NCBI RefSeq assembly: GCF_000014445.1
Contig: NC_008531.1
Location: 1,613,501-1,677,500 of the forward strand
DNA: 64,000 nucleotides
Reading direction: 5' to 3'
Origin: Leuconostoc mesenteroides subsp. mesenteroides ATCC 8293
GTDB taxonomy: Bacteria; Bacillota; Bacilli; Lactobacillales; Lactobacillaceae
The translations under genes and the position numbers were made by a program. This document shows positions 1-64,000 of this stretch, piece by piece (within the stretch, counting starts at the first letter, position 1; the number at the start of each line of letters is the position of its first letter). The notes under the pieces are model-generated. The model saw nothing but the letters and a program-made list of their open reading frames with translations. It was not told where the DNA came from and made no database searches.

Positions 1-45
1 TTTCCCCATACCGAACCATGAAATCTTTCGTGCTAATGATTGTAT

Positions 46-888
46 TCATTTATCTAATGCCTTTTGAATTTTTTTGAGTTGCGTTAATTGCCAAGTCCAA
101 ATTTTCGTGCTGTCAGGCGTAAATTGACTAAACGTGACGACAGGGATGTCATCTTTTTTTGCCATAGTCACAAGTTTTTGTTTATTTTCAGTTGTGTCCT
201 GTGACGTTGTAAAAATAAACTGAATTTTTTTATCAGCTAATTTACTCTCAAGATCTGACATTTGCTTATCCGTTAATTTAGATACATCATCTGTTTCAGC
301 AGCGTATCCCAATTGTGTCATAAGCAAATGCTGTGAGTTGTTCGTAGCGACATACCGAATATCTTTTATTTTTTTTAGGATTGTGTAAAGCGTCGTCAAG
401 TCGCTTGTTTTTTCCACAAATTGCTTATTGTTTTCGACATAAATATCACGATTTCTTGGATCCATGTCACTCAAATAATTCACAATTTGTTGTGCCATTA
501 CTACTGTTGTATTTGGGCTTAAATAATACTTCTGTGTTGACGAGTCTGTATGAATATAGTCACTCGCAATTACTAACTTAGGGCTACTATGTAACTTTTG
601 AGCTTCTGTTAACAGCGCACTCGTGTGATCATCTGTCAAAAGTAGTTCAGACTTTTTAAATTTTGTTTTCTGTTGTGCTGTTTTGAGATTGCCCGACATG
701 AGGCTGACACGCCCTTTTTTGCCGGCAATAGCTTTTGCAATTTGTTGATAGGCTGGATTATCTGTCGTAATTTTCACAGCAGTATCCTGTGCTTCAGTTG
801 TGTCGCCAACCATTTTAGCACACACTAAAAGAATCCCAATAGGGATTAACATAATCGTTAAAATTGCATAAACGGATTGTTTATTCAT
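46..888 (-). CDS. Zinc/manganese ABC transporter substrate-binding-like protein (divergent)
   Basis: This 280-aa protein has an N-terminal hydrophobic signal/anchor (about residues 7-25) and the outline of a ZnuA/AdcA-type metal-binding lipoprotein family member. The best landmarks are a segment YYLSPNTTVVMAQQI followed by a DP-N-Y-N-F helix, and a C-terminal domain ending in a Trp-rich strand. In typical members the metal is held by three His and an acidic residue; here the HxWLDP-type and SHDAFGY-type His motifs are replaced (for example YLSP and ATNNSQH). It may therefore bind metal weakly or have another role. No permease or ATPase gene is adjacent. It lies just downstream of veg, beyond the veg terminator. 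Family assignment is fairly secure, metal transport is inferred. Confidence 0.7.
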   Translation of the reverse strand: MNKQSVYAILTIMLIPIGILLVCAKMVGDTTEAQDTAVKITTDNPAYQQIAKAIAGKKGRVSLMSGNLKTAQQKTKFKKSELLLTDDHTSALLTEAQKLHSSPKLVIASDYIHTDSSTQKYYLSPNTTVVMAQQIVNYLSDMDPRNRDIYVENNKQFVEKTSDLTTLYTILKKIKDIRYVATNNSQHLLMTQLGYAAETDDVSKLTDKQMSDLESKLADKKIQFIFTTSQDTTENKQKLVTMAKKDDIPVVTFSQFTPDSTKIWTWQLTQLKKIQKALDK

Positions 889-923
889 GTCATTCGTTTC
901 TAAAGTGGTATCTGTAATCGCTA

Positions 924-945
924 TAAAAAAAGCCCTTAAGCGGGC
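924..945 (-). terminator. Rho-independent terminator of veg
   Basis: A GCCC/GGGC stem (932-945) overlaps the veg stop codon and is followed on the minus strand by seven U residues. Confidence 0.75.
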
Positions 946-1181
946 AACTCATCAGCGAATGTAATGTCAATATTCTTTGTTAAAATATCTGTATAACTAT
1001 ATGAAGCATGTTCAAAATTAGCATCCTCATCTAATTCGACAACGAACAATGAAGGAAACGTTGAACGAAGAATTCCTGAGCGCTCCGTGATCTTCTTTCG
1101 TCCAGCTTGGGCAATAATCGTCACTTCTTGACCCACATGAGCGTCAATCTTTGTTTTAATATCTTGCAAACTACTTGGCAT
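936..1181 (-). CDS. veg: Veg family protein
   Basis: An 81-aa protein of the Veg (DUF1021) family. The core reads VGQEVTIIAQAGRKK followed by a conserved GIL-ST-PSLFVVELD strand pair, as expected for this small beta-barrel-like protein. In Bacillus, Veg stimulates biofilm matrix gene expression; in many Firmicutes it lies directly downstream of rsmA (ksgA), as here. Length is normal for the family. It is separated from rsmA by about 100 bp, so it may have its own promoter. Confidence 0.9.
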   Translation of the reverse strand: MPSSLQDIKTKIDAHVGQEVTIIAQAGRKKITERSGILRSTFPSLFVVELDEDANFEHASYSYTDILTKNIDITFADELPA

Positions 1182-1285
1182 TTTTATACCACCTTTCGTG
1201 TAAAAGCTAGTTCAATTATACCATAAATAAGGAATGTTTGCAATTTTCTGCGAATATTAAAACATATTGTCGAATAATTATTCGT

Positions 1286-2173
1286 TTATTGTGTTAAATT
1301 TTGATCACGTAATGCCAAATATAATTGCGTAAATTGTTCCAAATTCAGTCGTTCAGCACGGATTGCTGGATCAATTTGTGCTGATTTCAAAGCAACTGTT
1401 AATTGTTCTTTTGTTCCTGCATCTTTACCATATGTTTGTAACATATTATTCCATAAACTTTTGCGGCGGTGTGAAAAACTTCCTTTGATCACACCAAAAA
1501 GTTTACCAACATTTTCAACAACAGTTGTTGGTTTTAGTGGGGTTAATTTAACCACTGCACTATCAACATTAGGTGATGGGTTAAAGGAACTCGCTGGTAC
1601 TTTGATTGCTAATGTTGCTTGTGCAAAGTATTGGATGGTTAACGTTAGTACGCCATAACTTTTCGTTCCGACTGCCGCATTTAATCGGTCAGCTACCTCG
1701 CGTTGCATCATAACTACGATATTATCCCAATTGATATTAGACCGAAGAAGCTGAATGAGAATAGGTGTGGTAATATAATATGGTAAATTGGCGACAATTT
1801 TTACATGAGCATTGTCACCGAACTCTTCGCTAATGACTTTTGCCAAATCAACCTTTAACACATCATTTTCGATTACCTTAACATTATCATAAGGCTTTAA
1901 AGTGTCAGCTAAAACTTCAACCATTTGCGAATCAATTTCAAAAGCTAACACCTTTTTAGCTGAGCGAGCTAACTGCTCAGTTAAAGCACCAATTCCTGGA
2001 CCAATTTCAATAACATAATCCTCTGCAGTAATTTCGGCTGCTTCGACAATATTATGTAGTACATTTAAATCTGTCAAAAAGTTTTGACCAAATTTTTTCT
2101 TAGCTCGTAAGCCATATTCATTTAAAATAGCCTGTGTTCTCGTTGGATTGGCTATGTCAATTGTCTGTGCCAT
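1286..2173 (-). CDS. rsmA: 16S rRNA (adenine1518/1519-N6)-dimethyltransferase
   Basis: RsmA/KsgA dimethylates two adjacent adenines in the 3' hairpin of 16S rRNA with SAM as donor during late 30S assembly. Visible motifs are the N-terminal KKKFGQNFL signature, the SAM-binding loop EIGPGIGALT and the catalytic NLPYYI motif. The start at 2173 (MAQTID) is chosen over an upstream in-frame start because it has an AAAGGA ribosome site and begins 1 bp after the rnmV stop. It forms a tightly packed unit with tatD and rnmV, a classic Firmicute cluster linking rRNA maturation functions. Confidence 0.95.
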   Translation of the reverse strand: MAQTIDIANPTRTQAILNEYGLRAKKKFGQNFLTDLNVLHNIVEAAEITAEDYVIEIGPGIGALTEQLARSAKKVLAFEIDSQMVEVLADTLKPYDNVKVIENDVLKVDLAKVISEEFGDNAHVKIVANLPYYITTPILIQLLRSNINWDNIVVMMQREVADRLNAAVGTKSYGVLTLTIQYFAQATLAIKVPASSFNPSPNVDSAVVKLTPLKPTTVVENVGKLFGVIKGSFSHRRKSLWNNMLQTYGKDAGTKEQLTVALKSAQIDPAIRAERLNLEQFTQLYLALRDQNLTQ

Positions 2174-2174
2174 T

Positions 2175-2744
2175 TTAATATTTTCCTTTAAGTACATCTT
2201 CCACTTGCGCACGTCGAATACCAAATGCTTGCAATCGTTTCAACAATTGTTTTCCGTTTGCATAACCAATATGCAACTGTTCACCAACAAATGCCCGCTT
2301 AACACGCGCTTCTGGCCCACTTAGTAGTCCTAAATCTAGAAGAAATGAACGATCAATATCTGAAGTTATTCCAATTGCGTGCACTGGTGTAATAACATTG
2401 GCCAATGCATTTCGCAATGTATCTGGCGTTGCGTGTTCAACCCCCAATGATTTATGCGGATTATCTTTTGTTGCACGTGCTTCTGCCTGCGTCAAGTAGG
2501 CTTGTTTAGCTGTGGGTACTGCTTCTGTAACCATATGACGAATACGCTGACCATTAAAGTCTGGGTCAGTTAAAATAATTATTCCTCGCGTTTTAGCTGC
2601 TAATTTAGCTCGCTCAATCGCATCTTCATTAACCGCACTACCACCAGTTTCAATAGTATCCGCAATAACTGCACGCGCAAGATTTTGCGTATCTGATCGT
2701 CCTTCAACAACAATCATTTCGTTAATTTTAGGCAACTCATTCAT
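2175..2744 (-). CDS. rnmV: Ribonuclease M5 (5S rRNA maturation)
   Basis: A 189-aa TOPRIM-domain endonuclease that trims 5S rRNA precursor bound to L18. The TOPRIM glutamate lies in IVVEGRSD near the N-terminus and the acidic pair in ILTDPDFNG about 60 residues later; GVEHA and the C-terminal domain are typical of RnmV. Its start overlaps the tatD stop by 8 bp and its stop is 1 bp from rsmA, so the three genes are translationally linked. Confidence 0.95.
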   Translation of the reverse strand: MNELPKINEMIVVEGRSDTQNLARAVIADTIETGGSAVNEDAIERAKLAAKTRGIIILTDPDFNGQRIRHMVTEAVPTAKQAYLTQAEARATKDNPHKSLGVEHATPDTLRNALANVITPVHAIGITSDIDRSFLLDLGLLSGPEARVKRAFVGEQLHIGYANGKQLLKRLQAFGIRRAQVEDVLKGKY

Positions 2745-3534
2745 GATTTAAAAATAAACGATGTGCATTGCCGCGTGTCACATCTGATAAGTCTTTAGCT
2801 GACATCTCTAATGTTTCAGCCAGGCTATCGATGACAAACTTAACTAACGCCGGCTCATTCGTTTTACCACGATAAGGTGTAGGTGCCAAATAAGGAGCGT
2901 CCGTCTCAACCAAGAGACGATCTAGAGGAATTGTTTTTGCTGCCTCACGAACTTCTTCGGCTTTTTTAAAACTTACAACACCACTAAAAGAAATGTGCAT
3001 TCCTAAATTAATAAATGCCTTAGCCTGCTCTGGTGTGCCAGAAAAACTGTGCATCACACCCTTTTTCACACCTGAATCTTTTAGTATTTTATAAACATCT
3101 TCAAAAGCATCACGATTATGAATAATGACGGGTAAATCAAATTTTTTAGCTAACTCAAGATGCTTTTTAAATGCTGCAATTTGGACATCGTGAGCTGTTG
3201 TTTCCCAATAATAATCCAACCCCGTCTCACCGACCCCAACAACCTTTGGCTGTTGTAGTTGCTGTTCCAATGTGATAAACGCCTGATCATCAAAATCCTT
3301 TGTATCCTCAGGTTGAAAACCAAGAACTGCATAAATATTATCATGGTTATTTGAAATTTCTAATGCACGTTCATTACTTTGTGCATTGTATCCCACCACA
3401 TTCATTTCCATTACACGAAACTCATTAGCTCGTCCAATATACGCTGGCACGTCATGAAATAATTGGTCATCGTTCAAATGCGTATGGGTATCATAACTAT
3501 CTGTTGGTGTTTTCGTTGGATCATATATCGCCAT
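2737..3534 (-). CDS. TatD family metal-dependent deoxyribonuclease
   Basis: 265-aa TIM-barrel amidohydrolase-fold protein of the TatD/YcfH family. Metal ligands are visible: DTHTHLND near the N-terminus, GVGETGLDYY in the middle, PVIIHNRDA and HSFSG, and the late aspartate in LLVETDAPYLAP. Family members are 3'-5' exonucleases linked to DNA repair and DNA turnover. It is the first gene of the tatD-rnmV-rsmA unit; a GGAG site precedes the ATG. Confidence 0.93.
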   Translation of the reverse strand: MAIYDPTKTPTDSYDTHTHLNDDQLFHDVPAYIGRANEFRVMEMNVVGYNAQSNERALEISNNHDNIYAVLGFQPEDTKDFDDQAFITLEQQLQQPKVVGVGETGLDYYWETTAHDVQIAAFKKHLELAKKFDLPVIIHNRDAFEDVYKILKDSGVKKGVMHSFSGTPEQAKAFINLGMHISFSGVVSFKKAEEVREAAKTIPLDRLLVETDAPYLAPTPYRGKTNEPALVKFVIDSLAETLEMSAKDLSDVTRGNAHRLFLNHE

Positions 3535-3617
3535 TTTAGTCTCCAGTAATAAATTATTCTTTGTTTAGTATATCATGATAAGTACATTACTAATAATACA
3601 CACGTTTAAAATGAAAA

Positions 3618-3640
3618 AACCGCTACTTAAGCGGTTTTTT
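3618..3640 (-). terminator. Terminator of nusB
   Basis: AACCGCTTAAGTAGCGGTT hairpin plus U-run on the minus strand. The stem covers the nusB stop codon (3627-3629); the flanking A and T tracts could make it bidirectional. Confidence 0.8.
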
Positions 3641-4040
3641 CATCACGTGCAAAATGTTTTAAAACACCGTTAACAAACTTACGATCATCTTCATCAGCAA
3701 AAGTTTTTGCTAATTCAATAGCTTCATCGATGGCAACTTTGTATGGGGTTGCTTCGACAGCAGTTAATTCGTAAATTGCTAACCGTAAAATAACTAAATC
3801 AGCTTTGTTGATGCGGTTAATCGCCCAACCTTCAGCTAAATGTGATGAAATTTTTTCATCCAAATCTGCCTTGGAACCTAAAACACCATTAACTAATCGT
3901 GGCAAATAGTCATCAAATTGTTTGCCATTAAGCACAATTTCGTATAAATCATCAATTTTATTACTTTGTGGATCTTTTTCTAATGCAAAAAGAACTTGAA
4001 ATGCAGCTTGTCGTGACTCATGTCGCGTTAAGTTTGCCAT
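3627..4040 (-). CDS. nusB: Transcription antitermination protein NusB
   Basis: A 137-aa all-helical RNA-binding protein that, with S10 (NusE), binds boxA of rRNA operons and supports antitermination. Typical segments are SRQAAFQVLFALE at the N-terminus and the central INRINKADLVILRLAIYE, followed by VAIDEAIELAKTFADED and FVNGVLKHF. The start codon overlaps the stop of the Asp23-family gene (TAATG), indicating coupling. Confidence 0.95.
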   Translation of the reverse strand: MANLTRHESRQAAFQVLFALEKDPQSNKIDDLYEIVLNGKQFDDYLPRLVNGVLGSKADLDEKISSHLAEGWAINRINKADLVILRLAIYELTAVEATPYKVAIDEAIELAKTFADEDDRKFVNGVLKHFARDEKTA

Positions 4041-4492
4041 TAATTAGCTACCTCATTCTCACCAAATAAATTATCAGGATCAATCGTATGATCCGGTTTT
4101 TCCGGTATAATTCCGCTAACGTGCACATTAACACGCGCTACCTCTAAATCTGTCATTGACGAAACTTGAGACTTAATTGCATTTTGAATGTTTAAAGCTA
4201 TTTTTGGTACTGGAACACCATATTGCAAGAAAACATACGCTTCAATCACTAAGCCATCAATTGTTTGCTGTAATTCAACGCCCTTTCCGCGGGCAGTTGA
4301 TCCAAACACACTGGCAAATCGGTCTGATAATTTACCTCTCATTGAGTAAACACCAGACACCTCTTGTGCCGCGATTTGTGCAATGACTTCAATCACTTCT
4401 GGCGTTACCTGCGTGGTTCCAGGTACTTCACTCTCAGTGATTAATAACAAATTCTTAGTAGTTGCTTTATTGTATTTAATTTCTTTGGCCAT
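4040..4492 (-). CDS. Asp23/Gls24 family envelope stress response protein
   Basis: A 150-aa Asp23/YqhY-type protein. The conserved IAQIAAQEVSGVYSM helix and the strand GLVIEAYVFLQYGVPVPKIA are the family core. YqhY homologues sit between efp and nusB in many Firmicutes and influence fatty-acid synthesis/envelope homeostasis. The start at 4492 (MAKEIK) is preferred over an upstream in-frame start because of a strong GAGGAG site. The efp terminator lies just upstream, so the gene probably has its own promoter there. Confidence 0.9.
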   Translation of the reverse strand: MAKEIKYNKATTKNLLLITESEVPGTTQVTPEVIEVIAQIAAQEVSGVYSMRGKLSDRFASVFGSTARGKGVELQQTIDGLVIEAYVFLQYGVPVPKIALNIQNAIKSQVSSMTDLEVARVNVHVSGIIPEKPDHTIDPDNLFGENEVAN

Positions 4493-4521
4493 ATTTGCTC
4501 CTCGAAAATAGTTTCTAAAAT

Positions 4522-4546
4522 AAAAAGTTCCGCGGGGGAACTTTTT
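4522..4546 (-). terminator. Terminator downstream of efp
   Basis: AAAAAGTTCC / GGAACTTTTT inverted repeat with a 5-nt loop, symmetrical and so possibly bidirectional. It lies between efp and the asp23-nusB pair. Confidence 0.8.
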
Positions 4547-4614
4547 ATGATAAACACGTTCACTACCGCTCAAATGTTACTTGTAACTAGGCAACAATCG
4601 TGCATTTACCTTAA

Positions 4615-5175
4615 TTAGGCGCGACCTTTGTACGAACCATCTTCAGTGTTAATAATAATGGTTTCACCCTCATTAACAAAGTCAGGTACAGTAATAGTAG
4701 CACCAGTTTCAACCGTTGCTGGCTTTCCTGAACCAGTTGCTGTTGCGCCTTTGATACCTGGTTGCGTTTCTGTTACCTTCATTTGAACAGTTGATGGTAG
4801 TTCTGCACCAAGCACTTCATTACCAAACATGGTAATTTTAACTTCCATACCTTCAAGCAAAAACTTCAAAGCATTTTTTAAATATTCATCAGGAATGTTG
4901 ATTTGATCATAACTTTCAACATCCATAAATACACGGCCATCATTTTCAGCATATAGGTAAGACATTGGTCGTGTTGTGATATCAGCTTGTTCAAACTTAT
5001 CTCCAGGACGGAAAGTAACTTCATTAACCGCACCAGTTCGTAAATTCTTCAATTTTGAACGAACAAACGCACCACCTTTACCAGGCTTAACGTGTTGGAA
5101 ATCCAAAACACGCCAAATTGAGTTTGAGTATTCAATAGTCAAACCTGTCTTTAAGTCATTCATGCCGATTGCCAT
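4615..5175 (-). CDS. efp: Elongation factor P
   Basis: A 186-aa EF-P of normal length with three beta-barrel domains. It binds between the P and E sites of the ribosome and rescues stalling at consecutive prolines. The N-terminal KOW domain shows the tip loop [13 protein letters not shown], whose central lysine is the residue modified in many bacteria. The C-terminal OB domain has the conserved [17 protein letters not shown]. An AGAGGAT site precedes the ATG at 5175. It is an efp-asp23-nusB arrangement common in Firmicutes. Confidence 0.96.
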
Positions 5176-5260
5176 GATTAGTATCCTCTTTATCCGATAA
5201 TATAGTTTATTATAACAGAAATCCGTAATTTATGCAGACTTCAAACAAGTTAATATTCTA

Positions 5261-5737
5261 TCACAAATCCTGATTAGGTTCAATATTTTTTTTGTTTAAC
5301 TCCGGTTGGACAATTAAGTTTTGGAAGCGTTTCAGTGTTTTAAGAAAGGATTTGCCTTCTTCTACACCAAAAATATCCAACCATTTATGAAAACGCTGTT
5401 GCACTTTCATCGTCATCTGTTTTTCAACAGCCTTCCCTTCTGACGTCAAAACTAGTAGCACACGGCGATGGTCTTTTTCATCAGGCATATGTTTTAAGTA
5501 GCCACAATCAAATAATGGTTTTAATTGGCGAGCAACAGCTCCTTTGGTTACACCACGATCTTTAGCTATTTTGGTCATCGTTAGTGGCTCATCACTATCC
5601 GCAACAGCGGCCATAATAAGCCACTGCTCAAAAGAAGCACCATATTCGCTCGTTGGTTGCGAAATTAGTTTTTCAAGATTCTTTAATGCCGACATATATA
5701 CATTAATAGATTCATTCAATAATTCTGAGTTTTGCAT
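5261..5737 (-). CDS. MarR family transcriptional regulator
   Basis: A 158-aa winged-helix repressor-type protein. The helix-turn-helix reads LTMTKIAKDRGVTKGAVARQ and the wing carries the family DEKDHRRVLLVLTSEGK motif. It starts 3 bp after the stop of the LOG-family gene, with its GAAGG ribosome site inside that gene's end, so the two are co-transcribed; it may autoregulate the pair. Ligand and targets unknown. Confidence 0.9.
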   Translation of the reverse strand: MQNSELLNESINVYMSALKNLEKLISQPTSEYGASFEQWLIMAAVADSDEPLTMTKIAKDRGVTKGAVARQLKPLFDCGYLKHMPDEKDHRRVLLVLTSEGKAVEKQMTMKVQQRFHKWLDIFGVEEGKSFLKTLKRFQNLIVQPELNKKNIEPNQDL

Positions 5738-5740
5738 ACA

Positions 5741-6292
5741 TCAACCTTCAAAATTTTCTAAATACTCGAACATTGCATCAATTGAATCAAACATTTGAAT
5801 ACATCTCATATCATGCTCACTTACAAAACCATCTTCGTAAACTTCATTTAACCATGCCCAAAATTTATCATAGAAACCGTTAACGTTAAAAAGTGCCAAC
5901 GGTTTATCGTGTAAATGAATTTTTGACCAACTGATAACTTGTGCTATCTCCTCTAAGGTTCCAAAACCACCTGGTAGCACAATAAAAACATCAGAATTAT
6001 CCATTAATAGTTGCTTACGATCTGTCATCGTGTTCACTTCTATTAACTGCGTAATTTCTGAAGCCTCAAATGCCTCCTCAGCAAGATTACGAGGTGAAAT
6101 CCCTAGAACTGAACCACCGGCTTCCATGGCACTTCGGGCGGTGGCACCCATTAAGCCATCCTTCCCTGCGCCAAAAACCAACTTGATTTTTTTCAGAGCA
6201 ATTCTTTTACCAAGTTCTTCTGCTGCCTCTATGTACTGTGGGTCATTACCTGATTGTGATCCCATAAAAACGCCAATAGATGATATTTTCAT
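5741..6292 (-). CDS. LOG family protein (TIGR00730)
   Basis: A 183-aa Rossmann-like protein of the LONELY GUY family, often misannotated as lysine decarboxylase. It has the signature GAGKDGLMGATARSA and the catalytic PGGFGTLEE motif (about residue 107). Family members hydrolyse nucleotide 5'-monophosphates to free base and ribose 5-phosphate (cytokinin-type ribosyl phosphohydrolase). Co-transcribed with marR. The physiological substrate here is unknown. Confidence 0.9.
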   Translation of the reverse strand: MKISSIGVFMGSQSGNDPQYIEAAEELGKRIALKKIKLVFGAGKDGLMGATARSAMEAGGSVLGISPRNLAEEAFEASEITQLIEVNTMTDRKQLLMDNSDVFIVLPGGFGTLEEIAQVISWSKIHLHDKPLALFNVNGFYDKFWAWLNEVYEDGFVSEHDMRCIQMFDSIDAMFEYLENFEG

Positions 6293-6430
6293 ATGTTTAT
6301 CCCTAATAATAATTTATCAATTATTGGTTTATTAATCAAGCAAGTGGTTGAAATCTTAGTTTATGTGGTAAACTAGAAAATAAGGTTTTGTTCGTGACAA
6401 ATTACTATACTATATTTAATGGAGGCATTT

Positions 6431-6643
6431 ATGATTTATAAAATTTACTACCAAGAACACCCTGAACGCAATCCAAAGCGTGAAACAACAATTTCAATGT
6501 ACATTGAGGCCGAAAGTTTGCCACAAGCACGTGAAATTATTGAAGAAAACACAGAATACAATGTGGAGTTTATCGAAGAATTATCTGATAAGGCTGTAAC
6601 TTATGAAAAGGCCAATCCTAACTTCGAAGTTACAACATTCTAA
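6431..6643 (+). CDS. rpoY: RNA polymerase epsilon subunit
   Basis: A 70-aa protein of the RpoY/YkzG family (DUF1447), the Firmicute-specific small subunit bound to the RNA polymerase core. Characteristic features are the N-terminal IYKIYYQ strand, RETT-S-YIEA, and the C-terminal NFEVTTF. The ATG at 6431, 5 bp after a GGAGG site, is preferred over an earlier in-frame ATG that overlaps that site. Its stop overlaps the rnjA start (TAATG); this rpoY-rnjA pairing is conserved in Bacilli. Confidence 0.94.
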   Translation: MIYKIYYQEHPERNPKRETTISMYIEAESLPQAREIIEENTEYNVEFIEELSDKAVTYEKANPNFEVTTF

Positions 6644-8325
6644 TGACATATTCTGTAGATATCAAACCTAACGAAGTCGCAGTTTATGCGCTAGGCGGTT
6701 TAGGCGAGATTGGTAAGAACACGTACGGTATCGAGTACCAAAATGAAATTATCGTCGTCGACGCGGGCATTAAGTTCCCAGAAGACGAATTGCTCGGTAT
6801 TGATTACGTTATTCCTGACTATACTTATTTAGTTGATAATATCGATCGCGTTAAAGCACTGGTTATCACCCACGGACACGAAGACCATATCGGTGCAATC
6901 GCCTACTTTTTGCAAGCTGTTAATGTTCCAGTTTACGCTGGCCCATTAGCAATGGCATTAATTAAGAACAAACTCGAAGAAAAACAGATGCTTAATCGCG
7001 TCGAACTTCATGAAATTACTGATGGCTCAGTACTGGAATTTGATCAGTTAAGTGTCGAGTTTTTCCGTACCACTCACTCTATACCTGACGTATTTGGTGT
7101 AGCTGTACACACACCAGTTGGGACTATTGTAGAAACTGGTGATTTTAAGTTTGATCTGACACCAACTACTAAGCAGCCACCTAACCTTTGGTCAATGGCA
7201 CGTATTGGCGAAAATGGTGTATTACTCATGATGAGTGATTCAACCAATGCTGAACGCCCTGAATGGACGAAGTCAGAAGCATGGGTAGCAAAATCTGTTA
7301 ACCATATATTTGATAAAATTCAACATGGACGTATTATATTTGCAACGTTTGCTTCTAATATGAACCGTGTTCGCATGGCTACAGATGCAGCTATTGCACA
7401 TGGGCGTAAAATTGCGGTATTTGGCCGTTCAATGGAATCAGCTGTTACTAATGGTCGTGCCTTGGGATATCTAAATATCCCTGATGATATGCTGGTCGAA
7501 CAATCAGAAATCAAACATATTCCTGACGATGAATTACTTATTCTATCAACTGGTTCTCAAGGTGAACCGATGGCTGCCCTGGCACGAATTGCTGAAGGAA
7601 CACATAAGCAAATTCGTTTGAAGCCAAAAGACAATGTTATTTTCTCCTCTTCACCAATTCCAGGTAATACAGCATCTGTAAACGCTGTTATTAATAAATT
7701 ACAAGAAGGTGGCGCTAATGTCATCTACGGTAAAGTTAATAACATCCACACTTCTGGTCACGGTGGTCAAGAAGAAGAAAAGTTAATGATTGCTTTGTTG
7801 AAGCCTAAATTTTTCATGCCTGTTCACGGTGAATATCGTATGTTAAAAGTCCACGCTTCATTAGCACATGAGCTAGAAGTACCAGAAGACCATACTTTCA
7901 TTTTAGAAAATGGTGATGTCTTGGCTCTGGATGGTGAAAATGCACGCGTTGCTGGACATTTCCCTGGCGATGACACATACATTGACGGATCAGGAATCGG
8001 TGATATCGGTTCAGTTGTGTTACATGATCGTCAAAAGCTGTCACAAGATGGCTTAGTTGTTGTTACTGCAACAATCGATTTGAAAAAGAAAGAGATTTTA
8101 TCTGGACCAGATATTTTATCACGTGGTTTTGTCTATATGCGTGAATCTGGCGATTTGATTAATGAAGGTCGACGTGTCATTTTCAGCACAATGCGCCGCG
8201 TTATGAATAGTTCAAACAATAGCGAGTCAGATATTCGTCAAGCTGTTATTGATGACTTGTCTCGTTTCCTATTCAAAGAAACAGCTCGCAAACCAATGAT
8301 TATGCCAATGCTAATTTTGGTTTAA
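6643..8325 (+). CDS. rnjA: Ribonuclease J
   Basis: A 560-aa RNase J, a 5'-3' exo- and endoribonuclease of mRNA decay and rRNA maturation. The metallo-beta-lactamase metal motif THGHEDHIG is at about residues 74-82, ETGDFKFD lies near residue 165, and the beta-CASP domain carries FATFASNMNRV and GSQGEP; the HTSGHGGQEE motif follows. Length and the C-terminal RKPMIMPMLILV are normal, so the protein is intact although its last 18 codons are duplicated as the phage attachment core. After integration its original terminator lies 44 kb away and a phage hairpin takes its place. Confidence 0.97.
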   Translation: MTYSVDIKPNEVAVYALGGLGEIGKNTYGIEYQNEIIVVDAGIKFPEDELLGIDYVIPDYTYLVDNIDRVKALVITHGHEDHIGAIAYFLQAVNVPVYAGPLAMALIKNKLEEKQMLNRVELHEITDGSVLEFDQLSVEFFRTTHSIPDVFGVAVHTPVGTIVETGDFKFDLTPTTKQPPNLWSMARIGENGVLLMMSDSTNAERPEWTKSEAWVAKSVNHIFDKIQHGRIIFATFASNMNRVRMATDAAIAHGRKIAVFGRSMESAVTNGRALGYLNIPDDMLVEQSEIKHIPDDELLILSTGSQGEPMAALARIAEGTHKQIRLKPKDNVIFSSSPIPGNTASVNAVINKLQEGGANVIYGKVNNIHTSGHGGQEEEKLMIALLKPKFFMPVHGEYRMLKVHASLAHELEVPEDHTFILENGDVLALDGENARVAGHFPGDDTYIDGSGIGDIGSVVLHDRQKLSQDGLVVVTATIDLKKKEILSGPDILSRGFVYMRESGDLINEGRRVIFSTMRRVMNSSNNSESDIRQAVIDDLSRFLFKETARKPMIMPMLILV

Positions 8326-8331
8326 ATAAAA
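8270..8331. repeat. attL core (62-bp direct repeat)
   Basis: Identical over 62 bp to 52549-52610; identity stops sharply at 8269 (c versus t) and at 8332 (c versus a). The repeat covers the last codons and stop of rnjA, so the gene is kept whole. Confidence 0.95.
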
Positions 8332-8375
8332 CCGCTATGTATCAACATTTACAAGAAGTTGATTAGCGGTTTTTG
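8329..8375 (+). terminator. Phage-supplied terminator for rnjA
   Basis: AAACCGCT (8329-8336) pairs with AGCGGTTT (8366-8373) across a 29-nt loop, followed by a T-rich run. It starts inside the attL core, 3 bp after the rnjA stop, and its 3' arm is phage DNA. Confidence 0.75.
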
Positions 8376-8426
8376 TTTTACTTATTTTCTAAAAATTCAC
8401 TATTATTCATTATTTTTCACTTAAAA

Positions 8427-8455
8427 TTTACTACATTTGCTACAAATTTACTACA
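8427..8455. repeat. Integrase arm-type sites at attL
   Basis: TTTACTACA at 8427-8435 and 8447-8455 with a variant TTTGCTACA at 8436-8444. The same nonamer occurs twice beside attR (52489-52508). Arm-type repeats flanking the core are expected for lambda/Tn916-type integrases. Confidence 0.75.
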
Positions 8456-8460
8456 AATAA

Positions 8461-8494
8461 AAAACCGACTAGATTAATTTCTAGCCGGTTTTTT
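8461..8494. terminator. Bidirectional terminator near attL
   Basis: AAAACCG-CTAG / CTAG-CGGTTTT stem with one internal mismatch and an 8-nt loop, flanked by A and T runs. Confidence 0.7.
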
Positions 8495-8517
8495 AACGAG
8501 TTTCATCTATATAGAAA

Positions 8518-8599
8518 CCTAGCAGGATGCGCAATAAATTGATAATCACCTTGGGAGGATATTATCATGGAGTTTGACTGCCAGCTAGGCGTAAAATAA
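8518..8599 (+). other. Structured element with 10-codon ORF
   Basis: An outer stem CCTAGC-A-GG (8518-8526) pairs with CC-A-GCTAGG (8581-8589); an inner stem GATAAT/ATTATC (8541-8566) holds a strong GGGAGG ribosome site in its loop. An ATG follows immediately at 8567 and opens MEFDCQLGVK (stop at 8599). Neither homology nor a clear promoter is visible. It could be a translated mini-ORF, a regulatory RNA element or a DNA structure of the att region. Confidence 0.4.
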
Positions 8600-8630
8600 T
8601 TCTACTATATTGACATGCATTTTTGCAAGT

Positions 8631-8723
8631 AAAAAGCCTAACAGATGAATAAGCGAACAAAAATAACTCAGGTAATTATACTTATAGAGCGAAGAAAGTC
8701 TGTTAGGCTTAAAAATAATTATA
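8631..8723 (-). ncRNA. Candidate phage small RNA, about 80 nt
   Basis: On the minus strand a TATAAT box (8718-8723) is followed 7 nt later by a 12-bp perfect stem (8699-8710 with 8634-8645) enclosing a 53-nt loop, then a U-run (8635-8631). The predicted start and end coincide with the two stem ends. No ORF fits. No good -35 is visible. Function unknown. Confidence 0.5.
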
Positions 8724-8770
8724 CACTACTAATTTTAAAAAGTGTTTTTAAATATTTTGTAATAAAAAGA

Positions 8771-8806
8771 CCCGATAGGGGTAAAGCTTCTCGGAATGCT
8801 ATCGGG
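8771..8806 (-). terminator. Terminator of the SOS-box cargo gene
   Basis: CCCGATAG/CTATCGGG stem with a 20-nt loop, followed on the minus strand by TCTTTTT. It lies 80 bp after the stop of the 85-aa gene. Confidence 0.75.
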
Positions 8807-8886
8807 CCGCGTAATTACTTTTAATATAATTACATGATTATTTTAACCAATAAATTCTCCGAAAACAATAACTAATATTAAATCCA

Positions 8887-9144
8887 TCAAAAATCGCCAA
8901 GTTCTACATTTACGTTTGTTTCTTTCTTGATATGTTTCGCTAATTCAGGCATACGATCCTTTTCAGATTCATTATATCTACCTATTTGTTCAGAATGTGT
9001 GGCCATACCTATTTTGGCGTACTCAAAGAACACGTTTAACTGCTTGGAATATTTTTGATACACGATGCGCACCCAATACAGGGTGTTCTTCTGTTTAGTG
9101 AATCGCTTCTTGATTTCTTCGATTAGTTTGTCGTCGTAGTTCAT
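8887..9144 (-). CDS. Small cytoplasmic protein under a LexA-box promoter
   Basis: An 85-aa soluble, charged protein I do not recognise. It is rich in Lys/Glu and aromatic residues (KNTLYWVRIVYQKYSKQ, about 20-36) with no signal peptide or membrane segment. It has its own promoter with a consensus DinR/LexA box between -35 and -10 and its own terminator, so it is a monocistronic cargo gene at the phage end rather than part of the late operon. The divergent neighbours are two membrane-protein genes. SOS inducibility is inferred from the box; the activity is unknown. Confidence 0.7.
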   Translation of the reverse strand: MNYDDKLIEEIKKRFTKQKNTLYWVRIVYQKYSKQLNVFFEYAKIGMATHSEQIGRYNESEKDRMPELAKHIKKETNVNVELGDF

Positions 9145-9190
9145 AATGTCACCTCTATGACATTATACGAACACTTGTTCCTTATTGCAA
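9143..9190 (-). promoter_or_regulatory. SOS-type promoter with LexA/DinR box and overlapping 9-bp inverted repeat
   Basis: Minus strand: TTGCAA (-35, 9185-9190), 17-bp spacer, TATAAT (-10, 9162-9167). The spacer carries GAACAAGTGTTC (9169-9180), a full match to the Gram-positive LexA box GAACNNNNGTTC. A second perfect inverted repeat, ATAATGTCA/TGACATTAT (9143-9166, 6-nt centre), overlaps the -10 and runs to the start codon, enclosing the AGAGGTGA ribosome site. The transcript would begin inside this repeat, so it is more likely a DNA operator than an mRNA hairpin. Confidence 0.8.
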
Positions 9191-9257
9191 TTTTTTATTT
9201 ATAAATGAAATATAGTATAATTACCATTATATAAAGATTTATGGAGAATAATTCATC

Positions 9258-9734
9258 ATGGATGGAACTATATCGGAGACAGAAGTTCACAAAGGTTGGA
9301 ATATTTATACAGACGTATCTTATGCCTGTGATATCCTTTTTTATGCAATCGCAGGCATAACATCGATTGTAACCTTCATATTTGGTAATAAAACATTTGT
9401 AATGTTTTGCCTGATGACCATATTACCGACCACTATAATGCACATTTTTTTGTTTGGTTTCTTTCGTTATTATTACAGCAAACACAGGTTTTTTAAAATC
9501 TATGTCACGGTATTTACTATTGGATTTGTATTTTTAATGGCCGTATTAACAACAAACGCAATTAATCAAAACGTTGTATTTGATTACCTAGTTCATAATT
9601 TAGGCCAAAAAATGGTTAATAAAATATTTGAATTTATCATGCTAATTTCAATCATAGAAATCATTACCTTTAAGATGACTGTAAAATCGCTTTCAAAAGA
9701 AATAACATCTTACGTAACTGACAAAAGGGGATAA
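9258..9734 (+). CDS. Four-TM membrane protein, cargo gene
   Basis: A 158-aa protein with about four predicted membrane segments (roughly residues 22-42, 48-70, 80-100 and 122-140) and short polar ends. No family recognised. It forms a two-gene unit with the next ORF (6-bp gap). A TATAAT box at 9216-9221 lies 42 bp upstream, with a poor -35; GGAG precedes the ATG by about 10 bp. Its orientation opposite to the late operon and its place between lysis genes and attL mark it as a lysogenic-conversion or exclusion candidate. Confidence 0.7.
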   Translation: MDGTISETEVHKGWNIYTDVSYACDILFYAIAGITSIVTFIFGNKTFVMFCLMTILPTTIMHIFLFGFFRYYYSKHRFFKIYVTVFTIGFVFLMAVLTTNAINQNVVFDYLVHNLGQKMVNKIFEFIMLISIIEIITFKMTVKSLSKEITSYVTDKRG

Positions 9735-9740
9735 TAAACC

Positions 9741-10337
9741 ATGAACATGATTTTATACTATGTTATCTGTTTACCTCTTGTTTTAATTATTTCTTACATT
9801 CTATCTATATTTATGGTTACCAAAAGCTTTTTCTTTTTTATGATGACATTTGTATTAGCAATAACATCTAGAATAATAAGAAAAAAACGTATTACACTAA
9901 TACAAGACGATATGAATCGTGATGTAAATAAAATATTATCATCATTACATGATTGGACAGATGATCAAGTGATAGAATTACTTAACCAACCATCCTCTAA
10001 TCCCGAATGTGCTATAAATGCTTGGAGACAAGCAACTGATACTTCAATTAATCGTTATGAATGTTCTGAAGAAGAGGCTAAAGACATAATTAAGCTCCAA
10101 GGAACTTACAGTTTAATTAAGGCTATCAGAACCTACTCCGTCTTATTATCAACAAATTCAGAAATGCAAAACTATATTCATAGCAGCTGGGGTGAACTTA
10201 AAAAAACTTTTAGAGAAAACAAAACTAGCAAAAATGATAACAATGACATTAAAAATTTGTTCGTAAACTTTACCAAAGTTATTATAGATAGTGATATTGC
10301 AAGCAGTAAAGATTCTGCGACTAGCAAGATAAAATAA
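9741..10337 (+). CDS. Membrane-anchored protein, cargo gene
   Basis: A 198-aa protein with two N-terminal membrane segments (about residues 4-25 and 28-46), a basic RIIRKKR stop-transfer, and a 150-residue helical cytoplasmic domain with a DWTDDQVIELL segment. No known motif is seen. Second gene of the divergent cargo pair; a shared terminator separates it from the convergent holin. The pair may act together at the membrane, for example in superinfection exclusion, but that is only inferred from location. Confidence 0.7.
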   Translation: MNMILYYVICLPLVLIISYILSIFMVTKSFFFFMMTFVLAITSRIIRKKRITLIQDDMNRDVNKILSSLHDWTDDQVIELLNQPSSNPECAINAWRQATDTSINRYECSEEEAKDIIKLQGTYSLIKAIRTYSVLLSTNSEMQNYIHSSWGELKKTFRENKTSKNDNNDIKNLFVNFTKVIIDSDIASSKDSATSKIK

Positions 10338-10338
10338 A

Positions 10339-10375
10339 AAACGCCCAACTGAACATTACAGTCGGGCATTTTTTA
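10339..10375. terminator. Terminator between cargo pair and lysis genes
   Basis: GCCC-A-ACTG / CAGT-C-GGGC hairpin with an A run upstream and T run downstream; serves the convergent plus-strand cargo pair and the minus-strand holin. Confidence 0.75.
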
Positions 10376-10377
10376 AG

Positions 10378-10682
10378 TTATTCAGTTTTCTTATCTTCCG
10401 TTTTACCAAACCCGTTGGCGAAACCATCAATAATAGAGGTAATCGACTTCGTAGCCGTTTCATTCAACCCGGTTGAAGCAAAACCAGCCCATACACCTAG
10501 CACGATGTCTTGCACTAACTTTGTGTCTTTGGTGTAAAGTGATAAGCCTACTGCTACCAAGGCACCTACAATTACAGCTATTAAGGGAACAGATGATTAT
10601 TAATTTTGGTAGGTTTTAGCACCTGCACAATTAACCACACGATTACTAAAATCGCGATATTTGAATCTACATTAAATGTCAT
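10378..10682 (-). pseudogene. Holin, Hol44/A118-like, split by a frameshift
   Basis: Reading from an ATG at 10682 with a good AAGGAG site gives MTFNVDSNIAILVIVW and ends at TAA 10581-10583 after 33 residues. One base back, the frame continues LIAVIVGALVAVGLS to the stop at 10378, giving a full-length holin of about 101 aa with two hydrophobic segments and a charged tail. The shift lies in a CCC run (codons TTC CCT TAA). Either one C was lost (mutation or sequencing error) or the tRNA slips by -1 on CCCT next to the stop. It sits between endolysin and the cargo terminator, as expected for a holin. Confidence 0.65.
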
Positions 10683-10691
10683 TATTTCTCC

Positions 10692-11783
10692 TTATTTGAT
10701 TGTGGCAAACGCCTTCATCATGCTGACTGGTTCGCCGCCAATTTCAACATTGATAGTTGTTGCTGTTTGACTAATCACTTTGTACTTACCGTTCAAAGTG
10801 AAGTACTCCATACGTCCGTTGTTGCCTTGAATATATTGATTACTCAACTTATTACCATATTTATCAGTCAATGTCATAGCTGAAATAGGAATATAGTTGT
10901 TGTAATCAATAGGCTTGATACTCATATCAATGTTGACACCGTACATTTTGTTATTGTACTTAGTCCAGTAATCAGCAACATATACACCACTGAAGGTTGC
11001 GTATTGTGTCTTAGCTGGTGTACTTGGCGTGTTAGTTGATTGACTTGGCTTAGAAGCAACTTGCTCAGCTGGCTTGTTGTTATCCAATGAACCAACCACC
11101 ATGACGTTGCCGTCAACTCCGTAGTGATTATCAGCGTATTGCCAAATCTTCACGTTGGAATAGTTAGGGAAATATTGCATAGGTGGTGTTGCTTGATGTG
11201 CTGTAGTTAAGTACCAAGCTAACCACAAAGCGTTAGGATAACGAGCGTTAATACGACTTAAATCAACGTATGAGTTCACATAGCTAGTGTAGCTATAAAA
11301 CATAGGCTTATACCCAGAGGCGTAAATCTGATCCATGAACGCTAGAATAGCCGTTGTATTATTGGCCTTGTTTGCACCAGCGCCTGCTTCATAATCCATT
11401 GCGATGTATGAACCTTTGGCTAGCCCTGCATTTTGTGCATCTTGAACGGCTAACTGAGCTGAATAAGTAGCTTCACTCACCGAGTCACCTACTTGTGCCC
11501 AGAAGTAACCGCCTGTTTGCATACCAACTGCATCAGCGTTGTGAATCTGTGCGTAGGCTTTCGGGTTACTATAATGAGCACCCTCACCGCCACCTCGTCC
11601 ACCTAGCTTAACCATAGTAAAGTTATCGCCAACTTGCTTAAACGAATTGAAATAATTTGCTGTATCACCTTGATAACTGGCAACATCAATGCCATTAGTA
11701 TTAGCTGACACGCCTGTGATCATTGCACCAAAAAAGGCAACCGCTCCGATTGAAGCGACTACCCATCGTTTTAATTTATTCAA
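10692..11783 (-). CDS. Endolysin, GH25 muramidase with signal peptide
   Basis: A 363-aa lysin. Residues 1-28 form a Sec signal peptide (KLKRW, then a hydrophobic core, cleavage near VSA-NT). A GH25 lysozyme domain follows (about 30-210) with the catalytic carboxylates in GIDVASYQGD and AMDYEAG. A Ser/Thr/Pro-rich linker (about 235-260) leads to a C-terminal domain of about 105 residues, probably for wall binding. Start codon is TTG with GGGAGG upstream. Secreted endolysins of this type are known from Oenococcus phage fOg44, where the holin sets timing rather than export. Confidence 0.92.
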   Translation of the reverse strand: MNKLKRWVVASIGAVAFFGAMITGVSANTNGIDVASYQGDTANYFNSFKQVGDNFTMVKLGGRGGGEGAHYSNPKAYAQIHNADAVGMQTGGYFWAQVGDSVSEATYSAQLAVQDAQNAGLAKGSYIAMDYEAGAGANKANNTTAILAFMDQIYASGYKPMFYSYTSYVNSYVDLSRINARYPNALWLAWYLTTAHQATPPMQYFPNYSNVKIWQYADNHYGVDGNVMVVGSLDNNKPAEQVASKPSQSTNTPSTPAKTQYATFSGVYVADYWTKYNNKMYGVNIDMSIKPIDYNNYIPISAMTLTDKYGNKLSNQYIQGNNGRMEYFTLNGKYKVISQTATTINVEIGGEPVSMMKAFATIK

Positions 11784-11786
11784 TTT

Positions 11787-12011
11787 TCAAACCTCCCATT
11801 TATCGTGTTTCCACGTTTCCAATTTAGTAAGCCGTATCTCATGGTTGTCCGTGATACTGTTAGATATTTTTAGCTCGTCTTTTAAGCTAGCGATATCCGT
11901 TCTCAATCCATTAATTGAGTTCACAATGGTATTCTTCAATACCCACCACAAACCACCCAGAAGAATAGACCCCACACTTAGCCAACTCAACAAATCATGT
12001 GGCATTTGCAT
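11787..12011 (-). CDS. Small membrane/coiled-coil lysis-module protein (XhlA-like)
   Basis: A 74-aa protein with one membrane segment (about residues 8-28) and a helical heptad-like remainder ending in RLTKLETWKHDKWEV. Size, layout and position just before the endolysin resemble haemolysin XhlA-type holin-associated proteins, though with the TM at the N-terminus. Its stop lies in the endolysin ribosome site. Confidence 0.6.
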   Translation of the reverse strand: MQMPHDLLSWLSVGSILLGGLWWVLKNTIVNSINGLRTDIASLKDELKISNSITDNHEIRLTKLETWKHDKWEV

Positions 12012-12028
12012 TTATTCACCTCCTTTCT

Positions 12029-12835
12029 TTAACGACCTACTGGCAATGGATAGCTCATAGAACCAACCAAATTACCACAATGATTATCTACAACCCTTAC
12101 CCATAATGTAGTTGTGTCATTCACATAACTGATAACAGGGTAGATTGAAGTAGCACCAATATCACTAGAAGCTGATGCAATTTCCACGTCTGGGCGTAGG
12201 CTCCATGGAACGCGCCCTATTTGATTACCATTGTTTGCCTTAGATACGTCTACTCCACGCCATCTAAGGAACATAACATTGTCCCTTACACGATATTGAG
12301 CGTAACAAGGGGCACCATTATCAGACCACAATTTTGAGCCAGTACTAGCAATATCAAGGTTTAGCCATCCGCTGTCATTCAACATTGGGTTATGTTGTGT
12401 AACTGTTCCTGATGTAGCAGTAGTACTGAATGTAGCTAATGGTAATTCATAAATAAAGCCACCATTGTTAAGGTCTTCTTGTACTAAATCACCTGTTACA
12501 GCACTAGGATATACTTGATTAATTGTTGGGTAATAGTTTGGTTGCCCTGCTTGTCCTTGTACCGTGTTAGCCTTTGATAGGTCAACAACGATGCAAAGAT
12601 TACCGTTTGAGTTGGCTGGTAGTGTGATTTGTGTAGGACTTGTAACCTCTACTAAGCGCCCCAGAACGATTACTTGCCCTGTATCAACGGTTGCTGTTAG
12701 TCCATTGACTGTTATTTTTAATTCCTTACCTCTTTTTAATACTCCTGAAGTATCACCACCTAAAGCTGATTGTGCTGATGCCACTTCGCGCGGTGTGACA
12801 AAAGCACGATCACTGGTATACATTGTTATGGCCAT
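12029..12835 (-). CDS. Tail tip / receptor-binding-type protein
   Basis: A 268-aa protein with an N-terminal domain typical of phage appendage proteins (GVLKRGKELKITVNGLTATV then GQVIVLGRLVEV) and a beta-rich C-terminal part. Its position at the end of the tail module suggests a receptor-binding or accessory fibre protein. GGAGG ribosome site present. Confidence 0.6.
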   Translation of the reverse strand: MAITMYTSDRAFVTPREVASAQSALGGDTSGVLKRGKELKITVNGLTATVDTGQVIVLGRLVEVTSPTQITLPANSNGNLCIVVDLSKANTVQGQAGQPNYYPTINQVYPSAVTGDLVQEDLNNGGFIYELPLATFSTTATSGTVTQHNPMLNDSGWLNLDIASTGSKLWSDNGAPCYAQYRVRDNVMFLRWRGVDVSKANNGNQIGRVPWSLRPDVEIASASSDIGATSIYPVISYVNDTTTLWVRVVDNHCGNLVGSMSYPLPVGR

Positions 12836-12846
12836 TACTATTCCTC

Positions 12847-13938
12847 CTAATTTGTGGTGCTAAACAAGTCATTTCGTCCAAAGCGTAGATTACCAAAGGT
12901 AAGATTAACTACTTCTGAACTACTGTCGATACTGTAAGCTGTAAGAACTGACTTATATTGTGTGTTATCGTAATAAATATTTGATTTTAGCCCTAGCTTT
13001 ACTTTTTCTAAGGGTAGGAAGTTGTTTCCTAGTTGTGCACTAAATTGAATACTATGAGAGTAAGTGTTTGCTGATAAATTACTTTGTGCTATTGAGTCGT
13101 AAGTAGGGTTATCAGTCGCTGTTTTATCAAATAAATATATCTGTACCTGTGTTGGTTTAGCAACGCTATCTGTAAGGCTCTTACTTATAGAACCATCTTT
13201 AGTGAGCCAATAGCGTGATAATACTGTAGGGCTTTCCATGTCTGTCGACGCCTGGTCTACGATCCAAAGCTCGTTATTGTAATTTCGTAGGTTTCTTGAA
13301 TCACTAACTACCCAATTATTGAAATCATAGACATCATTTTTAAAATTCCAGGTGTCTGTTGCCTGATGAAAGTCAATTTTTGGATAATAAAAAGGCACCT
13401 CGTTTGAGATGTCTTGCCCTATTCCTGTTATTTCAAACACTGTATTATGTAGTTTGAATCCACGTATTAAGTAGTCTATAAAATTGCTTGTACTAATTCC
13501 ATCTGATGAGGTTACTTGAAAGGCTGTGTTAGTCGAGTTGGTAAGCCCCTTATTGAGTAAGTTAGTGCCTATATTAGAGTTAATATAGTTGTTTATTAGC
13601 TTTAATATATGAGATTCATAGCTATTACCACTCTTGCTACCCACAATAATGTCACCGTTAAGTAGATTCCAAATATAATTAGCACTTAGGGTCATAAGAT
13701 TACTAGAATCATCTACATCTACTGTGATTATCTGCCCGTAGTACATTAATGTTGCGCTATTATTTGGTCTAACAGCCACATAATCACCTTTCATAATGTT
13801 AGTGTTCTTATCAATCGTGAATGAACTGGTAGCATTACTTAAGGCATCCATCTGAATATCATAGCTGAATAACTTATAGGTACCTTTTATAACTAATTTA
13901 GCACTATCAAACACTGTAATATCAAGCGCCAAACTCAT
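12847..13938 (-). CDS. Tail/baseplate protein
   Basis: A 363-aa beta-rich protein without a known catalytic motif. The N-terminal SAKLVIKGTYKLFSYDIQM and the GDYVAVRP-YYGQI strand pair resemble hub/baseplate proteins of Gram-positive siphophages (ReqiPepy6 gp37-like). It overlaps the previous gene by 4 bp (ATGA). Confidence 0.55.
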   Translation of the reverse strand: MSLALDITVFDSAKLVIKGTYKLFSYDIQMDALSNATSSFTIDKNTNIMKGDYVAVRPNNSATLMYYGQIITVDVDDSSNLMTLSANYIWNLLNGDIIVGSKSGNSYESHILKLINNYINSNIGTNLLNKGLTNSTNTAFQVTSSDGISTSNFIDYLIRGFKLHNTVFEITGIGQDISNEVPFYYPKIDFHQATDTWNFKNDVYDFNNWVVSDSRNLRNYNNELWIVDQASTDMESPTVLSRYWLTKDGSISKSLTDSVAKPTQVQIYLFDKTATDNPTYDSIAQSNLSANTYSHSIQFSAQLGNNFLPLEKVKLGLKSNIYYDNTQYKSVLTAYSIDSSSEVVNLTFGNLRFGRNDLFSTTN

Positions 13939-14360
13939 ACTATCAGCCTCTCTTCTTTGAAAGTTACGTCCAGTTGAGCATTTTCATCTAAATAAGCTAA
14001 TAGAGTTGATGTACCTTCTGGCACTCTTAGATAGTTGTTAACTGAAAAGTCTGCTAATTGACTAACATCACTGAACGTGCCATCTGTGTTATACACTCTT
14101 GCGTACTGGTCTTCTGGATAAGAACTAACGATTAACCTCTGGTTATCAGCCAAGTACAAGCTAAATTTAGCTTTACCAACCACTGCACCATCTTGGATAA
14201 TCTGCCATTCTGGGTAGATGTTACATCTACCTGTGATAGTTATCAAGGATGGGCTACCTGATTGAACGCCATAATATTCACTGTTGTTGTCTAACGTGAT
14301 CGCTTTTTCACGCCCCGTTACATTGCTTTCAATGTAAACAAATCCATATTTAGTAGCCAT
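13935..14360 (-). CDS. Small tail/baseplate protein
   Basis: A 141-aa beta-rich protein in the tail operon, translationally coupled to the next gene (4-bp overlap). No family recognised; role inferred from context only. Confidence 0.55.
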   Translation of the reverse strand: MATKYGFVYIESNVTGREKAITLDNNSEYYGVQSGSPSLITITGRCNIYPEWQIIQDGAVVGKAKFSLYLADNQRLIVSSYPEDQYARVYNTDGTFSDVSQLADFSVNNYLRVPEGTSTLLAYLDENAQLDVTFKEERLIV

Positions 14361-14409
14361 TTAAACCTCCTATTCATATCAAATATGTACACCCAAAAAG
14401 GGTATTGTA

Positions 14410-14643
14410 TTATCCTGCTGTTGTTGTAGATGTTTGAGCATCTTCCACTTCATAAACCGCATTATCGAAATCAGTCTTATCTTTGCGCACTTGTAACTTA
14501 TTAGCTTCATACAAATCTTGATTCTGGATTGTCATGTTGCTTGATGTTCCTGAATCTGAAACATTAGCGCTAAAGTAAGCAATTGCTTGACCATCTGTTG
14601 TTTGTGAAGTTGCGTTGATTGATACACTTTTATTAATTGTCAT
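14410..14643 (-). CDS. Small tail-module protein
   Basis: A 77-aa Ser/Thr-rich protein beginning MTINKSVSINATSQ, resembling one strand-rich domain. Start overlaps the stop of the preceding 48-codon gene (TAATG). Function unknown. Confidence 0.55.
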   Translation of the reverse strand: MTINKSVSINATSQTTDGQAIAYFSANVSDSGTSSNMTIQNQDLYEANKLQVRKDKTDFDNAVYEVEDAQTSTTTAG

Positions 14644-14789
14644 TATTTAATTTCCTCTTCTTGTTCTGACTGTGCTTGTTCTTTTGCTTGATATTGCGCT
14701 ACAACTGACTGTAACTGTGCGTTAACGTAAGTTAGATTAGTCAGTTGTTGCAGTAAATTGTTAATTACGTCTTCCTGTCTTGGTTGCAT
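14643..14789 (-). CDS. 48-aa coiled-coil tail-module protein
   Basis: A short ORF beginning MQPRQEDVINNLLQQ, all helical and ending in an acidic QSEQEEEIK tail. It has an AGAGGT ribosome site and a TAATG overlap with the next gene. It may be a small trimerising or XkdX-like protein, which often lies at this place in tail operons. Confidence 0.6.
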   Translation of the reverse strand: MQPRQEDVINNLLQQLTNLTYVNAQLQSVVAQYQAKEQAQSEQEEEIK

Positions 14790-14801
14790 TTTTTACCTCT
14801 C

Positions 14802-17800
14802 TTACAACATGCTTAATTTGTTTAACATTGTGTACAAACTATAACTTTTACCTTTGACATAAAACAGAACATCATTTGTGTCATCAGTACCAAAACCAGC
14901 CTGTGATGGTGTATCAAAGAAGCCAAACCATTTATGCCCGTTTGATAATGTTGCTCCTTGGATATGCAACGCTCTTCTATCTGTAGAACTAAATTGTTGT
15001 GCTACGTCAAAACCACCCTCAAAGTAAGTTGGTTGGTGCCACGTCATGATGTCTTCAACATGCCACCCTGCTTTACGTCCCTTATATCCTGCTACTAGGC
15101 TAGAATCCCATGACATTTTCATATCATAAGTACCTACACTGTTAGTTACACCGAAACCAATACCATCGCCACCTCTAATGGTGTTAGAACTGTCTGAGTT
15201 TAAGTCATAGTCTGAATCTCCTGGCTTAGATGTATGCCATCCAGCTAGTTTAATCATTAGATAGTCTACGTTGTCATGCTCTGGCATTGTTTCATGTCGG
15301 AATGTACCTAGATACTCATTTGATGAGCTAATCAATTCAATCTGCCCGTTTAGGACGTTTGTAGTACCTAAAGCACCATCTAACACTAATCCATCTTGAT
15401 TAAATTGAGCTGTACTACCTTGTGATGTACTAATAGTCATGCCTATTGGGCTAATCTTCACTGACTGATATAACCCATTCCAGTTTGACTGGATGAAATT
15501 AGAAACATTACCAGTTAACTTAGCCACGTCTAGGGTAGCTATTTTAGCGCTGGTAATTGTTGCATCACCAATCTGTGCGCTACCTATAGCACCGTTTGCA
15601 ATCATTGCTGAATTAATCCACGCTGTACCCTTAATCTGGGTATTAGGGCTATCAATCGTCACATTCTTGCTAATAAGGCTCATTTGAGATGCATTACCAA
15701 CAATCCCACTGATAATTTTGCTGATATTATCAGTGATGCCGATGCTCCAATTATCTTTAAAAAGTGACAATACTGTAGAACTGCTAGATGTGCCATATGT
15801 TGGTGTGTATGGTGAGGCTTTAGCCCCTGTGTTCAAAGATGGTCTAGTAATATAATCAGTAGCATTGGCTGATGAGTGGGCAATAATAACAGAAACATAG
15901 GCGGTGTTAGCTGGCGCTACTTTGTTTTCAACTACATATTTTTGAATTCCTTTGTACGATGTTCCGTCAATGATGTTTCCTGCACTGGCTGTTGATAGCA
16001 ATTTCTTGCTAGAATCCCAGAAGCCAATTCTGTAATCCAATGCCGTTGAAACAGTCGGTGCCGGAGCACGTCCAGCTACTATAGAAGCACTGAATACTTT
16101 TCCAGCACTAGCAGTAACTAATGCGCTTGTGTACCATGTGCCTACTGCATACGATATTATCCTAGAACCATTTACAACTGGCCAATCTGCAAAACCACTA
16201 GCCTTAGGGGCGTTCCAGGCTACACCTGCTGTAGAACCAACAGCCTCACCGTTTGATAATGAATACCATGTACCATTTAATGGGTCGAACTCTGAATTAA
16301 CTACCATATTAGTTGATTCAACCTGTGCCAAGATACCACTAGCTGTTTGAGATATAGTTGAATTTAGTCCGTTGACTGCACTTGTGATAGAACTTTGTGT
16401 AAAGTCTTTTGAGCTTTGCAAAGTGTTTGCATCACCCTTAGTCCTATCAGTTATTTCTGTCTTAATTTGGTTAGCTGTTTGAGTAACAGAACTCTGTAAA
16501 CCACTAATATTGTTAGTTGCTGTTGAAAGTGTACCCTCTGCTGTGGTTACTCTCTTAGTGACTGAATCAATGTTAGTACCTTGTTTAGATACTGTGTCCG
16601 TTATTCCATCTATCGTTACTTGCTGTACAGCTACCTTGTCATTGCTGTTATATGCCCCTGGCACATAATCACCAACTGTAGAATCGAATACCACCATAAA
16701 GCGTGACATTAATTGCTTAACGCCCTCTCTAGATTCCATTGATATTCTCATTGTTACAGCGGTATCTGGAACTTTAATATTAGTCAATGATGGTAGTGTC
16801 ATGTAATCCCATTGATTAGTAACCTTACCCTTAGACCAATTAACATATAAGCCACCGTTTGTAATGTCTTTACCGTTTTTATCCCAGAATGTAATCCACA
16901 TATTTGTGTAAGTTCCATAGGTTAGTGTCTTTACATACCAACTCATAGTTACTGATGTACCGCCTGTAACGGGCACGTACTGTATTAACCTGGCATAAAA
17001 TTGTGATGCCTGGTCTGTAGTATCAAATAGCACTGCATTTGATGATGAGTAGCCTTGCCCTGGTAAAGCAGTAACATGTGAACTATCTACAGCATTCTTT
17101 ATAGGGTCTGAGCTTGAACCTAAGGTAGAGCCATACCAGCCAGACATATCAGGATTAAACTCTGTGTTAGCCAACTGGTTAACTTGACCCATAGAATTTA
17201 TCTTAGTTTGAATGCTAGATACTTGACTAGTGATTGAATCAGCGTTTACCTTAACCTGTGCAATTTGAGCATTATAATCAGTTTTAGCTGAATTTAAATC
17301 CGCCATAGTAGCTCTTAGAGTAATATCTTTAGTGTTTTGTGCTATAGATGTTTCTGTAGCTTTAACACGATTATCATTGCTAGTCTTATAGTTTCCTATG
17401 GTTGTTACAGCGCTATCAGCCGTTTGTTGTGCCTTAGATACTGATGTACTTAAATCACCAGTTTTCTTATCATAGTCTGATTGACTAACCTTAGTAGTTA
17501 CGTCCTTGGCTGTCTGTGTAATATCAGATTGTGCCTTAGTTATACGCCCATCTGCGTTAATCTTATAATTGTTTAATGCAGTTGTTGCTTGGTCTGCTGT
17601 TAGCTGTGCTTTAGCAGTTGCACTATCTACGTCCTCTGGAGCTGGAGTCCAATCAGTTGGTATGTTTCCAGATTCCAACTTAGGTAATTTAATGTATACA
17701 TCCAAAGCTGTGTTAAGACTATTAAAATAGATAATAACTGGATTACTTCCATTAGCCACACCATTTGATGATATTCTAGTCCAATCACTTGGGACATTTC

Positions 17801-19172
17801 CTGTAGGGCTATTAAAAGGCGCTGAAGCCTCTACTCCTATATGTTTATCAGAATATACACCAGTTCCTTTTATATCAAAGCTCAATGACCACGACTGACC
17901 CTTAGTTACTACAGATTGACTAAAATATATACCGGCGTTACCAGAACCACCCTTTGGTGAAGTTATATGCCAAATATTAGTCGTGGCGTCATAAGCTACT
18001 TTAGTGGTGGTTGTGGCGACGTTATTACCGTTAGTAAAAGTCAATAGTTTAGAATTAACTAATAAGTTTCTACCACCTACAGCCAGTTTATCAACCTTTG
18101 TAACAGTTGCATCGAACCCATCAGCACGTTGTTGTAATGTACTAATCGAACCTGATTGTGTATTCTGCGCTTTTTGCAAGTTACTTACAGTAGTTTTAGT
18201 ACCATCAGCATCAGCTTCAATGGTAGTCATACGGGCATCTTGTGTGGTGTCTGTTTGCTTGATTGATGCTATATCTGTTTTAGCTTGGTTAGCTGTTTGA
18301 GTAACGTTAGTAACATCAGTGGTTAATTGCCCTGTTTTAGCATTATATGTGGATGTATCAACCTTGCTACTTAAACCATTTAGAGCCTGTGTAGCAGTTG
18401 ATTGGGCTGTAGTTATTTTACCCTCTGCATCCATTTTGTTTTGGCTAACTGTGCTTGTAATGCTAGAAGCTGTGTCATCAATTTTCTTATTAATAACACC
18501 GTCCGCACTAGTAGCTACGTCTATAGCATTTTTCTTAGCTGTATCTGCATAACCCTGTGCCTTTGTATCTAGAGCGCCTACTGCTGATGCTCTATCTGAT
18601 GCTTCCTGAGCTATGTCGTCTGTTACTGACTTCTTAGCATCTGCTATATTCTGGTTAGCTGTGTCTAAAGTACTTTTAGCTACTGTAGCTGTGTTATTCT
18701 TAGCATCTTGTAAGGCTTTATCAGCCATAGCTTGTGCTTTATTGTTGAAATCACCATCTTTAACAGCTAAATCAGCTTGTTCTTTAGCCACCTGGTTAAT
18801 TGTTTCATTAATCTGGGTGTTATTATCAGCAATAGCCTTATCTGTGTTATCAGAAGCTGTCTTGATAGTCTCTTCAATACGGTTACTTAGGTCTGGGTCA
18901 ATTTTAAGTACCCAATCTTCACCATTGTAGGAGTAAATTAGGAAGTCATTACCATCTTTAAGGAATACTGTATCACCTTTTTGTGGGTTAGCAGGCATAG
19001 GGTCACCAGCATTGATATAACTAAAAGGGGTTAAGCCATCACTTGATAATTGAGCGCCACCAAATCCATAAATAGCATTATCTGAGACATGTGTTAGCTC
19101 TTCTTCAATCTTATTTAATTTTCCACCTGTGATTATGTCGCCGTGTTCCCATTCCGTTGGTTGGTATGCCAA
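14802..19172 (-). CDS. Large tail fibre / baseplate protein with carbohydrate-binding-like modules
   Basis: About 1456 aa. Start taken as TTG at 19172 (LAYQPTEWEHG) because GGAGGTG lies 5 bp upstream; another TTG is at 19193. N-terminal anchoring region (about 1-110), then long heptad-type Ala/Lys/Asp coiled coil with repeated TAQSTATQALNG-like segments. Three jelly-roll-like modules follow at about residues 365-510, 670-840 and 960-1130, each opening with a GRNLLVNS or NTEFNP-type strand and separated by more coiled coil. The C-terminal 300 residues are probably the receptor-binding head. Adhesion to the cell wall polysaccharide is inferred. Confidence 0.75.
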   Translation of the reverse strand: MAYQPTEWEHGDIITGGKLNKIEEELTHVSDNAIYGFGGAQLSSDGLTPFSYINAGDPMPANPQKGDTVFLKDGNDFLIYSYNGEDWVLKIDPDLSNRIEETIKTASDNTDKAIADNNTQINETINQVAKEQADLAVKDGDFNNKAQAMADKALQDAKNNTATVAKSTLDTANQNIADAKKSVTDDIAQEASDRASAVGALDTKAQGYADTAKKNAIDVATSADGVINKKIDDTASSITSTVSQNKMDAEGKITTAQSTATQALNGLSSKVDTSTYNAKTGQLTTDVTNVTQTANQAKTDIASIKQTDTTQDARMTTIEADADGTKTTVSNLQKAQNTQSGSISTLQQRADGFDATVTKVDKLAVGGRNLLVNSKLLTFTNGNNVATTTTKVAYDATTNIWHITSPKGGSGNAGIYFSQSVVTKGQSWSLSFDIKGTGVYSDKHIGVEASAPFNSPTGNVPSDWTRISSNGVANGSNPVIIYFNSLNTALDVYIKLPKLESGNIPTDWTPAPEDVDSATAKAQLTADQATTALNNYKINADGRITKAQSDITQTAKDVTTKVSQSDYDKKTGDLSTSVSKAQQTADSAVTTIGNYKTSNDNRVKATETSIAQNTKDITLRATMADLNSAKTDYNAQIAQVKVNADSITSQVSSIQTKINSMGQVNQLANTEFNPDMSGWYGSTLGSSSDPIKNAVDSSHVTALPGQGYSSSNAVLFDTTDQASQFYARLIQYVPVTGGTSVTMSWYVKTLTYGTYTNMWITFWDKNGKDITNGGLYVNWSKGKVTNQWDYMTLPSLTNIKVPDTAVTMRISMESREGVKQLMSRFMVVFDSTVGDYVPGAYNSNDKVAVQQVTIDGITDTVSKQGTNIDSVTKRVTTAEGTLSTATNNISGLQSSVTQTANQIKTEITDRTKGDANTLQSSKDFTQSSITSAVNGLNSTISQTASGILAQVESTNMVVNSEFDPLNGTWYSLSNGEAVGSTAGVAWNAPKASGFADWPVVNGSRIISYAVGTWYTSALVTASAGKVFSASIVAGRAPAPTVSTALDYRIGFWDSSKKLLSTASAGNIIDGTSYKGIQKYVVENKVAPANTAYVSVIIAHSSANATDYITRPSLNTGAKASPYTPTYGTSSSSTVLSLFKDNWSIGITDNISKIISGIVGNASQMSLISKNVTIDSPNTQIKGTAWINSAMIANGAIGSAQIGDATITSAKIATLDVAKLTGNVSNFIQSNWNGLYQSVKISPIGMTISTSQGSTAQFNQDGLVLDGALGTTNVLNGQIELISSSNEYLGTFRHETMPEHDNVDYLMIKLAGWHTSKPGDSDYDLNSDSSNTIRGGDGIGFGVTNSVGTYDMKMSWDSSLVAGYKGRKAGWHVEDIMTWHQPTYFEGGFDVAQQFSSTDRRALHIQGATLSNGHKWFGFFDTPSQAGFGTDDTNDVLFYVKGKSYSLYTMLNKLSML

Positions 19173-19185
19173 ATTATCACCTCCT

Positions 19186-20304
19186 TTATTCAATACTTGT
19201 TATGTCTACTTGTGCCTCATCAACGTAAGGCTTATTACCGTTTTCATCGTCATAAGCAACGCCCATGAATCCAAATCCATATTTCATGTTTGCATCTGTT
19301 ACACCGTCTTCTGGGGCACTTGTATAAGCTGTTGCCGTGTTACCCTCTTCTAACTTAAAGTGCCTGAATCTAAGTGTTTGACCCTTAACGAATCCTGATG
19401 TGTTACTTGATGCCATTGCATTTAATCGAATGTAAAACTTATTTAAATTATCACCTGATAAGTTAAGGATACTAAACGTATAAACTGCTCTAGTCCATGT
19501 GTCATTACTAATCTTTGTGGTAGGTGAAAATGTATTACTTACCCTGAATGCCACACCTGGAACTGTACCTTTTACATCGACTGAAATTGTGTACGTCTTG
19601 TCAAAACTGAGGACTGAATCACTCATATTAGCCCATGCTTCTGCTAGTCCGTAGTACCATTCTGTAGAACCTGTACCCGTGTAATTCAATGTAATAGCAT
19701 CACTGTCATATACAATTGTTGAGTTGATATTATTATTGGTTACACCTGATAAATTAGGTCTTGAATCAGCTGATGCGTTTTCACCTGATGATTGTAGTAT
19801 CAAGTTCTGATTAAAGTCACCTTGTTCATTAAAAAAGCCTGAGCCATAAATGCTCAAACCTGTGTCAATGTTATACGTCTTATATCTACCTTGTTTGTTG
19901 TTATACCAAGGGTTAATGAACTCTATTGTAAACTGCTCAAATAATTTATCGGTTTGTAATACTGTCGTTCCGCCTATTTCTGTCTTAGTTAAACTGGTCA
20001 ATCTTGCATCGCGATGCCAAGTATCAACACCGGTTTTATACAGCAATGTCAATGGCTGAAAAGATAAGAATGTGGAGAACTGACTAAAGGTTTGGTAACT
20101 TCGACTTTCAACATCCCCAAACAATATATTTAATTGCATCTGTCCTTGCTGAATATTTATTTTAGTTGCTTTAAAATAACTTTCATATTGACTGTAAGTG
20201 TTTGTAAACACCGTTCCCAATCCTGTTGGTGTGTTACCAAATAAATTTTCAGAATTTAAATCAACACTTTCACCACGTGCGTTATTTAGCACGAACATAC
20301 TCAT
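19186..20304 (-). CDS. Distal tail protein (Dit) with inserted carbohydrate-binding-like domain
   Basis: A 372-aa protein directly after the tape measure, the usual place of Dit, which forms the hexameric hub at the tail tip. The N-terminal half has Dit-like features (TFSQFSTFLSFQPLTLLYKT; FINPWYNNKQGRYK). Residues about 175-350 form a beta-rich module ending in FKLEEGNTATAYTSAPEDG, the same ending as in the fibre modules. It is longer than minimal Dit proteins, matching the evolved type with a CBM. Confidence 0.75.
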   Translation of the reverse strand: MSMFVLNNARGESVDLNSENLFGNTPTGLGTVFTNTYSQYESYFKATKINIQQGQMQLNILFGDVESRSYQTFSQFSTFLSFQPLTLLYKTGVDTWHRDARLTSLTKTEIGGTTVLQTDKLFEQFTIEFINPWYNNKQGRYKTYNIDTGLSIYGSGFFNEQGDFNQNLILQSSGENASADSRPNLSGVTNNNINSTIVYDSDAITLNYTGTGSTEWYYGLAEAWANMSDSVLSFDKTYTISVDVKGTVPGVAFRVSNTFSPTTKISNDTWTRAVYTFSILNLSGDNLNKFYIRLNAMASSNTSGFVKGQTLRFRHFKLEEGNTATAYTSAPEDGVTDANMKYGFGFMGVAYDDENGNKPYVDEAQVDITSIE

Positions 20305-20318
20305 ATGTACTCCTTTCT

Positions 20319-20359
20319 AAAACCCGCCCCGAAGTATTGTGTATTTAATGGCGAGTTTT
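20319..20359 (-). promoter_or_regulatory. Intra-operon hairpin after the tape measure gene
   Basis: Minus-strand RNA AAAACUCGCC pairs with GGCGGGUUUU (one U-G wobble, which would be an A-C mismatch on the other strand), 21-nt loop, four U residues after. A similar stem follows the major tail protein gene (26483-26526). It may attenuate transcription or stabilise mRNA. Confidence 0.55.
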
Positions 20360-20363
20360 TGGT

Positions 20364-23300
20364 TTAATTAGCTGATCTAACCGCTCTAGCAATCACAGCT
20401 TTAGAAAACTTATTCATAGCAATATCATCTACTGACTGGTTAGCCTCTGTAGTTTGACCTAAGATGCCCGCCAATAACTCAACAACACTATTTAGAGTTT
20501 TATTAGTAGCTTCAATCATATTTGATAGATTGTTATCTGAACTTTCAGCAACATTTGTATTAGAACTAGTATTTTGTGCAAAATGAGTGACTGTTTCACC
20601 CAACAATTCCATTGCTCGAGATTTTTTAGACAAATCCCAAGGAATTACCGCCTCTGTCATTCCACCCTCTGCAATATTTGCTATATGTGGTGTGTTGGTG
20701 ATAGTGCCGTTTGCGTAGCCATGTCCTTGACCTAAGAATGATAAATTAGATCCATAACGATTTTTCGCATAAGCTAAACCAGCTAGCAAAGAATCATAAC
20801 CATTAAATGGATTGCTGTGTCCTGGGAACTTATAGGCATTAAATGTAGCACTAATGACTTGCATCAACCCCTTAGCTAGGTCACCTGATGCGTTGTTAAC
20901 GTCACCAATGTTACCCTGTACAGCCTTCTCGTTACCACCTGATTCAGTTTGAATCTGACGTAACACCTTATCGACCATTGAAGAACTTGTTGAAAGTCCG
21001 TTAGCCTTTAAGGCATCTACAACCTGTGAACGCCATCTAGTAACGCCTGCACCACTTGGTGCACCTTTTCCTCCGCCTGCATTTCCACTTGATTCAAACC
21101 CAGACTTGAGTTTTGACAGCATCTTACCAAAGCCATCTTCGATACTCGTTTTAACCATTCCACTAGATGAGTTGTGACCTGTATCACCGACTTCTAGTTT
21201 ATTGACATCAAAGATCTTAGACGCCATATCAGTTAATGTTTTAACAGGATTGGTTAATTTTTCCATTGCTTCACTAGTCGCATCTGAAACATCATCCCAA
21301 ATATCAGAAGCGCCCTTAGTCATAGAAGATAAAAATGATTCAATCGATGATGTACCCTTAGCGTACCCTGGTAATGTTTTGCCTAAACCGCCTTGGAATA
21401 GCTTAGCTGTATCATTAGCATTTAAAATTTTGTCACCAGGGTTAAGATTAACAACCTGAGCACCGTTGGTACCTAGAAAATCAACTTTACCCGAGTAAGG
21501 AGAATACCTTGCTTCAACCCCAGCTTCACCGACAAGCGCTTTTCCACCGGATACGCCTCGAGAACCAGTAGCGAATGCTTGCATCGTAGCAGGCTTATAT
21601 CCAAAATCACCACCACTTTTAACATCAACGCTTTTAATACCAAATCCTTTGACTAAGCCATTAAAGAAATCGCCTAATCCTTTCCAAATGCTGTGCGTTC
21701 CTTTGGCTTGCTTTGAAGCAGCTTCCATAGAACCGTTAGCTTGAAGAACAGCCTTATTAACTACGCCGTTACCTTGTTTACCAGCAGCATCAAGGACGCT
21801 ATCTTTTTGTTTATATGCCTTATCAACAACTTCATTTCGCTGTTGCGTTGCAGCATTTGATGTTTTGTTTCTCTGACTAGTTGCCTTACCGACAATATCA
21901 TCATGTTGTTTATTTGCTGAATCAACCGTCTTATCTCTTTGGTCTTTAGCAGCTTTAACCGTTTCATCATGTTGCTTGTTAGCTGAATCTCTAACATTTT
22001 TACGTTGGTCTTTAGCCCATTGACTATTCCCTTTGAATTGATTTTCAGATGCTTTTATCGTGTCATCACGTTGCTTATCAGCTGCATTTTTAGCATCTTT
22101 GTACTGATTTTTAGCAGCGTTAACGACGTTATCACGTTGTTTGTCAGCGGCTTTAGTAACCTTTTTGAGTTGTTCATCAGCAGCCTTTTGTGCAGCAGCC
22201 AGCTTTTTGTCAGCGTACTTTTTAACGTTGTTATATTCTTCTTTAGACTTAGAAGTAATATCCTGTAACTGTTTATTAGTTAGCCGTCCTTTATCCTTGG
22301 TTAATTTATCCATCAACTTTACTTGCTCGTTGTTAGATAACTTAATTTTCCCGGTCAAAGTTGTGTGCAGTTTAGCTTCTTCAACAGTTGTTTCAGTTGC
22401 GTTTTTGACAGTTAGTTTATTAACAGCCTTTTTCTTAGCCTGATCGTCCTTAGCAAGTGCTTGCTCTTTCTTTTTATAGTCCTTTTGAACTTGTAAAGAA
22501 TTTTCTCCATACTTAGCAGCATCTTTAGCAATAATGCTATCCCATTTATTGCTGTCTTTTTGCTTAGTTTTATTATATGAAGTTTCAAGCTTTTGGCGTT
22601 GCTGTGAATAATATTTTGTCAGTGCTGTTCTATCAGATTGACTTAGTTTTTCAACACTATTAGCCTTTTTACCTTCTTCTTTGATAGTTTTTAATCTATC
22701 TTGATATTCTTGTTCAGTAAGATAACCGTTTTTCTTTAATAGCTTAATATCCTGTAAATCTTGCTTTTGCTTTTCAGAATAATATTTTTTAGAAGCTTTA
22801 TTCAAATCTGAATAAGCATCCTTAGCATCAACTTTCGGTGCTTTGATAGTTATCTTATTATCTGAAAAAGCCTTTTTTAATGCTTTATTAAGCTTTTTCG
22901 TAATTGATTGAGCTGTCTTAGTACTTCCTAACGAATCACCAATACCCGCGCCGATTGCAGCACCAGCCATTGTTCCAGCCCCGGGGATAATACTTCCTAA
23001 TATAGCTCCGATACCACCGCCTATGACAGCGCCGGCACCCTTAGATGCAGCACTGATTTTATCACTAGACTTTTTAGAACTGATAGCAGTTGCGATACTT
23101 CCACCTACATCAGCTGCAGTTAATGCTATACCTAATCCTGAAACAACCTTACTGGCAACACTAGCGACTTTTGCTCCAGTAGATACTGTTGCTAATCCGC
23201 CTCCTGCTCCGGCAGCTCTTGTAGTTGCAGCAGTTTCAACCATCGTAGTCGCGCCCGCTTTACCACCTACTGAACCAGTAGCGTTGGCAGCTGTATTTAA

Positions 23301-25574
23301 TGCTGCGGTTGTTTTTAAGACACCGTTAAATTCTTTATAAGTGCCAATAGCTGTTTTAATCCAACCTATTGTGTCACTTATCTTTTTAAAAGCCCATATA
23401 CCAGCAAAAACCTCTGCAAAGGCTTTTATTTGACCAGTATGTGTGCCAATATACTCAACTAAGCCAACTAACTTATCGCCTACCCAAGCTACGCCGTCAG
23501 CTATTTTCTTTAATCCATCTTGGCCTTCTTTTGAATTGAAGGCTTTAGCCATTTTAACTGCGGCTTCTGATATAACTGGCAACATTTGTTTACCAATCAT
23601 GATCATAACAGCTTGTCCAGCCTGGCTAAACTGTTGCAATTCAGCTTTAACAGTTGTCATGTTCTTCTTAGCTAAGTTAGCTACATAACCTTGACCATCT
23701 GCTGATTTTTCAACTTTTTTATTTAACTCATCTAATTCTTTATTGTTTTGAGCTAAAATAATACCAGCTTGTTGACCGGTAGTACCGAACAAACTATTAA
23801 ATACTGAGTTCTTTTGAGCAGTACCCATATTCTTAGTTTTTTCGTTAATAACGCCCATGATAGTTGTCATATCACGCAAGTTACCATTTGAATCAACTAA
23901 TTGGCTACGACTAATACCCAATTTACTGAGCATATCGCCGGTACCGCCAGACTTAATTGCCTGTATCTTACCGTTCAATTTTTCAATTGCTTCTTGCTGC
24001 GTTTTAATGGCAGATGCAGCTGATTTAGAACTCTTTGTACCAGCTTTTTCAGCTGCTTGATAGTCCGCTATCTTTTTCTGATGGTCTGCTATCTTTTCAT
24101 TTAATGAATCAATTGAAGCAGCAGAACCTTTTTGTGCAGCATCTTGATCAGATAATGCACCAGTAATAGAGTTAATAACCTTACGTAAACCAGTACCGGC
24201 TTTATCGGCTTCAAGACCATGGTTAGAAAGAATACCCATGGCTGCAGATGTTTCGGATAGCTTAAATCCCGCTGAATGAGCAGAATCACCAACGTATTCC
24301 ATTCCCTTACCAAGAGATTGGAAGTCGGTGGCTGTCATATCAGCTGCATAAGCTAACTGGTTAACAACTTCTTTGGTGTTTTTAGTCATCTTAGCAGCGT
24401 TATCGGTACGCATGCCGTATGCATCAACAACCTGAGAAGTAACACTCAAAACATCATTAAAATCATCGCCTGAGGCTACTGATGCTTGTAATTCAGACTT
24501 CATTGCACCAAGAGCTTCAGCTGAGGTGTAACCACGCTTGATTAACTCTTGATATCCTTCAGCAATAGCCTGTTGTGACTTACCATACTGAACGGAATAC
24601 TTTGCGCCATCTTTTTGCATCTGATTGACATTTTTTTGAGCTTCAGCAGCTTTTTCACCACCTGTTGTAGCCAAATTTAATGTCTTAACATAAGATTCTT
24701 GAAGATTAGTAGCAGCTTGAGCACCCTTAATTGAAACAGCACCAATACCAACAATAGCAATGCTACTACTGTATGCCATGTCTTTGATTTTCTGACCTGC
24801 GGTACGAAACCCGTTTCCCATCTTTTCAGCAGCACGGTAAGCACCGTTAGCTCCGCTTGCGTACTTGCTTAACCCATAAGGATTAGCACGGTTAACTTCT
24901 GCTTGAGTTAACTTCAACTCATTTTTCATATTGGCAACGTTTGTTGCCGTTTCATTTACTCGAACAGCTTGCCTTTTGTATGCATCACTAGCTGAACCGC
25001 TTGCTTGTTCAATTCTTTTCAGCTCTTCTGATTGCTTAACATACTGTTGGGAGAGGTTTGATAGCGAGGCTTTCATATTATTAGCGCTAGTAATATTAGC
25101 TGCTCTAGTATTATGCTCTGCTTTCAAAAGGTTGACATACGAATCAGAAACTTGATTCATCTGCTTATATTCTTGTTGCAACTTTGCTAATCCACTGGTT
25201 TGATACTCCATTGATGATTTAGCACGTTGTTGCTGAGACTCTAAGCTAGCTAACTTTTGATTAGCCTGTTGGATGTTTCTTTCGTATTTTAAAAAGGACT
25301 CGGCACCTTCTTTTGTAGAGGTGTCTAAGCCCTTTTGACGTTGTTGCAATTCAGTTATTTTGTTTTTCTGAGCTTCCATTTCTCGGCTCAGACCGTTGTA
25401 TCGCTCTTGCGATGCTTTTAAGTAATCGCCCGATGATTTAGCCGCTGCCTCTTGAGCTTTCCAAGCGTTTTTAACAGAAGTAACAGCATCGTTCAAACCA
25501 CGTAAACTATTAGTCGCTTTTAAAGTGTCTAAAGCAATAGACGTGGCCATCTCCGCCTGAATTCGTTCAACCAT
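20364..25574 (-). CDS. Tape measure protein with lytic transglycosylase domain
   Basis: A 1736-aa protein that sets tail length and is ejected with the DNA. The N-terminus is a long coiled coil; a TP901-type tape-measure core follows at about 280-640. Hydrophobic glycine-rich stretches lie at about 800-890. Residues about 1135-1265 contain tandem repeats of an AxKQRDxxVxxA unit, coiled coil. An SLT-type domain (about 1510-1610) has the catalytic Glu in QIQTESGGNE and the conserved GLMQV. Starts right after the gpGT stop with GGAAGGAG upstream. Confidence 0.93.
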   Translation of the reverse strand: MVERIQAEMATSIALDTLKATNSLRGLNDAVTSVKNAWKAQEAAAKSSGDYLKASQERYNGLSREMEAQKNKITELQQRQKGLDTSTKEGAESFLKYERNIQQANQKLASLESQQQRAKSSMEYQTSGLAKLQQEYKQMNQVSDSYVNLLKAEHNTRAANITSANNMKASLSNLSQQYVKQSEELKRIEQASGSASDAYKRQAVRVNETATNVANMKNELKLTQAEVNRANPYGLSKYASGANGAYRAAEKMGNGFRTAGQKIKDMAYSSSIAIVGIGAVSIKGAQAATNLQESYVKTLNLATTGGEKAAEAQKNVNQMQKDGAKYSVQYGKSQQAIAEGYQELIKRGYTSAEALGAMKSELQASVASGDDFNDVLSVTSQVVDAYGMRTDNAAKMTKNTKEVVNQLAYAADMTATDFQSLGKGMEYVGDSAHSAGFKLSETSAAMGILSNHGLEADKAGTGLRKVINSITGALSDQDAAQKGSAASIDSLNEKIADHQKKIADYQAAEKAGTKSSKSAASAIKTQQEAIEKLNGKIQAIKSGGTGDMLSKLGISRSQLVDSNGNLRDMTTIMGVINEKTKNMGTAQKNSVFNSLFGTTGQQAGIILAQNNKELDELNKKVEKSADGQGYVANLAKKNMTTVKAELQQFSQAGQAVMIMIGKQMLPVISEAAVKMAKAFNSKEGQDGLKKIADGVAWVGDKLVGLVEYIGTHTGQIKAFAEVFAGIWAFKKISDTIGWIKTAIGTYKEFNGVLKTTAALNTAANATGSVGGKAGATTMVETAATTRAAGAGGGLATVSTGAKVASVASKVVSGLGIALTAADVGGSIATAISSKKSSDKISAASKGAGAVIGGGIGAILGSIIPGAGTMAGAAIGAGIGDSLGSTKTAQSITKKLNKALKKAFSDNKITIKAPKVDAKDAYSDLNKASKKYYSEKQKQDLQDIKLLKKNGYLTEQEYQDRLKTIKEEGKKANSVEKLSQSDRTALTKYYSQQRQKLETSYNKTKQKDSNKWDSIIAKDAAKYGENSLQVQKDYKKKEQALAKDDQAKKKAVNKLTVKNATETTVEEAKLHTTLTGKIKLSNNEQVKLMDKLTKDKGRLTNKQLQDITSKSKEEYNNVKKYADKKLAAAQKAADEQLKKVTKAADKQRDNVVNAAKNQYKDAKNAADKQRDDTIKASENQFKGNSQWAKDQRKNVRDSANKQHDETVKAAKDQRDKTVDSANKQHDDIVGKATSQRNKTSNAATQQRNEVVDKAYKQKDSVLDAAGKQGNGVVNKAVLQANGSMEAASKQAKGTHSIWKGLGDFFNGLVKGFGIKSVDVKSGGDFGYKPATMQAFATGSRGVSGGKALVGEAGVEARYSPYSGKVDFLGTNGAQVVNLNPGDKILNANDTAKLFQGGLGKTLPGYAKGTSSIESFLSSMTKGASDIWDDVSDATSEAMEKLTNPVKTLTDMASKIFDVNKLEVGDTGHNSSSGMVKTSIEDGFGKMLSKLKSGFESSGNAGGGKGAPSGAGVTRWRSQVVDALKANGLSTSSSMVDKVLRQIQTESGGNEKAVQGNIGDVNNASGDLAKGLMQVISATFNAYKFPGHSNPFNGYDSLLAGLAYAKNRYGSNLSFLGQGHGYANGTITNTPHIANIAEGGMTEAVIPWDLSKKSRAMELLGETVTHFAQNTSSNTNVAESSDNNLSNMIEATNKTLNSVVELLAGILGQTTEANQSVDDIAMNKFSKAVIARAVRSAN

Positions 25575-26197
25575 TTACTCTCCTTCCCCCGGTATATTCA
25601 ACCCCATTTGTTTAGCGATAGCTAATGGATCACCAGCACGTTTATCAGGCTCTTTTGCATTAAGCATATTCATGAATGAAAAATATTCCTGATTATCTAA
25701 ATCACTTGGCAAAATACCGTATTCTTTAAAAAGTTGTTTTTTTAAATAACGCACCTCTTCAAGTTGGTTCTTCTTGTCGAATACTTCCCTTCTTATTCGA
25801 CCAAATCTTCTTTTGGGTCTTCTTCATTTACCTCTTCTTGACTTTCAGAAGCAAGCTTAACAAGATTTTCGTATTCTTCTTCGCTAACGCCCATCATCAT
25901 CAGTTCTACATATTCATAAGCATCTGAAAATTGTTTAGATGATACACTATGGGTTAGTTCGTCCATTTCTTCGTCAGAAATACCAAAAATTGACTTGATT
26001 ACGTCCATCTTAATTTTGCTAGATTTCAACTCATTTTTCTGGATATCAATAAACTCCATACCCTCAGTATCAGCAAGTTCACCGAGTTTTATGCTGTTTT
26101 CAATCGCTTCTTCTCGCAAACCAAATGTCTTTTTTATAGATACCGTCTTGCGAATTCCGAACTTATTCAACTTAATTTTTTCTGTATTAACTGCCAT
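25575..26197 (-). CDS. Tail assembly chaperone gpGT (-1 frameshift product)
   Basis: The gpG frame (from 26197) meets a C CCA AAA slippery heptamer at 25811-25817, codon phase correct for -1 slippage. After the slip, reading resumes at 25811 with RRFGRIRREVFDKK and continues 78 codons to TAA 25575-25577, next to the tape measure ATG. The predicted fusion is 129+78 = 207 aa. The extension has no start codon or ribosome site of its own. gpG/gpGT pairs that load the tape measure are standard in long-tailed phages. Confidence 0.85.
25793..26197 (-). CDS. Tail assembly chaperone gpG
   Basis: A 134-aa acidic protein (MAVNTEKIKLNKFGIR) placed between major tail protein and tape measure. The C-terminus is strongly acidic (EEVNEEDPKEDLVE) and contains the frameshift site. 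Acts with gpGT as a chaperone for the tape measure during tail assembly. Confidence 0.85.
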   Translation of the reverse strand: MAVNTEKIKLNKFGIRKTVSIKKTFGLREEAIENSIKLGELADTEGMEFIDIQKNELKSSKIKMDVIKSIFGISDEEMDELTHSVSSKQFSDAYEYVELMMMGVSEEEYENLVKLASESQEEVNEEDPKEDLVE

Positions 26198-26537
26198 GAT
26201 CTAGGCTCCTTTTATTTTGATATGTACGGGTAAAATTACCCTAAATTTAGTTACAAAACGACGTATTTTTTTAGTGACAAAGTTACATTTTTTCAAATTA
26301 AAAAATGAGAACTTACAAAAAAGTTACAAAAATTGTGTAACTTTACGAAAAAAATGTAACTTCTGTATCCCTTGACAGGCATAGCCCGAATAGCAAAAAG
26401 TTACAAAGTTACATAAAATACTATATAAATATATATATATATTATTACAAGGTTTAAAGGTAACTATGAGTAACTAAAAATGTAACCCGCCCATTTTCAT
26501 GTACTATTTATTTCAAAAGCGAGTTAAAAAATACTAA
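26198..26537. other. AT-rich intergenic region with AGTTAC/GTAACT array
   Basis: No gene in these 340 bp. AGTTAC occurs at 26249, 26281, 26322, 26399 and 26407; its complement GTAACT at 26337, 26356, 26460 and 26470, with a partial copy at 26482. One pair makes a perfect inverted repeat AAAGTTACA/TGTAACTTT (26320-26345). A hairpin after the major tail protein stop (26483-26526; UAACUCGC with GCGGGUUA on minus-strand RNA) resembles the one at 20319. Such a long gap is unusual inside a tail operon. Confidence 0.7.
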
Positions 26538-27173
26538 TTATTGACCTGTTGTGCCATCAGTTGGTTTTGAATAGCCAGGGAAGGTTTCTGCCATTAACGC
26601 ATCAAGTGTAAATCCATCTACCAAATCAGATGCAACTTGGTATGGCTCACCCCCGAATTGAGTATCAACAACGGGATTCATTGTCGTTAAAGTCATAACG
26701 TCGTTTGAATCAGTTCCGTTGTTAGTGTTTGTACCCAACGTCTTGTTTCCTTCGATCATTGTCCCGTTAGCAAAGGCATAATATATTTTATGTTGCTTAT
26801 CCAATGTTTGTGTCACAGTGATCGCCGCTACGTGCGCTTCTTTTTCACCATCAACAAAGCCTTTGCTTGTTGTTTGGATTTTACCAAGCAGCTTTTGCTT
26901 AGCTTCAAATCCTAGATCAAGCATTGTAAATTCGGCTGTTGGATATGAACGAGCCTTAGTTGAACGTTTGGCCTTATTGTTTGAGTATTGCAAGGTTGGT
27001 GCAGTACCCAAGTTCTGAATTTGAATTTGAGTAGCACCTTCAGCAGTGGCATCTTGATGGCCGTCTGCTTCATAGATGCCTGTGTCGCTCAAACCATCAG
27101 CGCCTTTTATTAATTGACCTGTTGCATTGTCAATTAATCCGAAATATGAGGTAACAATACCTTGTGTTGCCAT
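26538..27173 (-). CDS. Major tail protein
   Basis: A 211-aa tail-tube protein of the phi13/TP901 type. Family-like segments are the opening VTSYFGLIDNATGQL, the strand YPTAEFTMLDLGFEAKQKLLG and the KIYYAFANGTMIEG region. It polymerises to form the tail tube. Followed by a hairpin and a 340-bp gap. Confidence 0.9.
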   Translation of the reverse strand: MATQGIVTSYFGLIDNATGQLIKGADGLSDTGIYEADGHQDATAEGATQIQIQNLGTAPTLQYSNNKAKRSTKARSYPTAEFTMLDLGFEAKQKLLGKIQTTSKGFVDGEKEAHVAAITVTQTLDKQHKIYYAFANGTMIEGNKTLGTNTNNGTDSNDVMTLTTMNPVVDTQFGGEPYQVASDLVDGFTLDALMAETFPGYSKPTDGTTGQ

Positions 27174-27176
27174 GAA

Positions 27177-27554
27177 TTAATCCTCCAAAATATAATTTTT
27201 TTCAAAATAAAAGACCTTAGTGACTTGATTAGTCTTCGGGTCATTGGTATGTGATTTAGATTGGGTTGTTTGCCAATCGTTTTTTTCTAATAGCCTTGCC
27301 AATGATATTTCTGTGTCAAGAATTGGCTTGGTGAAGTTAATTCCGTAAAATATCTGTACTTCAACACCATAATTCATGTTTCTAAAACGGTTGTTGGCTC
27401 TCTTATCCAAGTCGTTAACCGTTTCGGTCACAAGAACTACTGTTGAGGTGACATTTTCGAGATATTCTTCATCGATACTTGTTACAAAAACAACATCAGC
27501 AAAACTCATTGCTTCTATGAGTTCTTGAACTTCAAAAATGGGTAGTATCATCAA
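27177..27554 (-). CDS. Tail completion protein, DUF806-like
   Basis: A 125-aa protein; the central NYGVEVQIFYGINF and C-terminal TKVFYFEKNYILED match the DUF806 minor tail family. It overlaps the HK97 gp10-like gene by 4 bp. Probably a tail terminator at the head-tail joint. Confidence 0.75.
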   Translation of the reverse strand: MMILPIFEVQELIEAMSFADVVFVTSIDEEYLENVTSTVVLVTETVNDLDKRANNRFRNMNYGVEVQIFYGINFTKPILDTEISLARLLEKNDWQTTQSKSHTNDPKTNQVTKVFYFEKNYILED

Positions 27555-27967
27555 TTACCACCTTTCAAAAGTCGTTGATATTCAGCATATTGAGCCGCTA
27601 ACACAGCTTGTCGAGAACTACGCCTAGCATCTTCAACAAAGTGATCACCTGGAATAAATTTTGTCCCATCATTTAATATTCTTGCTATACGACCATGGTT
27701 TATACCTTTTTTAGTAAAACCAACTAATGAGGTACCATCACGAATGTAATCAATATTTGTTCCAGAAACTTCAATTGAATCAGCCAAGTGAGTTACCTGG
27801 CTAGTGTCTTTATGATTTTCATCATAATGTTTGGCTTTAGTAATATCATGGAGCCTTGTCTTGTATACTTCCGCTCCAACTAACGTAATCTTTTGTCTCT
27901 GCTTAACGTTAGGAACTAATTTGTTCACATTACGTAGCCATTGATCTAAAGCATCATCAAGTTCCAT
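27551..27967 (-). CDS. HK97 gp10-like tail completion protein
   Basis: About 138 aa from the start at 27967 (MELDDALDQW), chosen for a GGGGG site and its position at the end of the upstream gene; an in-frame start at 28033 would overlap that gene by 77 bp. The LADSIEV, SLVGFTKKG, GRIARILNDGTKFIPG-type stretch and C-terminal F-EDAR are typical of HK97 gp10 proteins that complete the neck. Confidence 0.8.
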   Translation of the reverse strand: MELDDALDQWLRNVNKLVPNVKQRQKITLVGAEVYKTRLHDITKAKHYDENHKDTSQVTHLADSIEVSGTNIDYIRDGTSLVGFTKKGINHGRIARILNDGTKFIPGDHFVEDARRSSRQAVLAAQYAEYQRLLKGGN

Positions 27968-28328
27968 CAAATGCCCCCAGTGGTTCTTTAGTAATGGTGA
28001 TGTAGTCAAACGAAACCGGTGTATTACTTTCATCAGATGAAATATATTTGATGTCGTGAACCTTACCAGTTTTTACAAAGCGAACTTTCAAGTTCTCTGT
28101 AAGGCTCTCATTGTGCCGTACAGAAATTATTTTAGTTTCTTGTATACTTGTCCCAAAAATAGAATCAGATTGCGTAATCGAGCGACTACGTGGCGCATAT
28201 CGCATTTGGCTAGTAGAGGACACGAAGCTAGGTGCTTTTTGTCCTGTGTTTTTGTTTAAAACAGATTTAACAGTTCCAAACTCAACTTTTCCAATAAAAT
28301 TACTTGGTTTTAATTTTCCGCTAACCAT
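27957..28328 (-). CDS. Head closure / head-tail joining protein
   Basis: A 123-aa beta-rich protein between connector and gp10-like genes, the normal place for an SPP1 gp16-like head-closure protein. Sequence VRHNESLTENLKVRFVKTGKVHDIKYI fits that fold class. Overlaps the connector gene by 8 bp. Confidence 0.75.
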   Translation of the reverse strand: MVSGKLKPSNFIGKVEFGTVKSVLNKNTGQKAPSFVSSTSQMRYAPRSRSITQSDSIFGTSIQETKIISVRHNESLTENLKVRFVKTGKVHDIKYISSDESNTPVSFDYITITKEPLGAFDGT

Positions 28329-28653
28329 TAGTTCCGACCACCTTCCATCTGATTTTGTTCAGCATGTACTGATAAGACTTAGGATAAGCAATTTGTTGAC
28401 CAGATAAAGCACCACGATTATAGTAATTGAAATCAACTAATGTTCTAACTGCTTGATTGAATATTGGTAATTTGCGATATATTTCAATATCGATAGTACT
28501 GTCGATTGAACCGCGAGCATCTTCTTCAGCATATCCAATCAAACTCTTAAGAACATCATCATCACCATCAATAGCTAAATAGTCTTGCATATCACCAACT
28601 GTGACACCTGTTGATGTTGAAGGCGCACGAGGTGAATTTGTTTCATCTGCCAT
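28321..28653 (-). CDS. Head-tail connector protein (gp6-like)
   Basis: A 110-aa helical protein with the DNA-packaging/connector pattern: VTVGDMQDYLAIDGDDDD-like start, then LIGYAEEDARG and the helix QAVRTLVDFNYYNRG. Joins the portal to the tail. Confidence 0.85.
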   Translation of the reverse strand: MADETNSPRAPSTSTGVTVGDMQDYLAIDGDDDVLKSLIGYAEEDARGSIDSTIDIEIYRKLPIFNQAVRTLVDFNYYNRGALSGQQIAYPKSYQYMLNKIRWKVVGTNG

Positions 28654-28663
28654 GAATTACTCC

Positions 28664-29827
28664 TTATTCGCCACTGCCAGATGCAGGAGTAGCCGTGTTA
28701 GTAATAAAGTAACCGGCTTTGTCATCAGCTTGCTTAACTCCAAATCGGAAAGCAGCACCTAGGTAACGGCCATAAATTTTGCTGTCTTCCCAAGCCAAAG
28801 TAATTTCTTGACGGTTAGGGAATAGAACACCACGCTTTGTGTCACCGATAAATGCTTTTTGGTCACCAGCGTTACCAAATAGTTCATCACCAATCACATA
28901 AACCGGTACTCCCAGCAACGTCTTTCCGGATGCTTGTGCTAATGATGCAGTTGATTCTTGAAGTAAGTAACGTCCGTTCTTATCTTTCAATGTGTCAACG
29001 GCATTGTAGAATGATTGGCTAGCAATAATAACACGTGCATAAGCTGTATCTAAATCAACATTCAAAATGTGCTTTACTTGGTCAGCTAATGTATCACTCG
29101 TAGTTGACTTAGCAGTAAATGCTTGCAAAACTGGTGCAATTAAGGCGTTATAAGTGTTAACCTTCTTTTCACCGATTGATTGACCAACCAATGCTGTCAA
29201 ATCGACTTGTGTGTCAGCAATTGATTCTTCTGAAAGAGGAATTGCACCACGATAAGTATCGACAGACCAGTCTACTTCCTTGAAAGTAGGTTCAGCTAAA
29301 GCAGGGTTTTCTGCTAATTCCTTAACAGAATTGAAACGATCGGTTGCACGTTGCAAAATAGGATACTTACCACTTGGAGTAGTAACTGGTGTCTTGTTAA
29401 CCAAAGTTGATAAGTCAACAACTGAGTTAACTTCAGCAGATGGATCATAAATAATTTCTTCTGGAATCAATACACCAACTTCTGACGAAGTAACTTGTGA
29501 AGCAACTGCATCTGAAATCTTTGCACCGCGAGAATGAATGAAATCATTAATGCCTTGCTTTTTTGCAGCAAGTTCAGCGGCCTTATTGTCCAAAATATTA
29601 GTCTTTTTACCAGGCTTTTTAGGCTCTGGTTCGACGTCTTCAAAGCTCTTGAGTTGAGAGTTCAAAATATCACGGCGTGTCTTAGCGTCCGTCAAGTCAT
29701 CTTGAGCCTTCTTAATATCTTCTACTGAAGCAGAATCATCTTGAACCATGTTGTTCAATTTAGCATTCAAATCAGATGCCTTGGTGCTAGCGTCACGGAA
29801 TGCCGCTTGTAGTTGTTCTTTAGTCAT
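28664..29827 (-). CDS. Major capsid protein, HK97 fold
   Basis: About 387 aa from ATG 29827 (MTKEQLQAA), chosen for AAGGAG upstream. The first ~105 residues are a coiled-coil scaffold-like delta domain, normally removed by the neighbouring protease. The mature part begins near SRGAKISDAVASQ and shows HK97-type strands (VLIPEEIIYDP; VYVIGDELFG; GVLFPNRQEITLAW). Directly follows the ClpP-type protease gene. Confidence 0.93.
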   Translation of the reverse strand: MTKEQLQAAFRDASTKASDLNAKLNNMVQDDSASVEDIKKAQDDLTDAKTRRDILNSQLKSFEDVEPEPKKPGKKTNILDNKAAELAAKKQGINDFIHSRGAKISDAVASQVTSSEVGVLIPEEIIYDPSAEVNSVVDLSTLVNKTPVTTPSGKYPILQRATDRFNSVKELAENPALAEPTFKEVDWSVDTYRGAIPLSEESIADTQVDLTALVGQSIGEKKVNTYNALIAPVLQAFTAKSTTSDTLADQVKHILNVDLDTAYARVIIASQSFYNAVDTLKDKNGRYLLQESTASLAQASGKTLLGVPVYVIGDELFGNAGDQKAFIGDTKRGVLFPNRQEITLAWEDSKIYGRYLGAAFRFGVKQADDKAGYFITNTATPASGSGE

Positions 29828-29837
29828 ATTTTTCTCC

Positions 29838-30527
29838 TTATTTACGTAAAATAGCCAACTTAGCTTGCACGAGCTTGTCGTGTTCACTTGGTTGACTATC
29901 AGTTGCGTTAGTTTTCAATTTTTGATTTTCACCAACCAAATCTTTGATACGATTGATAATTTTGCGAGGTAGTACATTATTAACAGAATTAGTGACTGGC
30001 TCTTTTTCAAAAGTCATTACTTCATCAACTAATCCAAGTTCTAATGCATCGTCAGCATTAATCCACGTCTCTTTATCCATCAAGGCAAGGAACTCATCTA
30101 CTGGACGCCCTGTTTTTACAGAATACGCCTTAGCTATGGCCTTGTCGGTGGATTTTAGCGCGTTAGATGTTTTATCCAAGTCATTGTGGTTACCACCTGC
30201 ATAAGTTGACGCATTATGTATCATTAGTTGAGCAACTGGCGAAATTTGAACAGTATCACCAGCCATTGCAATAATCGATGCAGCACTATAAGCTGAACTT
30301 TCAATTTGCGTAATAACTTTACCAGGGTAATTTCGTAACGCTGTGTAAATTTCATTCGCAGCATCAACTTCTCCGCCTCCTGAATTAATTCCAATTTCTA
30401 AATCAGAACCATCAGTAGGTAAGTTGCCTAAAATATCAGTTGGTGAGGTAACAGTCATGCCTAACCAATCACGATATATTTCTGCATCATCATCATTAGT
30501 GATCATGCCTTTAATATCTAACTTCAT
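29838..30527 (-). CDS. Prohead protease, ClpP-like
   Basis: A 229-aa ClpP/crotonase-fold serine protease. The nucleophile lies in SSAYSAASIIAMAGD (about residues 83-97), the catalytic His in LMIHNAS, and an Asp downstream in the KAYSVKTGR helix region. It processes the capsid protein delta domain. The 4-bp overlap with the portal gene shows coupling. Confidence 0.93.
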   Translation of the reverse strand: MKLDIKGMITNDDDAEIYRDWLGMTVTSPTDILGNLPTDGSDLEIGINSGGGEVDAANEIYTALRNYPGKVITQIESSAYSAASIIAMAGDTVQISPVAQLMIHNASTYAGGNHNDLDKTSNALKSTDKAIAKAYSVKTGRPVDEFLALMDKETWINADDALELGLVDEVMTFEKEPVTNSVNNVLPRKIINRIKDLVGENQKLKTNATDSQPSEHDKLVQAKLAILRK

Positions 30528-31666
30528 TCACTTTCTCCTTTCCCCTGCGTCGATGGAACATAGACAGGTAAATTATTAGGCAACACACCATATTGCTTCA
30601 GCATGAATTCAGCCTGCGCTTGACCCAAAGTGCCAACTTTAACCATGTCGTTGATTTGGCTAACACGGGTAGCGTCGTCAACATATTGCATATCAAGTGT
30701 TAAATCTTCTGCATTCATTTTCAAAGCAATTTCATCAATTTCTGGGGCTACATAACTAATTAAGTTCTCGTAGTACAAGTTCTTGATTTGTGTGCTGTTG
30801 CTGTGCTGACTTTCTGTACTATTACCACCCCCTAACATGTCTACAGGTACACCAAACGCCTTACTAATCTGATTAGCAGAATACTCTGCGTTATTGTTTA
30901 ACGCTTTGAATACATCAGCTTTCATCTCAAATTGACTGAACGTAGAATTGGAATCCAAAACCATCAGTCGGCCATTATTTGAGCCGTTATTAGCTTTTTC
31001 AAATGCATCACGTGCTGCATCAGCATCACCCTGTTCCAGCAGTGCGTTACTAATCTGTAAAACAGAAGTTGGCGTGATACGATTTTTAATCAAGTTCAAG
31101 CTTTGGTCTGTACTTGCTGTTGAAACGGTCAGCTCTTTAGTCAAACTTTCTAACGGTGACATCCCCACAAGATATTGGTAGGTTGCGTCAGGCATTAACC
31201 TAAAGTGAAGTATCTGGTCTTGTGTTAATTTGCGTTCAGGGTGGTTGTTGTATTCAGCTAATGTATAAACAGCGCCTTGGTTCGCGTTGTCAATGTCAAC
31301 GCTGATAATCGAAGATGGCGGTATTTGTTCTAAATAATCTAAATCCAACGGCACATAAGCATTACCACTCAGCAGTAACTGAATAATAACGCCTTGCCAA
31401 AATGAAAAACGACCAATCAACTTTGAAGGTTGGTTAAGTCGTTCGCTTACGTACGTGTTTTCAGTTTTAAATTTAGCACTAGCAATATCACTGGCTATTC
31501 GATTAATGACACTAAATATGTCACTGTTTTTTAGTGCGTTTGCACCACTTATATATCCAACAGGAAGACCCGCTATTTGTGAAATAACTGGATCATATCC
31601 GTGCGTACTGGGATAAGTTGCGTCACTGATTTTATGTTGTCGATTTCTCGAAGTCATTAAACCCAT
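30524..31666 (-). CDS. Portal protein, HK97 family
   Basis: A 380-aa portal protein forming the dodecameric DNA gate. Recognisable parts are the SDIFSVINRIASDIASAKF start, LLLSGNAYVPL, HFRLMPD, and the QISKAFGVPVDMLGGG motif near residue 275. Follows terL and the small DUF1056 gene. Confidence 0.93.
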   Translation of the reverse strand: MGLMTSRNRQHKISDATYPSTHGYDPVISQIAGLPVGYISGANALKNSDIFSVINRIASDIASAKFKTENTYVSERLNQPSKLIGRFSFWQGVIIQLLLSGNAYVPLDLDYLEQIPPSSIISVDIDNANQGAVYTLAEYNNHPERKLTQDQILHFRLMPDATYQYLVGMSPLESLTKELTVSTASTDQSLNLIKNRITPTSVLQISNALLEQGDADAARDAFEKANNGSNNGRLMVLDSNSTFSQFEMKADVFKALNNNAEYSANQISKAFGVPVDMLGGGNSTESQHSNSTQIKNLYYENLISYVAPEIDEIALKMNAEDLTLDMQYVDDATRVSQINDMVKVGTLGQAQAEFMLKQYGVLPNNLPVYVPSTQGKGESE

Positions 31667-31670
31667 TCAT

Positions 31671-31859
31671 TTATTCCCTCCTTTCCATATTGAGAATTAT
31701 CGCCATGGCTATAAACAGCAGTCCTGAAACGATAAAACCAATAATTACATTAAAATAAAAAGCACCGATATCAATCAGCGCTATTCCTATAATAAATAGT
31801 ATTGCCGCTAGCCAGTTATCAAAAAAATTAGATATACTTTTCATAATTTTTACTATCAT
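31671..31859 (-). CDS. DUF1056 family small membrane protein
   Basis: A 62-aa protein with two membrane segments (about 14-33 and 37-56). Small DUF1056-type genes occur at this spot, between terL and portal, in many Lactobacillales phages. Role unknown. 4-bp overlap with terL. Confidence 0.75.
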   Translation of the reverse strand: MIVKIMKSISNFFDNWLAAILFIIGIALIDIGAFYFNVIIGFIVSGLLFIAMAIILNMERRE

Positions 31860-33736
31860 CCAAACATCCTCTTAAAGTAATCTTTTTTCTCATCACGGCT
31901 CAAATCATTAAACGGATTATAATCATCCCCTTTAAAATCTTCAAAATAGAACTGTGCTCCAGTATGTGCGTTGACCAATGCATCAGATGTATCGATATGA
32001 TCGCTTGTTCTATTCAAACGGTCAATCTTAACAGCTCCACCTCTGTCTTCAATCAACACAGCATTTGTAAATCCATCAATCAAAAGTGGGTCATTCAAAA
32101 TAGCAGCGTTACCGTTGATGAATTGTGCTTGCAAATCTTTAGTTGGATTAGACAGCACCTGTGAAGTTGGTCGAACGGTAGATACCGGCCATTCATCGTG
32201 GTAGTTTTCGATACGTTTTAACAGCCAATCAGATAAGTTGGGGTCTAGTGCAATCATCTTTACTTTCAAGTCATTATCAGCAACGAACTTTTCTAACCAA
32301 TGATAAACCTGGTCTTTATCGATTGTTCCCTCTGGACTTCTGGTTATTTCACATAGCCCTTGCTTTTCAAGTTCACGATAATTTAAACCATCTTGTTTTT
32401 CCTTAGCTTCAATAGTTTTGGCCTGTGCAAAAGGAATAAAACTGAATTGTTTACAAAAATATTTATCCCTTTTCACTTCACGATAAGGGAATATAAAACC
32501 GAATGAGGTATTATCGTTACTTTGACTACCATCAAATCCGATATAAACATCACGGCCATAAATATCAAAGTCATCAATGATATTCTTCTGAATGTTTTCA
32601 AGAGATAAATAACTATTTTGGAACTTACGACTCCAAATATTCAATGATTTATTTACAAACGTGGCAAGTTCGCCACTTCTGTCAGCATCATCTCTATCTT
32701 TAATTAAACTATTGATTTCAGACTTATACTTGTCCTTGTCCATCTCGTTTAAGTTAGGGTTTGATTTGCTCCAAGTATGTTCTTCAAATACTTCATTTTC
32801 ACTATCTTGAGCGTAAATAATTTGAAATGTATTATCTGCTTCACGTAAATTGTCCTGTTCGATAATTTTACGCATTAAATCTTGGTCTTTTTTAAATTTA
32901 ACCTTTGCATTAGGATAAGCAGTTGATATCTTGACAAACATACGATTTTTTATACCGTTTTGACCAGATGTTATTTGTCGCAATGTTTCGTTTTTATCAG
33001 GTTTAAGATTACCAATTTCATCATAAACAGCGATAACGTTGTGAAAGGAATCAAAACCGCCACCTTCTGATGTTCCTTTACGAATGGTGTTCTTGCTGAT
33101 ACGACCTATTACTTGTTGTGTTTGTGCATCAACATCATTTTCTTTAGCCCAAGCAGAAAACTCTGGCATTTTTAATAACTTCTTGGCCTGAATGGAAACA
33201 TCGTTAAATAACTTAGTGGCATGCTCGCTGTCATAGCTAGCAACTAGAAAATCTTGTGATGTTGCTTCCGCAGCAACCATAAAGTAATAAAAGTTGACCA
33301 ACATGGATGCGATAAATGTTTTACCCTGTCTACGGGCAACGCTTATATTAGACGTTGTAAACCTTGTACCATTCTCTTCCGTACGCCAACCTAATAAGCT
33401 ATCTAATATAAACGACTGCCAGTTATAAGGCTTCAAAGTGACCTTAAAATTATCAGGGTTAGGCAGTATCCTTGTAAAGTTTTCAATCATAGTCACATAT
33501 GCAGTGTCATAGTGATATGGAAAATCGTTGTCACGCTGTCTACCCAAGTCTTGCATATGTCTAAAGCAAGCTAGTTGCGCATCTCGACCAGCTATATACT
33601 TATCAGTGAACAAAACATCAAAGGCATATTGAGTAGCTGGATCGTTATATTTATCTAAATAACGTTTATAACGTCTCTTTTCTGATTTAACAGCACCTTT
33701 AATGTCTGTTACACCTACTAAATTAAATGTCTGCAC
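31856..33736 (-). CDS. terL: Terminase large subunit
   Basis: A 626-aa ATPase-nuclease motor. The Walker A region is the deviant ISVARRQGKTFIASML (about 127-142), Walker B-like VIAVYDEIG (about 233-241), and the nuclease acidic residues lie in YIGFDGSQSND (about 395). Packages DNA with TerS. 14-bp overlap with terS. Length is normal for the family. Confidence 0.95.
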   Translation of the reverse strand: MQTFNLVGVTDIKGAVKSEKRRYKRYLDKYNDPATQYAFDVLFTDKYIAGRDAQLACFRHMQDLGRQRDNDFPYHYDTAYVTMIENFTRILPNPDNFKVTLKPYNWQSFILDSLLGWRTEENGTRFTTSNISVARRQGKTFIASMLVNFYYFMVAAEATSQDFLVASYDSEHATKLFNDVSIQAKKLLKMPEFSAWAKENDVDAQTQQVIGRISKNTIRKGTSEGGGFDSFHNVIAVYDEIGNLKPDKNETLRQITSGQNGIKNRMFVKISTAYPNAKVKFKKDQDLMRKIIEQDNLREADNTFQIIYAQDSENEVFEEHTWSKSNPNLNEMDKDKYKSEINSLIKDRDDADRSGELATFVNKSLNIWSRKFQNSYLSLENIQKNIIDDFDIYGRDVYIGFDGSQSNDNTSFGFIFPYREVKRDKYFCKQFSFIPFAQAKTIEAKEKQDGLNYRELEKQGLCEITRSPEGTIDKDQVYHWLEKFVADNDLKVKMIALDPNLSDWLLKRIENYHDEWPVSTVRPTSQVLSNPTKDLQAQFINGNAAILNDPLLIDGFTNAVLIEDRGGAVKIDRLNRTSDHIDTSDALVNAHTGAQFYFEDFKGDDYNPFNDLSRDEKKDYFKRMFG

Positions 33737-34286
33737 CGAACTTCACCAACCTTAAATTATCTTGCTTGTTTTCCTTAACACCAATGTCACTTGAAACCAG
33801 TTGACCAGACCTTGCATCAAACGATAATCCTAAGTCAACAGCTAATGATTTTAAAGTCTTGATACTGTCATTCATTATTGAGTATGCAGGATTCTTCTTT
33901 GAACGATCATATTGTGTTTCTTTTCCTACGACTACTTCTTCACCTGTTTCTTCGTCGATTTCTGTTTTATCAACTTCAAAACTAACAAATATGCCATTCT
34001 TTTGAACATCTGATTCAGCCATTCTATATGTTCCATATAAAGAACAAAAAGCTTCCAGATTGACAGTATCTATTTGCTTGATTGTTCCAAGTCGCTTTAA
34101 TTCTGGAACTAACTTTCGCCACAGCGTTACACCATAACCATCCAAATGACGAGGAGGGTTGTCTTGCAGTTCAGTAAGTTCACTTTGTTTTTCCTGAAAC
34201 TCTAAATTACGCTCACGTTGGTCTGCTCTGACAGATTCATCAGTGCTAGTCGTTCGTTTGCGACCCGAATTACGTTTATTTACCAA
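33723..34286 (-). CDS. terS: Terminase small subunit, P27 family
   Basis: A P27-type small terminase of about 187 aa. TTG at 34286 is taken as start since AAAGGGGG precedes it by 7 nt. P27 hallmarks: PPRHLDGYGVTLWRKLVPEL, the YGTYRMAE helix and NPAYSIMNDSIKTLKSLAVD before the C-terminal SFDARS. Recognises the packaging site; HNH gene and candidate cos region are directly upstream. Confidence 0.9.
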   Translation of the reverse strand: MVNKRNSGRKRTTSTDESVRADQRERNLEFQEKQSELTELQDNPPRHLDGYGVTLWRKLVPELKRLGTIKQIDTVNLEAFCSLYGTYRMAESDVQKNGIFVSFEVDKTEIDEETGEEVVVGKETQYDRSKKNPAYSIMNDSIKTLKSLAVDLGLSFDARSGQLVSSDIGVKENKQDNLRLVKFGADI

Positions 34287-34380
34287 ACAAACACCCCCTT
34301 TCGTCAAAAGTTTGTGGTATACTAAATGCATATTAATAACACGTTAAACGTTGATATAACAACGTTTCAAATTCTAAAAT

Positions 34381-34510
34381 AGCCCATTCAAAAATTTTTG
34401 ATTTCTGCATTTGCAAAAAACGAGGACGCCACCTTGTGGCGCTCCCTCCGTTTGCCCCCACCCGGGGGTATTTTTTATTTGTACCCGAATAATAATCACT
34501 TATACTGCTA
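34381..34510. other. Candidate cos/packaging region
   Basis: Between the HNH-side genes and terS lies a short GC-rich patch in AT-rich DNA: a CGCCAC/GTGGCG hairpin with a CTT loop (34428-34442) and a CCCCC-ACCC-GGGGG hairpin (34456-34470) followed by a T-run. In cos-type phages with an HNH partner gene the cut site is commonly here. No cohesive end can be read directly from an integrated copy. Confidence 0.4.
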
Positions 34511-34534
34511 AATTAATCTGTAAAAGCCGTACGA

Positions 34535-34708
34535 TTAAACTCGGCTCCAGCTTTGCAACGCGTTAACCCGTTTTATTGCGTTTACGAAGGCAACTCCTTG
34601 ATCTTGATTATCTCCAAACGAAATTATTTTCGTTTTATTATTCTTATTCAACAATTTCAATCTAATCAATTCGTTTGTTAGTTGATTAGCTTTCGTTCTG
34701 TTCTTCAT
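34535..34708 (-). CDS. Small phage protein
   Basis: A 57-aa basic protein (MKNRTKANQLTNEL) with a GAAAGGA ribosome site. It lies between HNH and terS. Unrecognised; could be a DNA-binding packaging accessory, but nothing beyond position suggests it. Confidence 0.5.
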   Translation of the reverse strand: MKNRTKANQLTNELIRLKLLNKNNKTKIISFGDNQDQGVAFVNAIKRVNALQSWSRV

Positions 34709-34801
34709 ATCGATTCCTTTCGTTGATGAACAATAACTTGAATGATGAACAACCAATAACTAATGTTGATAACTAAGTTCATCATCAAATGTTAAACAAC
34801 A

Positions 34802-35341
34802 TCAATCATCTTTCCTTTCATCATGACGTTTAATTGAATCAAGTATCCATTGTCTTACTTCATCCTTACACCATGACTTGCTAGTATCTATGTTCTCTAG
34901 GAATAAGCCATCAGTATAGACATCATCTTCAAGCATACCTTTGTACCAATGACACCTCTTGCATATCACCCATAGATTATCCTTATCCAGTTGCTTACGC
35001 TTATCTATCTTTCTGGGGATGATATGGTCTACAACTAAGTAACCTTTGGTTGTACTTGTACGTCCACAACATTCACATGTGAACATAGCTTGTTGCTTGA
35101 GTCCTGCTGATAGATGCTTCCACGTCTTATTGTGGTAGAACTCATTGGCTTCTTTGTCACGCTTGTTAGCGTTGTACTCACGTTGTTGTCGCTTACGTTC
35201 ATAAGATGACTTAGGTTTGAACTCTGGCTTAGGTCGATACATTGCCTTGTGTATCTCACAGTATGGATTTTCCTGTGTATAAGGTATGGTATTGTGACAG
35301 TCAGGCTTACGACATATCTTTACTCTAGCCATTTGTTTCAC
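34802..35341 (-). CDS. HNH endonuclease (packaging-associated)
   Basis: A 179-aa protein with an N-terminal zinc-binding stretch (CRKPDC...C-EIH) and an HNH domain: FTCECCGR, VVDHIIPR, DKDNLWVICKRCHWYKG. Such genes upstream of terS assist terminase cutting at cos. Start uncertain between GTG 35341 (overlapping the upstream stop) and ATG 35332. Confidence 0.9.
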   Translation of the reverse strand: MKQMARVKICRKPDCHNTIPYTQENPYCEIHKAMYRPKPEFKPKSSYERKRQQREYNANKRDKEANEFYHNKTWKHLSAGLKQQAMFTCECCGRTSTTKGYLVVDHIIPRKIDKRKQLDKDNLWVICKRCHWYKGMLEDDVYTDGLFLENIDTSKSWCKDEVRQWILDSIKRHDERKDD

Positions 35342-35646
35342 ATCTGTGCGTTTTTCATAGCTATACGTCCTTGCCTAGCCATATTCAACATGTCTTTCAA
35401 CTTGCTTAATTCACCAGCTGTAGACATTCTTGTGCTGACTGTAATCTCACGGACGTGCATACCATCTAGAGCCTTAGGACTGCTAACAAACTTAGTGACC
35501 CAACTGCCATTAACGACAACGGTTGCTCGCGAACGAATAGATTTCACGTTCTCGCCAAGACGCTTTTGATTGTCTGCATAACTAATCATGCTTGCAATCA
35601 CGTCCATTTTATCTTTGCAAAGAAATATATTTACTGCATCATTCAT
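35338..35646 (-). CDS. Phage protein of unknown function
   Basis: A 102-aa alpha/beta protein (MNDAVNIFLCKDKM) with an AAGGAG site, overlapping the HNH gene by 4 bp. Central TVVVNGSWVTKFVSS and C-terminal helix; family not recognised. Confidence 0.6.
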   Translation of the reverse strand: MNDAVNIFLCKDKMDVIASMISYADNQKRLGENVKSIRSRATVVVNGSWVTKFVSSPKALDGMHVREITVSTRMSTAGELSKLKDMLNMARQGRIAMKNAQM

Positions 35647-35677
35647 AATTTTTATTCTCCTTAAATTTATGTATACA

Positions 35678-35708
35678 AAAAGCCCAACTCAATTTAATGA
35701 GCTGAGCT
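35678..35708 (-). terminator. Terminator after the small basic protein gene
   Basis: AAGCTCAGCTCA / TGAGTTGGGCTT imperfect stem followed by UUUUUG on the minus strand. Confidence 0.6.
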
Positions 35709-35712
35709 TACA

Positions 35713-35913
35713 TCACTTGAACAAACTCCAAATACTTTTGGTCGTCTTGTGATAAACACTATTCTTTACTGACTTACTAGGATTAGTAATTAAGCCAGTT
35801 CCTTTCTTGCCATACGCAGGATTAATAGCAGACTTAACCGCTCGCTTAGCACGTCCAGTTGTTCTAGCACTGATAGACTTCTTGATTGATGGTGTTCTCA
35901 TTCCAAACTTCAT
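35713..35913 (-). CDS. Small basic phage protein
   Basis: A 66-aa, Lys/Arg/Ser-rich protein starting MKFGMRTPSIKKSISART and continuing RAVKSAINPAYGKKG, resembling a small conserved protein found in many Firmicute phages and ICEs. GAGGT precedes this ATG; an upstream in-frame start would overlap the HEPN-like gene. Function unknown. Confidence 0.7.
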   Translation of the reverse strand: MKFGMRTPSIKKSISARTTGRAKRAVKSAINPAYGKKGTGLITNPSKSVKNSVYHKTTKSIWSLFK

Positions 35914-35971
35914 ATACTCATACCTCACTTTATGACTACAATTATAGTTCCTTTTTAAAATTAACGTTGAA

Positions 35972-36433
35972 TTAAAATCCTGCATAGGGTGACAACTTTG
36001 CTATGTCATTTACAACATTTTCAAAATCTTCTTCTGTCCAAAATCTTGGGTGTACTACCCCATGTCCTACATTATTACGGTTTTGCCCACCTGCGAAAGG
36101 ACTAAACTTACCATAATGATTTTCCAATATATCGTTTAATATATGGACTAGTTGTGGATTATCACTATTCTCAGATATTGCAAATTGTATTAACTCTTTC
36201 CCAACCTTCTTTTTTCTATTACTTTGGTTACGCGGATCAAGCATTCCATATTCTGTGGTTGTTGACCTTATTGTTTCTTCAAGATATGTGAAGAAAAAAG
36301 GTAGTAATACAGAATAAGCATCATTTCGTGATTCGTAGATTTCAATTGCCACTTGTATGTCTGGTAACCAATTCCAAAAATGAGCCGTTATTTTTATGTC
36401 GTTTAGTTTTTTCAAAGTTTCGTTTTTTCTCAT
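35972..36433 (-). CDS. HEPN-like domain protein (accessory)
   Basis: A 153-aa helical protein. Near the C-terminus it has NRNNVGHGVVHPRFW, fitting the Rx4H motif of HEPN ribonucleases and their relatives. The preceding SVLLPFFFTYLEETIRSTTTEYG helix is also HEPN-like. It lies in the accessory segment between late regulator and packaging genes, next to a two-TM protein. HEPN proteins are frequent in toxin and anti-phage systems; this role is inferred. Start ATG 36433 has AAGGTG upstream. Confidence 0.6.
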   Translation of the reverse strand: MRKNETLKKLNDIKITAHFWNWLPDIQVAIEIYESRNDAYSVLLPFFFTYLEETIRSTTTEYGMLDPRNQSNRKKKVGKELIQFAISENSDNPQLVHILNDILENHYGKFSPFAGGQNRNNVGHGVVHPRFWTEEDFENVVNDIAKLSPYAGF

Positions 36434-36507
36434 ATTAAAAATCACCTTAATCCTGTATAAATCGATTATACTACTAGAATTATCAAGCAGAAGTATTTAC
36501 TGCAAAA

Positions 36508-36530
36508 TAAAAAGCGCTTATAGCGCTTAA
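36508..36530 (-). terminator. Terminator of the two-TM protein gene
   Basis: AAGCGC/GCGCTT stem around the gene's last codons followed by a U-run on the minus strand. Confidence 0.65.
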
Positions 36531-37216
36531 TCAATTAATTCATTTTTTATTGAAGTTTTTTCTAAAGTTATGGCATTTTTTAACTCTCGATAATATTTCC
36601 TAAATGCTTTTGCTGATTTTAATACTTCTGATACGTTTTTATTTTCCATGTTATGTCTGATTTGAGACAATCTTTTTCCTGCCTCGGTGGCAATAATATC
36701 CATTTTTTTAAAATCATAATTTTCCGATTCTGAAGTCATTTGTTCTTCAATCCAAGATGCCAATTCATTGTGATTATTTTTAATAAAGTTATAGTGTTTA
36801 GTAACTTCGTTGTAAATAAAAACCATTCCTTCAGAACTTTGTTCGACACTCTCACAAACAAAAATTATTTCTGATGACGCGAGCCAAATGCTCATTGCCG
36901 AATTTCTAGCCCATGTTAAATCTTCAAATCTTTTTTCAAATAGAAATTCCTGTTTTTGTTTTTTTAATTGTTCTTCAAAATTCTTTTTATCTATACCCTC
37001 CTGCCTCTTGAATTGAAACTCTAGGACAATATAAGTAATCAAACCTGCTGGCAAAAAGCCCAAATAACTACCCCAAAAGCTTAACCAATCGCCTTTTATC
37101 AGATGTTGACCGAAGAAAAGTGGAATATATTCAATCAATACGGGAACAATGATAAAAGCCAAGATAAAAAATATGTAAGTCCATTTGTGTTGACTACACC
37201 ATTTAATTAACTTCAT
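36527..37216 (-). CDS. Two-TM membrane protein with cytoplasmic coiled coil
   Basis: A 229-aa protein with two membrane segments (about 12-35 and 45-65) followed by a Lys/Glu coiled coil and a helical cytoplasmic domain to the end. ATG 37216 follows GGAG. No enzyme motif. This 2TM-plus-helical-domain layout is seen in several phage exclusion and effector proteins, but no specific family is recognised. It has its own terminator, as does the neighbouring HEPN-like gene's unit, suggesting independent expression. Confidence 0.6.
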   Translation of the reverse strand: MKLIKWCSQHKWTYIFFILAFIIVPVLIEYIPLFFGQHLIKGDWLSFWGSYLGFLPAGLITYIVLEFQFKRQEGIDKKNFEEQLKKQKQEFLFEKRFEDLTWARNSAMSIWLASSEIIFVCESVEQSSEGMVFIYNEVTKHYNFIKNNHNELASWIEEQMTSESENYDFKKMDIIATEAGKRLSQIRHNMENKNVSEVLKSAKAFRKYYRELKNAITLEKTSIKNELID

Positions 37217-37279
37217 TTCTCCAACCTCCAATAGCAGTTATTATACTATAGGAATCGTTCATGTAACTAAAACATTATC

Positions 37280-37597
37280 TCATCTACTCATGAAATAAAT
37301 AAAAAGAATATTGATCAGAAATAAGATACCAAAAATTATTTGTGTCTTGTCTATACAGTCATTTAAACGATTGTGCCATAACATGTTCCATCTCTTCTCT
37401 TTTTCGAGAAGTCGAATATCATCTTGAAGCTTGCTGATAATTTCATCACGCATTTTTATCTCATTGCGCATTTCAAACTGTTCATCTTTCAAATGAGCGA
37501 TCATGTTATTGGTCTGCACCATGTTTTTAACTAACATCTCTATATCTGATTCACGTTTGATGTTCTCAAAGTTAATGTCTTCTCTTGCGAATGCCAT
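37280..37597 (-). CDS. Coiled-coil protein with C-terminal membrane anchor
   Basis: A 105-aa tail-anchored protein: heptad-rich region (about 20-75) then one membrane segment at the very end (IIFGILFLINILFIYF). Start MAFARED with AGGAGA. Unknown function. Confidence 0.6.
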   Translation of the reverse strand: MAFAREDINFENIKRESDIEMLVKNMVQTNNMIAHLKDEQFEMRNEIKMRDEIISKLQDDIRLLEKEKRWNMLWHNRLNDCIDKTQIIFGILFLINILFIYFMSR

Positions 37598-37643
37598 ATA
37601 TATTCTCCTAAATGTTGTGCACATCATAGTACGTTATAGGCCA

Positions 37644-37841
37644 TTAATTCTCTAACCACTTCATGTGGCTCTTGTAGTCAATCTGTCTGTTCTCCATCAC
37701 TTCCGACCTAACCTGAATACGCGAGCGCTCATGTCGTGCAATGCTCTCTGTTTTCATCATGTCAGCGTGCTTACGATTAACATCAGTCGCCTGTTTGATA
37801 TGTCTACGTCTCTTGCGTAGTTTTTTCTCTGCTTCATTCAT
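37644..37841 (-). CDS. Small basic helical phage protein
   Basis: A 65-aa strongly charged protein (EKKLRKRRRHIKQATD, HERSRIQVRSEV). Possibly nucleic-acid binding by charge; no family recognised. Confidence 0.55.
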   Translation of the reverse strand: MNEAEKKLRKRRRHIKQATDVNRKHADMMKTESIARHERSRIQVRSEVMENRQIDYKSHMKWLEN

Positions 37842-37856
37842 GTTTATCTCCAAACA

Positions 37857-37890
37857 AAAAGCCCAACCTATTCACGTGGTTGAGCTTTTA
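37857..37890 (-). terminator. Terminator of the 84-aa membrane protein gene
   Basis: GCTCAACC/GGTTGGGC stem (one mismatch) followed by UUUUUG on the minus strand. Confidence 0.65.
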
Positions 37891-37901
37891 AAATATTCAA
37901 T

Positions 37902-38156
37902 TTATTTCTGGGCAGCTTTATGCAGAAATGCATAATACTCATACAGAGCTAACGCTACGAACATAACTAAAGCAATGTAAATCGCCCCAGATACTGCTGT
38001 GACAGCTACTACGGTCAATCCAATCGCTGAAGTTGTGAAAATCAACGAAAACTTTTGAAGTTTAGTCAACTTGTCAGTATCTCCTTGAAATGACACTGAG
38101 GTCATAATAACACCAACTAATATCATTAATCCAAAGAAAATATGTAATGCAATCAT
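37902..38156 (-). CDS. Small membrane protein
   Basis: An 84-aa protein with about three hydrophobic segments (4-22, 38-55, 58-78) and a short polar N-side loop. GGAGAG site. Unknown; in the prophage accessory segment. Confidence 0.6.
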   Translation of the reverse strand: MIALHIFFGLMILVGVIMTSVSFQGDTDKLTKLQKFSLIFTTSAIGLTVVAVTAVSGAIYIALVMFVALALYEYYAFLHKAAQK

Positions 38157-38569
38157 AATTATCTCTCCTTTATGTACGATGCCTTACCCCAACAATAATC
38201 ATAGAAGAACACATCACGAATATTGCTTCCAATATAAGGCACCTCATTAATAATAGCATCTTCTGAAAGCGATTACTACTAAATTTTGCCAATTAAAAAG
38301 CATCCGTTAAGATGCTTTCTTGGTGACCCATATCACTTTATGATATTATCAATACTTTTTTCAGGAGAGTATAGAATGCTTGGGTTACCACACGTTAAAT
38401 GCTAGCACACAAAGTTACCTTTGTCACTAACATATTTTATGTACGGTGCCTCACTTCTTGCGATGAGAAAGAAGTTAAATACGGTAATAGGAGTATTTAT
38501 GTGAGACACCTTACAAACTATGTTAACACTATACGTTACTAATTTCTAGGTCATTTTCAGTCTGATTTA
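38157..38569. other. Structured non-coding region with plus-strand promoter and mini-ORF
   Basis: No long gene in 413 bp. Two related blocks start with TATGTACGRTGCCTYAC (38171 and 38440), each closed by a partner (TAAGGCA at 38235; GTGAGACACC at 38501). The second forms a likely three-way junction with inner stems ACTTCTT/AAGAAGT and AAATAC/GTATTT. A bidirectional terminator lies at 38298-38318. A plus-strand promoter (TTGGTG 38320, 18 bp, TATTAT 38344) leads to AGGAGAG and the 9-codon ORF MLGLPHVKC (38376-38405), then an SD-preceded ATGTGA start-stop at 38499. Confidence 0.5.
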
Positions 38570-38695
38570 TTAGTTATCTTTCGAGTTTTTGCCACTATTT
38601 TTATTTTTACCAACTGTATACCCAATTTGAAAAGTGGATATCACCAAAGCAATTATAGATAAAACCATTGGCCCATATATATAAATTTCACTCAT
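38570..38695 (-). CDS. 41-aa single-TM protein
   Basis: MSEIYIYGPMVLSIIALV opens a short protein with one membrane segment (about 8-28) and a Lys/Asn-rich tail. Its ATG overlaps the stop of the 192-aa gene (ATGA) and GGAGG lies 8 bp upstream, so translation is coupled. Possibly a partner of that membrane-anchored protein. Confidence 0.65.
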   Translation of the reverse strand: MSEIYIYGPMVLSIIALVISTFQIGYTVGKNKNSGKNSKDN

Positions 38696-39270
38696 TTTTG
38701 TTCCTCCAAAATTTTGGAATTTTTCTTATAGTCTTGATCATACAACGATTTATTATTTTCGAGCACCTTTAAATCACTTTTAATTACATTCAATGAACTG
38801 CCGACACCTTGGTAGAAATTTTGTCTTGCTCCCAAATCTACGTGAAGCTTGTCTGTGTCTTTTGGAGTTTCCGTTTGGTTAACCCTCAACGCATTCACAT
38901 ATGATGTCGCCTTGTAAATCACAGCGTTAAGATTTTGACGATAAACTTGATAATTCATAGCTTGATTTTTAGACAAACTTGTTGGATTTATGGCTTCAAT
39001 AGTTTCAAAGTTTTGTTGAAGACTATCAAGTTGAAATCTAAATTGACCATAATCAAGTGTTTCATCTCCGCCATTGTCAATTTTATAAATCATCAGATCC
39101 AAATCATATTCAGCTAATTTTGCTGAATTAATCAGAATTTTGTTTGTATTGTCGCTGTACCTTTTACTTTGATTCCATTGATATATACCACTAAAAGCAG
39201 ATATAACAACAGCAATTATTGTCAAAAACCAAGTTACAACTTGCGACAAAGTAATTTCTTTCTTGCTCAT
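38692..39270 (-). CDS. Membrane-anchored helical protein
   Basis: A 192-aa protein with one N-terminal membrane segment (about 12-32) and a long helical domain. AAAGGAGAG site. Forms a coupled pair with the 41-aa protein. No family recognised; accessory gene in the segment after the late regulator. Confidence 0.6.
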   Translation of the reverse strand: MSKKEITLSQVVTWFLTIIAVVISAFSGIYQWNQSKRYSDNTNKILINSAKLAEYDLDLMIYKIDNGGDETLDYGQFRFQLDSLQQNFETIEAINPTSLSKNQAMNYQVYRQNLNAVIYKATSYVNALRVNQTETPKDTDKLHVDLGARQNFYQGVGSSLNVIKSDLKVLENNKSLYDQDYKKNSKILEEQK

Positions 39271-39388
39271 AAATCATCTCTCCTTTTACAAGAAAGATGA
39301 TACCACATCATTGACTTCTTAATTATCAACAATACCATTATTGCACTGTTTTTAGGTCAAAAACTGTCTAAAAACTCGCATGTTTTCG

Positions 39389-39811
39389 CTACTCCGAGTT
39401 ATCCACAGGCTGATAAGCAAATACAGACTTTCGATATATCTGCTTAATATTCTGCAAATCTCTGTGGCACTGGCTCTCTGATTTAGAAAGCATTCTAGCT
39501 ACCTGACTCCAACTACGCTTGCGTCTACGATCATATCGCAAGGATAGCATGGCTCTTTCTTCTTCAGTGAGTATCTTCAAAAAGTTAGACATGCACCACT
39601 TGTCACGGATAAAGGACTGTAACGCATAATCACTTTCTTCAATAATCAACTGATTATCCAGAACTCGGTTCTCTTTATTTTGAGCAGTGCCACCGCCTAT
39701 ATTTTCATCTACCGTTTCAGGTGTCTGCAATTCTATCTTACGTAGCTTAATCTGCATGTCGATTACACCCGAATAATAGTCGCTTAGGTATCTGTCTATT
39801 CTATCTGCCAC
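39389..39811 (-). CDS. ArpU/RinA-type late transcription regulator
   Basis: A 140-aa protein with a C-terminal sigma-70-region-4-like helix-turn-helix: LTEEERAMLSLRYDRRRKRSWSQ-type block and a recognition helix in SESQCHRDLQNIKQIY. Such proteins switch on packaging, head and tail operons in phages of Gram-positive hosts. GTG start with GGAG upstream. Position at the border of early and late regions supports the call. Confidence 0.82.
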   Translation of the reverse strand: MADRIDRYLSDYYSGVIDMQIKLRKIELQTPETVDENIGGGTAQNKENRVLDNQLIIEESDYALQSFIRDKWCMSNFLKILTEEERAMLSLRYDRRRKRSWSQVARMLSKSESQCHRDLQNIKQIYRKSVFAYQPVDNSE

Positions 39812-39867
39812 ACTCCGCTCCTTTTAATGATATAATTACCAAAAAATAAAAGGTCAATTTAATATAT

Positions 39868-40026
39868 ATGACACAACTTATACTTTACATTTTGATATAT
39901 TCAATGATTTTTTTCTTATCAATTACTTTAATAATTGGATTTCTTATCCATAGTCACGGTACCAAAATTATTTCGGTATTTGGTATTTTCATACAAGTAT
40001 TAATACTAGCCTATCTACACTTATAA
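39868..40026 (+). CDS. 52-aa membrane protein on the opposite strand
   Basis: A plus-strand ORF starting MTQLILYILIYSMIF with two hydrophobic segments (3-27 and 35-51), hence probably a small membrane protein. AAAGG lies about 10 bp upstream and a TGATATAAT extended -10 box at 39827-39834 precedes it by about 33 bp. It faces the early minus-strand operon. Coding status is moderately supported. Confidence 0.45.
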   Translation: MTQLILYILIYSMIFFLSITLIIGFLIHSHGTKIISVFGIFIQVLILAYLHL

Positions 40027-40066
40027 AGCATTTCAATGACTGTGAATTTCTTGTGCCATTCGTTCA

Positions 40067-40234
40067 TTAATCACCCTTCCTCATGGATACATAAAACATA
40101 GCTGCATCAAGGCTGAAAATAATTACGTATGTCAACGCTAATTCAAAATTAATGACCATGAACAATCCAGCGATAACACTAACTATCATTAGCAAGACAC
40201 ATATTGTCAGTCCTGTGATTTGTAGTTTTCTCAT
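40067..40234 (-). CDS. 55-aa two-TM protein
   Basis: MRKLQITGLTICVLLMIVSV opens a protein with two membrane segments. Start overlaps the HTH gene's stop (ATGA) and AAGGTAA is upstream. Last gene of the early operon; unknown function. Confidence 0.6.
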   Translation of the reverse strand: MRKLQITGLTICVLLMIVSVIAGLFMVINFELALTYVIIFSLDAAMFYVSMRKGD

Positions 40235-40671
40235 AAAATTACCTTACCTTTATTAATTTCATAACCCATTGCTTTGGCATAACTATATATCGATGATTCA
40301 TTACAGCCAGCTTGTTTAGCGATTTCATGAACGTCCGTAACGCCAGCTTTCCTCAACTTTTTAAACTTCGCTACTCGTTTTTGCTTGGCTTCTGACGGGG
40401 TTTCTTCTGGCGCTTTCACGAGCCCTTTTTCAATTAACTTTCTGCGCTTGGCATATATTTGAACAGTGGTTTTACCAATCGCGTTCGCAATTGCCTTGAA
40501 TTCTTTACCTTCAGCGAGCATAGAAATTAATGTTTCCGTTTGTTTATCGCTCCAGTGGCTTGAATTTTCACCGCCTGGTTCTATTTTTAATTTTGACTGC
40601 ATCCACTCGGCAGCCATATCAAATCCGAATTTTCTTTCCTTGTAACAAAATTCAGCTGCATAGTTCGTCAT
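40231..40671 (-). CDS. HTH-type DNA-binding phage protein
   Basis: A 146-aa protein with two helix-turn-helix-like parts: LAEGKEFKAIANAIGKTTVQ and VTDVHEIAKQAGCNESSIYS. It starts 3 bp after rusA. Likely a regulator or replication accessory; exact family not identified. Confidence 0.65.
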   Translation of the reverse strand: MTNYAAEFCYKERKFGFDMAAEWMQSKLKIEPGGENSSHWSDKQTETLISMLAEGKEFKAIANAIGKTTVQIYAKRRKLIEKGLVKAPEETPSEAKQKRVAKFKKLRKAGVTDVHEIAKQAGCNESSIYSYAKAMGYEINKGKVIL

Positions 40672-40673
40672 TA

Positions 40674-41072
40674 TTATTTCTCCAGTTCGTATATCTCCAA
40701 TCGCGGGTTATCTTTGTCGATATAAAAATCATGATCATATCCTTTGATGTGTTTGATATTGTCGTTCCCTAAAAACGTCACCCCTCGAACATTAGCCTTT
40801 TGCATGCCATCAAATATGAATTTTTTTATGAAATCCCAATTATCAGGGTCAATTCGTCCGTCTGCTAAGTACCAGTCAAATTTCAATTTACAAGGCCAAT
40901 TAAATATAATACCATCAACCATAGCTTGTTCAACTATTCTTTTAGCATATAAAGTTCCCTTCTTTTTCAATCCGGAACCTGCATATCTATTCGTTCTTTC
41001 TGCATTTATATACTTATTCAAAGTTTTATCTCGGTACTGCTCGATATTGAAATAAATTTTATTGTTAGTCAT
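40674..41072 (-). CDS. RusA-like Holliday junction resolvase
   Basis: A 132-aa endodeoxyribonuclease that cleaves four-way junctions before packaging. The metal-binding aspartates lie in DGRIDPDNWDFIKKFI, and the late Asp in FLGNDNIKHI. Overlaps the 73-aa gene by 8 bp. Confidence 0.85.
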   Translation of the reverse strand: MTNNKIYFNIEQYRDKTLNKYINAERTNRYAGSGLKKKGTLYAKRIVEQAMVDGIIFNWPCKLKFDWYLADGRIDPDNWDFIKKFIFDGMQKANVRGVTFLGNDNIKHIKGYDHDFYIDKDNPRLEIYELEK

Positions 41073-41286
41073 CTTCTAACTCGACCATTTCTAACCTCCC
41101 TTTGGTTTTGTATTTCTTGTCAGATACAAATCTATTGACATATGACGGTCGCGTCATGAACATCAAAGTATCAAATGATTTACCTGTCTTTCTGGCGATC
41201 TCAGCAGGTGTTCCATCTGCAATAAATTCATCACCTTTGTACAATGCCCAAATTCGTCCTGATTTCGGTTTTATCCTAGTAGCCAT
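41065..41286 (-). CDS. Small phage protein
   Basis: A 73-aa protein with a helix-turn-helix-like stretch GTPAEIARKTGKSFDTLMFM, common next to rusA in lactic acid bacteria phages. GGAAGGGA site. May bind DNA. Confidence 0.6.
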   Translation of the reverse strand: MATRIKPKSGRIWALYKGDEFIADGTPAEIARKTGKSFDTLMFMTRPSYVNRFVSDKKYKTKGRLEMVELEDD

Positions 41287-41405
41287 ATCCCTTCCTTTTC
41301 ATTTGCTCTCACGTCCACAGAAACCGTCTTATTTGACGTTTCAAATGTGGTTTAGTGTATTTATACCCTAAACAGTGTTTAATGCTTTAAATTACTTCTG
41401 CGACA

Positions 41406-41591
41406 TTAATAATCTTTAACGATTAGTTTTACGTTCTCTCTTTCGTCATCTACTAACTGAAATTGAGTTATCGGCCTATCAATTCCGCCAGCGTCATGTT
41501 TAACAAACATGTCAATAGATTGTCGGTCTTCATATTTTTGAAGCATTTTGATTAACCCGCTAATTGATGTTGTGTTTTTGTTGATTCCCAT
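41406..41591 (-). CDS. Small phage protein
   Basis: A 61-aa protein, MGINKNTTSISGLIKMLQ, ending in a beta hairpin. GGAGA site overlapping the upstream gene's end. No recognised family. Confidence 0.55.
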   Translation of the reverse strand: MGINKNTTSISGLIKMLQKYEDRQSIDMFVKHDAGGIDRPITQFQLVDDERENVKLIVKDY

Positions 41592-41593
41592 TG

Positions 41594-42298
41594 TTAATCT
41601 CCTGTATTTAATCTATGAACCTCTGCTATGCGCTCATCTATCTTGATACCTGTTAGGTGGTGTTTCTGTAAGAATGTCTCAATTCCTAAAGAGTGCGCCT
41701 CCTGATGATGGATACGGCATAATTGCACGGCTCTGTGCTTCAAATGGTTAGTCTTGCGCCTGTCTACCCCTTGACCAATCGTGTCTAAATGGTGCAAGTC
41801 ACTTGGTCTCTTGCCACATATCACGCAACACTTGTTCATCAGACACTGATATTCCCAGTGCGCTATTTCCTGTGGCTCTAATTCATTCAACGGCTTCACA
41901 CTCAAGCTGATGTTATGCAAAACTGCATAATCTAATAACATGTTGATGAACTCGTTTGTATCTGACTTGTTGCCCTTGACTGCGCTCAGGCTAAATTCAC
42001 CAAAGTCTAATCCGTGGTAATACTCGTACGTGCCGTAAAAGTGTCTTCTTGTGCTTTCTACGGTTTCTAACCACGCTCCGCCTACTTGTGACAACCAAAT
42101 GTCATTAAGCAGTGCAAACGCAAATCTGCGCTGTTTTGGTGTTGGCTCATTATCATCACTAGCTATCACTGACAGAACTTGTTGCTGATTAGTTGCGTGA
42201 TACTTCTGCAATGTGTGCAAATCATCATCGCTCATTCGCAATGTGACTAACCCTTTGTTTGGATCTAGCTTATTCACTTGTCCAAATAATTCAGTCAC
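41594..42298 (-). CDS. Putative HNHc nuclease
   Basis: A 234-aa protein with a C-terminal HNH-type zinc motif: CLMNKCCVICGKRP, DLHHLDTIGQG, RAVQLCRIHHQEAHSLG. Matches the phage HNHc nuclease family placed near replication genes. GTG start overlaps the preceding stop (TAGTG). Confidence 0.82.
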   Translation of the reverse strand: MTELFGQVNKLDPNKGLVTLRMSDDDLHTLQKYHATNQQQVLSVIASDDNEPTPKQRRFAFALLNDIWLSQVGGAWLETVESTRRHFYGTYEYYHGLDFGEFSLSAVKGNKSDTNEFINMLLDYAVLHNISLSVKPLNELEPQEIAHWEYQCLMNKCCVICGKRPSDLHHLDTIGQGVDRRKTNHLKHRAVQLCRIHHQEAHSLGIETFLQKHHLTGIKIDERIAEVHRLNTGD

Positions 42299-42474
42299 TA
42301 TTCGTCGACTACCTTACGAACCAATAACGGTTCATCAAACCCAAATACTTCTGATTCCTTTTTCGTCTTGGGACTTCTAACAATTTTCTTCAAGCCATTA
42401 ATATATTTCATGCAATCAGGCTTTGTGCCGTGAAAATACACGTGTTTAGTTTTATATCCAAATACTTCACTCAT
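42298..42474 (-). CDS. 58-aa phage protein
   Basis: MSEVFGYKTKHVYFHGTKPD begins a short protein ending LVRKVVDE. Linked by a 1-bp stop/start overlap to the HNHc gene and 9 bp after the previous stop. Function unknown. Confidence 0.6.
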   Translation of the reverse strand: MSEVFGYKTKHVYFHGTKPDCMKYINGLKKIVRSPKTKKESEVFGFDEPLLVRKVVDE

Positions 42475-42483
42475 CTGTTTACC

Positions 42484-42633
42484 TCAAATTTCCTCTATAC
42501 CCCAATTCCAAGGTTCACTGTCAACGCACATGCGCTTTGCTAATGCGTACTCCACATCATCAAACTTCGTGAACACTCTCGGGTCTCGCATAATCACTCT
42601 GTCGTTTTCTGTACAAATCATTTGATAACTCAT
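42484..42633 (-). CDS. 49-aa phage protein
   Basis: MSYQMICTENDRVIMRDPRV, then a Trp-rich end. ATGA overlap with the helicase loader gene indicates coupled translation. Unknown. Confidence 0.6.
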   Translation of the reverse strand: MSYQMICTENDRVIMRDPRVFTKFDDVEYALAKRMCVDSEPWNWGIEEI

Positions 42634-43403
42634 TCTCTGACATCGCCCAATCCGTCAAACACAACCGTGTTCTCTGCTTTTTTTGTAATAAGTCGGCTCA
42701 CAATCTTCTTGTTGTACATGCGCTCCAAATCGCCTCTATCATTGTTTGTGGTCACGATAGTGCTGTAACGCTTATTGCCGTCTTTATCTTTCACTTGCCT
42801 TGCCTCAGCAACTCGAAACCAGAACTGCTGCAATCTCTCAGTGGCACTACCTTCGTTTTTCATACCACCAGCTTCAGAACCAAAGTCATCAAGTATCAAC
42901 ACATCAACTTCACGCATTGATCGCTCAATGTTTTTTATCTTGATAGCTGCTTCATTGTCATTGAAGTCATACATAATCAGTTCTCGTAAGTCCATAACGC
43001 TGACAAACATACTCAACTTATTCGAGTGTTGTTTCAGTGCATCAATGATTGCTAACACCATGGCTGTTTTACCAGTACCAGCTTCACCGTAGAACAGAAC
43101 GTTGAAATTACTATCAAACATTCTCTTAGTGATATCTGCTGACTTTTTCCAAATGTCATGGGCTAACTTTTGATTAGGTTGCACTTTTGGGTTCCACTTC
43201 TGAAATGTGAACGTCTGCTCACCGCTAGTTCCCCACACGCTATCTCGCTTGTAGATACGTGCCCTGTTATTAAACAGTGCTTGACGAACTCGTTCCTGGT
43301 CTTCACGTTCTACTTTTTCACGCCATGCTTGCAATTCTTCATCGCTAACCTTGTTCTTGGCAAATCGTTCATCGTTTTCTAACATTTCCTTGAGGCTATT
43401 CAT
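42630..43403 (-). CDS. DnaC/DnaI-like helicase loader ATPase
   Basis: A 257-aa AAA+ protein that loads host replicative helicase at the phage origin. Walker A GEAGTGKTAMV (about 107-117), Walker B VDVLILDDFGSE (about 166-177), sensor IVTTNND, and arginine-finger region SRLI. ATGA overlap with the DnaD-like gene. Confidence 0.92.
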   Translation of the reverse strand: MNSLKEMLENDERFAKNKVSDEELQAWREKVEREDQERVRQALFNNRARIYKRDSVWGTSGEQTFTFQKWNPKVQPNQKLAHDIWKKSADITKRMFDSNFNVLFYGEAGTGKTAMVLAIIDALKQHSNKLSMFVSVMDLRELIMYDFNDNEAAIKIKNIERSMREVDVLILDDFGSEAGGMKNEGSATERLQQFWFRVAEARQVKDKDGNKRYSTIVTTNNDRGDLERMYNKKIVSRLITKKAENTVVFDGLGDVRE

Positions 43404-44233
43404 CTTGTTCCATAACCTCCGTTTTCAATCTTTTCTTTCTTAGCTGTGTTTCCATATCCTTTGCTAAAAGTTCGCTTTTTTTCTTCCGCTTCCAATGCTT
43501 CAATAGTGAAAATACCGCTGTTATACCAACGTTTTGTAATACCCCAAACGTATGAGAAAGAATTTTTTCCATTATTGACTGCAATTTCAATAGCTTTTTC
43601 CAATATTCTAGTTGCTTCATCAACATCTGAATTATCAGCAAAGTCTCTTAACTCATCTTGAATATTTTGTGAAGTAATACCACCAACAGAACCAAAACCG
43701 TTATTCTCAAACAGTGATACTATTTTTGAGTACGGCGTATCTTTCTCTGTGTCTAACTCTTGTTCTAACTCTATGTTCTTACTCTTACTCTTACTCTTAC
43801 TGTCGTAACAGGTTGTTACATCACTGTTACTTTGTAACGTTTTTTGTTTTTGTCGTGCTCTAAATTCTCGAACTCTTTTAGCTGAACCCGTTTCAGAACC
43901 TGTCAAATCAGGCGTTGCAACTAAATAAATATCCTCTGTAAAATCTGGGTGTAATATTAATTTTTTGGCTTCTAAGTAGGCTAGTAATGCTCGCACATCT
44001 TCTACACCTTCATCTAACATCAGAGACAACTCTTCTGCTAAATCTTGCCCTGCACCTTGGAAATAAATAGTGCCGTTTGTATCAGCGCTCTTGACTAGCA
44101 TTTTTAAATAAATAATTGTATAGGTGTCTCCACCAGCCATTCTTCTAAGTAATTTAATATAAGGGTCAGTGAAGAAATCCTGCCGAATTTTTATCCAAAA
44201 ATATCGCTTTTCTTCCTGTTTGTTATCTGCCAT
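43400..44233 (-). CDS. DnaD-like phage replisome organiser
   Basis: A 277-aa replication initiator. N-terminal winged helix (YFWIKIRQDFFTDPYIKLLR; LLEDEGVEDVRALLAYL-like region), a low-complexity linker SKSKSKSK, and a C-terminal DnaD-type helical domain ending in GYGNTAKKEK. ATG 44233 with AAAGGAG is chosen over an upstream start. The linker DNA carries GTTAC repeats and may contain the replication origin. Confidence 0.85.
   Translation of the reverse strand: MADNKQEEKRYFWIKIRQDFFTDPYIKLLRRMAGGDTYTIIYLKMLVKSADTNGTIYFQGAGQDLAEELSLMLDEGVEDVRALLAYLEAKKLILHPDFTEDIYLVATPDLTGSETGSAKRVREFRARQKQKTLQSNSDVTTCYDSKSKSKSKNIELEQELDTEKDTPYSKIVSLFENNGFGSVGGITSQNIQDELRDFADNSDVDEATRILEKAIEIAVNNGKNSFSYVWGITKRWYNSGIFTIEALEAEEKKRTFSKGYGNTAKKEKIENGGYGTR
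43779..43838. repeat. CTTACT tandem repeat and GTTAC cluster, candidate origin
   Basis: Tandem ACTCTT hexamers encode the SKSK linker; directly beside them are GTAAC, GTTAC, GTTAC and GTAAC within about 36 bp. Phages often place the origin iterons inside the initiator gene. The same pentamer makes the array at 26.2-26.5 kb. Confidence 0.4.
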
Positions 44234-44372
44234 GTTTCTCCTTTGGGCTTCACACCCTTTCGTGTGGTTACGCCACATCGTCATCATACGAATGAACATC
44301 AACGAATCGAGCGACTTAAACTCTTTTCACTGGGTTAATCAGTTTAGTGACGATGATCGGGTCATATCGACC

Positions 44373-45029
44373 TTAATTTAATTGTTTGGCGATTTCAGAA
44401 AGCATTTGTTTGAAATCTTTACCGGTGTAAATGTCGTCATCTTGAATATCGTCCCAAACTTTCGAGAACTCATATTTAATCGCTTTTTTTACTTCCTGAA
44501 CTTCTGTTAACTTGGGTGGTTCAGATTCCAATGCTTTGGCTTGAACAAACTCTAGATTCAATAACTTCGTTAGCGCTCCAGTTGGTTTACCAGTAGCAGT
44601 GAAATTACTAATCTTTAACCAGTCAGCCTTAATGGTCAATGGTGTTTTAAGTTGATACGATTCATTACGTTCATCAATTTCTTTTTGCAACACTGGTTGT
44701 AATTGCTTTAGACGGCCAACATTCCACGTATTTTGTTCTTCCGTAATATCCTCAATAATTGAATCAGCAGTATCCTTAACAGCGAATAACCCGCCATTGC
44801 GCTCAGTTAATTCTTGTTCATAATCCTTAACATTTTGCTTCACTGATTTCTTGATTAAGTCAGATACTTGCTTCATATCTTTCTTCAAAGCAGCCATACT
44901 TTGAGCATCTACCTTGCTACTAATGGTGGTCACTTCGACACCGTCCAATGTTGCTCGTAAATCGTTCCAGTTTTGTGCCACACCGTTTTCAAAACTAATC
45001 AATGGCATTACTGTTTTTGGCTCACCCAT
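44373..45029 (-). CDS. DUF1351 family phage protein
   Basis: A 218-aa mainly helical protein, typical neighbour of recT in lactobacillal phages (WNDLRATLDGVEVTT; central KQLQPVLQKEIDERN). ATG 45029 with GAGGACG overlaps recT by 22 bp. Probably assists recombination; mechanism unknown. Confidence 0.8.
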   Translation of the reverse strand: MGEPKTVMPLISFENGVAQNWNDLRATLDGVEVTTISSKVDAQSMAALKKDMKQVSDLIKKSVKQNVKDYEQELTERNGGLFAVKDTADSIIEDITEEQNTWNVGRLKQLQPVLQKEIDERNESYQLKTPLTIKADWLKISNFTATGKPTGALTKLLNLEFVQAKALESEPPKLTEVQEVKKAIKYEFSKVWDDIQDDDIYTGKDFKQMLSEIAKQLN

Positions 45030-45940
45030 TTCACGTCCTCCGAAGTCTCATTCTTTTCAGCAAAAGGATTAGGCGCATCACCTGTATCAACTCCAGAAAA
45101 CGGATTATCGCTTTTTTCTGCTGGTTGATTGTCAATAATTTCTGGTTCAACGTTTTGCTCTTCAGGAGTGATTTCTTCTGTTTCCGGAGTAACATCACGT
45201 GCTTCACGCTCATTCTTATCATCTTCGGCAATAGCTTGCGCAACCTTAGTTGTCTTAGGAGCAAACTTAAGTAAGTCTTTCATCACGGTTTTAATTGCCA
45301 TTGCATCAAAGTCTGTATACCACGGGGTCTGTGGTGTTTTACCGTAACGATCTTTATGGTCTGGACCCTTATAAGTTTGACTGAATTTCGTAGCATGGTT
45401 AATCACTCGTTGAATTGGCCAATATTTGACGATACGTTCACCATCTAAGTAATAAAATGCCAAGTATCCAGCTACTGGACTTTCACCGTCTACGTATGGA
45501 TCATAGTTTTCATTTTCCATTGTGAATTCATCAAATACATAGTTGTAATGTGGCTTGTTAGCCTCATACACAACACTTCCACCCAAACGACCAACACGTC
45601 CGGTATTTTGTACAAGCTTGATAATTCCTCGATAGCCTAGTTGGAACTGAGCTTTAACATCTTTGGTTACCCACTTACCATCTACCTTTGCTCGCTTTCC
45701 ATACGGAATGACATAGGCTTCACCAAGGTCTGGCAAGACAGATAAATCAAGAATGGCTGCTCGCATTGCAGCGTTTGTTAGGTCATTCATATTTGTTTTT
45801 GCTAAGTCTGGGTTTAATGCCACAACCGTTGACAATCCGCTTAAGAAACCGGCTGCGTTGTCCTGCAGTATTTCTTCAAAATGCTTTTGCATCTTGTCAC
45901 TGTTAATAATTTTTTGAACTTGCGCTACTTCATTTGCCAT
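45008..45940 (-). CDS. recT: RecT family single-strand annealing protein
   Basis: A 310-aa recombinase of the RecT superfamily: GLSTVVALNPDLAKT at the N-terminus, AQFQLGYRGIIKLVQNTGRV (about 95-115) and FDAMAIKTVMKDLLKFAP near residue 215, then an acidic disordered tail ending in DVKWVSQKQ. Anneals ssDNA for phage recombination. No obvious partner exonuclease gene is adjacent. ATG 45940 with GGAAG. Confidence 0.92.
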   Translation of the reverse strand: MANEVAQVQKIINSDKMQKHFEEILQDNAAGFLSGLSTVVALNPDLAKTNMNDLTNAAMRAAILDLSVLPDLGEAYVIPYGKRAKVDGKWVTKDVKAQFQLGYRGIIKLVQNTGRVGRLGGSVVYEANKPHYNYVFDEFTMENENYDPYVDGESPVAGYLAFYYLDGERIVKYWPIQRVINHATKFSQTYKGPDHKDRYGKTPQTPWYTDFDAMAIKTVMKDLLKFAPKTTKVAQAIAEDDKNEREARDVTPETEEITPEEQNVEPEIIDNQPAEKSDNPFSGVDTGDAPNPFAEKNETSEDVKWVSQKQ

Positions 45941-45942
45941 AA

Positions 45943-46287
45943 TTACTTCCACTCCAATTCTTTAATTGCTTCTTCGCCATACGTGCTATAAGGCGTTAAT
46001 ATTCCCTTGTAAACACCGTTTAGGCAGTTCTTTTCCAAATACGTGCCAAGTGCTTCACCGGCACAAACGACTTCTTTTGTTCCAACTTTGACCACATAAA
46101 CGAAGTAGCATTCTTTTTGCAATTCTTCGTAAGTCATCCACATAAAGTCGGCTTCATCTGTATTATTTAATGCATAAACATACAAACATTTCTCGTGAAA
46201 CGGAAAGGCTTCTTTTCCCTCAAAATAATCATGCTCAAAATCATTTCGTGGTTGATATGGTTCGGGTAATGTCACTACCATTTGCAT
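45943..46287 (-). CDS. Early phage protein
   Basis: A 114-aa acidic, aromatic-rich protein (DEADFMWMTYEELQKE) upstream of recT, 2 bp apart. No nuclease motif visible. Start ATG 46287 or 46281, GAGG nearby. Confidence 0.6.
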   Translation of the reverse strand: MQMVVTLPEPYQPRNDFEHDYFEGKEAFPFHEKCLYVYALNNTDEADFMWMTYEELQKECYFVYVVKVGTKEVVCAGEALGTYLEKNCLNGVYKGILTPYSTYGEEAIKELEWK

Positions 46288-46373
46288 TTACCTCGTTTCT
46301 TGCTATAATCGAGATATAAATTTCATTCCAATAATTTATATCTAGCGCTTTAACTGTTCCAGCAGTTAGGCGC

Positions 46374-46580
46374 TTATTTTTTTGTTCTAAATTCATCTAA
46401 GCTGACATCTAGTGCATCAGCTATTTTTTCCATGGTGGAAAACGTTATTTGTGTTCTGGCGCCTGATTTGATTGGGTATAAAGTTCCTAGCGAAATACCG
46501 GATTTTTTAGATAACCAATACCAGGTTTTGTTGATCCTATTTAGTTTTTCATCTATTTTTTCATTAATTTTCAAGGTCAT
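46374..46580 (-). CDS. XRE family HTH protein
   Basis: A 68-aa Cro/CI-type DNA-binding protein: INKTWYWLSKKSGISLGTLY and FSTMEKIADALDVSLDEF. Divergent from the 75-aa plus-strand gene; an imperfect inverted repeat lies in the shared upstream region. A possible second, local switch. Confidence 0.8.
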   Translation of the reverse strand: MTLKINEKIDEKLNRINKTWYWLSKKSGISLGTLYPIKSGARTQITFSTMEKIADALDVSLDEFRTKK

Positions 46581-46621
46581 TTTCCGTCCTTGTTTTATTA
46601 TCTATAAGCAATACAATGTAA

Positions 46622-46658
46622 TTACAGACGTTCGGTTAATGCGAACTGACGTTTGTAA
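46622..46658. promoter_or_regulatory. Inverted-repeat operator candidate
   Basis: Outer arms TTACAGACGT and ACGTTTGTAA (one mismatch) with inner GTTCG/CGAAC, 42 bp upstream of the XRE gene and 48 bp upstream of the divergent gene. A plausible binding site for the XRE protein. Confidence 0.45.
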
Positions 46659-46705
46659 ATTTGAGAGTATCCGATTATCCCAAAGGATACAGAAGGAGAA
46701 TTACA

Positions 46706-46933
46706 ATGGGACTAAGACCAAAACCTCAGCATGTTGACCCAACACAAACGTGGGAAGATCTTGATAGATTTTTGCAACAAAATTTTTCACAAGGCAGTAA
46801 ATCAAAAGAACCAACAATCGTCTACATTGATCCAGATAAATATGTCATGAACACCAAAGAAATTATTCAATCCGCTACAGAAAACGGATACAAAACAACA
46901 ATTATTCCAAACGGAATGATCAAGTTCGAGTAA
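46706..46933 (+). CDS. 75-aa phage protein
   Basis: Starts MGLRPKPQHVDPTQTW with AAGGAG 7 bp upstream; C-terminal half alpha/beta (TIVYIDPDKYVMNTKEI). Plus-strand gene inside the minus-strand early region; its 3' end overlaps the next gene tail to tail by 14 bp. Unknown. Confidence 0.65.
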   Translation: MGLRPKPQHVDPTQTWEDLDRFLQQNFSQGSKSKEPTIVYIDPDKYVMNTKEIIQSATENGYKTTIIPNGMIKFE

Positions 46934-47087
46934 TTAATTTTTGCTCTAACTCAGTAATTTTTGAATCAGTATAATTTTGGTTTATTACCGATGTACCACG
47001 CAACACTTCGATATTTGTTTTTAAAGAAATTACCTCTTGCTTTAAATTGGTAATTTCTTTTTTTAATTCATTAATTTCTTTTCCCAT
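46920..47087 (-). CDS. 55-aa coiled-coil protein
   Basis: MGKEINELKKEITNLKQEV gives a clear heptad pattern over most of the length. AAGGAG site. Overlaps the convergent plus-strand gene. Unknown. Confidence 0.6.
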   Translation of the reverse strand: MGKEINELKKEITNLKQEVISLKTNIEVLRGTSVINQNYTDSKITELEQKLITRT

Positions 47088-47098
47088 TGTTCTTCTCC

Positions 47099-47263
47099 TT
47101 ATTTAACCCGCATGTACTTGGTGCTACCATCTGTGCCACCCATACGTTCCAAGCGGTGCTTATTACGTTGATGCTCACGCTCTTGTGACTCACCTTGTAT
47201 CATGCCACCTGCGAAAACTACGCCTAGCACGATCGCTACTGCTATTACTTGTAAAAACCACAT
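47099..47263 (-). CDS. 54-aa single-TM protein
   Basis: MWFLQVIAVAIVLGVVFAGG is an N-terminal membrane segment followed by a charged, Arg/His-rich tail. GGAGG site. 11 bp upstream of the coiled-coil gene's start. Unknown. Confidence 0.65.
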   Translation of the reverse strand: MWFLQVIAVAIVLGVVFAGGMIQGESQEREHQRNKHRLERMGGTDGSTKYMRVK

Positions 47264-47274
47264 GTCATTCCTCC

Positions 47275-47994
47275 TTATGCAGCTTGCAAAAACTTATTAA
47301 TAAAGTATTGCTGTCCCTTACCAGTTACCTTTGGTGTCTTAGTTGTTACGTTTACCCCATTTGCATTGATATGGTTATGTTCCTTGATTTCGAACAATCC
47401 TATTTCCATGCTCTTTTGAGTTGGCATGTTGTAGTCTGTTCCCTTACGGCGAATTAGATAGCCATTCTCACGCAACCAGGTAAACAATCGATTAGCTCCT
47501 GTATCAATTCCATTCTGTTTCAACAGCTTGGCTAGTTCGCCAACCAAGATACTTGTTTGACTTGCGCTCACTGCATCAGCGAACAATGCTTTGGGTTTCA
47601 TTTCAGCAATGATTTTGTCTTTGTGTTCAAGTAGTTGCTGTGAAGCTTTCAAACCCAATGCCATTTGATAAGATGGATCACTTGCTAATTCCTTGTAACG
47701 CTCCTCGACTTGGATAAAGTAATTACGCACTTGTTTACCATTTTCGTTACGTTGTAACATTGCAATTTCTTTTGCTGTGCTAATTGTTAGATTGTATTCA
47801 ATGCTTGGGCGACCGCCTTTTGGGGTTTTGGACAAAAAAGACCAAAAGTCCGTACCATCTACAAATCCATATTCAATCATTCGTTCAATCCATTTGTTGA
47901 ATTGAGTTTTTACTTCCAACGCCTTGTGCAAGTCTCGCGCATTAACAAACTGTTCTCCCGATTGAGTTGTATCAATCTTGATAATTTCTTCCAT
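47275..47994 (-). CDS. Phage antirepressor (AntA/KilA-C type)
   Basis: A 239-aa antirepressor. N-terminal AntA-like domain: VNARDLHKALEVKTQFNKWI, FVDGTDFWSFL, EYNLTISTAKEIAMLQRNE. C-terminal KilAC domain: VGELAKLLKQNGIDTGANRL and LFTWLRENGYLIRR. Such proteins inactivate CI or regulate lysogeny exit. ATG 47994 with GGAAGG. Confidence 0.9.
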   Translation of the reverse strand: MEEIIKIDTTQSGEQFVNARDLHKALEVKTQFNKWIERMIEYGFVDGTDFWSFLSKTPKGGRPSIEYNLTISTAKEIAMLQRNENGKQVRNYFIQVEERYKELASDPSYQMALGLKASQQLLEHKDKIIAEMKPKALFADAVSASQTSILVGELAKLLKQNGIDTGANRLFTWLRENGYLIRRKGTDYNMPTQKSMEIGLFEIKEHNHINANGVNVTTKTPKVTGKGQQYFINKFLQAA

Positions 47995-47999
47995 GTTGT

Positions 48000-48242
48000 T
48001 TACCTTCCGTAAAATTTTGTGTGTGAATCTATCCATTCCTGAACTGCCTTTTTTGGATAACCATCTTTCATATTTGGTTGTTCGATATAAGGAAATCCAT
48101 CTGAATAGATATATTTATTAACGTTGTTGATGCCAACTCCTAGAAACTGAGCCAACTCTGTTTTATCCATGATTTCTGGTAATTGACTCTTGTGGAAAAA
48201 CTTTATGATTTCATCTAGTTTTGCAAGTAGCTGCGTTACCAT
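48000..48242 (-). CDS. Excisionase-like HTH protein
   Basis: An 80-aa MerR-like/HTH_17 protein: MDKTELAQFLGVGINNVNKY, then FPYIEQPN and the wing-like PKKAVQEWIDSH. Could be Xis or an early regulator. AAAGGAAG site; 5 bp before the antirepressor start. Confidence 0.75.
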   Translation of the reverse strand: MVTQLLAKLDEIIKFFHKSQLPEIMDKTELAQFLGVGINNVNKYIYSDGFPYIEQPNMKDGYPKKAVQEWIDSHTKFYGR

Positions 48243-48310
48243 CCGATCACTTCCTTTCTAATGTTTGTTTTGTGCTATCCTTTAGTTAATGACATGAAAG
48301 GAGAAACACA

Positions 48311-48520
48311 ATGATAAAATTTGGAGATTGGTTAGCTGAATTTAAAGATGTTGATAGACCAATAGGTGATTTAGCAAATGACATGATCAGTGAAAATGCT
48401 ATTGATACTTTCAACAAAGTTACATCTGTTGATGAATTGCCTTCTAACTTAACTGGAGAAGTTTTAACTGTTGCAATTCAGGCTTTTGAATATTATCTTA
48501 TTGATACTTCGGTACAATAA
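48311..48520 (+). CDS. YozE SAM-like domain protein
   Basis: A 69-aa protein: MIKFGDWLAEFKDVDRPIGD and LANDMISENAIDTF resemble the YozE SAM-like family of small Firmicute proteins. AAAGGAG site; plus strand. Overlaps the convergent 48-aa gene by 23 bp. Confidence 0.7.
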   Translation: MIKFGDWLAEFKDVDRPIGDLANDMISENAIDTFNKVTSVDELPSNLTGEVLTVAIQAFEYYLIDTSVQ

Positions 48521-48644
48521 TTACTGTGTAATCATCTGGCAGTTCAAGTTCGTGTTTAGCGTATTTAAGTCGTATTTTTATATTAGCGACATCTTCGCTC
48601 TCAATTAATTGGGCTGTTTTTGTTTTGCCTGCGTTATACGCCAT
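48498..48644 (-). CDS. 48-aa early phage protein
   Basis: MAYNAGKTKTAQLIESEDVA, then a lysine-rich strand region to VIIVPKYQ. GGAAG upstream. Follows the Cro-like gene by 16 bp. Unknown. Confidence 0.55.
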   Translation of the reverse strand: MAYNAGKTKTAQLIESEDVANIKIRLKYAKHELELPDDYTVIIVPKYQ

Positions 48645-48660
48645 GTTTCTTACTTCCTTT

Positions 48661-48876
48661 CTAAATGTCTTGAATATCCAACAGCTGTCTAACTTTGGCT
48701 CGTACCTCTCGTGATTGCTTGTTGATGGCGTAGGTGTTAATAGCTAAACTCAATACTGCTTCAGTAACACCAACCGCATTAGCTAGATCACGTTGGGTCA
48801 TATCTCGGTCGAATAGACCGTCTTTGACGCGCTTTTTGAACATTTTTGCTACGTCCACAATCATTTGTTCTGTCAT
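48661..48876 (-). CDS. Cro-like XRE family HTH protein
   Basis: A 71-aa helix-turn-helix protein: DMTQRDLANAVGVTEAVLSL. AAAGGAGG site. In the early rightward position, so a Cro-type regulator is likely. Confidence 0.75.
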   Translation of the reverse strand: MTEQMIVDVAKMFKKRVKDGLFDRDMTQRDLANAVGVTEAVLSLAINTYAINKQSREVRAKVRQLLDIQDI

Positions 48877-48925
48877 GTTGCCTCCTTTCTGTGTGGTAGA
48901 ATTTATCTAAAAGGAAATTAGCGCA

Positions 48926-49267
48926 ATGCCAATCAAATTACACAAATCTGCCGAAAAACTTTTAAAAAGAATAAATCAAATCCCTGATGGAGAGTGGATG
49001 TTTTTTACCGATAAAAATAAGCTATCTTCACAAGAAGTTGCAGACCTTAAATTTCTTACCGCTCACGATTTTATTAAGACAATCGATTATGGTGATGGTG
49101 ATTTTGGCTCACAATCTCGAGCAAACGGACGTGTTTATTTTTCACAGGATAGACAAAACAGATTCGATCGTTTTTTGACAAGTTTTTGGTACCCTCTAGT
49201 TGTTTCACTAATTTCATCAGGCGCTGGGTACGTCATCGGATTTTTAGTTGGACAAAATTCCAAGTAA
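48926..49267 (+). CDS. Protein with C-terminal membrane anchor
   Basis: A 113-aa protein with an alpha/beta N-terminal domain (winged-helix-like, LSSQEVADLKFLTAHDFIKT) and a single C-terminal membrane helix (LVVSLISSGAGYVIGFLVG). AAAGGAA site. Plus strand; its 3' end overlaps the 33-aa gene. Confidence 0.6.
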   Translation: MPIKLHKSAEKLLKRINQIPDGEWMFFTDKNKLSSQEVADLKFLTAHDFIKTIDYGDGDFGSQSRANGRVYFSQDRQNRFDRFLTSFWYPLVVSLISSGAGYVIGFLVGQNSK

Positions 49268-49345
49268 GAATCCAACAATGACATCAACAATAATTATCGT
49301 TATCATTGCCCCTTTGTTTTTTATCAAATATTCTTTAAACGACAT
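49244..49345 (-). CDS. 33-aa single-TM peptide
   Basis: MSFKEYLIKNKGAMITIIIV: a short amphipathic start and one membrane segment. GAGGAA site 7 bp upstream. Overlaps the end of the 80-aa gene and the convergent gene. Coding status uncertain. Confidence 0.4.
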   Translation of the reverse strand: MSFKEYLIKNKGAMITIIIVDVIVGFLLGILSN

Positions 49346-49566
49346 GTAATTTCCTCATTTCTCTTAACTAAAAATTCAGTACCATCAATCCAAACAAATA
49401 AGTCTGCTTTGATGTTGAAATCGTCAAATATTTTTCGAACTAGTCCCTTATGCGGAAAAATAGCTAAATTCAAATCTCTAGTTGCGCCTGTCACAACGGG
49501 GATTTTTTTGTTGCCGTCAACATAGAAATATAAGTATTGGTATTCCCTAGTTATTGTTTCAACCAT
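49324..49566 (-). CDS. First gene of the early leftward operon
   Basis: An 80-aa alpha/beta protein (MVETITREYQYLYFYVDGNK) with AAAGGAGAG. It is the first gene after the switch region and would be expressed early. No family recognised. Confidence 0.6.
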   Translation of the reverse strand: MVETITREYQYLYFYVDGNKKIPVVTGATRDLNLAIFPHKGLVRKIFDDFNIKADLFVWIDGTEFLVKRNEEITCRLKNI

Positions 49567-49851
49567 ATCTCTCTCCTTTCCTACAAAACTTAGTAAGTTT
49601 CATATAATTAGTTGTAAGTTTAGCTTTACAAGTCTAACAAGTTAGACTATAATGACATAGTAAACAAGCATAAACAAAGGGCTACTAACCTTATCACTCC
49701 GCCAAGATAGATAAATTTGTAGGTGTTTTTGTTTTGCTTAAAACTTAGTAACTAACTTACAAGAATTAGTATAGTACAACTAGTTAGACTTTGCAACACT
49801 TAATTCTGACTTTTTAGACTTTTCTTGTATGGATATGGAGAAAAGACTTAT
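49567..49851. promoter_or_regulatory. Lysogeny switch: two face-to-face promoters with operators in their spacers
   Basis: Plus promoter: TTTACA (49625-49630), 17 bp, TATAAT (49648-49653), toward the CI-like gene. Minus promoter: TTGCAA (49791-49796), 17 bp, TATACT (49768-49773), toward the early genes. They converge. Operator O1, AGTCTAAC-AA-GTTAGACT (49631-49648), is a perfect palindrome filling the plus spacer; O2, AGTACAAC-TA-GTTAGACT (49773-49790), fills the minus spacer. Related TTAGT-rich palindromes occur at 49587-49599 and 49743-49761. Confidence 0.8.
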
Positions 49852-50187
49852 ATGACGCTATTATCAAGAACAAAAGATACTGTAAAAAAACGTGGAATTT
49901 CTATGGAAAGACTAGCAAAAGAGATTGGAATTTCAAAATCTGGGATTTATCAATGGGACGTGCATGAGCCAAAACCGTCAACAATTAATAAAGCTGCTGA
50001 CTTTTTACATGTGTCTGTCGATTATTTAATGGAACGAACCGATGACATGAATCCAACTTCTTCAGATGATTTAACAGAGCCCCAAAAGCAAGTTGCCTAT
50101 TTCATTGATCCTCAAGCAACAAAAGAAGATATTGAGCAAATAAAAAAACTCGTCGAAATCGCAAAACTCTCAAAAAGAAGATTGTGA
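49852..50187 (+). CDS. CI-like XRE family repressor
   Basis: A 111-aa repressor with an N-terminal HTH (GISMERLAKEIGISKSGIYQ, then LHVSVDYLM) and a short helical C-terminal part (KEDIEQIKKLVEIAKLSK). It lacks a LexA-type autoprotease domain and sits directly before an ImmA-type peptidase, as in ICEBs1 ImmR/ImmA. ATG 49852; GGAG is 11-12 bp upstream. Confidence 0.88.
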   Translation: MTLLSRTKDTVKKRGISMERLAKEIGISKSGIYQWDVHEPKPSTINKAADFLHVSVDYLMERTDDMNPTSSDDLTEPQKQVAYFIDPQATKEDIEQIKKLVEIAKLSKRRL

Positions 50188-50199
50188 GGCTCACGATGT

Positions 50200-50478
50200 A
50201 TGACGAACGTAGAATTTTATATAGATAAATTCCCTGATTACACCTTTTTTGGAATTGAAGTCCCACACCACTGGTACTACGGAGAAGTGAACAAAGTTGG
50301 GAACGAAGTTATTATCTTCGTAAATATTTTGCAACCTGAATGGCAACAGATAGATACTATTTTTCACGAGGCGGGTCACGCTTTATTCAGTATGTATGGC
50401 GATGACAAAAGGTGGTCAATGAAAACAATGTTAGCTGAAAAACAAGCAGAATATGTATCAAATCATTTTAACATCTAA
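50200..50478 (+). CDS. ImmA/IrrE family metallopeptidase
   Basis: A short (92 aa) zinc peptidase with HEAGHALF (HExxH) and the downstream glutamate in MLAEKQAEYVSNHF. Partner of the CI-like repressor 12 bp upstream; by analogy with ICEBs1 it would cleave the repressor on induction. Confidence 0.88.
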   Translation: MTNVEFYIDKFPDYTFFGIEVPHHWYYGEVNKVGNEVIIFVNILQPEWQQIDTIFHEAGHALFSMYGDDKRWSMKTMLAEKQAEYVSNHFNI

Positions 50479-50544
50479 GGTATAATTTAATTATTATGTG
50501 CTAAGCGTCCACATTAAAAAGCTAGAGAGATTGGGAGATTTCGT

Positions 50545-51297
50545 ATGTCGTCACTATTTGTACTAATATTCTTTGCGTCATTAATTTGGTTTTTTATTGC
50601 ACGGAGAAAGGATAAAAATTCCAACGGTAAGACTACCAGAAAAACTTGGTATATACTAATCGTTGCAGTTATTTCGTTTATGTTGATAGGCTCGAGCGCA
50701 AAAAATCAATCAAAGGAAAAAAATACAAAGTCGCAACAGTCTTCCAGCGAAAAAAGCAATTCAAAAGTTGTTAAAAATTCTTCTAGCAGCGTTTCAAAAA
50801 ATAGCTCATCTTCAAAAAGTAGTCCTAGCGTAAAAACGGAACCTTTGAAGTCGAGAATCAACTCTGCACTACTCAAACACTTGACGGAAGACCAAGGCTT
50901 CGCGAATGGCACCCTTGATGAAAATGGCAAGCCTTTACCAAACGGTGAAACCAGAACACCAAATGATGTTTTTGCATGGTCGAAAAGTATATCAAAAATG
51001 GTCTACTATGATGCAGGAACAGACGCAATAAAGATATATTTCACTGAAGATGCAATGAAAAATTTGAGCAAATCAGAAGGACTAAAAGTTGCTCAATCAG
51101 CACAAAGTATGGCAGCAGGTACTTTGTTTAGTGAAGTTGCAGCGTCAACGAAAGAACAAAATAAAATAGAGAAAATGTTTGATTTAGATACTGCGCACAA
51201 AATGAAGCCGTACGTGGTTTTATGCGATAACAACGGCAACGAAATAGCTAGAACAAGCGCATGGGATAACCAGTTCAAACCTAAAGACTTCCAATAG
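50545..51297 (+). CDS. Membrane-anchored serine-rich protein, lysogenic conversion candidate
   Basis: A 250-aa protein with two N-terminal membrane segments (about 3-18 and 35-50), a low-complexity Ser/Lys linker (about 55-100), and a globular domain (about 105-250). The layout is seen in prophage exclusion and surface proteins between CI and integrase. GGGAGA site. No enzymatic motif. Confidence 0.65.
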   Translation: MSSLFVLIFFASLIWFFIARRKDKNSNGKTTRKTWYILIVAVISFMLIGSSAKNQSKEKNTKSQQSSSEKSNSKVVKNSSSSVSKNSSSSKSSPSVKTEPLKSRINSALLKHLTEDQGFANGTLDENGKPLPNGETRTPNDVFAWSKSISKMVYYDAGTDAIKIYFTEDAMKNLSKSEGLKVAQSAQSMAAGTLFSEVAASTKEQNKIEKMFDLDTAHKMKPYVVLCDNNGNEIARTSAWDNQFKPKDFQ

Positions 51298-51311
51298 TAT
51301 TTAAAACAAGA

Positions 51312-51358
51312 CAAAAAAGCACACCCCAACCTGCAAAAGTTCACTGGGTGTGCTAAAA
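51312..51358 (-). terminator. Strong hairpin upstream of integrase
   Basis: AGCACACCC/GGGTGTGCT, 9-bp perfect stem. The U-run (UUUUUU) is on the minus-strand side, so it would stop transcripts coming from integrase-side DNA. Confidence 0.55.
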
Positions 51359-51432
51359 GTATACTACAAACGCACGGGGCGTTCTATTAGATTATAACAG
51401 ATATAAGCCCTCTTTTTAAGGGAGATTTTTGT

Positions 51433-52479
51433 ATGGCTTCAATATATAAAAGAGGTAAAACATTTACCGTTAGTGTATCCGTCCCTTATCAAGGCGGATA
51501 TAAAAAGAAAACTAAATCAGGTTTCAAAACAAAAACTGAAGCAAATCAATGGGCTATTAAAACAGAAGGTTCTAAAATAGATGTCGATATTGATTTTAAA
51601 CCGTCACAACTCCTTTCTTCCTATATAAGTGACTGGATTGATACATATAAAACAGACGTGTCACGTTCAACTCATGTTGGTTATGAAATGACTTTGAAAG
51701 CTGTTAGCGAATACTTTGAAAATACATCATTAGATCAAGTAACCCGTCACGATGCGCAAAAATTTTTAAACGAGTACGGCCTCTCCCACTCTCTTGCCAC
51801 TAGTCAAAAAGTCAAAGGACATTTAAGCGGAATATTGAAAGACGCTGTAGCTGATGGAATAATAAAAGTTAACCCTTTTGAAAGAGCAAAACCACATGGT
51901 ACTAACGCCAAGGATAACTCACTGAAATTCTTAGAGTATGCTGACTTCAAGCGCTTTATAGAATATCTAAAAGAAAACCATGAACCTACCCATGACATTA
52001 TGTTGGTAGCTTCTTTATCAGGTGCTCGTTTAGGAGAAGTATTAGCCCTTACTCCTAATGACATCGGTAATAGAACAATCAATATCAGCAAATCTTATGA
52101 AGAACGTTTGAATATTGTAAAAGAGCCTAAAACTCCTAGTTCAATCAGGACTGTAGACGTTCCGGGATGGTTAACGGATTACTTACTTACATTATCCAAA
52201 GACAACAATGAAAGATTATTTGATCGTCAGCAATCCAGTGTTAATCGTGAATTACAAAGAATATTAACACGATTAGACATCCCCAAAAGGATTACTTTCC
52301 ACGGACTAAGACATAGTCATGCTTCTATGTTAATTTCTCAAGGTGTTGCTGTAGAATATATTAGTGAAAGACTGGGTCACAAAGATATTTCTATCACTCA
52401 AAAGACGTATTTACACCTCTTACAAGTGAAGCGAAATAAGGAAATTTCACACACTATCACGCTTCTTAATTCACTATAA
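51433..52479 (+). CDS. int: Tyrosine integrase
   Basis: A 348-aa phage integrase. N-terminal AP2-like arm-binding domain (about 1-60), SAM-like core-binding domain, and catalytic domain with Arg in SLSGARLGEVL, HGLRHSHASML, LGHKDIS and the nucleophile Tyr in TQKTYLHLL. AAGGGAGA site. Its 3' end is 69 bp from attR. Confidence 0.96.
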   Translation: MASIYKRGKTFTVSVSVPYQGGYKKKTKSGFKTKTEANQWAIKTEGSKIDVDIDFKPSQLLSSYISDWIDTYKTDVSRSTHVGYEMTLKAVSEYFENTSLDQVTRHDAQKFLNEYGLSHSLATSQKVKGHLSGILKDAVADGIIKVNPFERAKPHGTNAKDNSLKFLEYADFKRFIEYLKENHEPTHDIMLVASLSGARLGEVLALTPNDIGNRTINISKSYEERLNIVKEPKTPSSIRTVDVPGWLTDYLLTLSKDNNERLFDRQQSSVNRELQRILTRLDIPKRITFHGLRHSHASMLISQGVAVEYISERLGHKDISITQKTYLHLLQVKRNKEISHTITLLNSL

Positions 52480-52488
52480 TTTTCGATA

Positions 52489-52508
52489 TTTACTACAGTT
52501 TTACTACA
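52489..52508. repeat. Integrase arm-type sites at attR
   Basis: TTTACTACA at 52489-52497 and 52500-52508, same nonamer and orientation as at 8427-8455. Confidence 0.75.
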
Positions 52509-52548
52509 AGGGTATCTAAAAACCTTATGTACCAGTACCCCTAAATCT

Positions 52549-52610
52549 TATTCAAAGAAACAGCTCGCAAACCAATGATTATGCCAATGCTAATTTTGGT
52601 TTAAATAAAA
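52549..52610. repeat. attR core (62-bp direct repeat)
   Basis: Exact copy of 8270-8331, carrying the last 18 codons and stop of rnjA as a non-functional remnant. Confidence 0.95.
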
Positions 52611-52641
52611 AACATCTAGAAAATAATCTAGGTGTTTTTTT
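52607..52641. terminator. Original rnjA terminator, now behind attR
   Basis: AAAACA-CTAG / CTAG-TGTTTT hairpin with T-run starting 4 bp after the duplicated rnjA stop. Its A and T tracts can also serve the convergent DUF805 gene. Confidence 0.8.
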
Positions 52642-52658
52642 ATTTCACAAAATTATTA

Positions 52659-53048
52659 CTAATTCACATTACTTTGATTCAAAGTCCAACGTGATTCCGG
52701 TGTCGTTGGTAAAATCATTAAAATAAAGAACCAAATATTTCCGATAATCGGAATCAAATCAATAAATATCCAACCAGCACTTCGATTTGTATCGTGCAGA
52801 CGGCGTGCTTTCAAAGTAAAAGTAGCAATCCACACAATTATCATGACGATTCTTGTTGTCAAATTAGTAGACAAGTCACCAACAGTGTAGATATCTTCAA
52901 TTGAATGACCTTGCATATTTTCCAAGATGCTAACTAATATTCCACCCAAAAAATAATTGACAATTAACGGTACCCAGTACTGTGTCCTTGTTGCCGTTGC
53001 ATGCCAAGAAAACATTTTTGTCCAAAATTCACGATAAGCATTAATCAT
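52659..53048 (-). CDS. DUF805 family membrane protein
   Basis: A 129-aa protein (MINAYREFWTKMFSW) with about three to four membrane segments and the DUF805 signature F-KARRLHDTNRSAGW. ATG 53048 follows AAGGGGG. A TTAACT/TATCAT promoter with 18-bp spacing is visible at about 53090-53120. Function of the family is poorly known. Confidence 0.85.
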   Translation of the reverse strand: MINAYREFWTKMFSWHATATRTQYWVPLIVNYFLGGILVSILENMQGHSIEDIYTVGDLSTNLTTRIVMIIVWIATFTLKARRLHDTNRSAGWIFIDLIPIIGNIWFFILMILPTTPESRWTLNQSNVN

Positions 53049-53144
53049 ATGATTTCCCCCTTTTCTCTCATCATCAATCAATGATAACACTCTTTTTGGA
53101 AAAAAGTTAATTTAGAGAATCAAGCTAGAATATGTTGACAATAT

Positions 53145-53409
53145 AAAAAGCAGCTTACTCTCAAACAACAATTTCCAAAGCTTACACTGGGTAAATTATT
53201 ATTTTCTCATCTAAGCATCTGCTGAAATAGAGCTATCAGGCACCATCAACATTTCTAGCCTAAACGCTGAGTAAACTGCTCCTGGATTGAAAGAAACCCA
53301 TTCCCGTTATCGTTAAGGATAACTTCAACAACTCGCATTGTTATTAGGACTTCCTCCTAATCTATATACGTAGTATAGCATATAAACGCTCCGATTGCAA
53401 ACGCTTACA
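53145..53409 (-). ncRNA. Candidate CcpA-controlled RNA with 27-codon ORF
   Basis: Minus strand: TTGCAA (53395-53400), 17 bp, TATACT (53372-53377) with TGC extension. A cre-like site TGTAAGCGTTTGCA (53396-53409, one mismatch to consensus) overlaps the -35. The transcript would run to a U-run at about 53145, closed by AGCAG-CTTA / TAAGCTGCT. It has an AGGAGG-bearing hairpin TTAGGA/TCCTAA and an ORF MRVVEVILNDNGNG... (53338-53255). Could be an sRNA, a small-protein mRNA or a decayed gene. Confidence 0.5.
53255..53338 (-). CDS. Possible 27-aa small protein
   Basis: MRVVEVILNDNGNGFLSIQE and seven more residues, 14 nt after AGGAGG. A different frame continues REWVSFNPGAVYSAFRLE to 53214 or so without its own good start, so this may also be a frameshifted gene remnant. 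Confidence 0.3.
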   Translation of the reverse strand: MRVVEVILNDNGNGFLSIQEQFTQRLG

Positions 53410-53445
53410 TTTATGATATATAAACCACCTCAAATGACCAGAAAA

Positions 53446-53476
53446 GCCAACTCAACAAATTGTGAGTTGGCTTTTT
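53446..53476. terminator. Terminator of tRNA-Asn
   Basis: GCCAACTCA/TGAGTTGGC stem with A and T runs on both sides. Confidence 0.8.
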
Positions 53477-53481
53477 ACTAA

Positions 53482-53553
53482 CTGCTCCACTTGGATTCGA
53501 ACCAAGGACCTGCGCATTAACAGTGCGTTATTCTACCACTGAACTATGGAGCA
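53482..53553 (-). tRNA. tRNA-Asn (GTT)
   Basis: A 72-nt cloverleaf without CCA: acceptor TGCTCCA/TGGAGCA with G discriminator, anticodon loop CTGTTAA, T-loop GGTTCGAATCC. Host gene, not used as attachment site. Confidence 0.95.
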
Positions 53554-53573
53554 ATGAAATAAACAATGATTAA

Positions 53574-53602
53574 ATTATAATGTATTAATTATTAGTTGTC
53601 AA
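53574..53602 (-). promoter_or_regulatory. Consensus promoter of tRNA-Asn
   Basis: TTGACA (53597-53602), 17-bp spacer, TATAAT (53574-53579): perfect sigma-A consensus, 20 bp upstream of the tRNA. Confidence 0.85.
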
Positions 53603-53644
53603 CATATTTTTCAGAAAAAAATATGTACTTTCATAATACAATTT

Positions 53645-53748
53645 TAATAATAAAAAATCCCCAACAGACAGGACTATATCGAGGAATTTAATTTCAATCG
53701 TCTGTTGGGGGTAGTAATGTTGTGAACAAACATTACTATTTTAGTATA
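53645..53748 (-). ncRNA. Candidate host small RNA
   Basis: Minus strand, after a TATACT box (53743-53748): stem TAGTAATGTT/AACATTACTA, then an 11-bp stem CCCCAACAGAC/GTCTGTTGGGG (53659-53710) with 30-nt loop, then ATTTTTT. No ORF. The second stem resembles that of the phage RNA at 8634-8710. No good -35 is visible. Confidence 0.45.
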
Positions 53749-53965
53749 GCCACTACTTTAACAATTATTCTAAAAAATGTTAGGTTACTTATCAAGATGA
53801 ACGTTTCTCAAAAATACTATGATTAATTTGTATCGGAAATTTATCCCCGCAATTTTCGAACATTAAGGATCATTTAACTTAATTATTCGTAAAAAAGCTG
53901 ACATTATTTCTGCTTGTCGTTTGTCAGTATGTTACAATATCATCAGTACAAATTAAGGAGCTATC

Positions 53966-55480
53966 ATGACATCACGTAAAATCCCTTCAATCATGGGAAC
54001 GCAACATCCAGATAATGCTAATGCGCCATTCTGGGAAAGTTCTCAGCAACCATTTATCAGTGCCTATCGAGAAACCGGTGAAGCATTTGAAAACTTTAAT
54101 GAATTAAATGTCGATGAGTATATGTGGGATTGGGAAGGTAAACATGCTGATGCAGCTGTCATTGATCGCTTGTTTAGCACAGAGTATGATTATTTCAAAG
54201 ATCATCAAATCGGTCGTGACAAGTTTTTAACTTTCCGTTTCCCTAATATTTGGGAAGAAAAAGGCTACAACTTAATGCAAGCGATGACTGCCTTCTTAAG
54301 TTCTGAAGACTTCGCCCATGATCTTGGATTCTCTCGACCATTATTTGAAGCTATTCTGCCAATGGCACAGCGTGCAGACCAAATTTTGAAAATGCAAGTT
54401 TTGTTTGAAAAATTAGCAAACTTCAAATCAGCAGAATTTACTCGCTCTGATAAAAACACACCCTATATTGAAATGATCCCTCTTTTTGAGGATTTTGAAA
54501 CGCAATTACATGCACCTGAAATTTTAAAGGAGTATTTAAACCTCCACGAAGAACATTTTGGCTTCCGACCAAAATATATGCGTGTATTCTTAGCCGGATC
54601 GGATTCTGCTTTAACAGCTGGATTTATGAGTTCAATTACCGGTAACAAACTAGCAATTGCGCGACTTCATGAGTTTGCTGAAGAAGAAAACATTGAAATT
54701 TTCCCAATTTCAGGAACCGGATCAGCAATTTTCCGTGGTGGTTTATCTCCACACCGCATCGATCGCTACGTAACAGAATTTCCAGGAGTACGCACAGCAA
54801 CTGTTCAATCAGCATTCCGTTACGACTTTCCTATTGAAGAAGTGCAAAAAGGCATCGCTGAATTAAAAGAAAAATTGCCTGTTGCAGAACCATTAAAAAT
54901 TTCTCTTGATGATCAAAAGATTTTAACTGAGATAGCTGAAGAGTCCGCTAAGTTTTATTCTAATACGCTAGACAATTTGGTTCCTAGCATGCAAGCGATT
55001 TTCAAGGCGTTCCCAAAGCGTCGTGATCGCCGTCAACACGTTGGTGTTCTTGGATATTCACGTTCAGTTGATGGCATCGAATTACCAAGGGCCATTAACT
55101 TCACTGGCTCATTCTACTCAGTCGGTGTCCCACCAGAATTTATTGGTTTTGGGCGCGCATTGAAGCATTTAGATGCTGATCATTTGAGCGTATTTGTTCG
55201 CTCATATCCTAGCATGAGCAAAGACTTTAATGAATTAGCACGCTTCGTTAATATGGATGCTTTGCAAATTCTAAAAACTCAAAATTCTGCTTGGGCCGAA
55301 GTTGAAGAAGATATTCTCATCATGCAACGTATTTTCAAGTTTGAAATTGGTCCTCAAACGCGCGAAGAACAACAACATGCTGAAATTGCACTTCAAGTAG
55401 TGCAATTTAAAGATGGTGCTCCAGTTGCCATTACAGCCCTTATTAACCGCATGGCACAATTACGACACTTCCTTGGATAA
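53966..55480 (+). CDS. ppcA: Phosphoenolpyruvate carboxylase, archaeal type
   Basis: A 504-aa enzyme of the short archaeal-type PEPC family (the bacterial type is about 900 aa). It converts PEP and bicarbonate to oxaloacetate, feeding aspartate synthesis. N-terminal PSIMGTQHPDNANAPFW and later GSDSALTAGF, RGGLSPHRID and KRRDRRQHVGVLGYSR are typical. Known in Leuconostoc and Oenococcus among lactic acid bacteria. AAGGAG site. Confidence 0.94.
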   Translation: MTSRKIPSIMGTQHPDNANAPFWESSQQPFISAYRETGEAFENFNELNVDEYMWDWEGKHADAAVIDRLFSTEYDYFKDHQIGRDKFLTFRFPNIWEEKGYNLMQAMTAFLSSEDFAHDLGFSRPLFEAILPMAQRADQILKMQVLFEKLANFKSAEFTRSDKNTPYIEMIPLFEDFETQLHAPEILKEYLNLHEEHFGFRPKYMRVFLAGSDSALTAGFMSSITGNKLAIARLHEFAEEENIEIFPISGTGSAIFRGGLSPHRIDRYVTEFPGVRTATVQSAFRYDFPIEEVQKGIAELKEKLPVAEPLKISLDDQKILTEIAEESAKFYSNTLDNLVPSMQAIFKAFPKRRDRRQHVGVLGYSRSVDGIELPRAINFTGSFYSVGVPPEFIGFGRALKHLDADHLSVFVRSYPSMSKDFNELARFVNMDALQILKTQNSAWAEVEEDILIMQRIFKFEIGPQTREEQQHAEIALQVVQFKDGAPVAITALINRMAQLRHFLG

Positions 55481-55502
55481 AAAGCCTAAACAGGCTTTTT
55501 TT
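55479..55502 (+). terminator. Terminator of ppcA
   Basis: AAAAGCCT/AGGCTTTT stem with 4-nt loop directly after the stop, followed by T-run. Confidence 0.8.
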
Positions 55503-55577
55503 ATTTGCTCTCAGTTCGCCTTAACATTGAAATTTTGATACAATGATACTAATTTGTTTGAAAGCAAGAGTCAAAAT

Positions 55578-56489
55578 ATGCCAGATTTCCACATTATTAA
55601 TATAGTACAAGATAAACACCAAGATATACAATCTGCAGATTTTGTCTCTCACGTGAAAAATTCACTGAAGTTTTCTTCGTGGTATGAGGCTACATTTGAC
55701 GCAGAAATAACTTTTATAGCAAAAAAACTGGCCAAAAACCTACCGGATGAATCATCAAATCATGTTATTTTAGTACTTGGCAACGACAACACCTTGAATG
55801 CAGTATTAAATGGACTACTTAGTGTCGAGCGCCAACATCAACTTCCTATTAGTTATATACCTTTGGATCTCCATACTAATTTTACACCCGCGCTCCATCT
55901 CAAAGATAAGACAAACATCTTACCTCAATTGCAGCAAATTCATCATCCTAAATTTTTAAATATTGGCAAAATCTGTGGTGATATACCCAAACAGCAGACC
56001 AAATATTTTATTAGTAGTGTTGGCATTGGTTTTGATACTGCACTAACCGAATACAAGAAAAATAGTATTAAAAATACCAGTCCATTCAAACTTAACGTAT
56101 TAAAGAATCATTTTTTGACCACTAAAGCCTTCTTTAATCAGAAAAGTTTTCCTGTAACGATTAACGCTTGCTCGGAATATTTGCAACTACCAAACTCCTT
56201 CCTACTAACCTTAAAAAACAAAGCAACTGCAACATCTACTACTGGCAACCTGCCAGAAACTTCGATAGAAATTATTGTGCTTAGGAAAATGAAGATGATG
56301 CAATTTGTCACGGGTATTATTTTCAATCATAAATATTTAAGATCAAACATCATACATCACGTTAACCTATCCCCTGGAGATGCTATTCATGTTCACGATA
56401 TTCAACCTGGACATATTGATGGCGGACTACTTGGAAATGGTAGTTTTTCATTTAATGTTGATCAACAGTCTTACCCATTTTGGATTTAA
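55578..56489 (+). CDS. Diacylglycerol/lipid kinase-like protein, degenerate
   Basis: A 303-aa protein with the outline of the DAGK/YegS fold. The nucleotide loop GGDGTLNEVLNGL is changed to GNDNTLNAVLNGL and the next loop GTGNDFAR to DLHTNFTPA, so catalytic residues are lost. The C-terminal part keeps GIGFDTAL and PGHIDGGLL. ATG 55578 is chosen over a TTG at 55554, since an extended -10 TGATACAAT at 55538-55546 would make the TTG almost leaderless. Probably a pseudo-kinase. Confidence 0.7.
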   Translation: MPDFHIINIVQDKHQDIQSADFVSHVKNSLKFSSWYEATFDAEITFIAKKLAKNLPDESSNHVILVLGNDNTLNAVLNGLLSVERQHQLPISYIPLDLHTNFTPALHLKDKTNILPQLQQIHHPKFLNIGKICGDIPKQQTKYFISSVGIGFDTALTEYKKNSIKNTSPFKLNVLKNHFLTTKAFFNQKSFPVTINACSEYLQLPNSFLLTLKNKATATSTTGNLPETSIEIIVLRKMKMMQFVTGIIFNHKYLRSNIIHHVNLSPGDAIHVHDIQPGHIDGGLLGNGSFSFNVDQQSYPFWI

Positions 56490-56497
56490 ATTGCAAA

Positions 56498-56530
56498 ATA
56501 AACCCACTAACCTAAGTTAGTGGGTTTATT
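56498..56530. terminator. Convergent bidirectional terminator
   Basis: ATAAACCCACTAAC/GTTAGTGGGTTTAT stem between the kinase-like and DraG-like genes; covers the stop codon of the latter. Confidence 0.85.
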
Positions 56531-57466
56531 TAATAGATTGAATCTTGATGAACGTTCAGCTTGCCCAATTACCGTCGTAATCACACGTTTTGAAACAAGA
56601 TTTTGTCCAAATTCTAATACTAAATCATCTTTATAATATATTGCAGCAATTGCACTAACTAGGGTGGGTACAATGCTGTTAGAATGACCATGAATCAAAG
56701 ATTTTTCAACTGCTTGCGTGTAACTATCACTATTCAACAAGCTCCAAATAACCGCCTCCAATGTTGGCGAAGCTTTACCATTTAATTCGATTTTATCAGC
56801 TGGTATATTTGAAAAATCAGGTAGATTGAGATCATAAAACGCAGTCAGTTCATTCACAAAAACTTGGTGGCGAGAATAATACTCAAATCCAAATGCTAAT
56901 CCATTTTCTACGGCATCAGATATCAAATGCCCGTCCAATATTTGACTGACAATAAGGCTGAGCATCCCCACACTGACCAGAGCACCTTCGTCATTGTGCG
57001 TTAAACCCGCTATTCTATGTAACATCAGCATGGCTGGTTCATCATTAATAAAAGAAACCCCTACTTGATGATATAAATAGAGAGATACTGGCAGCATACG
57101 TGATAGTATATTTTCACTATCAGCATCATCAGTACCAATTCCTGCTGCCAATATGTCTCTATTTTTAGTATAGTTTTCTAACGCCTGCTTGGTCACAACA
57201 TCCACATCTTGAATTGTTCCCATTGGTGCATATTGGCGCTTTTTGTACCAGTTTTGCAGATGAATCATTACATCTGCTAACTGATAACCTCGTGATAAAC
57301 TAGCGGTTGTTGTCAGTGCCAAGCTTGTCTGGGTACCCCATCTCAGCTCATGATCTGACTCACCTCGTAACAATTTTTCCTGTTCACGAACTGGCAAATA
57401 GGCAATACTTTCGCCTACAGCCATTCCTTTCAACAAAAATTGAATTGTCGATCCTTTTTTAACCAT
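56507..57466 (-). CDS. ADP-ribosylglycohydrolase (DraG)-like protein, degenerate
   Basis: A 319-aa all-helical protein like the DraG/ARH family: GMAVGESIAYLP (for GDALG), ELRWGTQTSLALTTT (for WTDDT) and GHSNSIVPTLVSAIAAIYY (for the late DTD-type metal motif). The usual Asp ligands for the two metals are mostly missing, so hydrolase activity is doubtful. Followed by metK, 18 bp apart on the upstream side. Confidence 0.65.
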   Translation of the reverse strand: MVKKGSTIQFLLKGMAVGESIAYLPVREQEKLLRGESDHELRWGTQTSLALTTTASLSRGYQLADVMIHLQNWYKKRQYAPMGTIQDVDVVTKQALENYTKNRDILAAGIGTDDADSENILSRMLPVSLYLYHQVGVSFINDEPAMLMLHRIAGLTHNDEGALVSVGMLSLIVSQILDGHLISDAVENGLAFGFEYYSRHQVFVNELTAFYDLNLPDFSNIPADKIELNGKASPTLEAVIWSLLNSDSYTQAVEKSLIHGHSNSIVPTLVSAIAAIYYKDDLVLEFGQNLVSKRVITTVIGQAERSSRFNLLNKPTNLG

Positions 57467-57484
57467 ATTTCATTTTATCATGAA

Positions 57485-58642
57485 TTAAAGTAAGTTTTTG
57501 ATTTCTTTCACCTTATCTAATGATTCCCAAGGAAGATCGATATCCGTACGTCCGAAATGTCCGAATGCAGCTGTCTGCTTATAGATTGGACGACGCAAAT
57601 TTAAGTTGTTAATAATAGCTAATGGTCTGAAGTCAAACAATTTAGTTATAATTTCATTGATTTTTTCTTCAGAAACTTTGGCTGTACCAAATGAATCAAC
57701 ATTCAGTGATACAGGGCGTGCAACACCAATTGCATATGATACTTGCAATTCCAACTTATCAGCGACCCCAGCCGCAACCATGTTTTTTGCAACATAACGA
57801 GCATAGTAAGCGGCAGAACGATCCACTTTTGTAGCGTCTTTACCTGAAAAGGCACCGCCACCATGATGGGCAGCACCACCATAAGTGTCCACAATAATTT
57901 TACGTCCTGTTAATCCTGAATCGGCTTGTGGCCCACCTAAAACAAATCTTCCAGATGGATTAATATAATAAATCGTGTCTTCGTCTACCAAATCTTGTGG
58001 TAATACTTCATCAATGACATGTTTACGAATATCAGCTCGCAATTGCTCTAGTGTGACTTCGTCATCATGTTGTGTTGAAAGGACCACAGCAGCGATGCGC
58101 TTAACTTTATCATTATCATCTAATTCAACTGTTACTTCACCTTTAGCATCCGGTCTTAGATATGGTAAAATTTCGTTTTCACGTGCATCACGAATCTTGC
58201 GCATTAAACGATGCGACAAAGCCAACGTCAATGGTAAATAACTGTCTGTTTCGTTAGTAGCATAGCCAAATACCATACCTTGATCACCAGCTCCAAGTTG
58301 GTCTGGATCATCTTCTGCATTATCGACAGCTTGTGCAATATCCCCTGATTGCTCAACAATTTTATTAGAAACGTTAACTGAATCGGCAGTAAATCCTAGT
58401 TCAGCATGATTATATCCAATTTCACGAATTGTATCTGTCGCGATTTTGCGAATATTAACATAAGCATTCGTGGATAATTCACCAAAAATGGATACATCTC
58501 CTGTTGAAGTAGTCACTTCAACCGCTGAACGTGCTTTCGGATCTTGTTCGAGAACTGCATCTAAAATAGCATCAGCTATTTGATCAGCTATCTTATCTGG
58601 ATGCCCAGCAGAAACTGATTCCGATGTGAAATACTTTGCCAT
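57485..58642 (-). CDS. metK: S-adenosylmethionine synthetase
   Basis: A 385-aa enzyme making SAM from ATP and methionine. Key motifs: [26 protein letters not shown], and the P-loop-like [19 protein letters not shown] 58642 with AGGAG is selected; longer frames read into the riboswitch. Controlled by a SAM-responsive leader. Confidence 0.96.
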
Positions 58643-58702
58643 GAATACTCTCCTACGTTTGGTCGTCACCTTTGAATCAAAATAAAAAGCTAAGAGTCGC
58701 AT

Positions 58703-58896
58703 AAAAAAGCGCGTTCGACAAGCATAGTCGAACGCGCTAACGTGACGACTATCTGTACAGATGGACCACCATGTCAAAACTGATGAAAATACACTCTCGT
58801 AGCTGCTTTTCGTTATTTTGCCGGTTGGTGCAGGGTCATTGTGCTGTATCACTCGCCTACTCTTGATAGCTGTTTTAAATTGTATAGACAATCATA
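58703..58896 (-). promoter_or_regulatory. metK promoter and SAM (S-box-like) riboswitch with terminator
   Basis: Promoter TTGCTT (58914-58919), 17 bp, TATGAT (58891-58896). The leader opens CTATCAAGAGTAGGCGAG and carries ATGACCCTGCACCAACC, matching S-box conserved blocks (ATCAAGAG, ATGAAACCCGGCAACC) with small insertions; P1 is CTATC/GATAG (58749-58870). It is followed by a terminator, AGCGCGTTCGAC/GTCGAACGCGCT (58708-58738) plus U-run. High SAM should favour termination before metK. Confidence 0.8.
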
Positions 58897-59003
58897 TCAA
58901 ATGGTTCATTAAAAAGCAAATAACGTTTAAAATATTTCATCTGTAACTATGTCGTTATCAAAACGACAACTTTACAATTCAAATTTACGGTACAATATTA
59001 GTC
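58897..59003. other. Divergent metK / membrane protein intergenic region
   Basis: Holds the metK -35 and, toward the plus strand, a TACAAT box at 58991-58996 only 7 bp from the ATG of the next gene. Confidence 0.6.
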
Positions 59004-59831
59004 ATGGAACAAGATTATTTTCAACAATCAAATATGGCCCATCGCCTGCCAGATGGCCGTTCAATGCCCCGACGCTTAAGCAATGATGCTCAAGACAAAC
59101 GAAGTTTTGAAAATTTTTATCCGATACATTTTCGTGACCGCCGTTTTTGGATACCACTGTCTGTAATCGTGATTTCCCTAAATATTATTTGGTGGCGATT
59201 ACCCCTACTCCATACCCAATCTCTTCAAGGTTCCATTACTTGGCAAATTGCACCATTATTTTGCTATACAATAGCAATAGCAGTGGGTATGGCGCTTATG
59301 ATGACTCAGAACTTCCGTAGTCTGATTAGTTATATTTTTTTTGCTGTTGGTAGCTTGTTCACATTTAGTTCATTAATTCAATCAAGACATGAAATATTCG
59401 TCCTATTATTACTCTTATGTGTCTTCTTAGTCATCGTTCAACAACTCTGGCTTGGTTTACAAAATATTCTAGGATTAATTTTACTGGCCGTTCTAGCGAC
59501 GTTCACAGTGCCTATTGCTATTTTTTATGTACAAAATAATTTTGTAACCGAGAAATTTATTTTGCAATTATTACCCATGTTTTTTAGCTTTATTTTCTAT
59601 TTCAATCCCATCTTAATGCCAAATCCCGATGGTAGGAAATTGAGTATTTTAACACTTGGTCTATTCTGGGTTGTATTGTTCAGCCATCATGTTGGTGTCA
59701 GCACTATCTTTGTTGTACTTTTTAGCTTATTGGCTTTTGTACTACAGTTTATGAAGGCTAAGTTGGGTAATTGGCAGAATATGGGCTATATCTTATTACA
59801 AGCTTTCTCAATGTTATTGTTATATCATTAA
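59004..59831 (+). CDS. Multi-TM membrane protein
   Basis: A 275-aa protein with a 45-residue polar N-terminus (RLPDGRSMPRRLSNDAQDKR) and about eight membrane segments. No family recognised. No ribosome site precedes the ATG; a -10 box 7 bp upstream predicts a leaderless mRNA. Confidence 0.75.
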   Translation: MEQDYFQQSNMAHRLPDGRSMPRRLSNDAQDKRSFENFYPIHFRDRRFWIPLSVIVISLNIIWWRLPLLHTQSLQGSITWQIAPLFCYTIAIAVGMALMMTQNFRSLISYIFFAVGSLFTFSSLIQSRHEIFVLLLLLCVFLVIVQQLWLGLQNILGLILLAVLATFTVPIAIFYVQNNFVTEKFILQLLPMFFSFIFYFNPILMPNPDGRKLSILTLGLFWVVLFSHHVGVSTIFVVLFSLLAFVLQFMKAKLGNWQNMGYILLQAFSMLLLYH

Positions 59832-59860
59832 AAAAAGAACACAGACGTGTTCTTTTTTTG
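59832..59860. terminator. Bidirectional terminator
   Basis: AAAAAGAACAC/GTGTTCTTTTT stem, 4-nt loop, between convergent genes. Confidence 0.85.
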
Positions 59861-59876
59861 CTTACAAATACCAATA

Positions 59877-60770
59877 TTACTTCAATGATAACCAGCCTTC
59901 AATCATCTCTGTTAACCTAAGTTCAGCCGTCTGTCCTTTTAGCCAGACTAATCCAGGTATTTGATGACGCAAATAGGTTAATTGTCGCTTTGCGTACCGC
60001 CTAGAATCTTGTTGCAGTTGATTAATAGCTTTATCCAAAGTTACCTGATCGCGTAAGTAAGGGAAAAACTCCTTATAACCGATGGCCTTCCCTGATTGTA
60101 GTTTTTCCCCGCCAGCGTCCAGAATTGTCTGTGCTTCCTTCAACACGCCATCTTGAACCATTTGTGTAACACGGTGATTGATACGTTCATAAAGTAGCTC
60201 ACGGGGCCAATCAAGGCCTATAACCAACGCATCATACTTTGGCCGTTGTGTTAATTTTGCATCTTTTTTCCCATATTTTGCAATTTGAATTGCCCTAATA
60301 ACGCGTTGCTTGTTTTTTAAATCTACTTTTTGAGCACGATTAATATCTAAAGATTTTAATTCTACAACTAATTTGTCTAGTTCATAAGCATTTAATTTAT
60401 GCACTTCTTCCGTATCGCTTGCGGCGTATTCTAGTTCTTGAAAGCCTAACAAAGCTTTAACGTATAACCCAGTGCCACCCACAATAATTGGTAATTTTCC
60501 TCGTGAAATGATATCAGCGATCACTTTATCTGCAGCAATAATAAAATCGCCCACAGAGTAATTAGCTGTTAAATCTACAATGTCAATTAAATGATGCGGA
60601 ACAATGTTTTGTTCCTCTTTAGTCACTTTGGCAGTTCCGACGTCCAAGTTGCGATAAATTTGCATCGAATCAGCTGATACAATTTCACCGTTGAGACGTT
60701 GTGCCATCTGAATAGATAAGCTGCTTTTCCCAGAGGCTGTTGGCCCAGTCAACACTACTATTTTATTCAT
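59877..60770 (-). CDS. miaA: tRNA dimethylallyltransferase
   Basis: A 297-aa MiaA that isopentenylates A37 of tRNAs reading U-initial codons. P-loop GPTASGKSSL, then SADSMQIYRNLDVGTAKV, HHLIDIVD, GGTGLYVKALL, and GKAIGYKEF. Overlaps gdpD by 8 bp. Confidence 0.95.
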   Translation of the reverse strand: MNKIVVLTGPTASGKSSLSIQMAQRLNGEIVSADSMQIYRNLDVGTAKVTKEEQNIVPHHLIDIVDLTANYSVGDFIIAADKVIADIISRGKLPIIVGGTGLYVKALLGFQELEYAASDTEEVHKLNAYELDKLVVELKSLDINRAQKVDLKNKQRVIRAIQIAKYGKKDAKLTQRPKYDALVIGLDWPRELLYERINHRVTQMVQDGVLKEAQTILDAGGEKLQSGKAIGYKEFFPYLRDQVTLDKAINQLQQDSRRYAKRQLTYLRHQIPGLVWLKGQTAELRLTEMIEGWLSLK

Positions 60771-61506
60771 TAACTTTTTGTATCTCCTTACGTATTCGAC
60801 AGGCCAACGCTACTTGATTTGTGATGATTCCTGGTAATTTTGCTTTGAATACAGCGCGCATATCTTCTTCCTTGTCAACCGTCCAAGGGCGAATGGGCAA
60901 TCCTATACGCCAAAATAATTTTGGCTTTCTTTTTAGTATTCTAATATCAGGATGTACAAATTTAAATACACCAATAAGTTTTAACCACCAAACTTTGGGC
61001 GAAGGCCAGAATACTAGTGCAGCGATTTTAGCATTAGGTTGAAGCTTCCGTATTATTTTTAATGATTTTAAATTGAAGCTTTGATAAGTAATACCATATG
61101 TCGGATCAAACTGATTCACTAAATTTAGAACTTCTTGCTCAATGCCTGGATAGTCAATATGATCTGTTTTTATTTCTAAAAGTAGCGTTTTACTAAACCT
61201 TTCATTTTTTAAAAAAATTAATAATTCTTCTAGTGTTGGGATTGAAACATTATTCATCATTGGCTGTTTATAACTGCCTGCATCCAACATTTTTATTTCT
61301 GCTAGAGTTAGTTCCTTTACTAAACCAGTCCCATTGGTTGTTCGATCTACTGTTTCATCATGGATAACTACAAGATACCCATCTTTAGTACGATGTACAT
61401 CAGTTTCAAGCATATCAATATCATATGCCAAGGCTGCCTCAAAAGCAGGTAGTGTGTTCTCTGGAGCAACGATTCGATATCCGCGGTGTGCTATTATTTC
61501 TGTCAT
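60763..61506 (-). CDS. Glycerophosphodiester phosphodiesterase
   Basis: A 247-aa GDPD-family TIM barrel: IAHRGYR, PENTLPAFEAAL, ETDVHRTKDGYLVVIHDE carry the conserved His, Glu and Asp residues. Cleaves glycerophosphodiesters to glycerol 3-phosphate. No signal peptide, so cytoplasmic. Coupled to miaA. Confidence 0.92.
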   Translation of the reverse strand: MTEIIAHRGYRIVAPENTLPAFEAALAYDIDMLETDVHRTKDGYLVVIHDETVDRTTNGTGLVKELTLAEIKMLDAGSYKQPMMNNVSIPTLEELLIFLKNERFSKTLLLEIKTDHIDYPGIEQEVLNLVNQFDPTYGITYQSFNLKSLKIIRKLQPNAKIAALVFWPSPKVWWLKLIGVFKFVHPDIRILKRKPKLFWRIGLPIRPWTVDKEEDMRAVFKAKLPGIITNQVALACRIRKEIQKVNE

Positions 61507-61589
61507 GTTTTACCCAATCATAGTTATTTACAAATGCGCTGAAATGGTTGATAATAGTACTTAAAGAAACTTAAGAAAGTGGAAAAAAT

Positions 61590-61772
61590 ATGAAATCATT
61601 TAAATTAGGTGTTATCATTGGAACTTTTGGAACAGCTGCTGCAGTTGCTGGAAGTGCTTTAGTATATCGTCACAAAGTCATCAAGCCTATTGAAAAGGCA
61701 GAAGAAGAGTACAATGAAGTCTCTAAAGCAGCTATCAGAAGAAGCGTTGCTGCACATCAATCACGATACTAA
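61590..61772 (+). CDS. DUF3042 family protein
   Basis: A 60-aa protein with an N-terminal membrane segment (LGVIIGTFGTAAAVAGSALV) and a charged tail IEKAEEEYNEVSKAA. Typical of the lactobacillal DUF3042 family; often found near miaA. Unknown function. Confidence 0.85.
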   Translation: MKSFKLGVIIGTFGTAAAVAGSALVYRHKVIKPIEKAEEEYNEVSKAAIRRSVAAHQSRY

Positions 61773-61801
61773 GAAAAAGAACCGCACTATTGCAGTTCTT
61801 T
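61773..61801. terminator. Bidirectional terminator
   Basis: AAAGAAC-GCA / TGC-GTTCTTT stem between convergent genes. Confidence 0.75.
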
Positions 61802-62205
61802 TATTTTGTCTTTTTACCTTCATAACGATTAAAACCGCCTCGTAATATGAAAACCTTATCTTTTTCAAAACCTTGTTTGCTTAATGATTTAGCAGCTCGC
61901 ACAGCGTCACGAAGGTTATCATCGTATAAAAAAATATCGCGATCTTTACGCAAACCAGATTTTCCCTGCAAAAAATTCATAGCAACAATGTTTCGAGATC
62001 CTAAAATGTGTGATCGTTTATACAACGTACTTTCACGTACGTCAATAATTTGGCCATTATCGGCTTCTAGTTTTTCAGTAAATTCAATGGGCTTTAACAA
62101 TGTCCCATGCATTTTTGCCGAGACAAACACCCAAAGCCAACCAGCAAATGAAAACAGAATCCATGCAAATGCAATTGTCGCTACCAATAATAATATGTTA
62201 TTCAT
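61801..62205 (-). CDS. Rhodanese-like domain protein without catalytic cysteine
   Basis: A 134-aa protein: N-terminal membrane segment (about 4-28) and a YqhL-like rhodanese domain (IIDVRESTLYKRSHILGSRN). The active-site loop, normally C-x-x-G-x-R, reads YDDNLRDA, so sulfurtransferase activity is unlikely. Confidence 0.85.
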   Translation of the reverse strand: MNNILLLVATIAFAWILFSFAGWLWVFVSAKMHGTLLKPIEFTEKLEADNGQIIDVRESTLYKRSHILGSRNIVAMNFLQGKSGLRKDRDIFLYDDNLRDAVRAAKSLSKQGFEKDKVFILRGGFNRYEGKKTK

Positions 62206-62253
62206 ATTTTTCCTCTTTAACCTCTTAAATAATCTTATTTAATTGTACCAAAA

Positions 62254-62276
62254 AAAAACGCTTTGTAGCGTTTAAG
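62254..62276 (-). terminator. Terminator of mecA
   Basis: AAACGCTACAAAGCGTTT hairpin with long U-run, overlapping the mecA stop. Confidence 0.8.
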
Positions 62277-62979
62277 AAAATAAACTTTTAATTTTTTCAA
62301 GTGCCTCATGCTTCAATATAAGTTGTCCATGTTCATGCAGAACCTCATGTGTAACATGGCTGATACGAGAAAATTCTAAAGCAATTGCCAATTCATTTTT
62401 TAATTGTTCTTGACTGACAGAATGATCCGGAACTAATAGATTTAAATAATACGCACCCTCATACAAATATAGGTCAGAAACTAAATTTTCGATTTTAAGG
62501 CTATTCGCAATAGCAATAGCATTCTCAAAATCTGATAACGCCAATATTACTTGCGTATTTTCAAAGTTCTCTTGAGAACCATCTTTATGATCACTTGAAG
62601 ATACTTTTGATTTCACAATATCTCCTTTATCTGATTGACGCAATTCTTGACGTCTCTTGTCAGAAATATTATCAATATTTGCCGGTTGCTTACTAGAAAA
62701 ATTAGTAATATTATCTAATATGTCAGAAATTTTGTTTTCTTCATCTAGTCGTGAAATGAATAATTCCAATCCATTACGGTTTGGTAAAATTTGAAACGAA
62801 ACTTGATCATCATCTTCAAAATCATGCTCAGTATCTACTTCAGACAAAATATTATAAAAAAAAGATTCGATTTTTTCATGATTACCTAATAATTCCATTA
62901 CAGTAATTCCACGATCTTTTAAATCAGAATTATCAATCATAACACGGATTGTATTTTCATTAATTCTTTCCTTTTCCAT
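62272..62979 (-). CDS. mecA: ClpC adaptor protein MecA
   Basis: A 235-aa adaptor. N-terminal substrate-binding domain (MEKERINENTIRVMIDNSDL, KDRGITVMELLGN), an acidic/Ser linker and a C-terminal ClpC-binding domain (LYLYEGAYYLNLLVPD; HVTHEVLHEHGQLI). Targets regulators for ClpCP. Lies next to spx, itself a Clp substrate. Confidence 0.93.
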   Translation of the reverse strand: MEKERINENTIRVMIDNSDLKDRGITVMELLGNHEKIESFFYNILSEVDTEHDFEDDDQVSFQILPNRNGLELFISRLDEENKISDILDNITNFSSKQPANIDNISDKRRQELRQSDKGDIVKSKVSSSDHKDGSQENFENTQVILALSDFENAIAIANSLKIENLVSDLYLYEGAYYLNLLVPDHSVSQEQLKNELAIALEFSRISHVTHEVLHEHGQLILKHEALEKIKSLFS

Positions 62980-63035
62980 ATTAATATTCCTTTCAAAATT
63001 TATAGATCAGAGCTGATATTTCATTCAAAAAAATC

Positions 63036-63470
63036 TCATACTTCTTCAACAACTAAGTTCTTCGCTTCTTCCTCAAAGTCAGCCTTATATGTTGCACGAA
63101 TTAATTCGCGCTGCCGCACAGTCCGTGGCAAAAAGCGACGAATTTCATCCTCATTGTAACCCACTTGCATGCGCCGATCATCAATAATTATTGGTCGCTT
63201 AAGTAATGAAGGATATTCCACAATCAATTTAATCAACCCATTTATAGTAAGATCCTCTAAACACATATCTAAATTTGCAAAAACTTTTGAACGTCTAGAA
63301 ATTATTTCATCCGTATCATCTTCAGTTAAGCGCAACATTTTACTCACTTCTTCTGCTCGTAATGGTTCTTTACTTAAATTTCTTTCAAGGTAGGAAATAT
63401 TGTGTTCTTCCAACCACTGCTTCGCTTTTCTGCATGAGGTACAACTCGGTGATAAAAATAATGTAACCAT
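63036..63470 (-). CDS. spx: Spx family transcriptional regulator
   Basis: A 144-aa ArsC-fold protein with the redox CTSC motif (residues 10-13 region) and [18 protein letters not shown]. Binds the RNA polymerase alpha C-terminal domain under thiol stress. GGAGG-like site upstream; 56 bp before mecA. Confidence 0.94.
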
Positions 63471-63556
63471 AAGAATGTTGACCTCCCAAAAATCTTAGTA
63501 ATTACATTATACCGTAATTACTGACCAAAGTACATGAACCTGGTACAATCAACTTA

Positions 63557-63592
63557 CAAAAAAGAAGTACCTCAAATGAGATACTTCTTTTC
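63557..63592 (-). terminator. rRNA operon terminator
   Basis: AAGTATCTCA/TGAGGTACTT stem with U-run just after the 5S gene. Confidence 0.85.
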
Positions 63593-63599
63593 TATGTAC

Positions 63600-63719
63600 G
63601 GCACCGCATCGTCCTATCCTCGCAGGAAGCGATCCTCCAACTACTTTCGGCGCTATAGAGCTTAACTTCTGTGTTCGGTATGGGAACAGGTGTGTCCTCT
63701 ATGCTATCGACACGACACC
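63600..63719 (-). rRNA. rrf: 5S ribosomal RNA
   Basis: Recognised by the conserved minus-strand CCCATACCGAACACAGAAGT and GTAGTTGGAGGATCGC segments. Helix I pairs GGTGTCGT with GCGGTGCC. Ends approximate by a few bases. Confidence 0.95.
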
Positions 63720-63817
63720 TTGAGTGTTAGCCACTCAAAACTAAATAGTAACAAATTCTTCTTCTATCCTAAACCACTCATAATTGCTTATTCGAATATT
63801 TCTATCCGTTAGACTTT

Positions 63818-64000
63818 GGTTAAGTCCTCGACCTATTAGTACTAGTCCGCTCCATTGATCACTCAACTTCCACTTCTAGCCTATCTACCTCATCATCTCT
63901 AAGGGGTCTTACTCTATTAAATAGATGGGAAATCTCATCTCGAGGCGAGTTTCACACTTAGATGCTTTCAGCGTTTATCTCATCCATACATAGCTACCCA
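63818..64000 (-). rRNA. rrl: 23S ribosomal RNA, 3' end (partial)
   Basis: Minus-strand GGTCGAGGACTTAACCA-type 3' end at about 63818 and conserved 23S sequence to the window edge. About 98 bp separate it from 5S. Confidence 0.95.

Follow-up and report, generated by a model that had tools for sequence, protein, structure and literature searches.

An orphan relative of the third gene of umuC-yolD SOS operons behind a LexA-type promoter in a Lactobacillaceae prophage

Phage P1 encodes HumD, reportedly described by McLenigan et al. in 1999, an orphan UmuD'-like protein under LexA control in a phage without a polymerase of its own, and a second point of reference is UvrX of SPbeta. Phage morons are genes with their own promoter, variable in presence among sibling phages and placed between conserved phage modules. 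According to sections of two accounts, the Gram-positive mutasome (UvrX/YqjW-YolD/YqjX-RecA) is composed of a polymerase, a YolD-type subunit and RecA (PMC6511836, PMC12926913), and passages of a third report LexA binding at the yolC and yolD promoters of Bacillus phage SPbeta (PMC8270828). Third genes beside UmuC/UvrX and YolD appear in parts of two further sources, as solo ImuB-C (PMC3765255) and as acnL in Lysinibacillus (PMC13239906), and an excerpt also reports the N-terminal arm of YolD fused to another domain (PMC12926913).

The stretch of DNA analysed here (64 kb, G000:C2:1613501-1677500, hereafter the window) is part of a Lactobacillaceae genome and carries a prophage spanning ∼44 kb, so called because of its exact 62-bp attachment repeats and its integrase (Table 1). 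An intact 85-aa gene, designated W, whose closest named relatives are from Leuconostoc, lies ∼560 bp inside one end of this prophage, where an initial sequence-only reading of the window had placed it; the description of the gene as lying beside the lysis genes holds for the side of the prophage, but not for direct contact, as two plus-strand ORFs intervene. Among sibling prophages, L005 and L112 have W immediately after the holin, and L002, L007, L174 and L180 have other ORFs between the two. Sibling holins of the same type are single ORFs of 97–101 aa; in the window the holin is split in two frames, and the lysis cassette may therefore be damaged though W is intact. A possible terminator follows W, an inverted repeat before a T run that was not listed by a terminator scan allowing loops of 3–8 only; by eye, the W promoter of the window has no terminator-like repeat ahead of it, unlike that of several siblings. 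Between the attachment site and W lies a perfect 12-bp inverted repeat (AAGCCTAACAGA/TCTGTTAGGCTT, 8634-8710) with arms 53 nt apart and no Rfam match at the gathering threshold.

Table 1. Features of the W locus and its prophage (positions in the window)
Feature	Position	Strand	Basis
Attachment repeat, 62 bp exact, at 3' end of gene read as RNase J	8270..8331	.	exact 62-bp match
Possible terminator 3' of W, inverted repeat then T run	8759..8818	-	inverted-repeat list and reading
85-aa gene W, orphan copy of third gene of umuC-yolD SOS operons	8887..9144	-	intact ORF, homology
Second palindrome, 9-bp arms without mismatch, 6-nt loop	9143..9166	.	inverted-repeat search
-10 hexamer TATAAT	9162..9167	-	promoter scan
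Putative LexA/DinR box (minus-strand reading GAACAAGTGTTC)	9169..9180	.	exact GAACNNNNGTTC
-35 hexamer TTGCAA	9185..9190	-	promoter scan
Two ORFs between holin region and W	9258-10337	+	without family match
Holin gene, C-terminal part, 60-aa ORF from TTG	10378..10560	-	phrog_19617, E 2.6e-8
Holin gene, second piece (33 aa)	10581-10682	-	frame differs from 60-aa piece
Endolysin	10692..11783	-	phrog_291, E 1.6e-63; Pfam Glyco_hydro_25
Ant-type antirepressor of prophage	47275-48036		phrog_63, E 2.8e-72
Prophage integrase	51433..52479	+	phrog_1, E 1.4e-72
Attachment repeat, other copy	52549..52610	.	exact 62-bp match

Read on the minus strand, the W promoter runs TTGCAA, 4 nt, GAACAAGTGTTC, G, TATAAT and then ATAATGTCA-TAGAGG-TGACATTAT, with 17 nt between hexamers that match at 10/12 positions. 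The full LexA/DinR box in a strong promoter noted at the outset is present as an exact GAACNNNNGTTC between a good -35 and -10; LexA bound at this box would cover the promoter. Promoter-like sites in the 1.1-kb region of W number 5 against 5.1 in shuffles, the single exact GAACNNNNGTTC of the 64-kb window compares with 0.66 expected (shuffle mean, not significant), and over the whole genome the exact box is no commoner than a reversed control (29 vs 33). The case for a LexA box is therefore made by position and conservation, the count alone being uninformative. All eight intact prophage W promoters keep GAAC/GTTC, with variation confined to the four middle bases (four forms); the decayed copies L041 and L131 each lack one half of the box; and the arrangement of box, -35 and -10 is common to host umuC promoters.

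The host genome encodes lexA (Pfam), with no exact box in the 3177 bases around it, and promoter-placed exact boxes precede its recA-, uvrB-, dinB-, ftsK- and gyrB/parE-like genes (named by eye) as well as both of its umuC operons. A third, partial umuC fragment also has an exact box in front (G000:C2:1008085-1008294; L249, L264), and most of the remaining genomic box sites have no apparent SOS role. Box conservation, the presence of lexA and the boxes at SOS genes make it well supported that W would be a LexA (DinR)-regulated SOS gene with its box placed to block the promoter, in agreement with the SOS-timed, LexA-controlled cargo gene of the sequence-only reading. A further exact box, again in this arrangement with the -10, precedes an unidentified gene just outside the window (L259, G000:C2:1684974-1684985). 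An orphan yolD-like gene lies behind an exact box on the 37-kb second contig (L056/L261, G000:C1, box 13116-13127), where no umuC match was found; 258 plasmid records of PLSDB contain yolD-like genes, among them Leuconostoc plasmid pKLE01, whose copy is also preceded by a box.

A second palindrome, reaching from the -10 to the start codon of W and overlapping both, was likewise as described, its loop TAGAGG holding part of the likely ribosome-binding site; an equally good inverted repeat arose in 67/5000 shuffles of the 100-nt region. The transcription start anticipated within this repeat falls near 9155, in the loop, by the rule of thumb of ∼7 nt past the -10, and leaves the very short leader foreseen (∼11 nt). 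The arms are perfect in 9/14 promoter modules of the slot occupied by W in sibling prophages, and one pair shorter in L004; L188 and G251 have one broken pair, L041 and L131 two. The palindrome itself is real, but as a candidate second operator it has no other copy in the 64-kb window, is not seen in 26 other promoters (23 umuC and 3 ICE-type) and tolerates arm-breaking changes. By eye, host umuC promoters of the same genome have a different short palindrome at the -10 (GTATAATGAATTATAC), and the ICE-type promoters only a shorter one. In read-through RNA, a predicted hairpin of -14.5 kcal/mol (71 nt, z -2.0) encloses the ribosome-binding site and the start codon; RNA beginning in the loop is predicted to be unfolded, the hairpin forming only if the left arm is transcribed. 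A role in shutting off read-through translation of W is possible on this modelling, but several siblings have a terminator-like repeat ahead of the W promoter (L005: -22.2 kcal/mol, z -6.4).

No Pfam, PHROG or NCBIfam family matches the W protein of the window above cut-off, in keeping with the small protein of unknown kind first noted, and its relatives are third genes of umuC-yolD operons. Relatives occur in 101/397 Lactobacillaceae genomes, and a family set of every row down to a cut at E 1e-5 (77 rows for 76 loci, one locus being represented twice) places 55 of 76 W loci beside umuC, a Y-family polymerase (Pfam IMS, E 8.3e-30 for the one copy tested), in the order umuC-yolD-W at 40 and umuC-W-yolD at 15; two more adjoin a yolD-like gene only. 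An exact box stands just ahead of umuC in 45 of these 55, compared with 1.6% of positions drawn at random from those loci. The 15 loci of the second order are distant matches (about 25–40% identity), whose genomic place speaks for their being true relatives. Eight weaker matches (L102-L109) were examined: six adjoin umuC, L104 is a prophage orphan, and at L105 W was not re-found. The middle gene is termed YolD-like from its DRGxxKWxGxxLSDHT stretch and its place; its Pfam YolD scores are weak (4/16 members, best E 0.0038).

Three genomes, all from one genus, have W joined to a YolD-like part in a single ORF (271 aa in L108 and L270, 263 aa in L271) that adjoins a umuC-like ORF, as seen by eye for L270 and L271 and by tblastn for L108. 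The YolD-like part of L108 was missed by tblastn with three yolD queries, and compares with a YolD-like profile at a probability of 97.2 and E 3.1e-11. The host genome itself has two umuC operons with W (L038, L039), to whose W copies the window protein is 50 and 52% identical (E 6.3e-22 and 5.9e-23), retaining the most conserved positions of the family (N20, T21, Y23, N37, F40, G46, S51, I54). The window has no umuC or yolD match at E 1e-3, and its W is therefore an orphan copy. W is predicted to fold as alpha-beta-beta-beta-alpha-beta; no solved structure clearly matches this model (Foldseek: PARP2, 46 columns, E 0.15), and single-chain modelling gave no lead to contact with UmuC, YolD or DNA.

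The other 19 of the 76 loci comprise prophage W loci (the window, L112, L131, L041); L042, in a less clear phage-like setting; L043, L115 and L122, in ICE-like elements by eye, each with its own exact box; L132, with its own exact box at the same spacing as those three; five Fructobacillus-type loci without umuC or a box ahead of W (L048, L074, L079, L082, L110); and fragments (L124, L127-L130). The ICE-like L043 and L115 carry FtsK-like, replication-initiator or transposase genes by eye. P0058, a relative of the Fructobacillus-type W branch, is named 'Phage protein' in UniRef.

Fifty sibling prophage loci were fetched with the endolysin as bait, 14 of them with less than 1000 nt after the lysin. 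W is present in seven, six times as an orphan with an exact box after the lysis genes and once inside a whole operon; umuC lies behind a box in three (L203, L207, L210), where the L207 operon is complete (umuC-yolD-W) and L203 and L210 reach the contig end within umuC; an orphan yolD-like gene lies behind a box in three (L188, L193, L205); and 38 have no W, yolD-like gene or umuC. The three orphan yolD-like genes share the promoter and leader of W, second palindrome included, and the umuC operons in the slot have a leader of their own. A yolD-like gene with the W-type promoter module also occurs in G251 and in Leuconostoc phage phiMH1, in the latter between holin and integrase; a single lineage seems to unite G251, L188 and phiMH1. 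In L. brevis phage JNU_P2, a W relative is found near the integrase, preceded by an exact box and a small ORF; L. curvatus phage TMW 1.1365 P3 has a yolD-like gene between lysin and integrase, behind a box with one mismatch only; and in the prophage L104, from another genus, W comes after the lysin, with a small ORF of unknown kind and an exact box ahead of it. Since W, yolD-like genes and umuC operons occupy the same interval across these prophages and phages, the stretch between lysis genes and attachment site is, judged by gene content, a recurrent slot for putative SOS-polymerase accessory genes. Small ORFs heading the SOS-box units of two phages (L267:2188-2496 and L268:2229-2477) are alike by eye and may encode another accessory protein of the SOS response; the equivalently placed ORF of L104 has no match to that of L268.

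W is, by its genomic traits, a moron-like gene, with its own promoter and optional presence among siblings (7/50), and it is probably a moron that, once induced by the SOS response, provides the host UmuC-YolD polymerase with one accessory part. As a one-gene unit with its own LexA-type promoter between lysis genes and attachment site, it would be expressed early once DNA damage leads to LexA cleavage; its product would then join or tune the host UmuC-YolD-RecA translesion polymerase, and damaged phage DNA, and host DNA with it, might be copied or mutated in favour of the element. The sequence basis for this proposal comprises the promoter and its box, homology, the operon association, the W-YolD fusion, purifying selection and the interchange of genes in the slot. 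Counted against it are a fold model that gives no lead; the lack of a W match in 296/397 Lactobacillaceae genomes; the 38/50 sibling slots noted above; the five Fructobacillus-type copies lacking both umuC and box; and the weak Pfam YolD scores behind the name of the middle gene. Judged by the genome count, UmuC may do without W in many species. A broader form of the proposal, in which W is an undescribed third UmuC-YolD subunit in lactic acid bacteria and temperate phages of several genera swap W, YolD or the operon in one SOS promoter slot by the attachment site and so reprogramme the damage-tolerant DNA synthesis of the host on prophage induction, is evenly balanced between being right and wrong.

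The prophage copies of W form one clade (98/98), nested in a set of 33 that otherwise consists mostly of Leuconostoc operon copies (99/96), in a tree built on few columns with L041 and L042 as long branches. Among the eight intact copies (window, L112, L002-L007), mean dN (0.028) is far below mean dS (0.45), and prophage W is, on this measure, under purifying selection. A different use of the same conserved protein is conceivable, if unlikely: prophage W could act as a brake or decoy that competes with host W or YolD, damping or redirecting UmuC-YolD mutagenesis and shielding the prophage from host-driven mutation, since one part without its polymerase would suit a competitor as well as a helper and the host itself makes two W proteins from its umuC operons; the retention of the most conserved family positions under purifying selection speaks against this, however, and the complete operon found in the slot points to supply rather than blockade. 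That W is a functionless hitchhiker, left over from a phage-borne umuC-yolD-W operon after loss of its first two genes, would accord with the whole operon of L207 and with the two decayed copies, of which L131 is frameshifted near the start and L041 truncated at the end, with gene, box and palindrome decayed together in both; it is nevertheless highly improbable, given eight intact copies in which mean dN is roughly a sixteenth of mean dS, a box intact in all eight and a tree that, in a poorly resolved region, lends no support to the prophage clade as sister of the L207 W. That W acts outside DNA synthesis, as the induction-timed antirepressor, exclusion or lysis modulator suggested in the sequence-only reading, would be allowed by the LexA box and by the location of W between attachment site and lysis genes; it can be largely set aside, as the homologues are third genes of umuC operons in many genera, genes are swapped in the slot, no such family matched W at E 1 or better and the same prophage has a separate Ant.

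The favoured reading, W as a supplied polymerase part, makes an anonymous 85-aa phage gene a testable clue to the assembly of Gram-positive Pol V-like polymerases, and also bears on why mobile elements carry single parts of SOS polymerases; it suggests that prophages of this kind take individual components from the emergency DNA-copying machinery of their hosts. The exchange of W, a yolD-like gene or the full operon in one slot offers a natural experiment for identifying the part that is limiting in translesion synthesis. Since Leuconostoc species serve in food fermentation, a phage gene that alters mutation after DNA damage could matter for the stability of strains and for prophage release.

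Like P1 with HumD, the temperate phage described here would carry a single accessory component of an SOS polymerase, and W has the genomic traits of that type, being phage-encoded, with a LexA-type promoter and relatives in host mutasome operons and no adjacent polymerase; by analogy, W may work as HumD does, as a lone mutasome part. HumD stands in for UmuD', whereas W is a different protein found beside YolD, itself a proposed UmuD counterpart. W was also considered as a YolD/UmuD homologue and rejected, lacking the DRGxxKW stretch by eye and matching no such Pfam family. With the UvrX/YqjW-YolD/YqjX-RecA mutasome and the YolD of SPbeta, the W system shares an SOS-controlled Y-family polymerase plus YolD, also phage-borne; unlike those systems, the phages here have W alone or a yolD-like gene alone, under one shared promoter module, and a W-type third gene is not named in the portions cited of two accounts of Gram-positive mutasomes (PMC6511836, PMC12926913). 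As far as the excerpted sources describe them, ImuB-C and acnL resemble W as further small genes tied to operons of UmuC-YolD type; W seems set apart from these and from the YolD-arm fusion by scanned W proteins that fall below every Pfam cut-off and by the lack of a YolD arm by eye. The WGR domain (Pfam PF05406) matches weakly over NTIYEV...NVFFEWGRIG in some W relatives (best 20.4 bits); scanned relatives fall below the 22-bit cut-off, the W of the window has no match, the fold model yields for a WGR fold only the 46-column PARP2 hit at E 0.15, and a few relatives are named 'WGR domain-containing' in UniRef. With phage morons, W has in common its own promoter, its variable presence among siblings and its place between conserved modules; what distinguishes it from the usual moron is that the promoter is LexA-type and common to interchangeable coding sequences, W or yolD-like.
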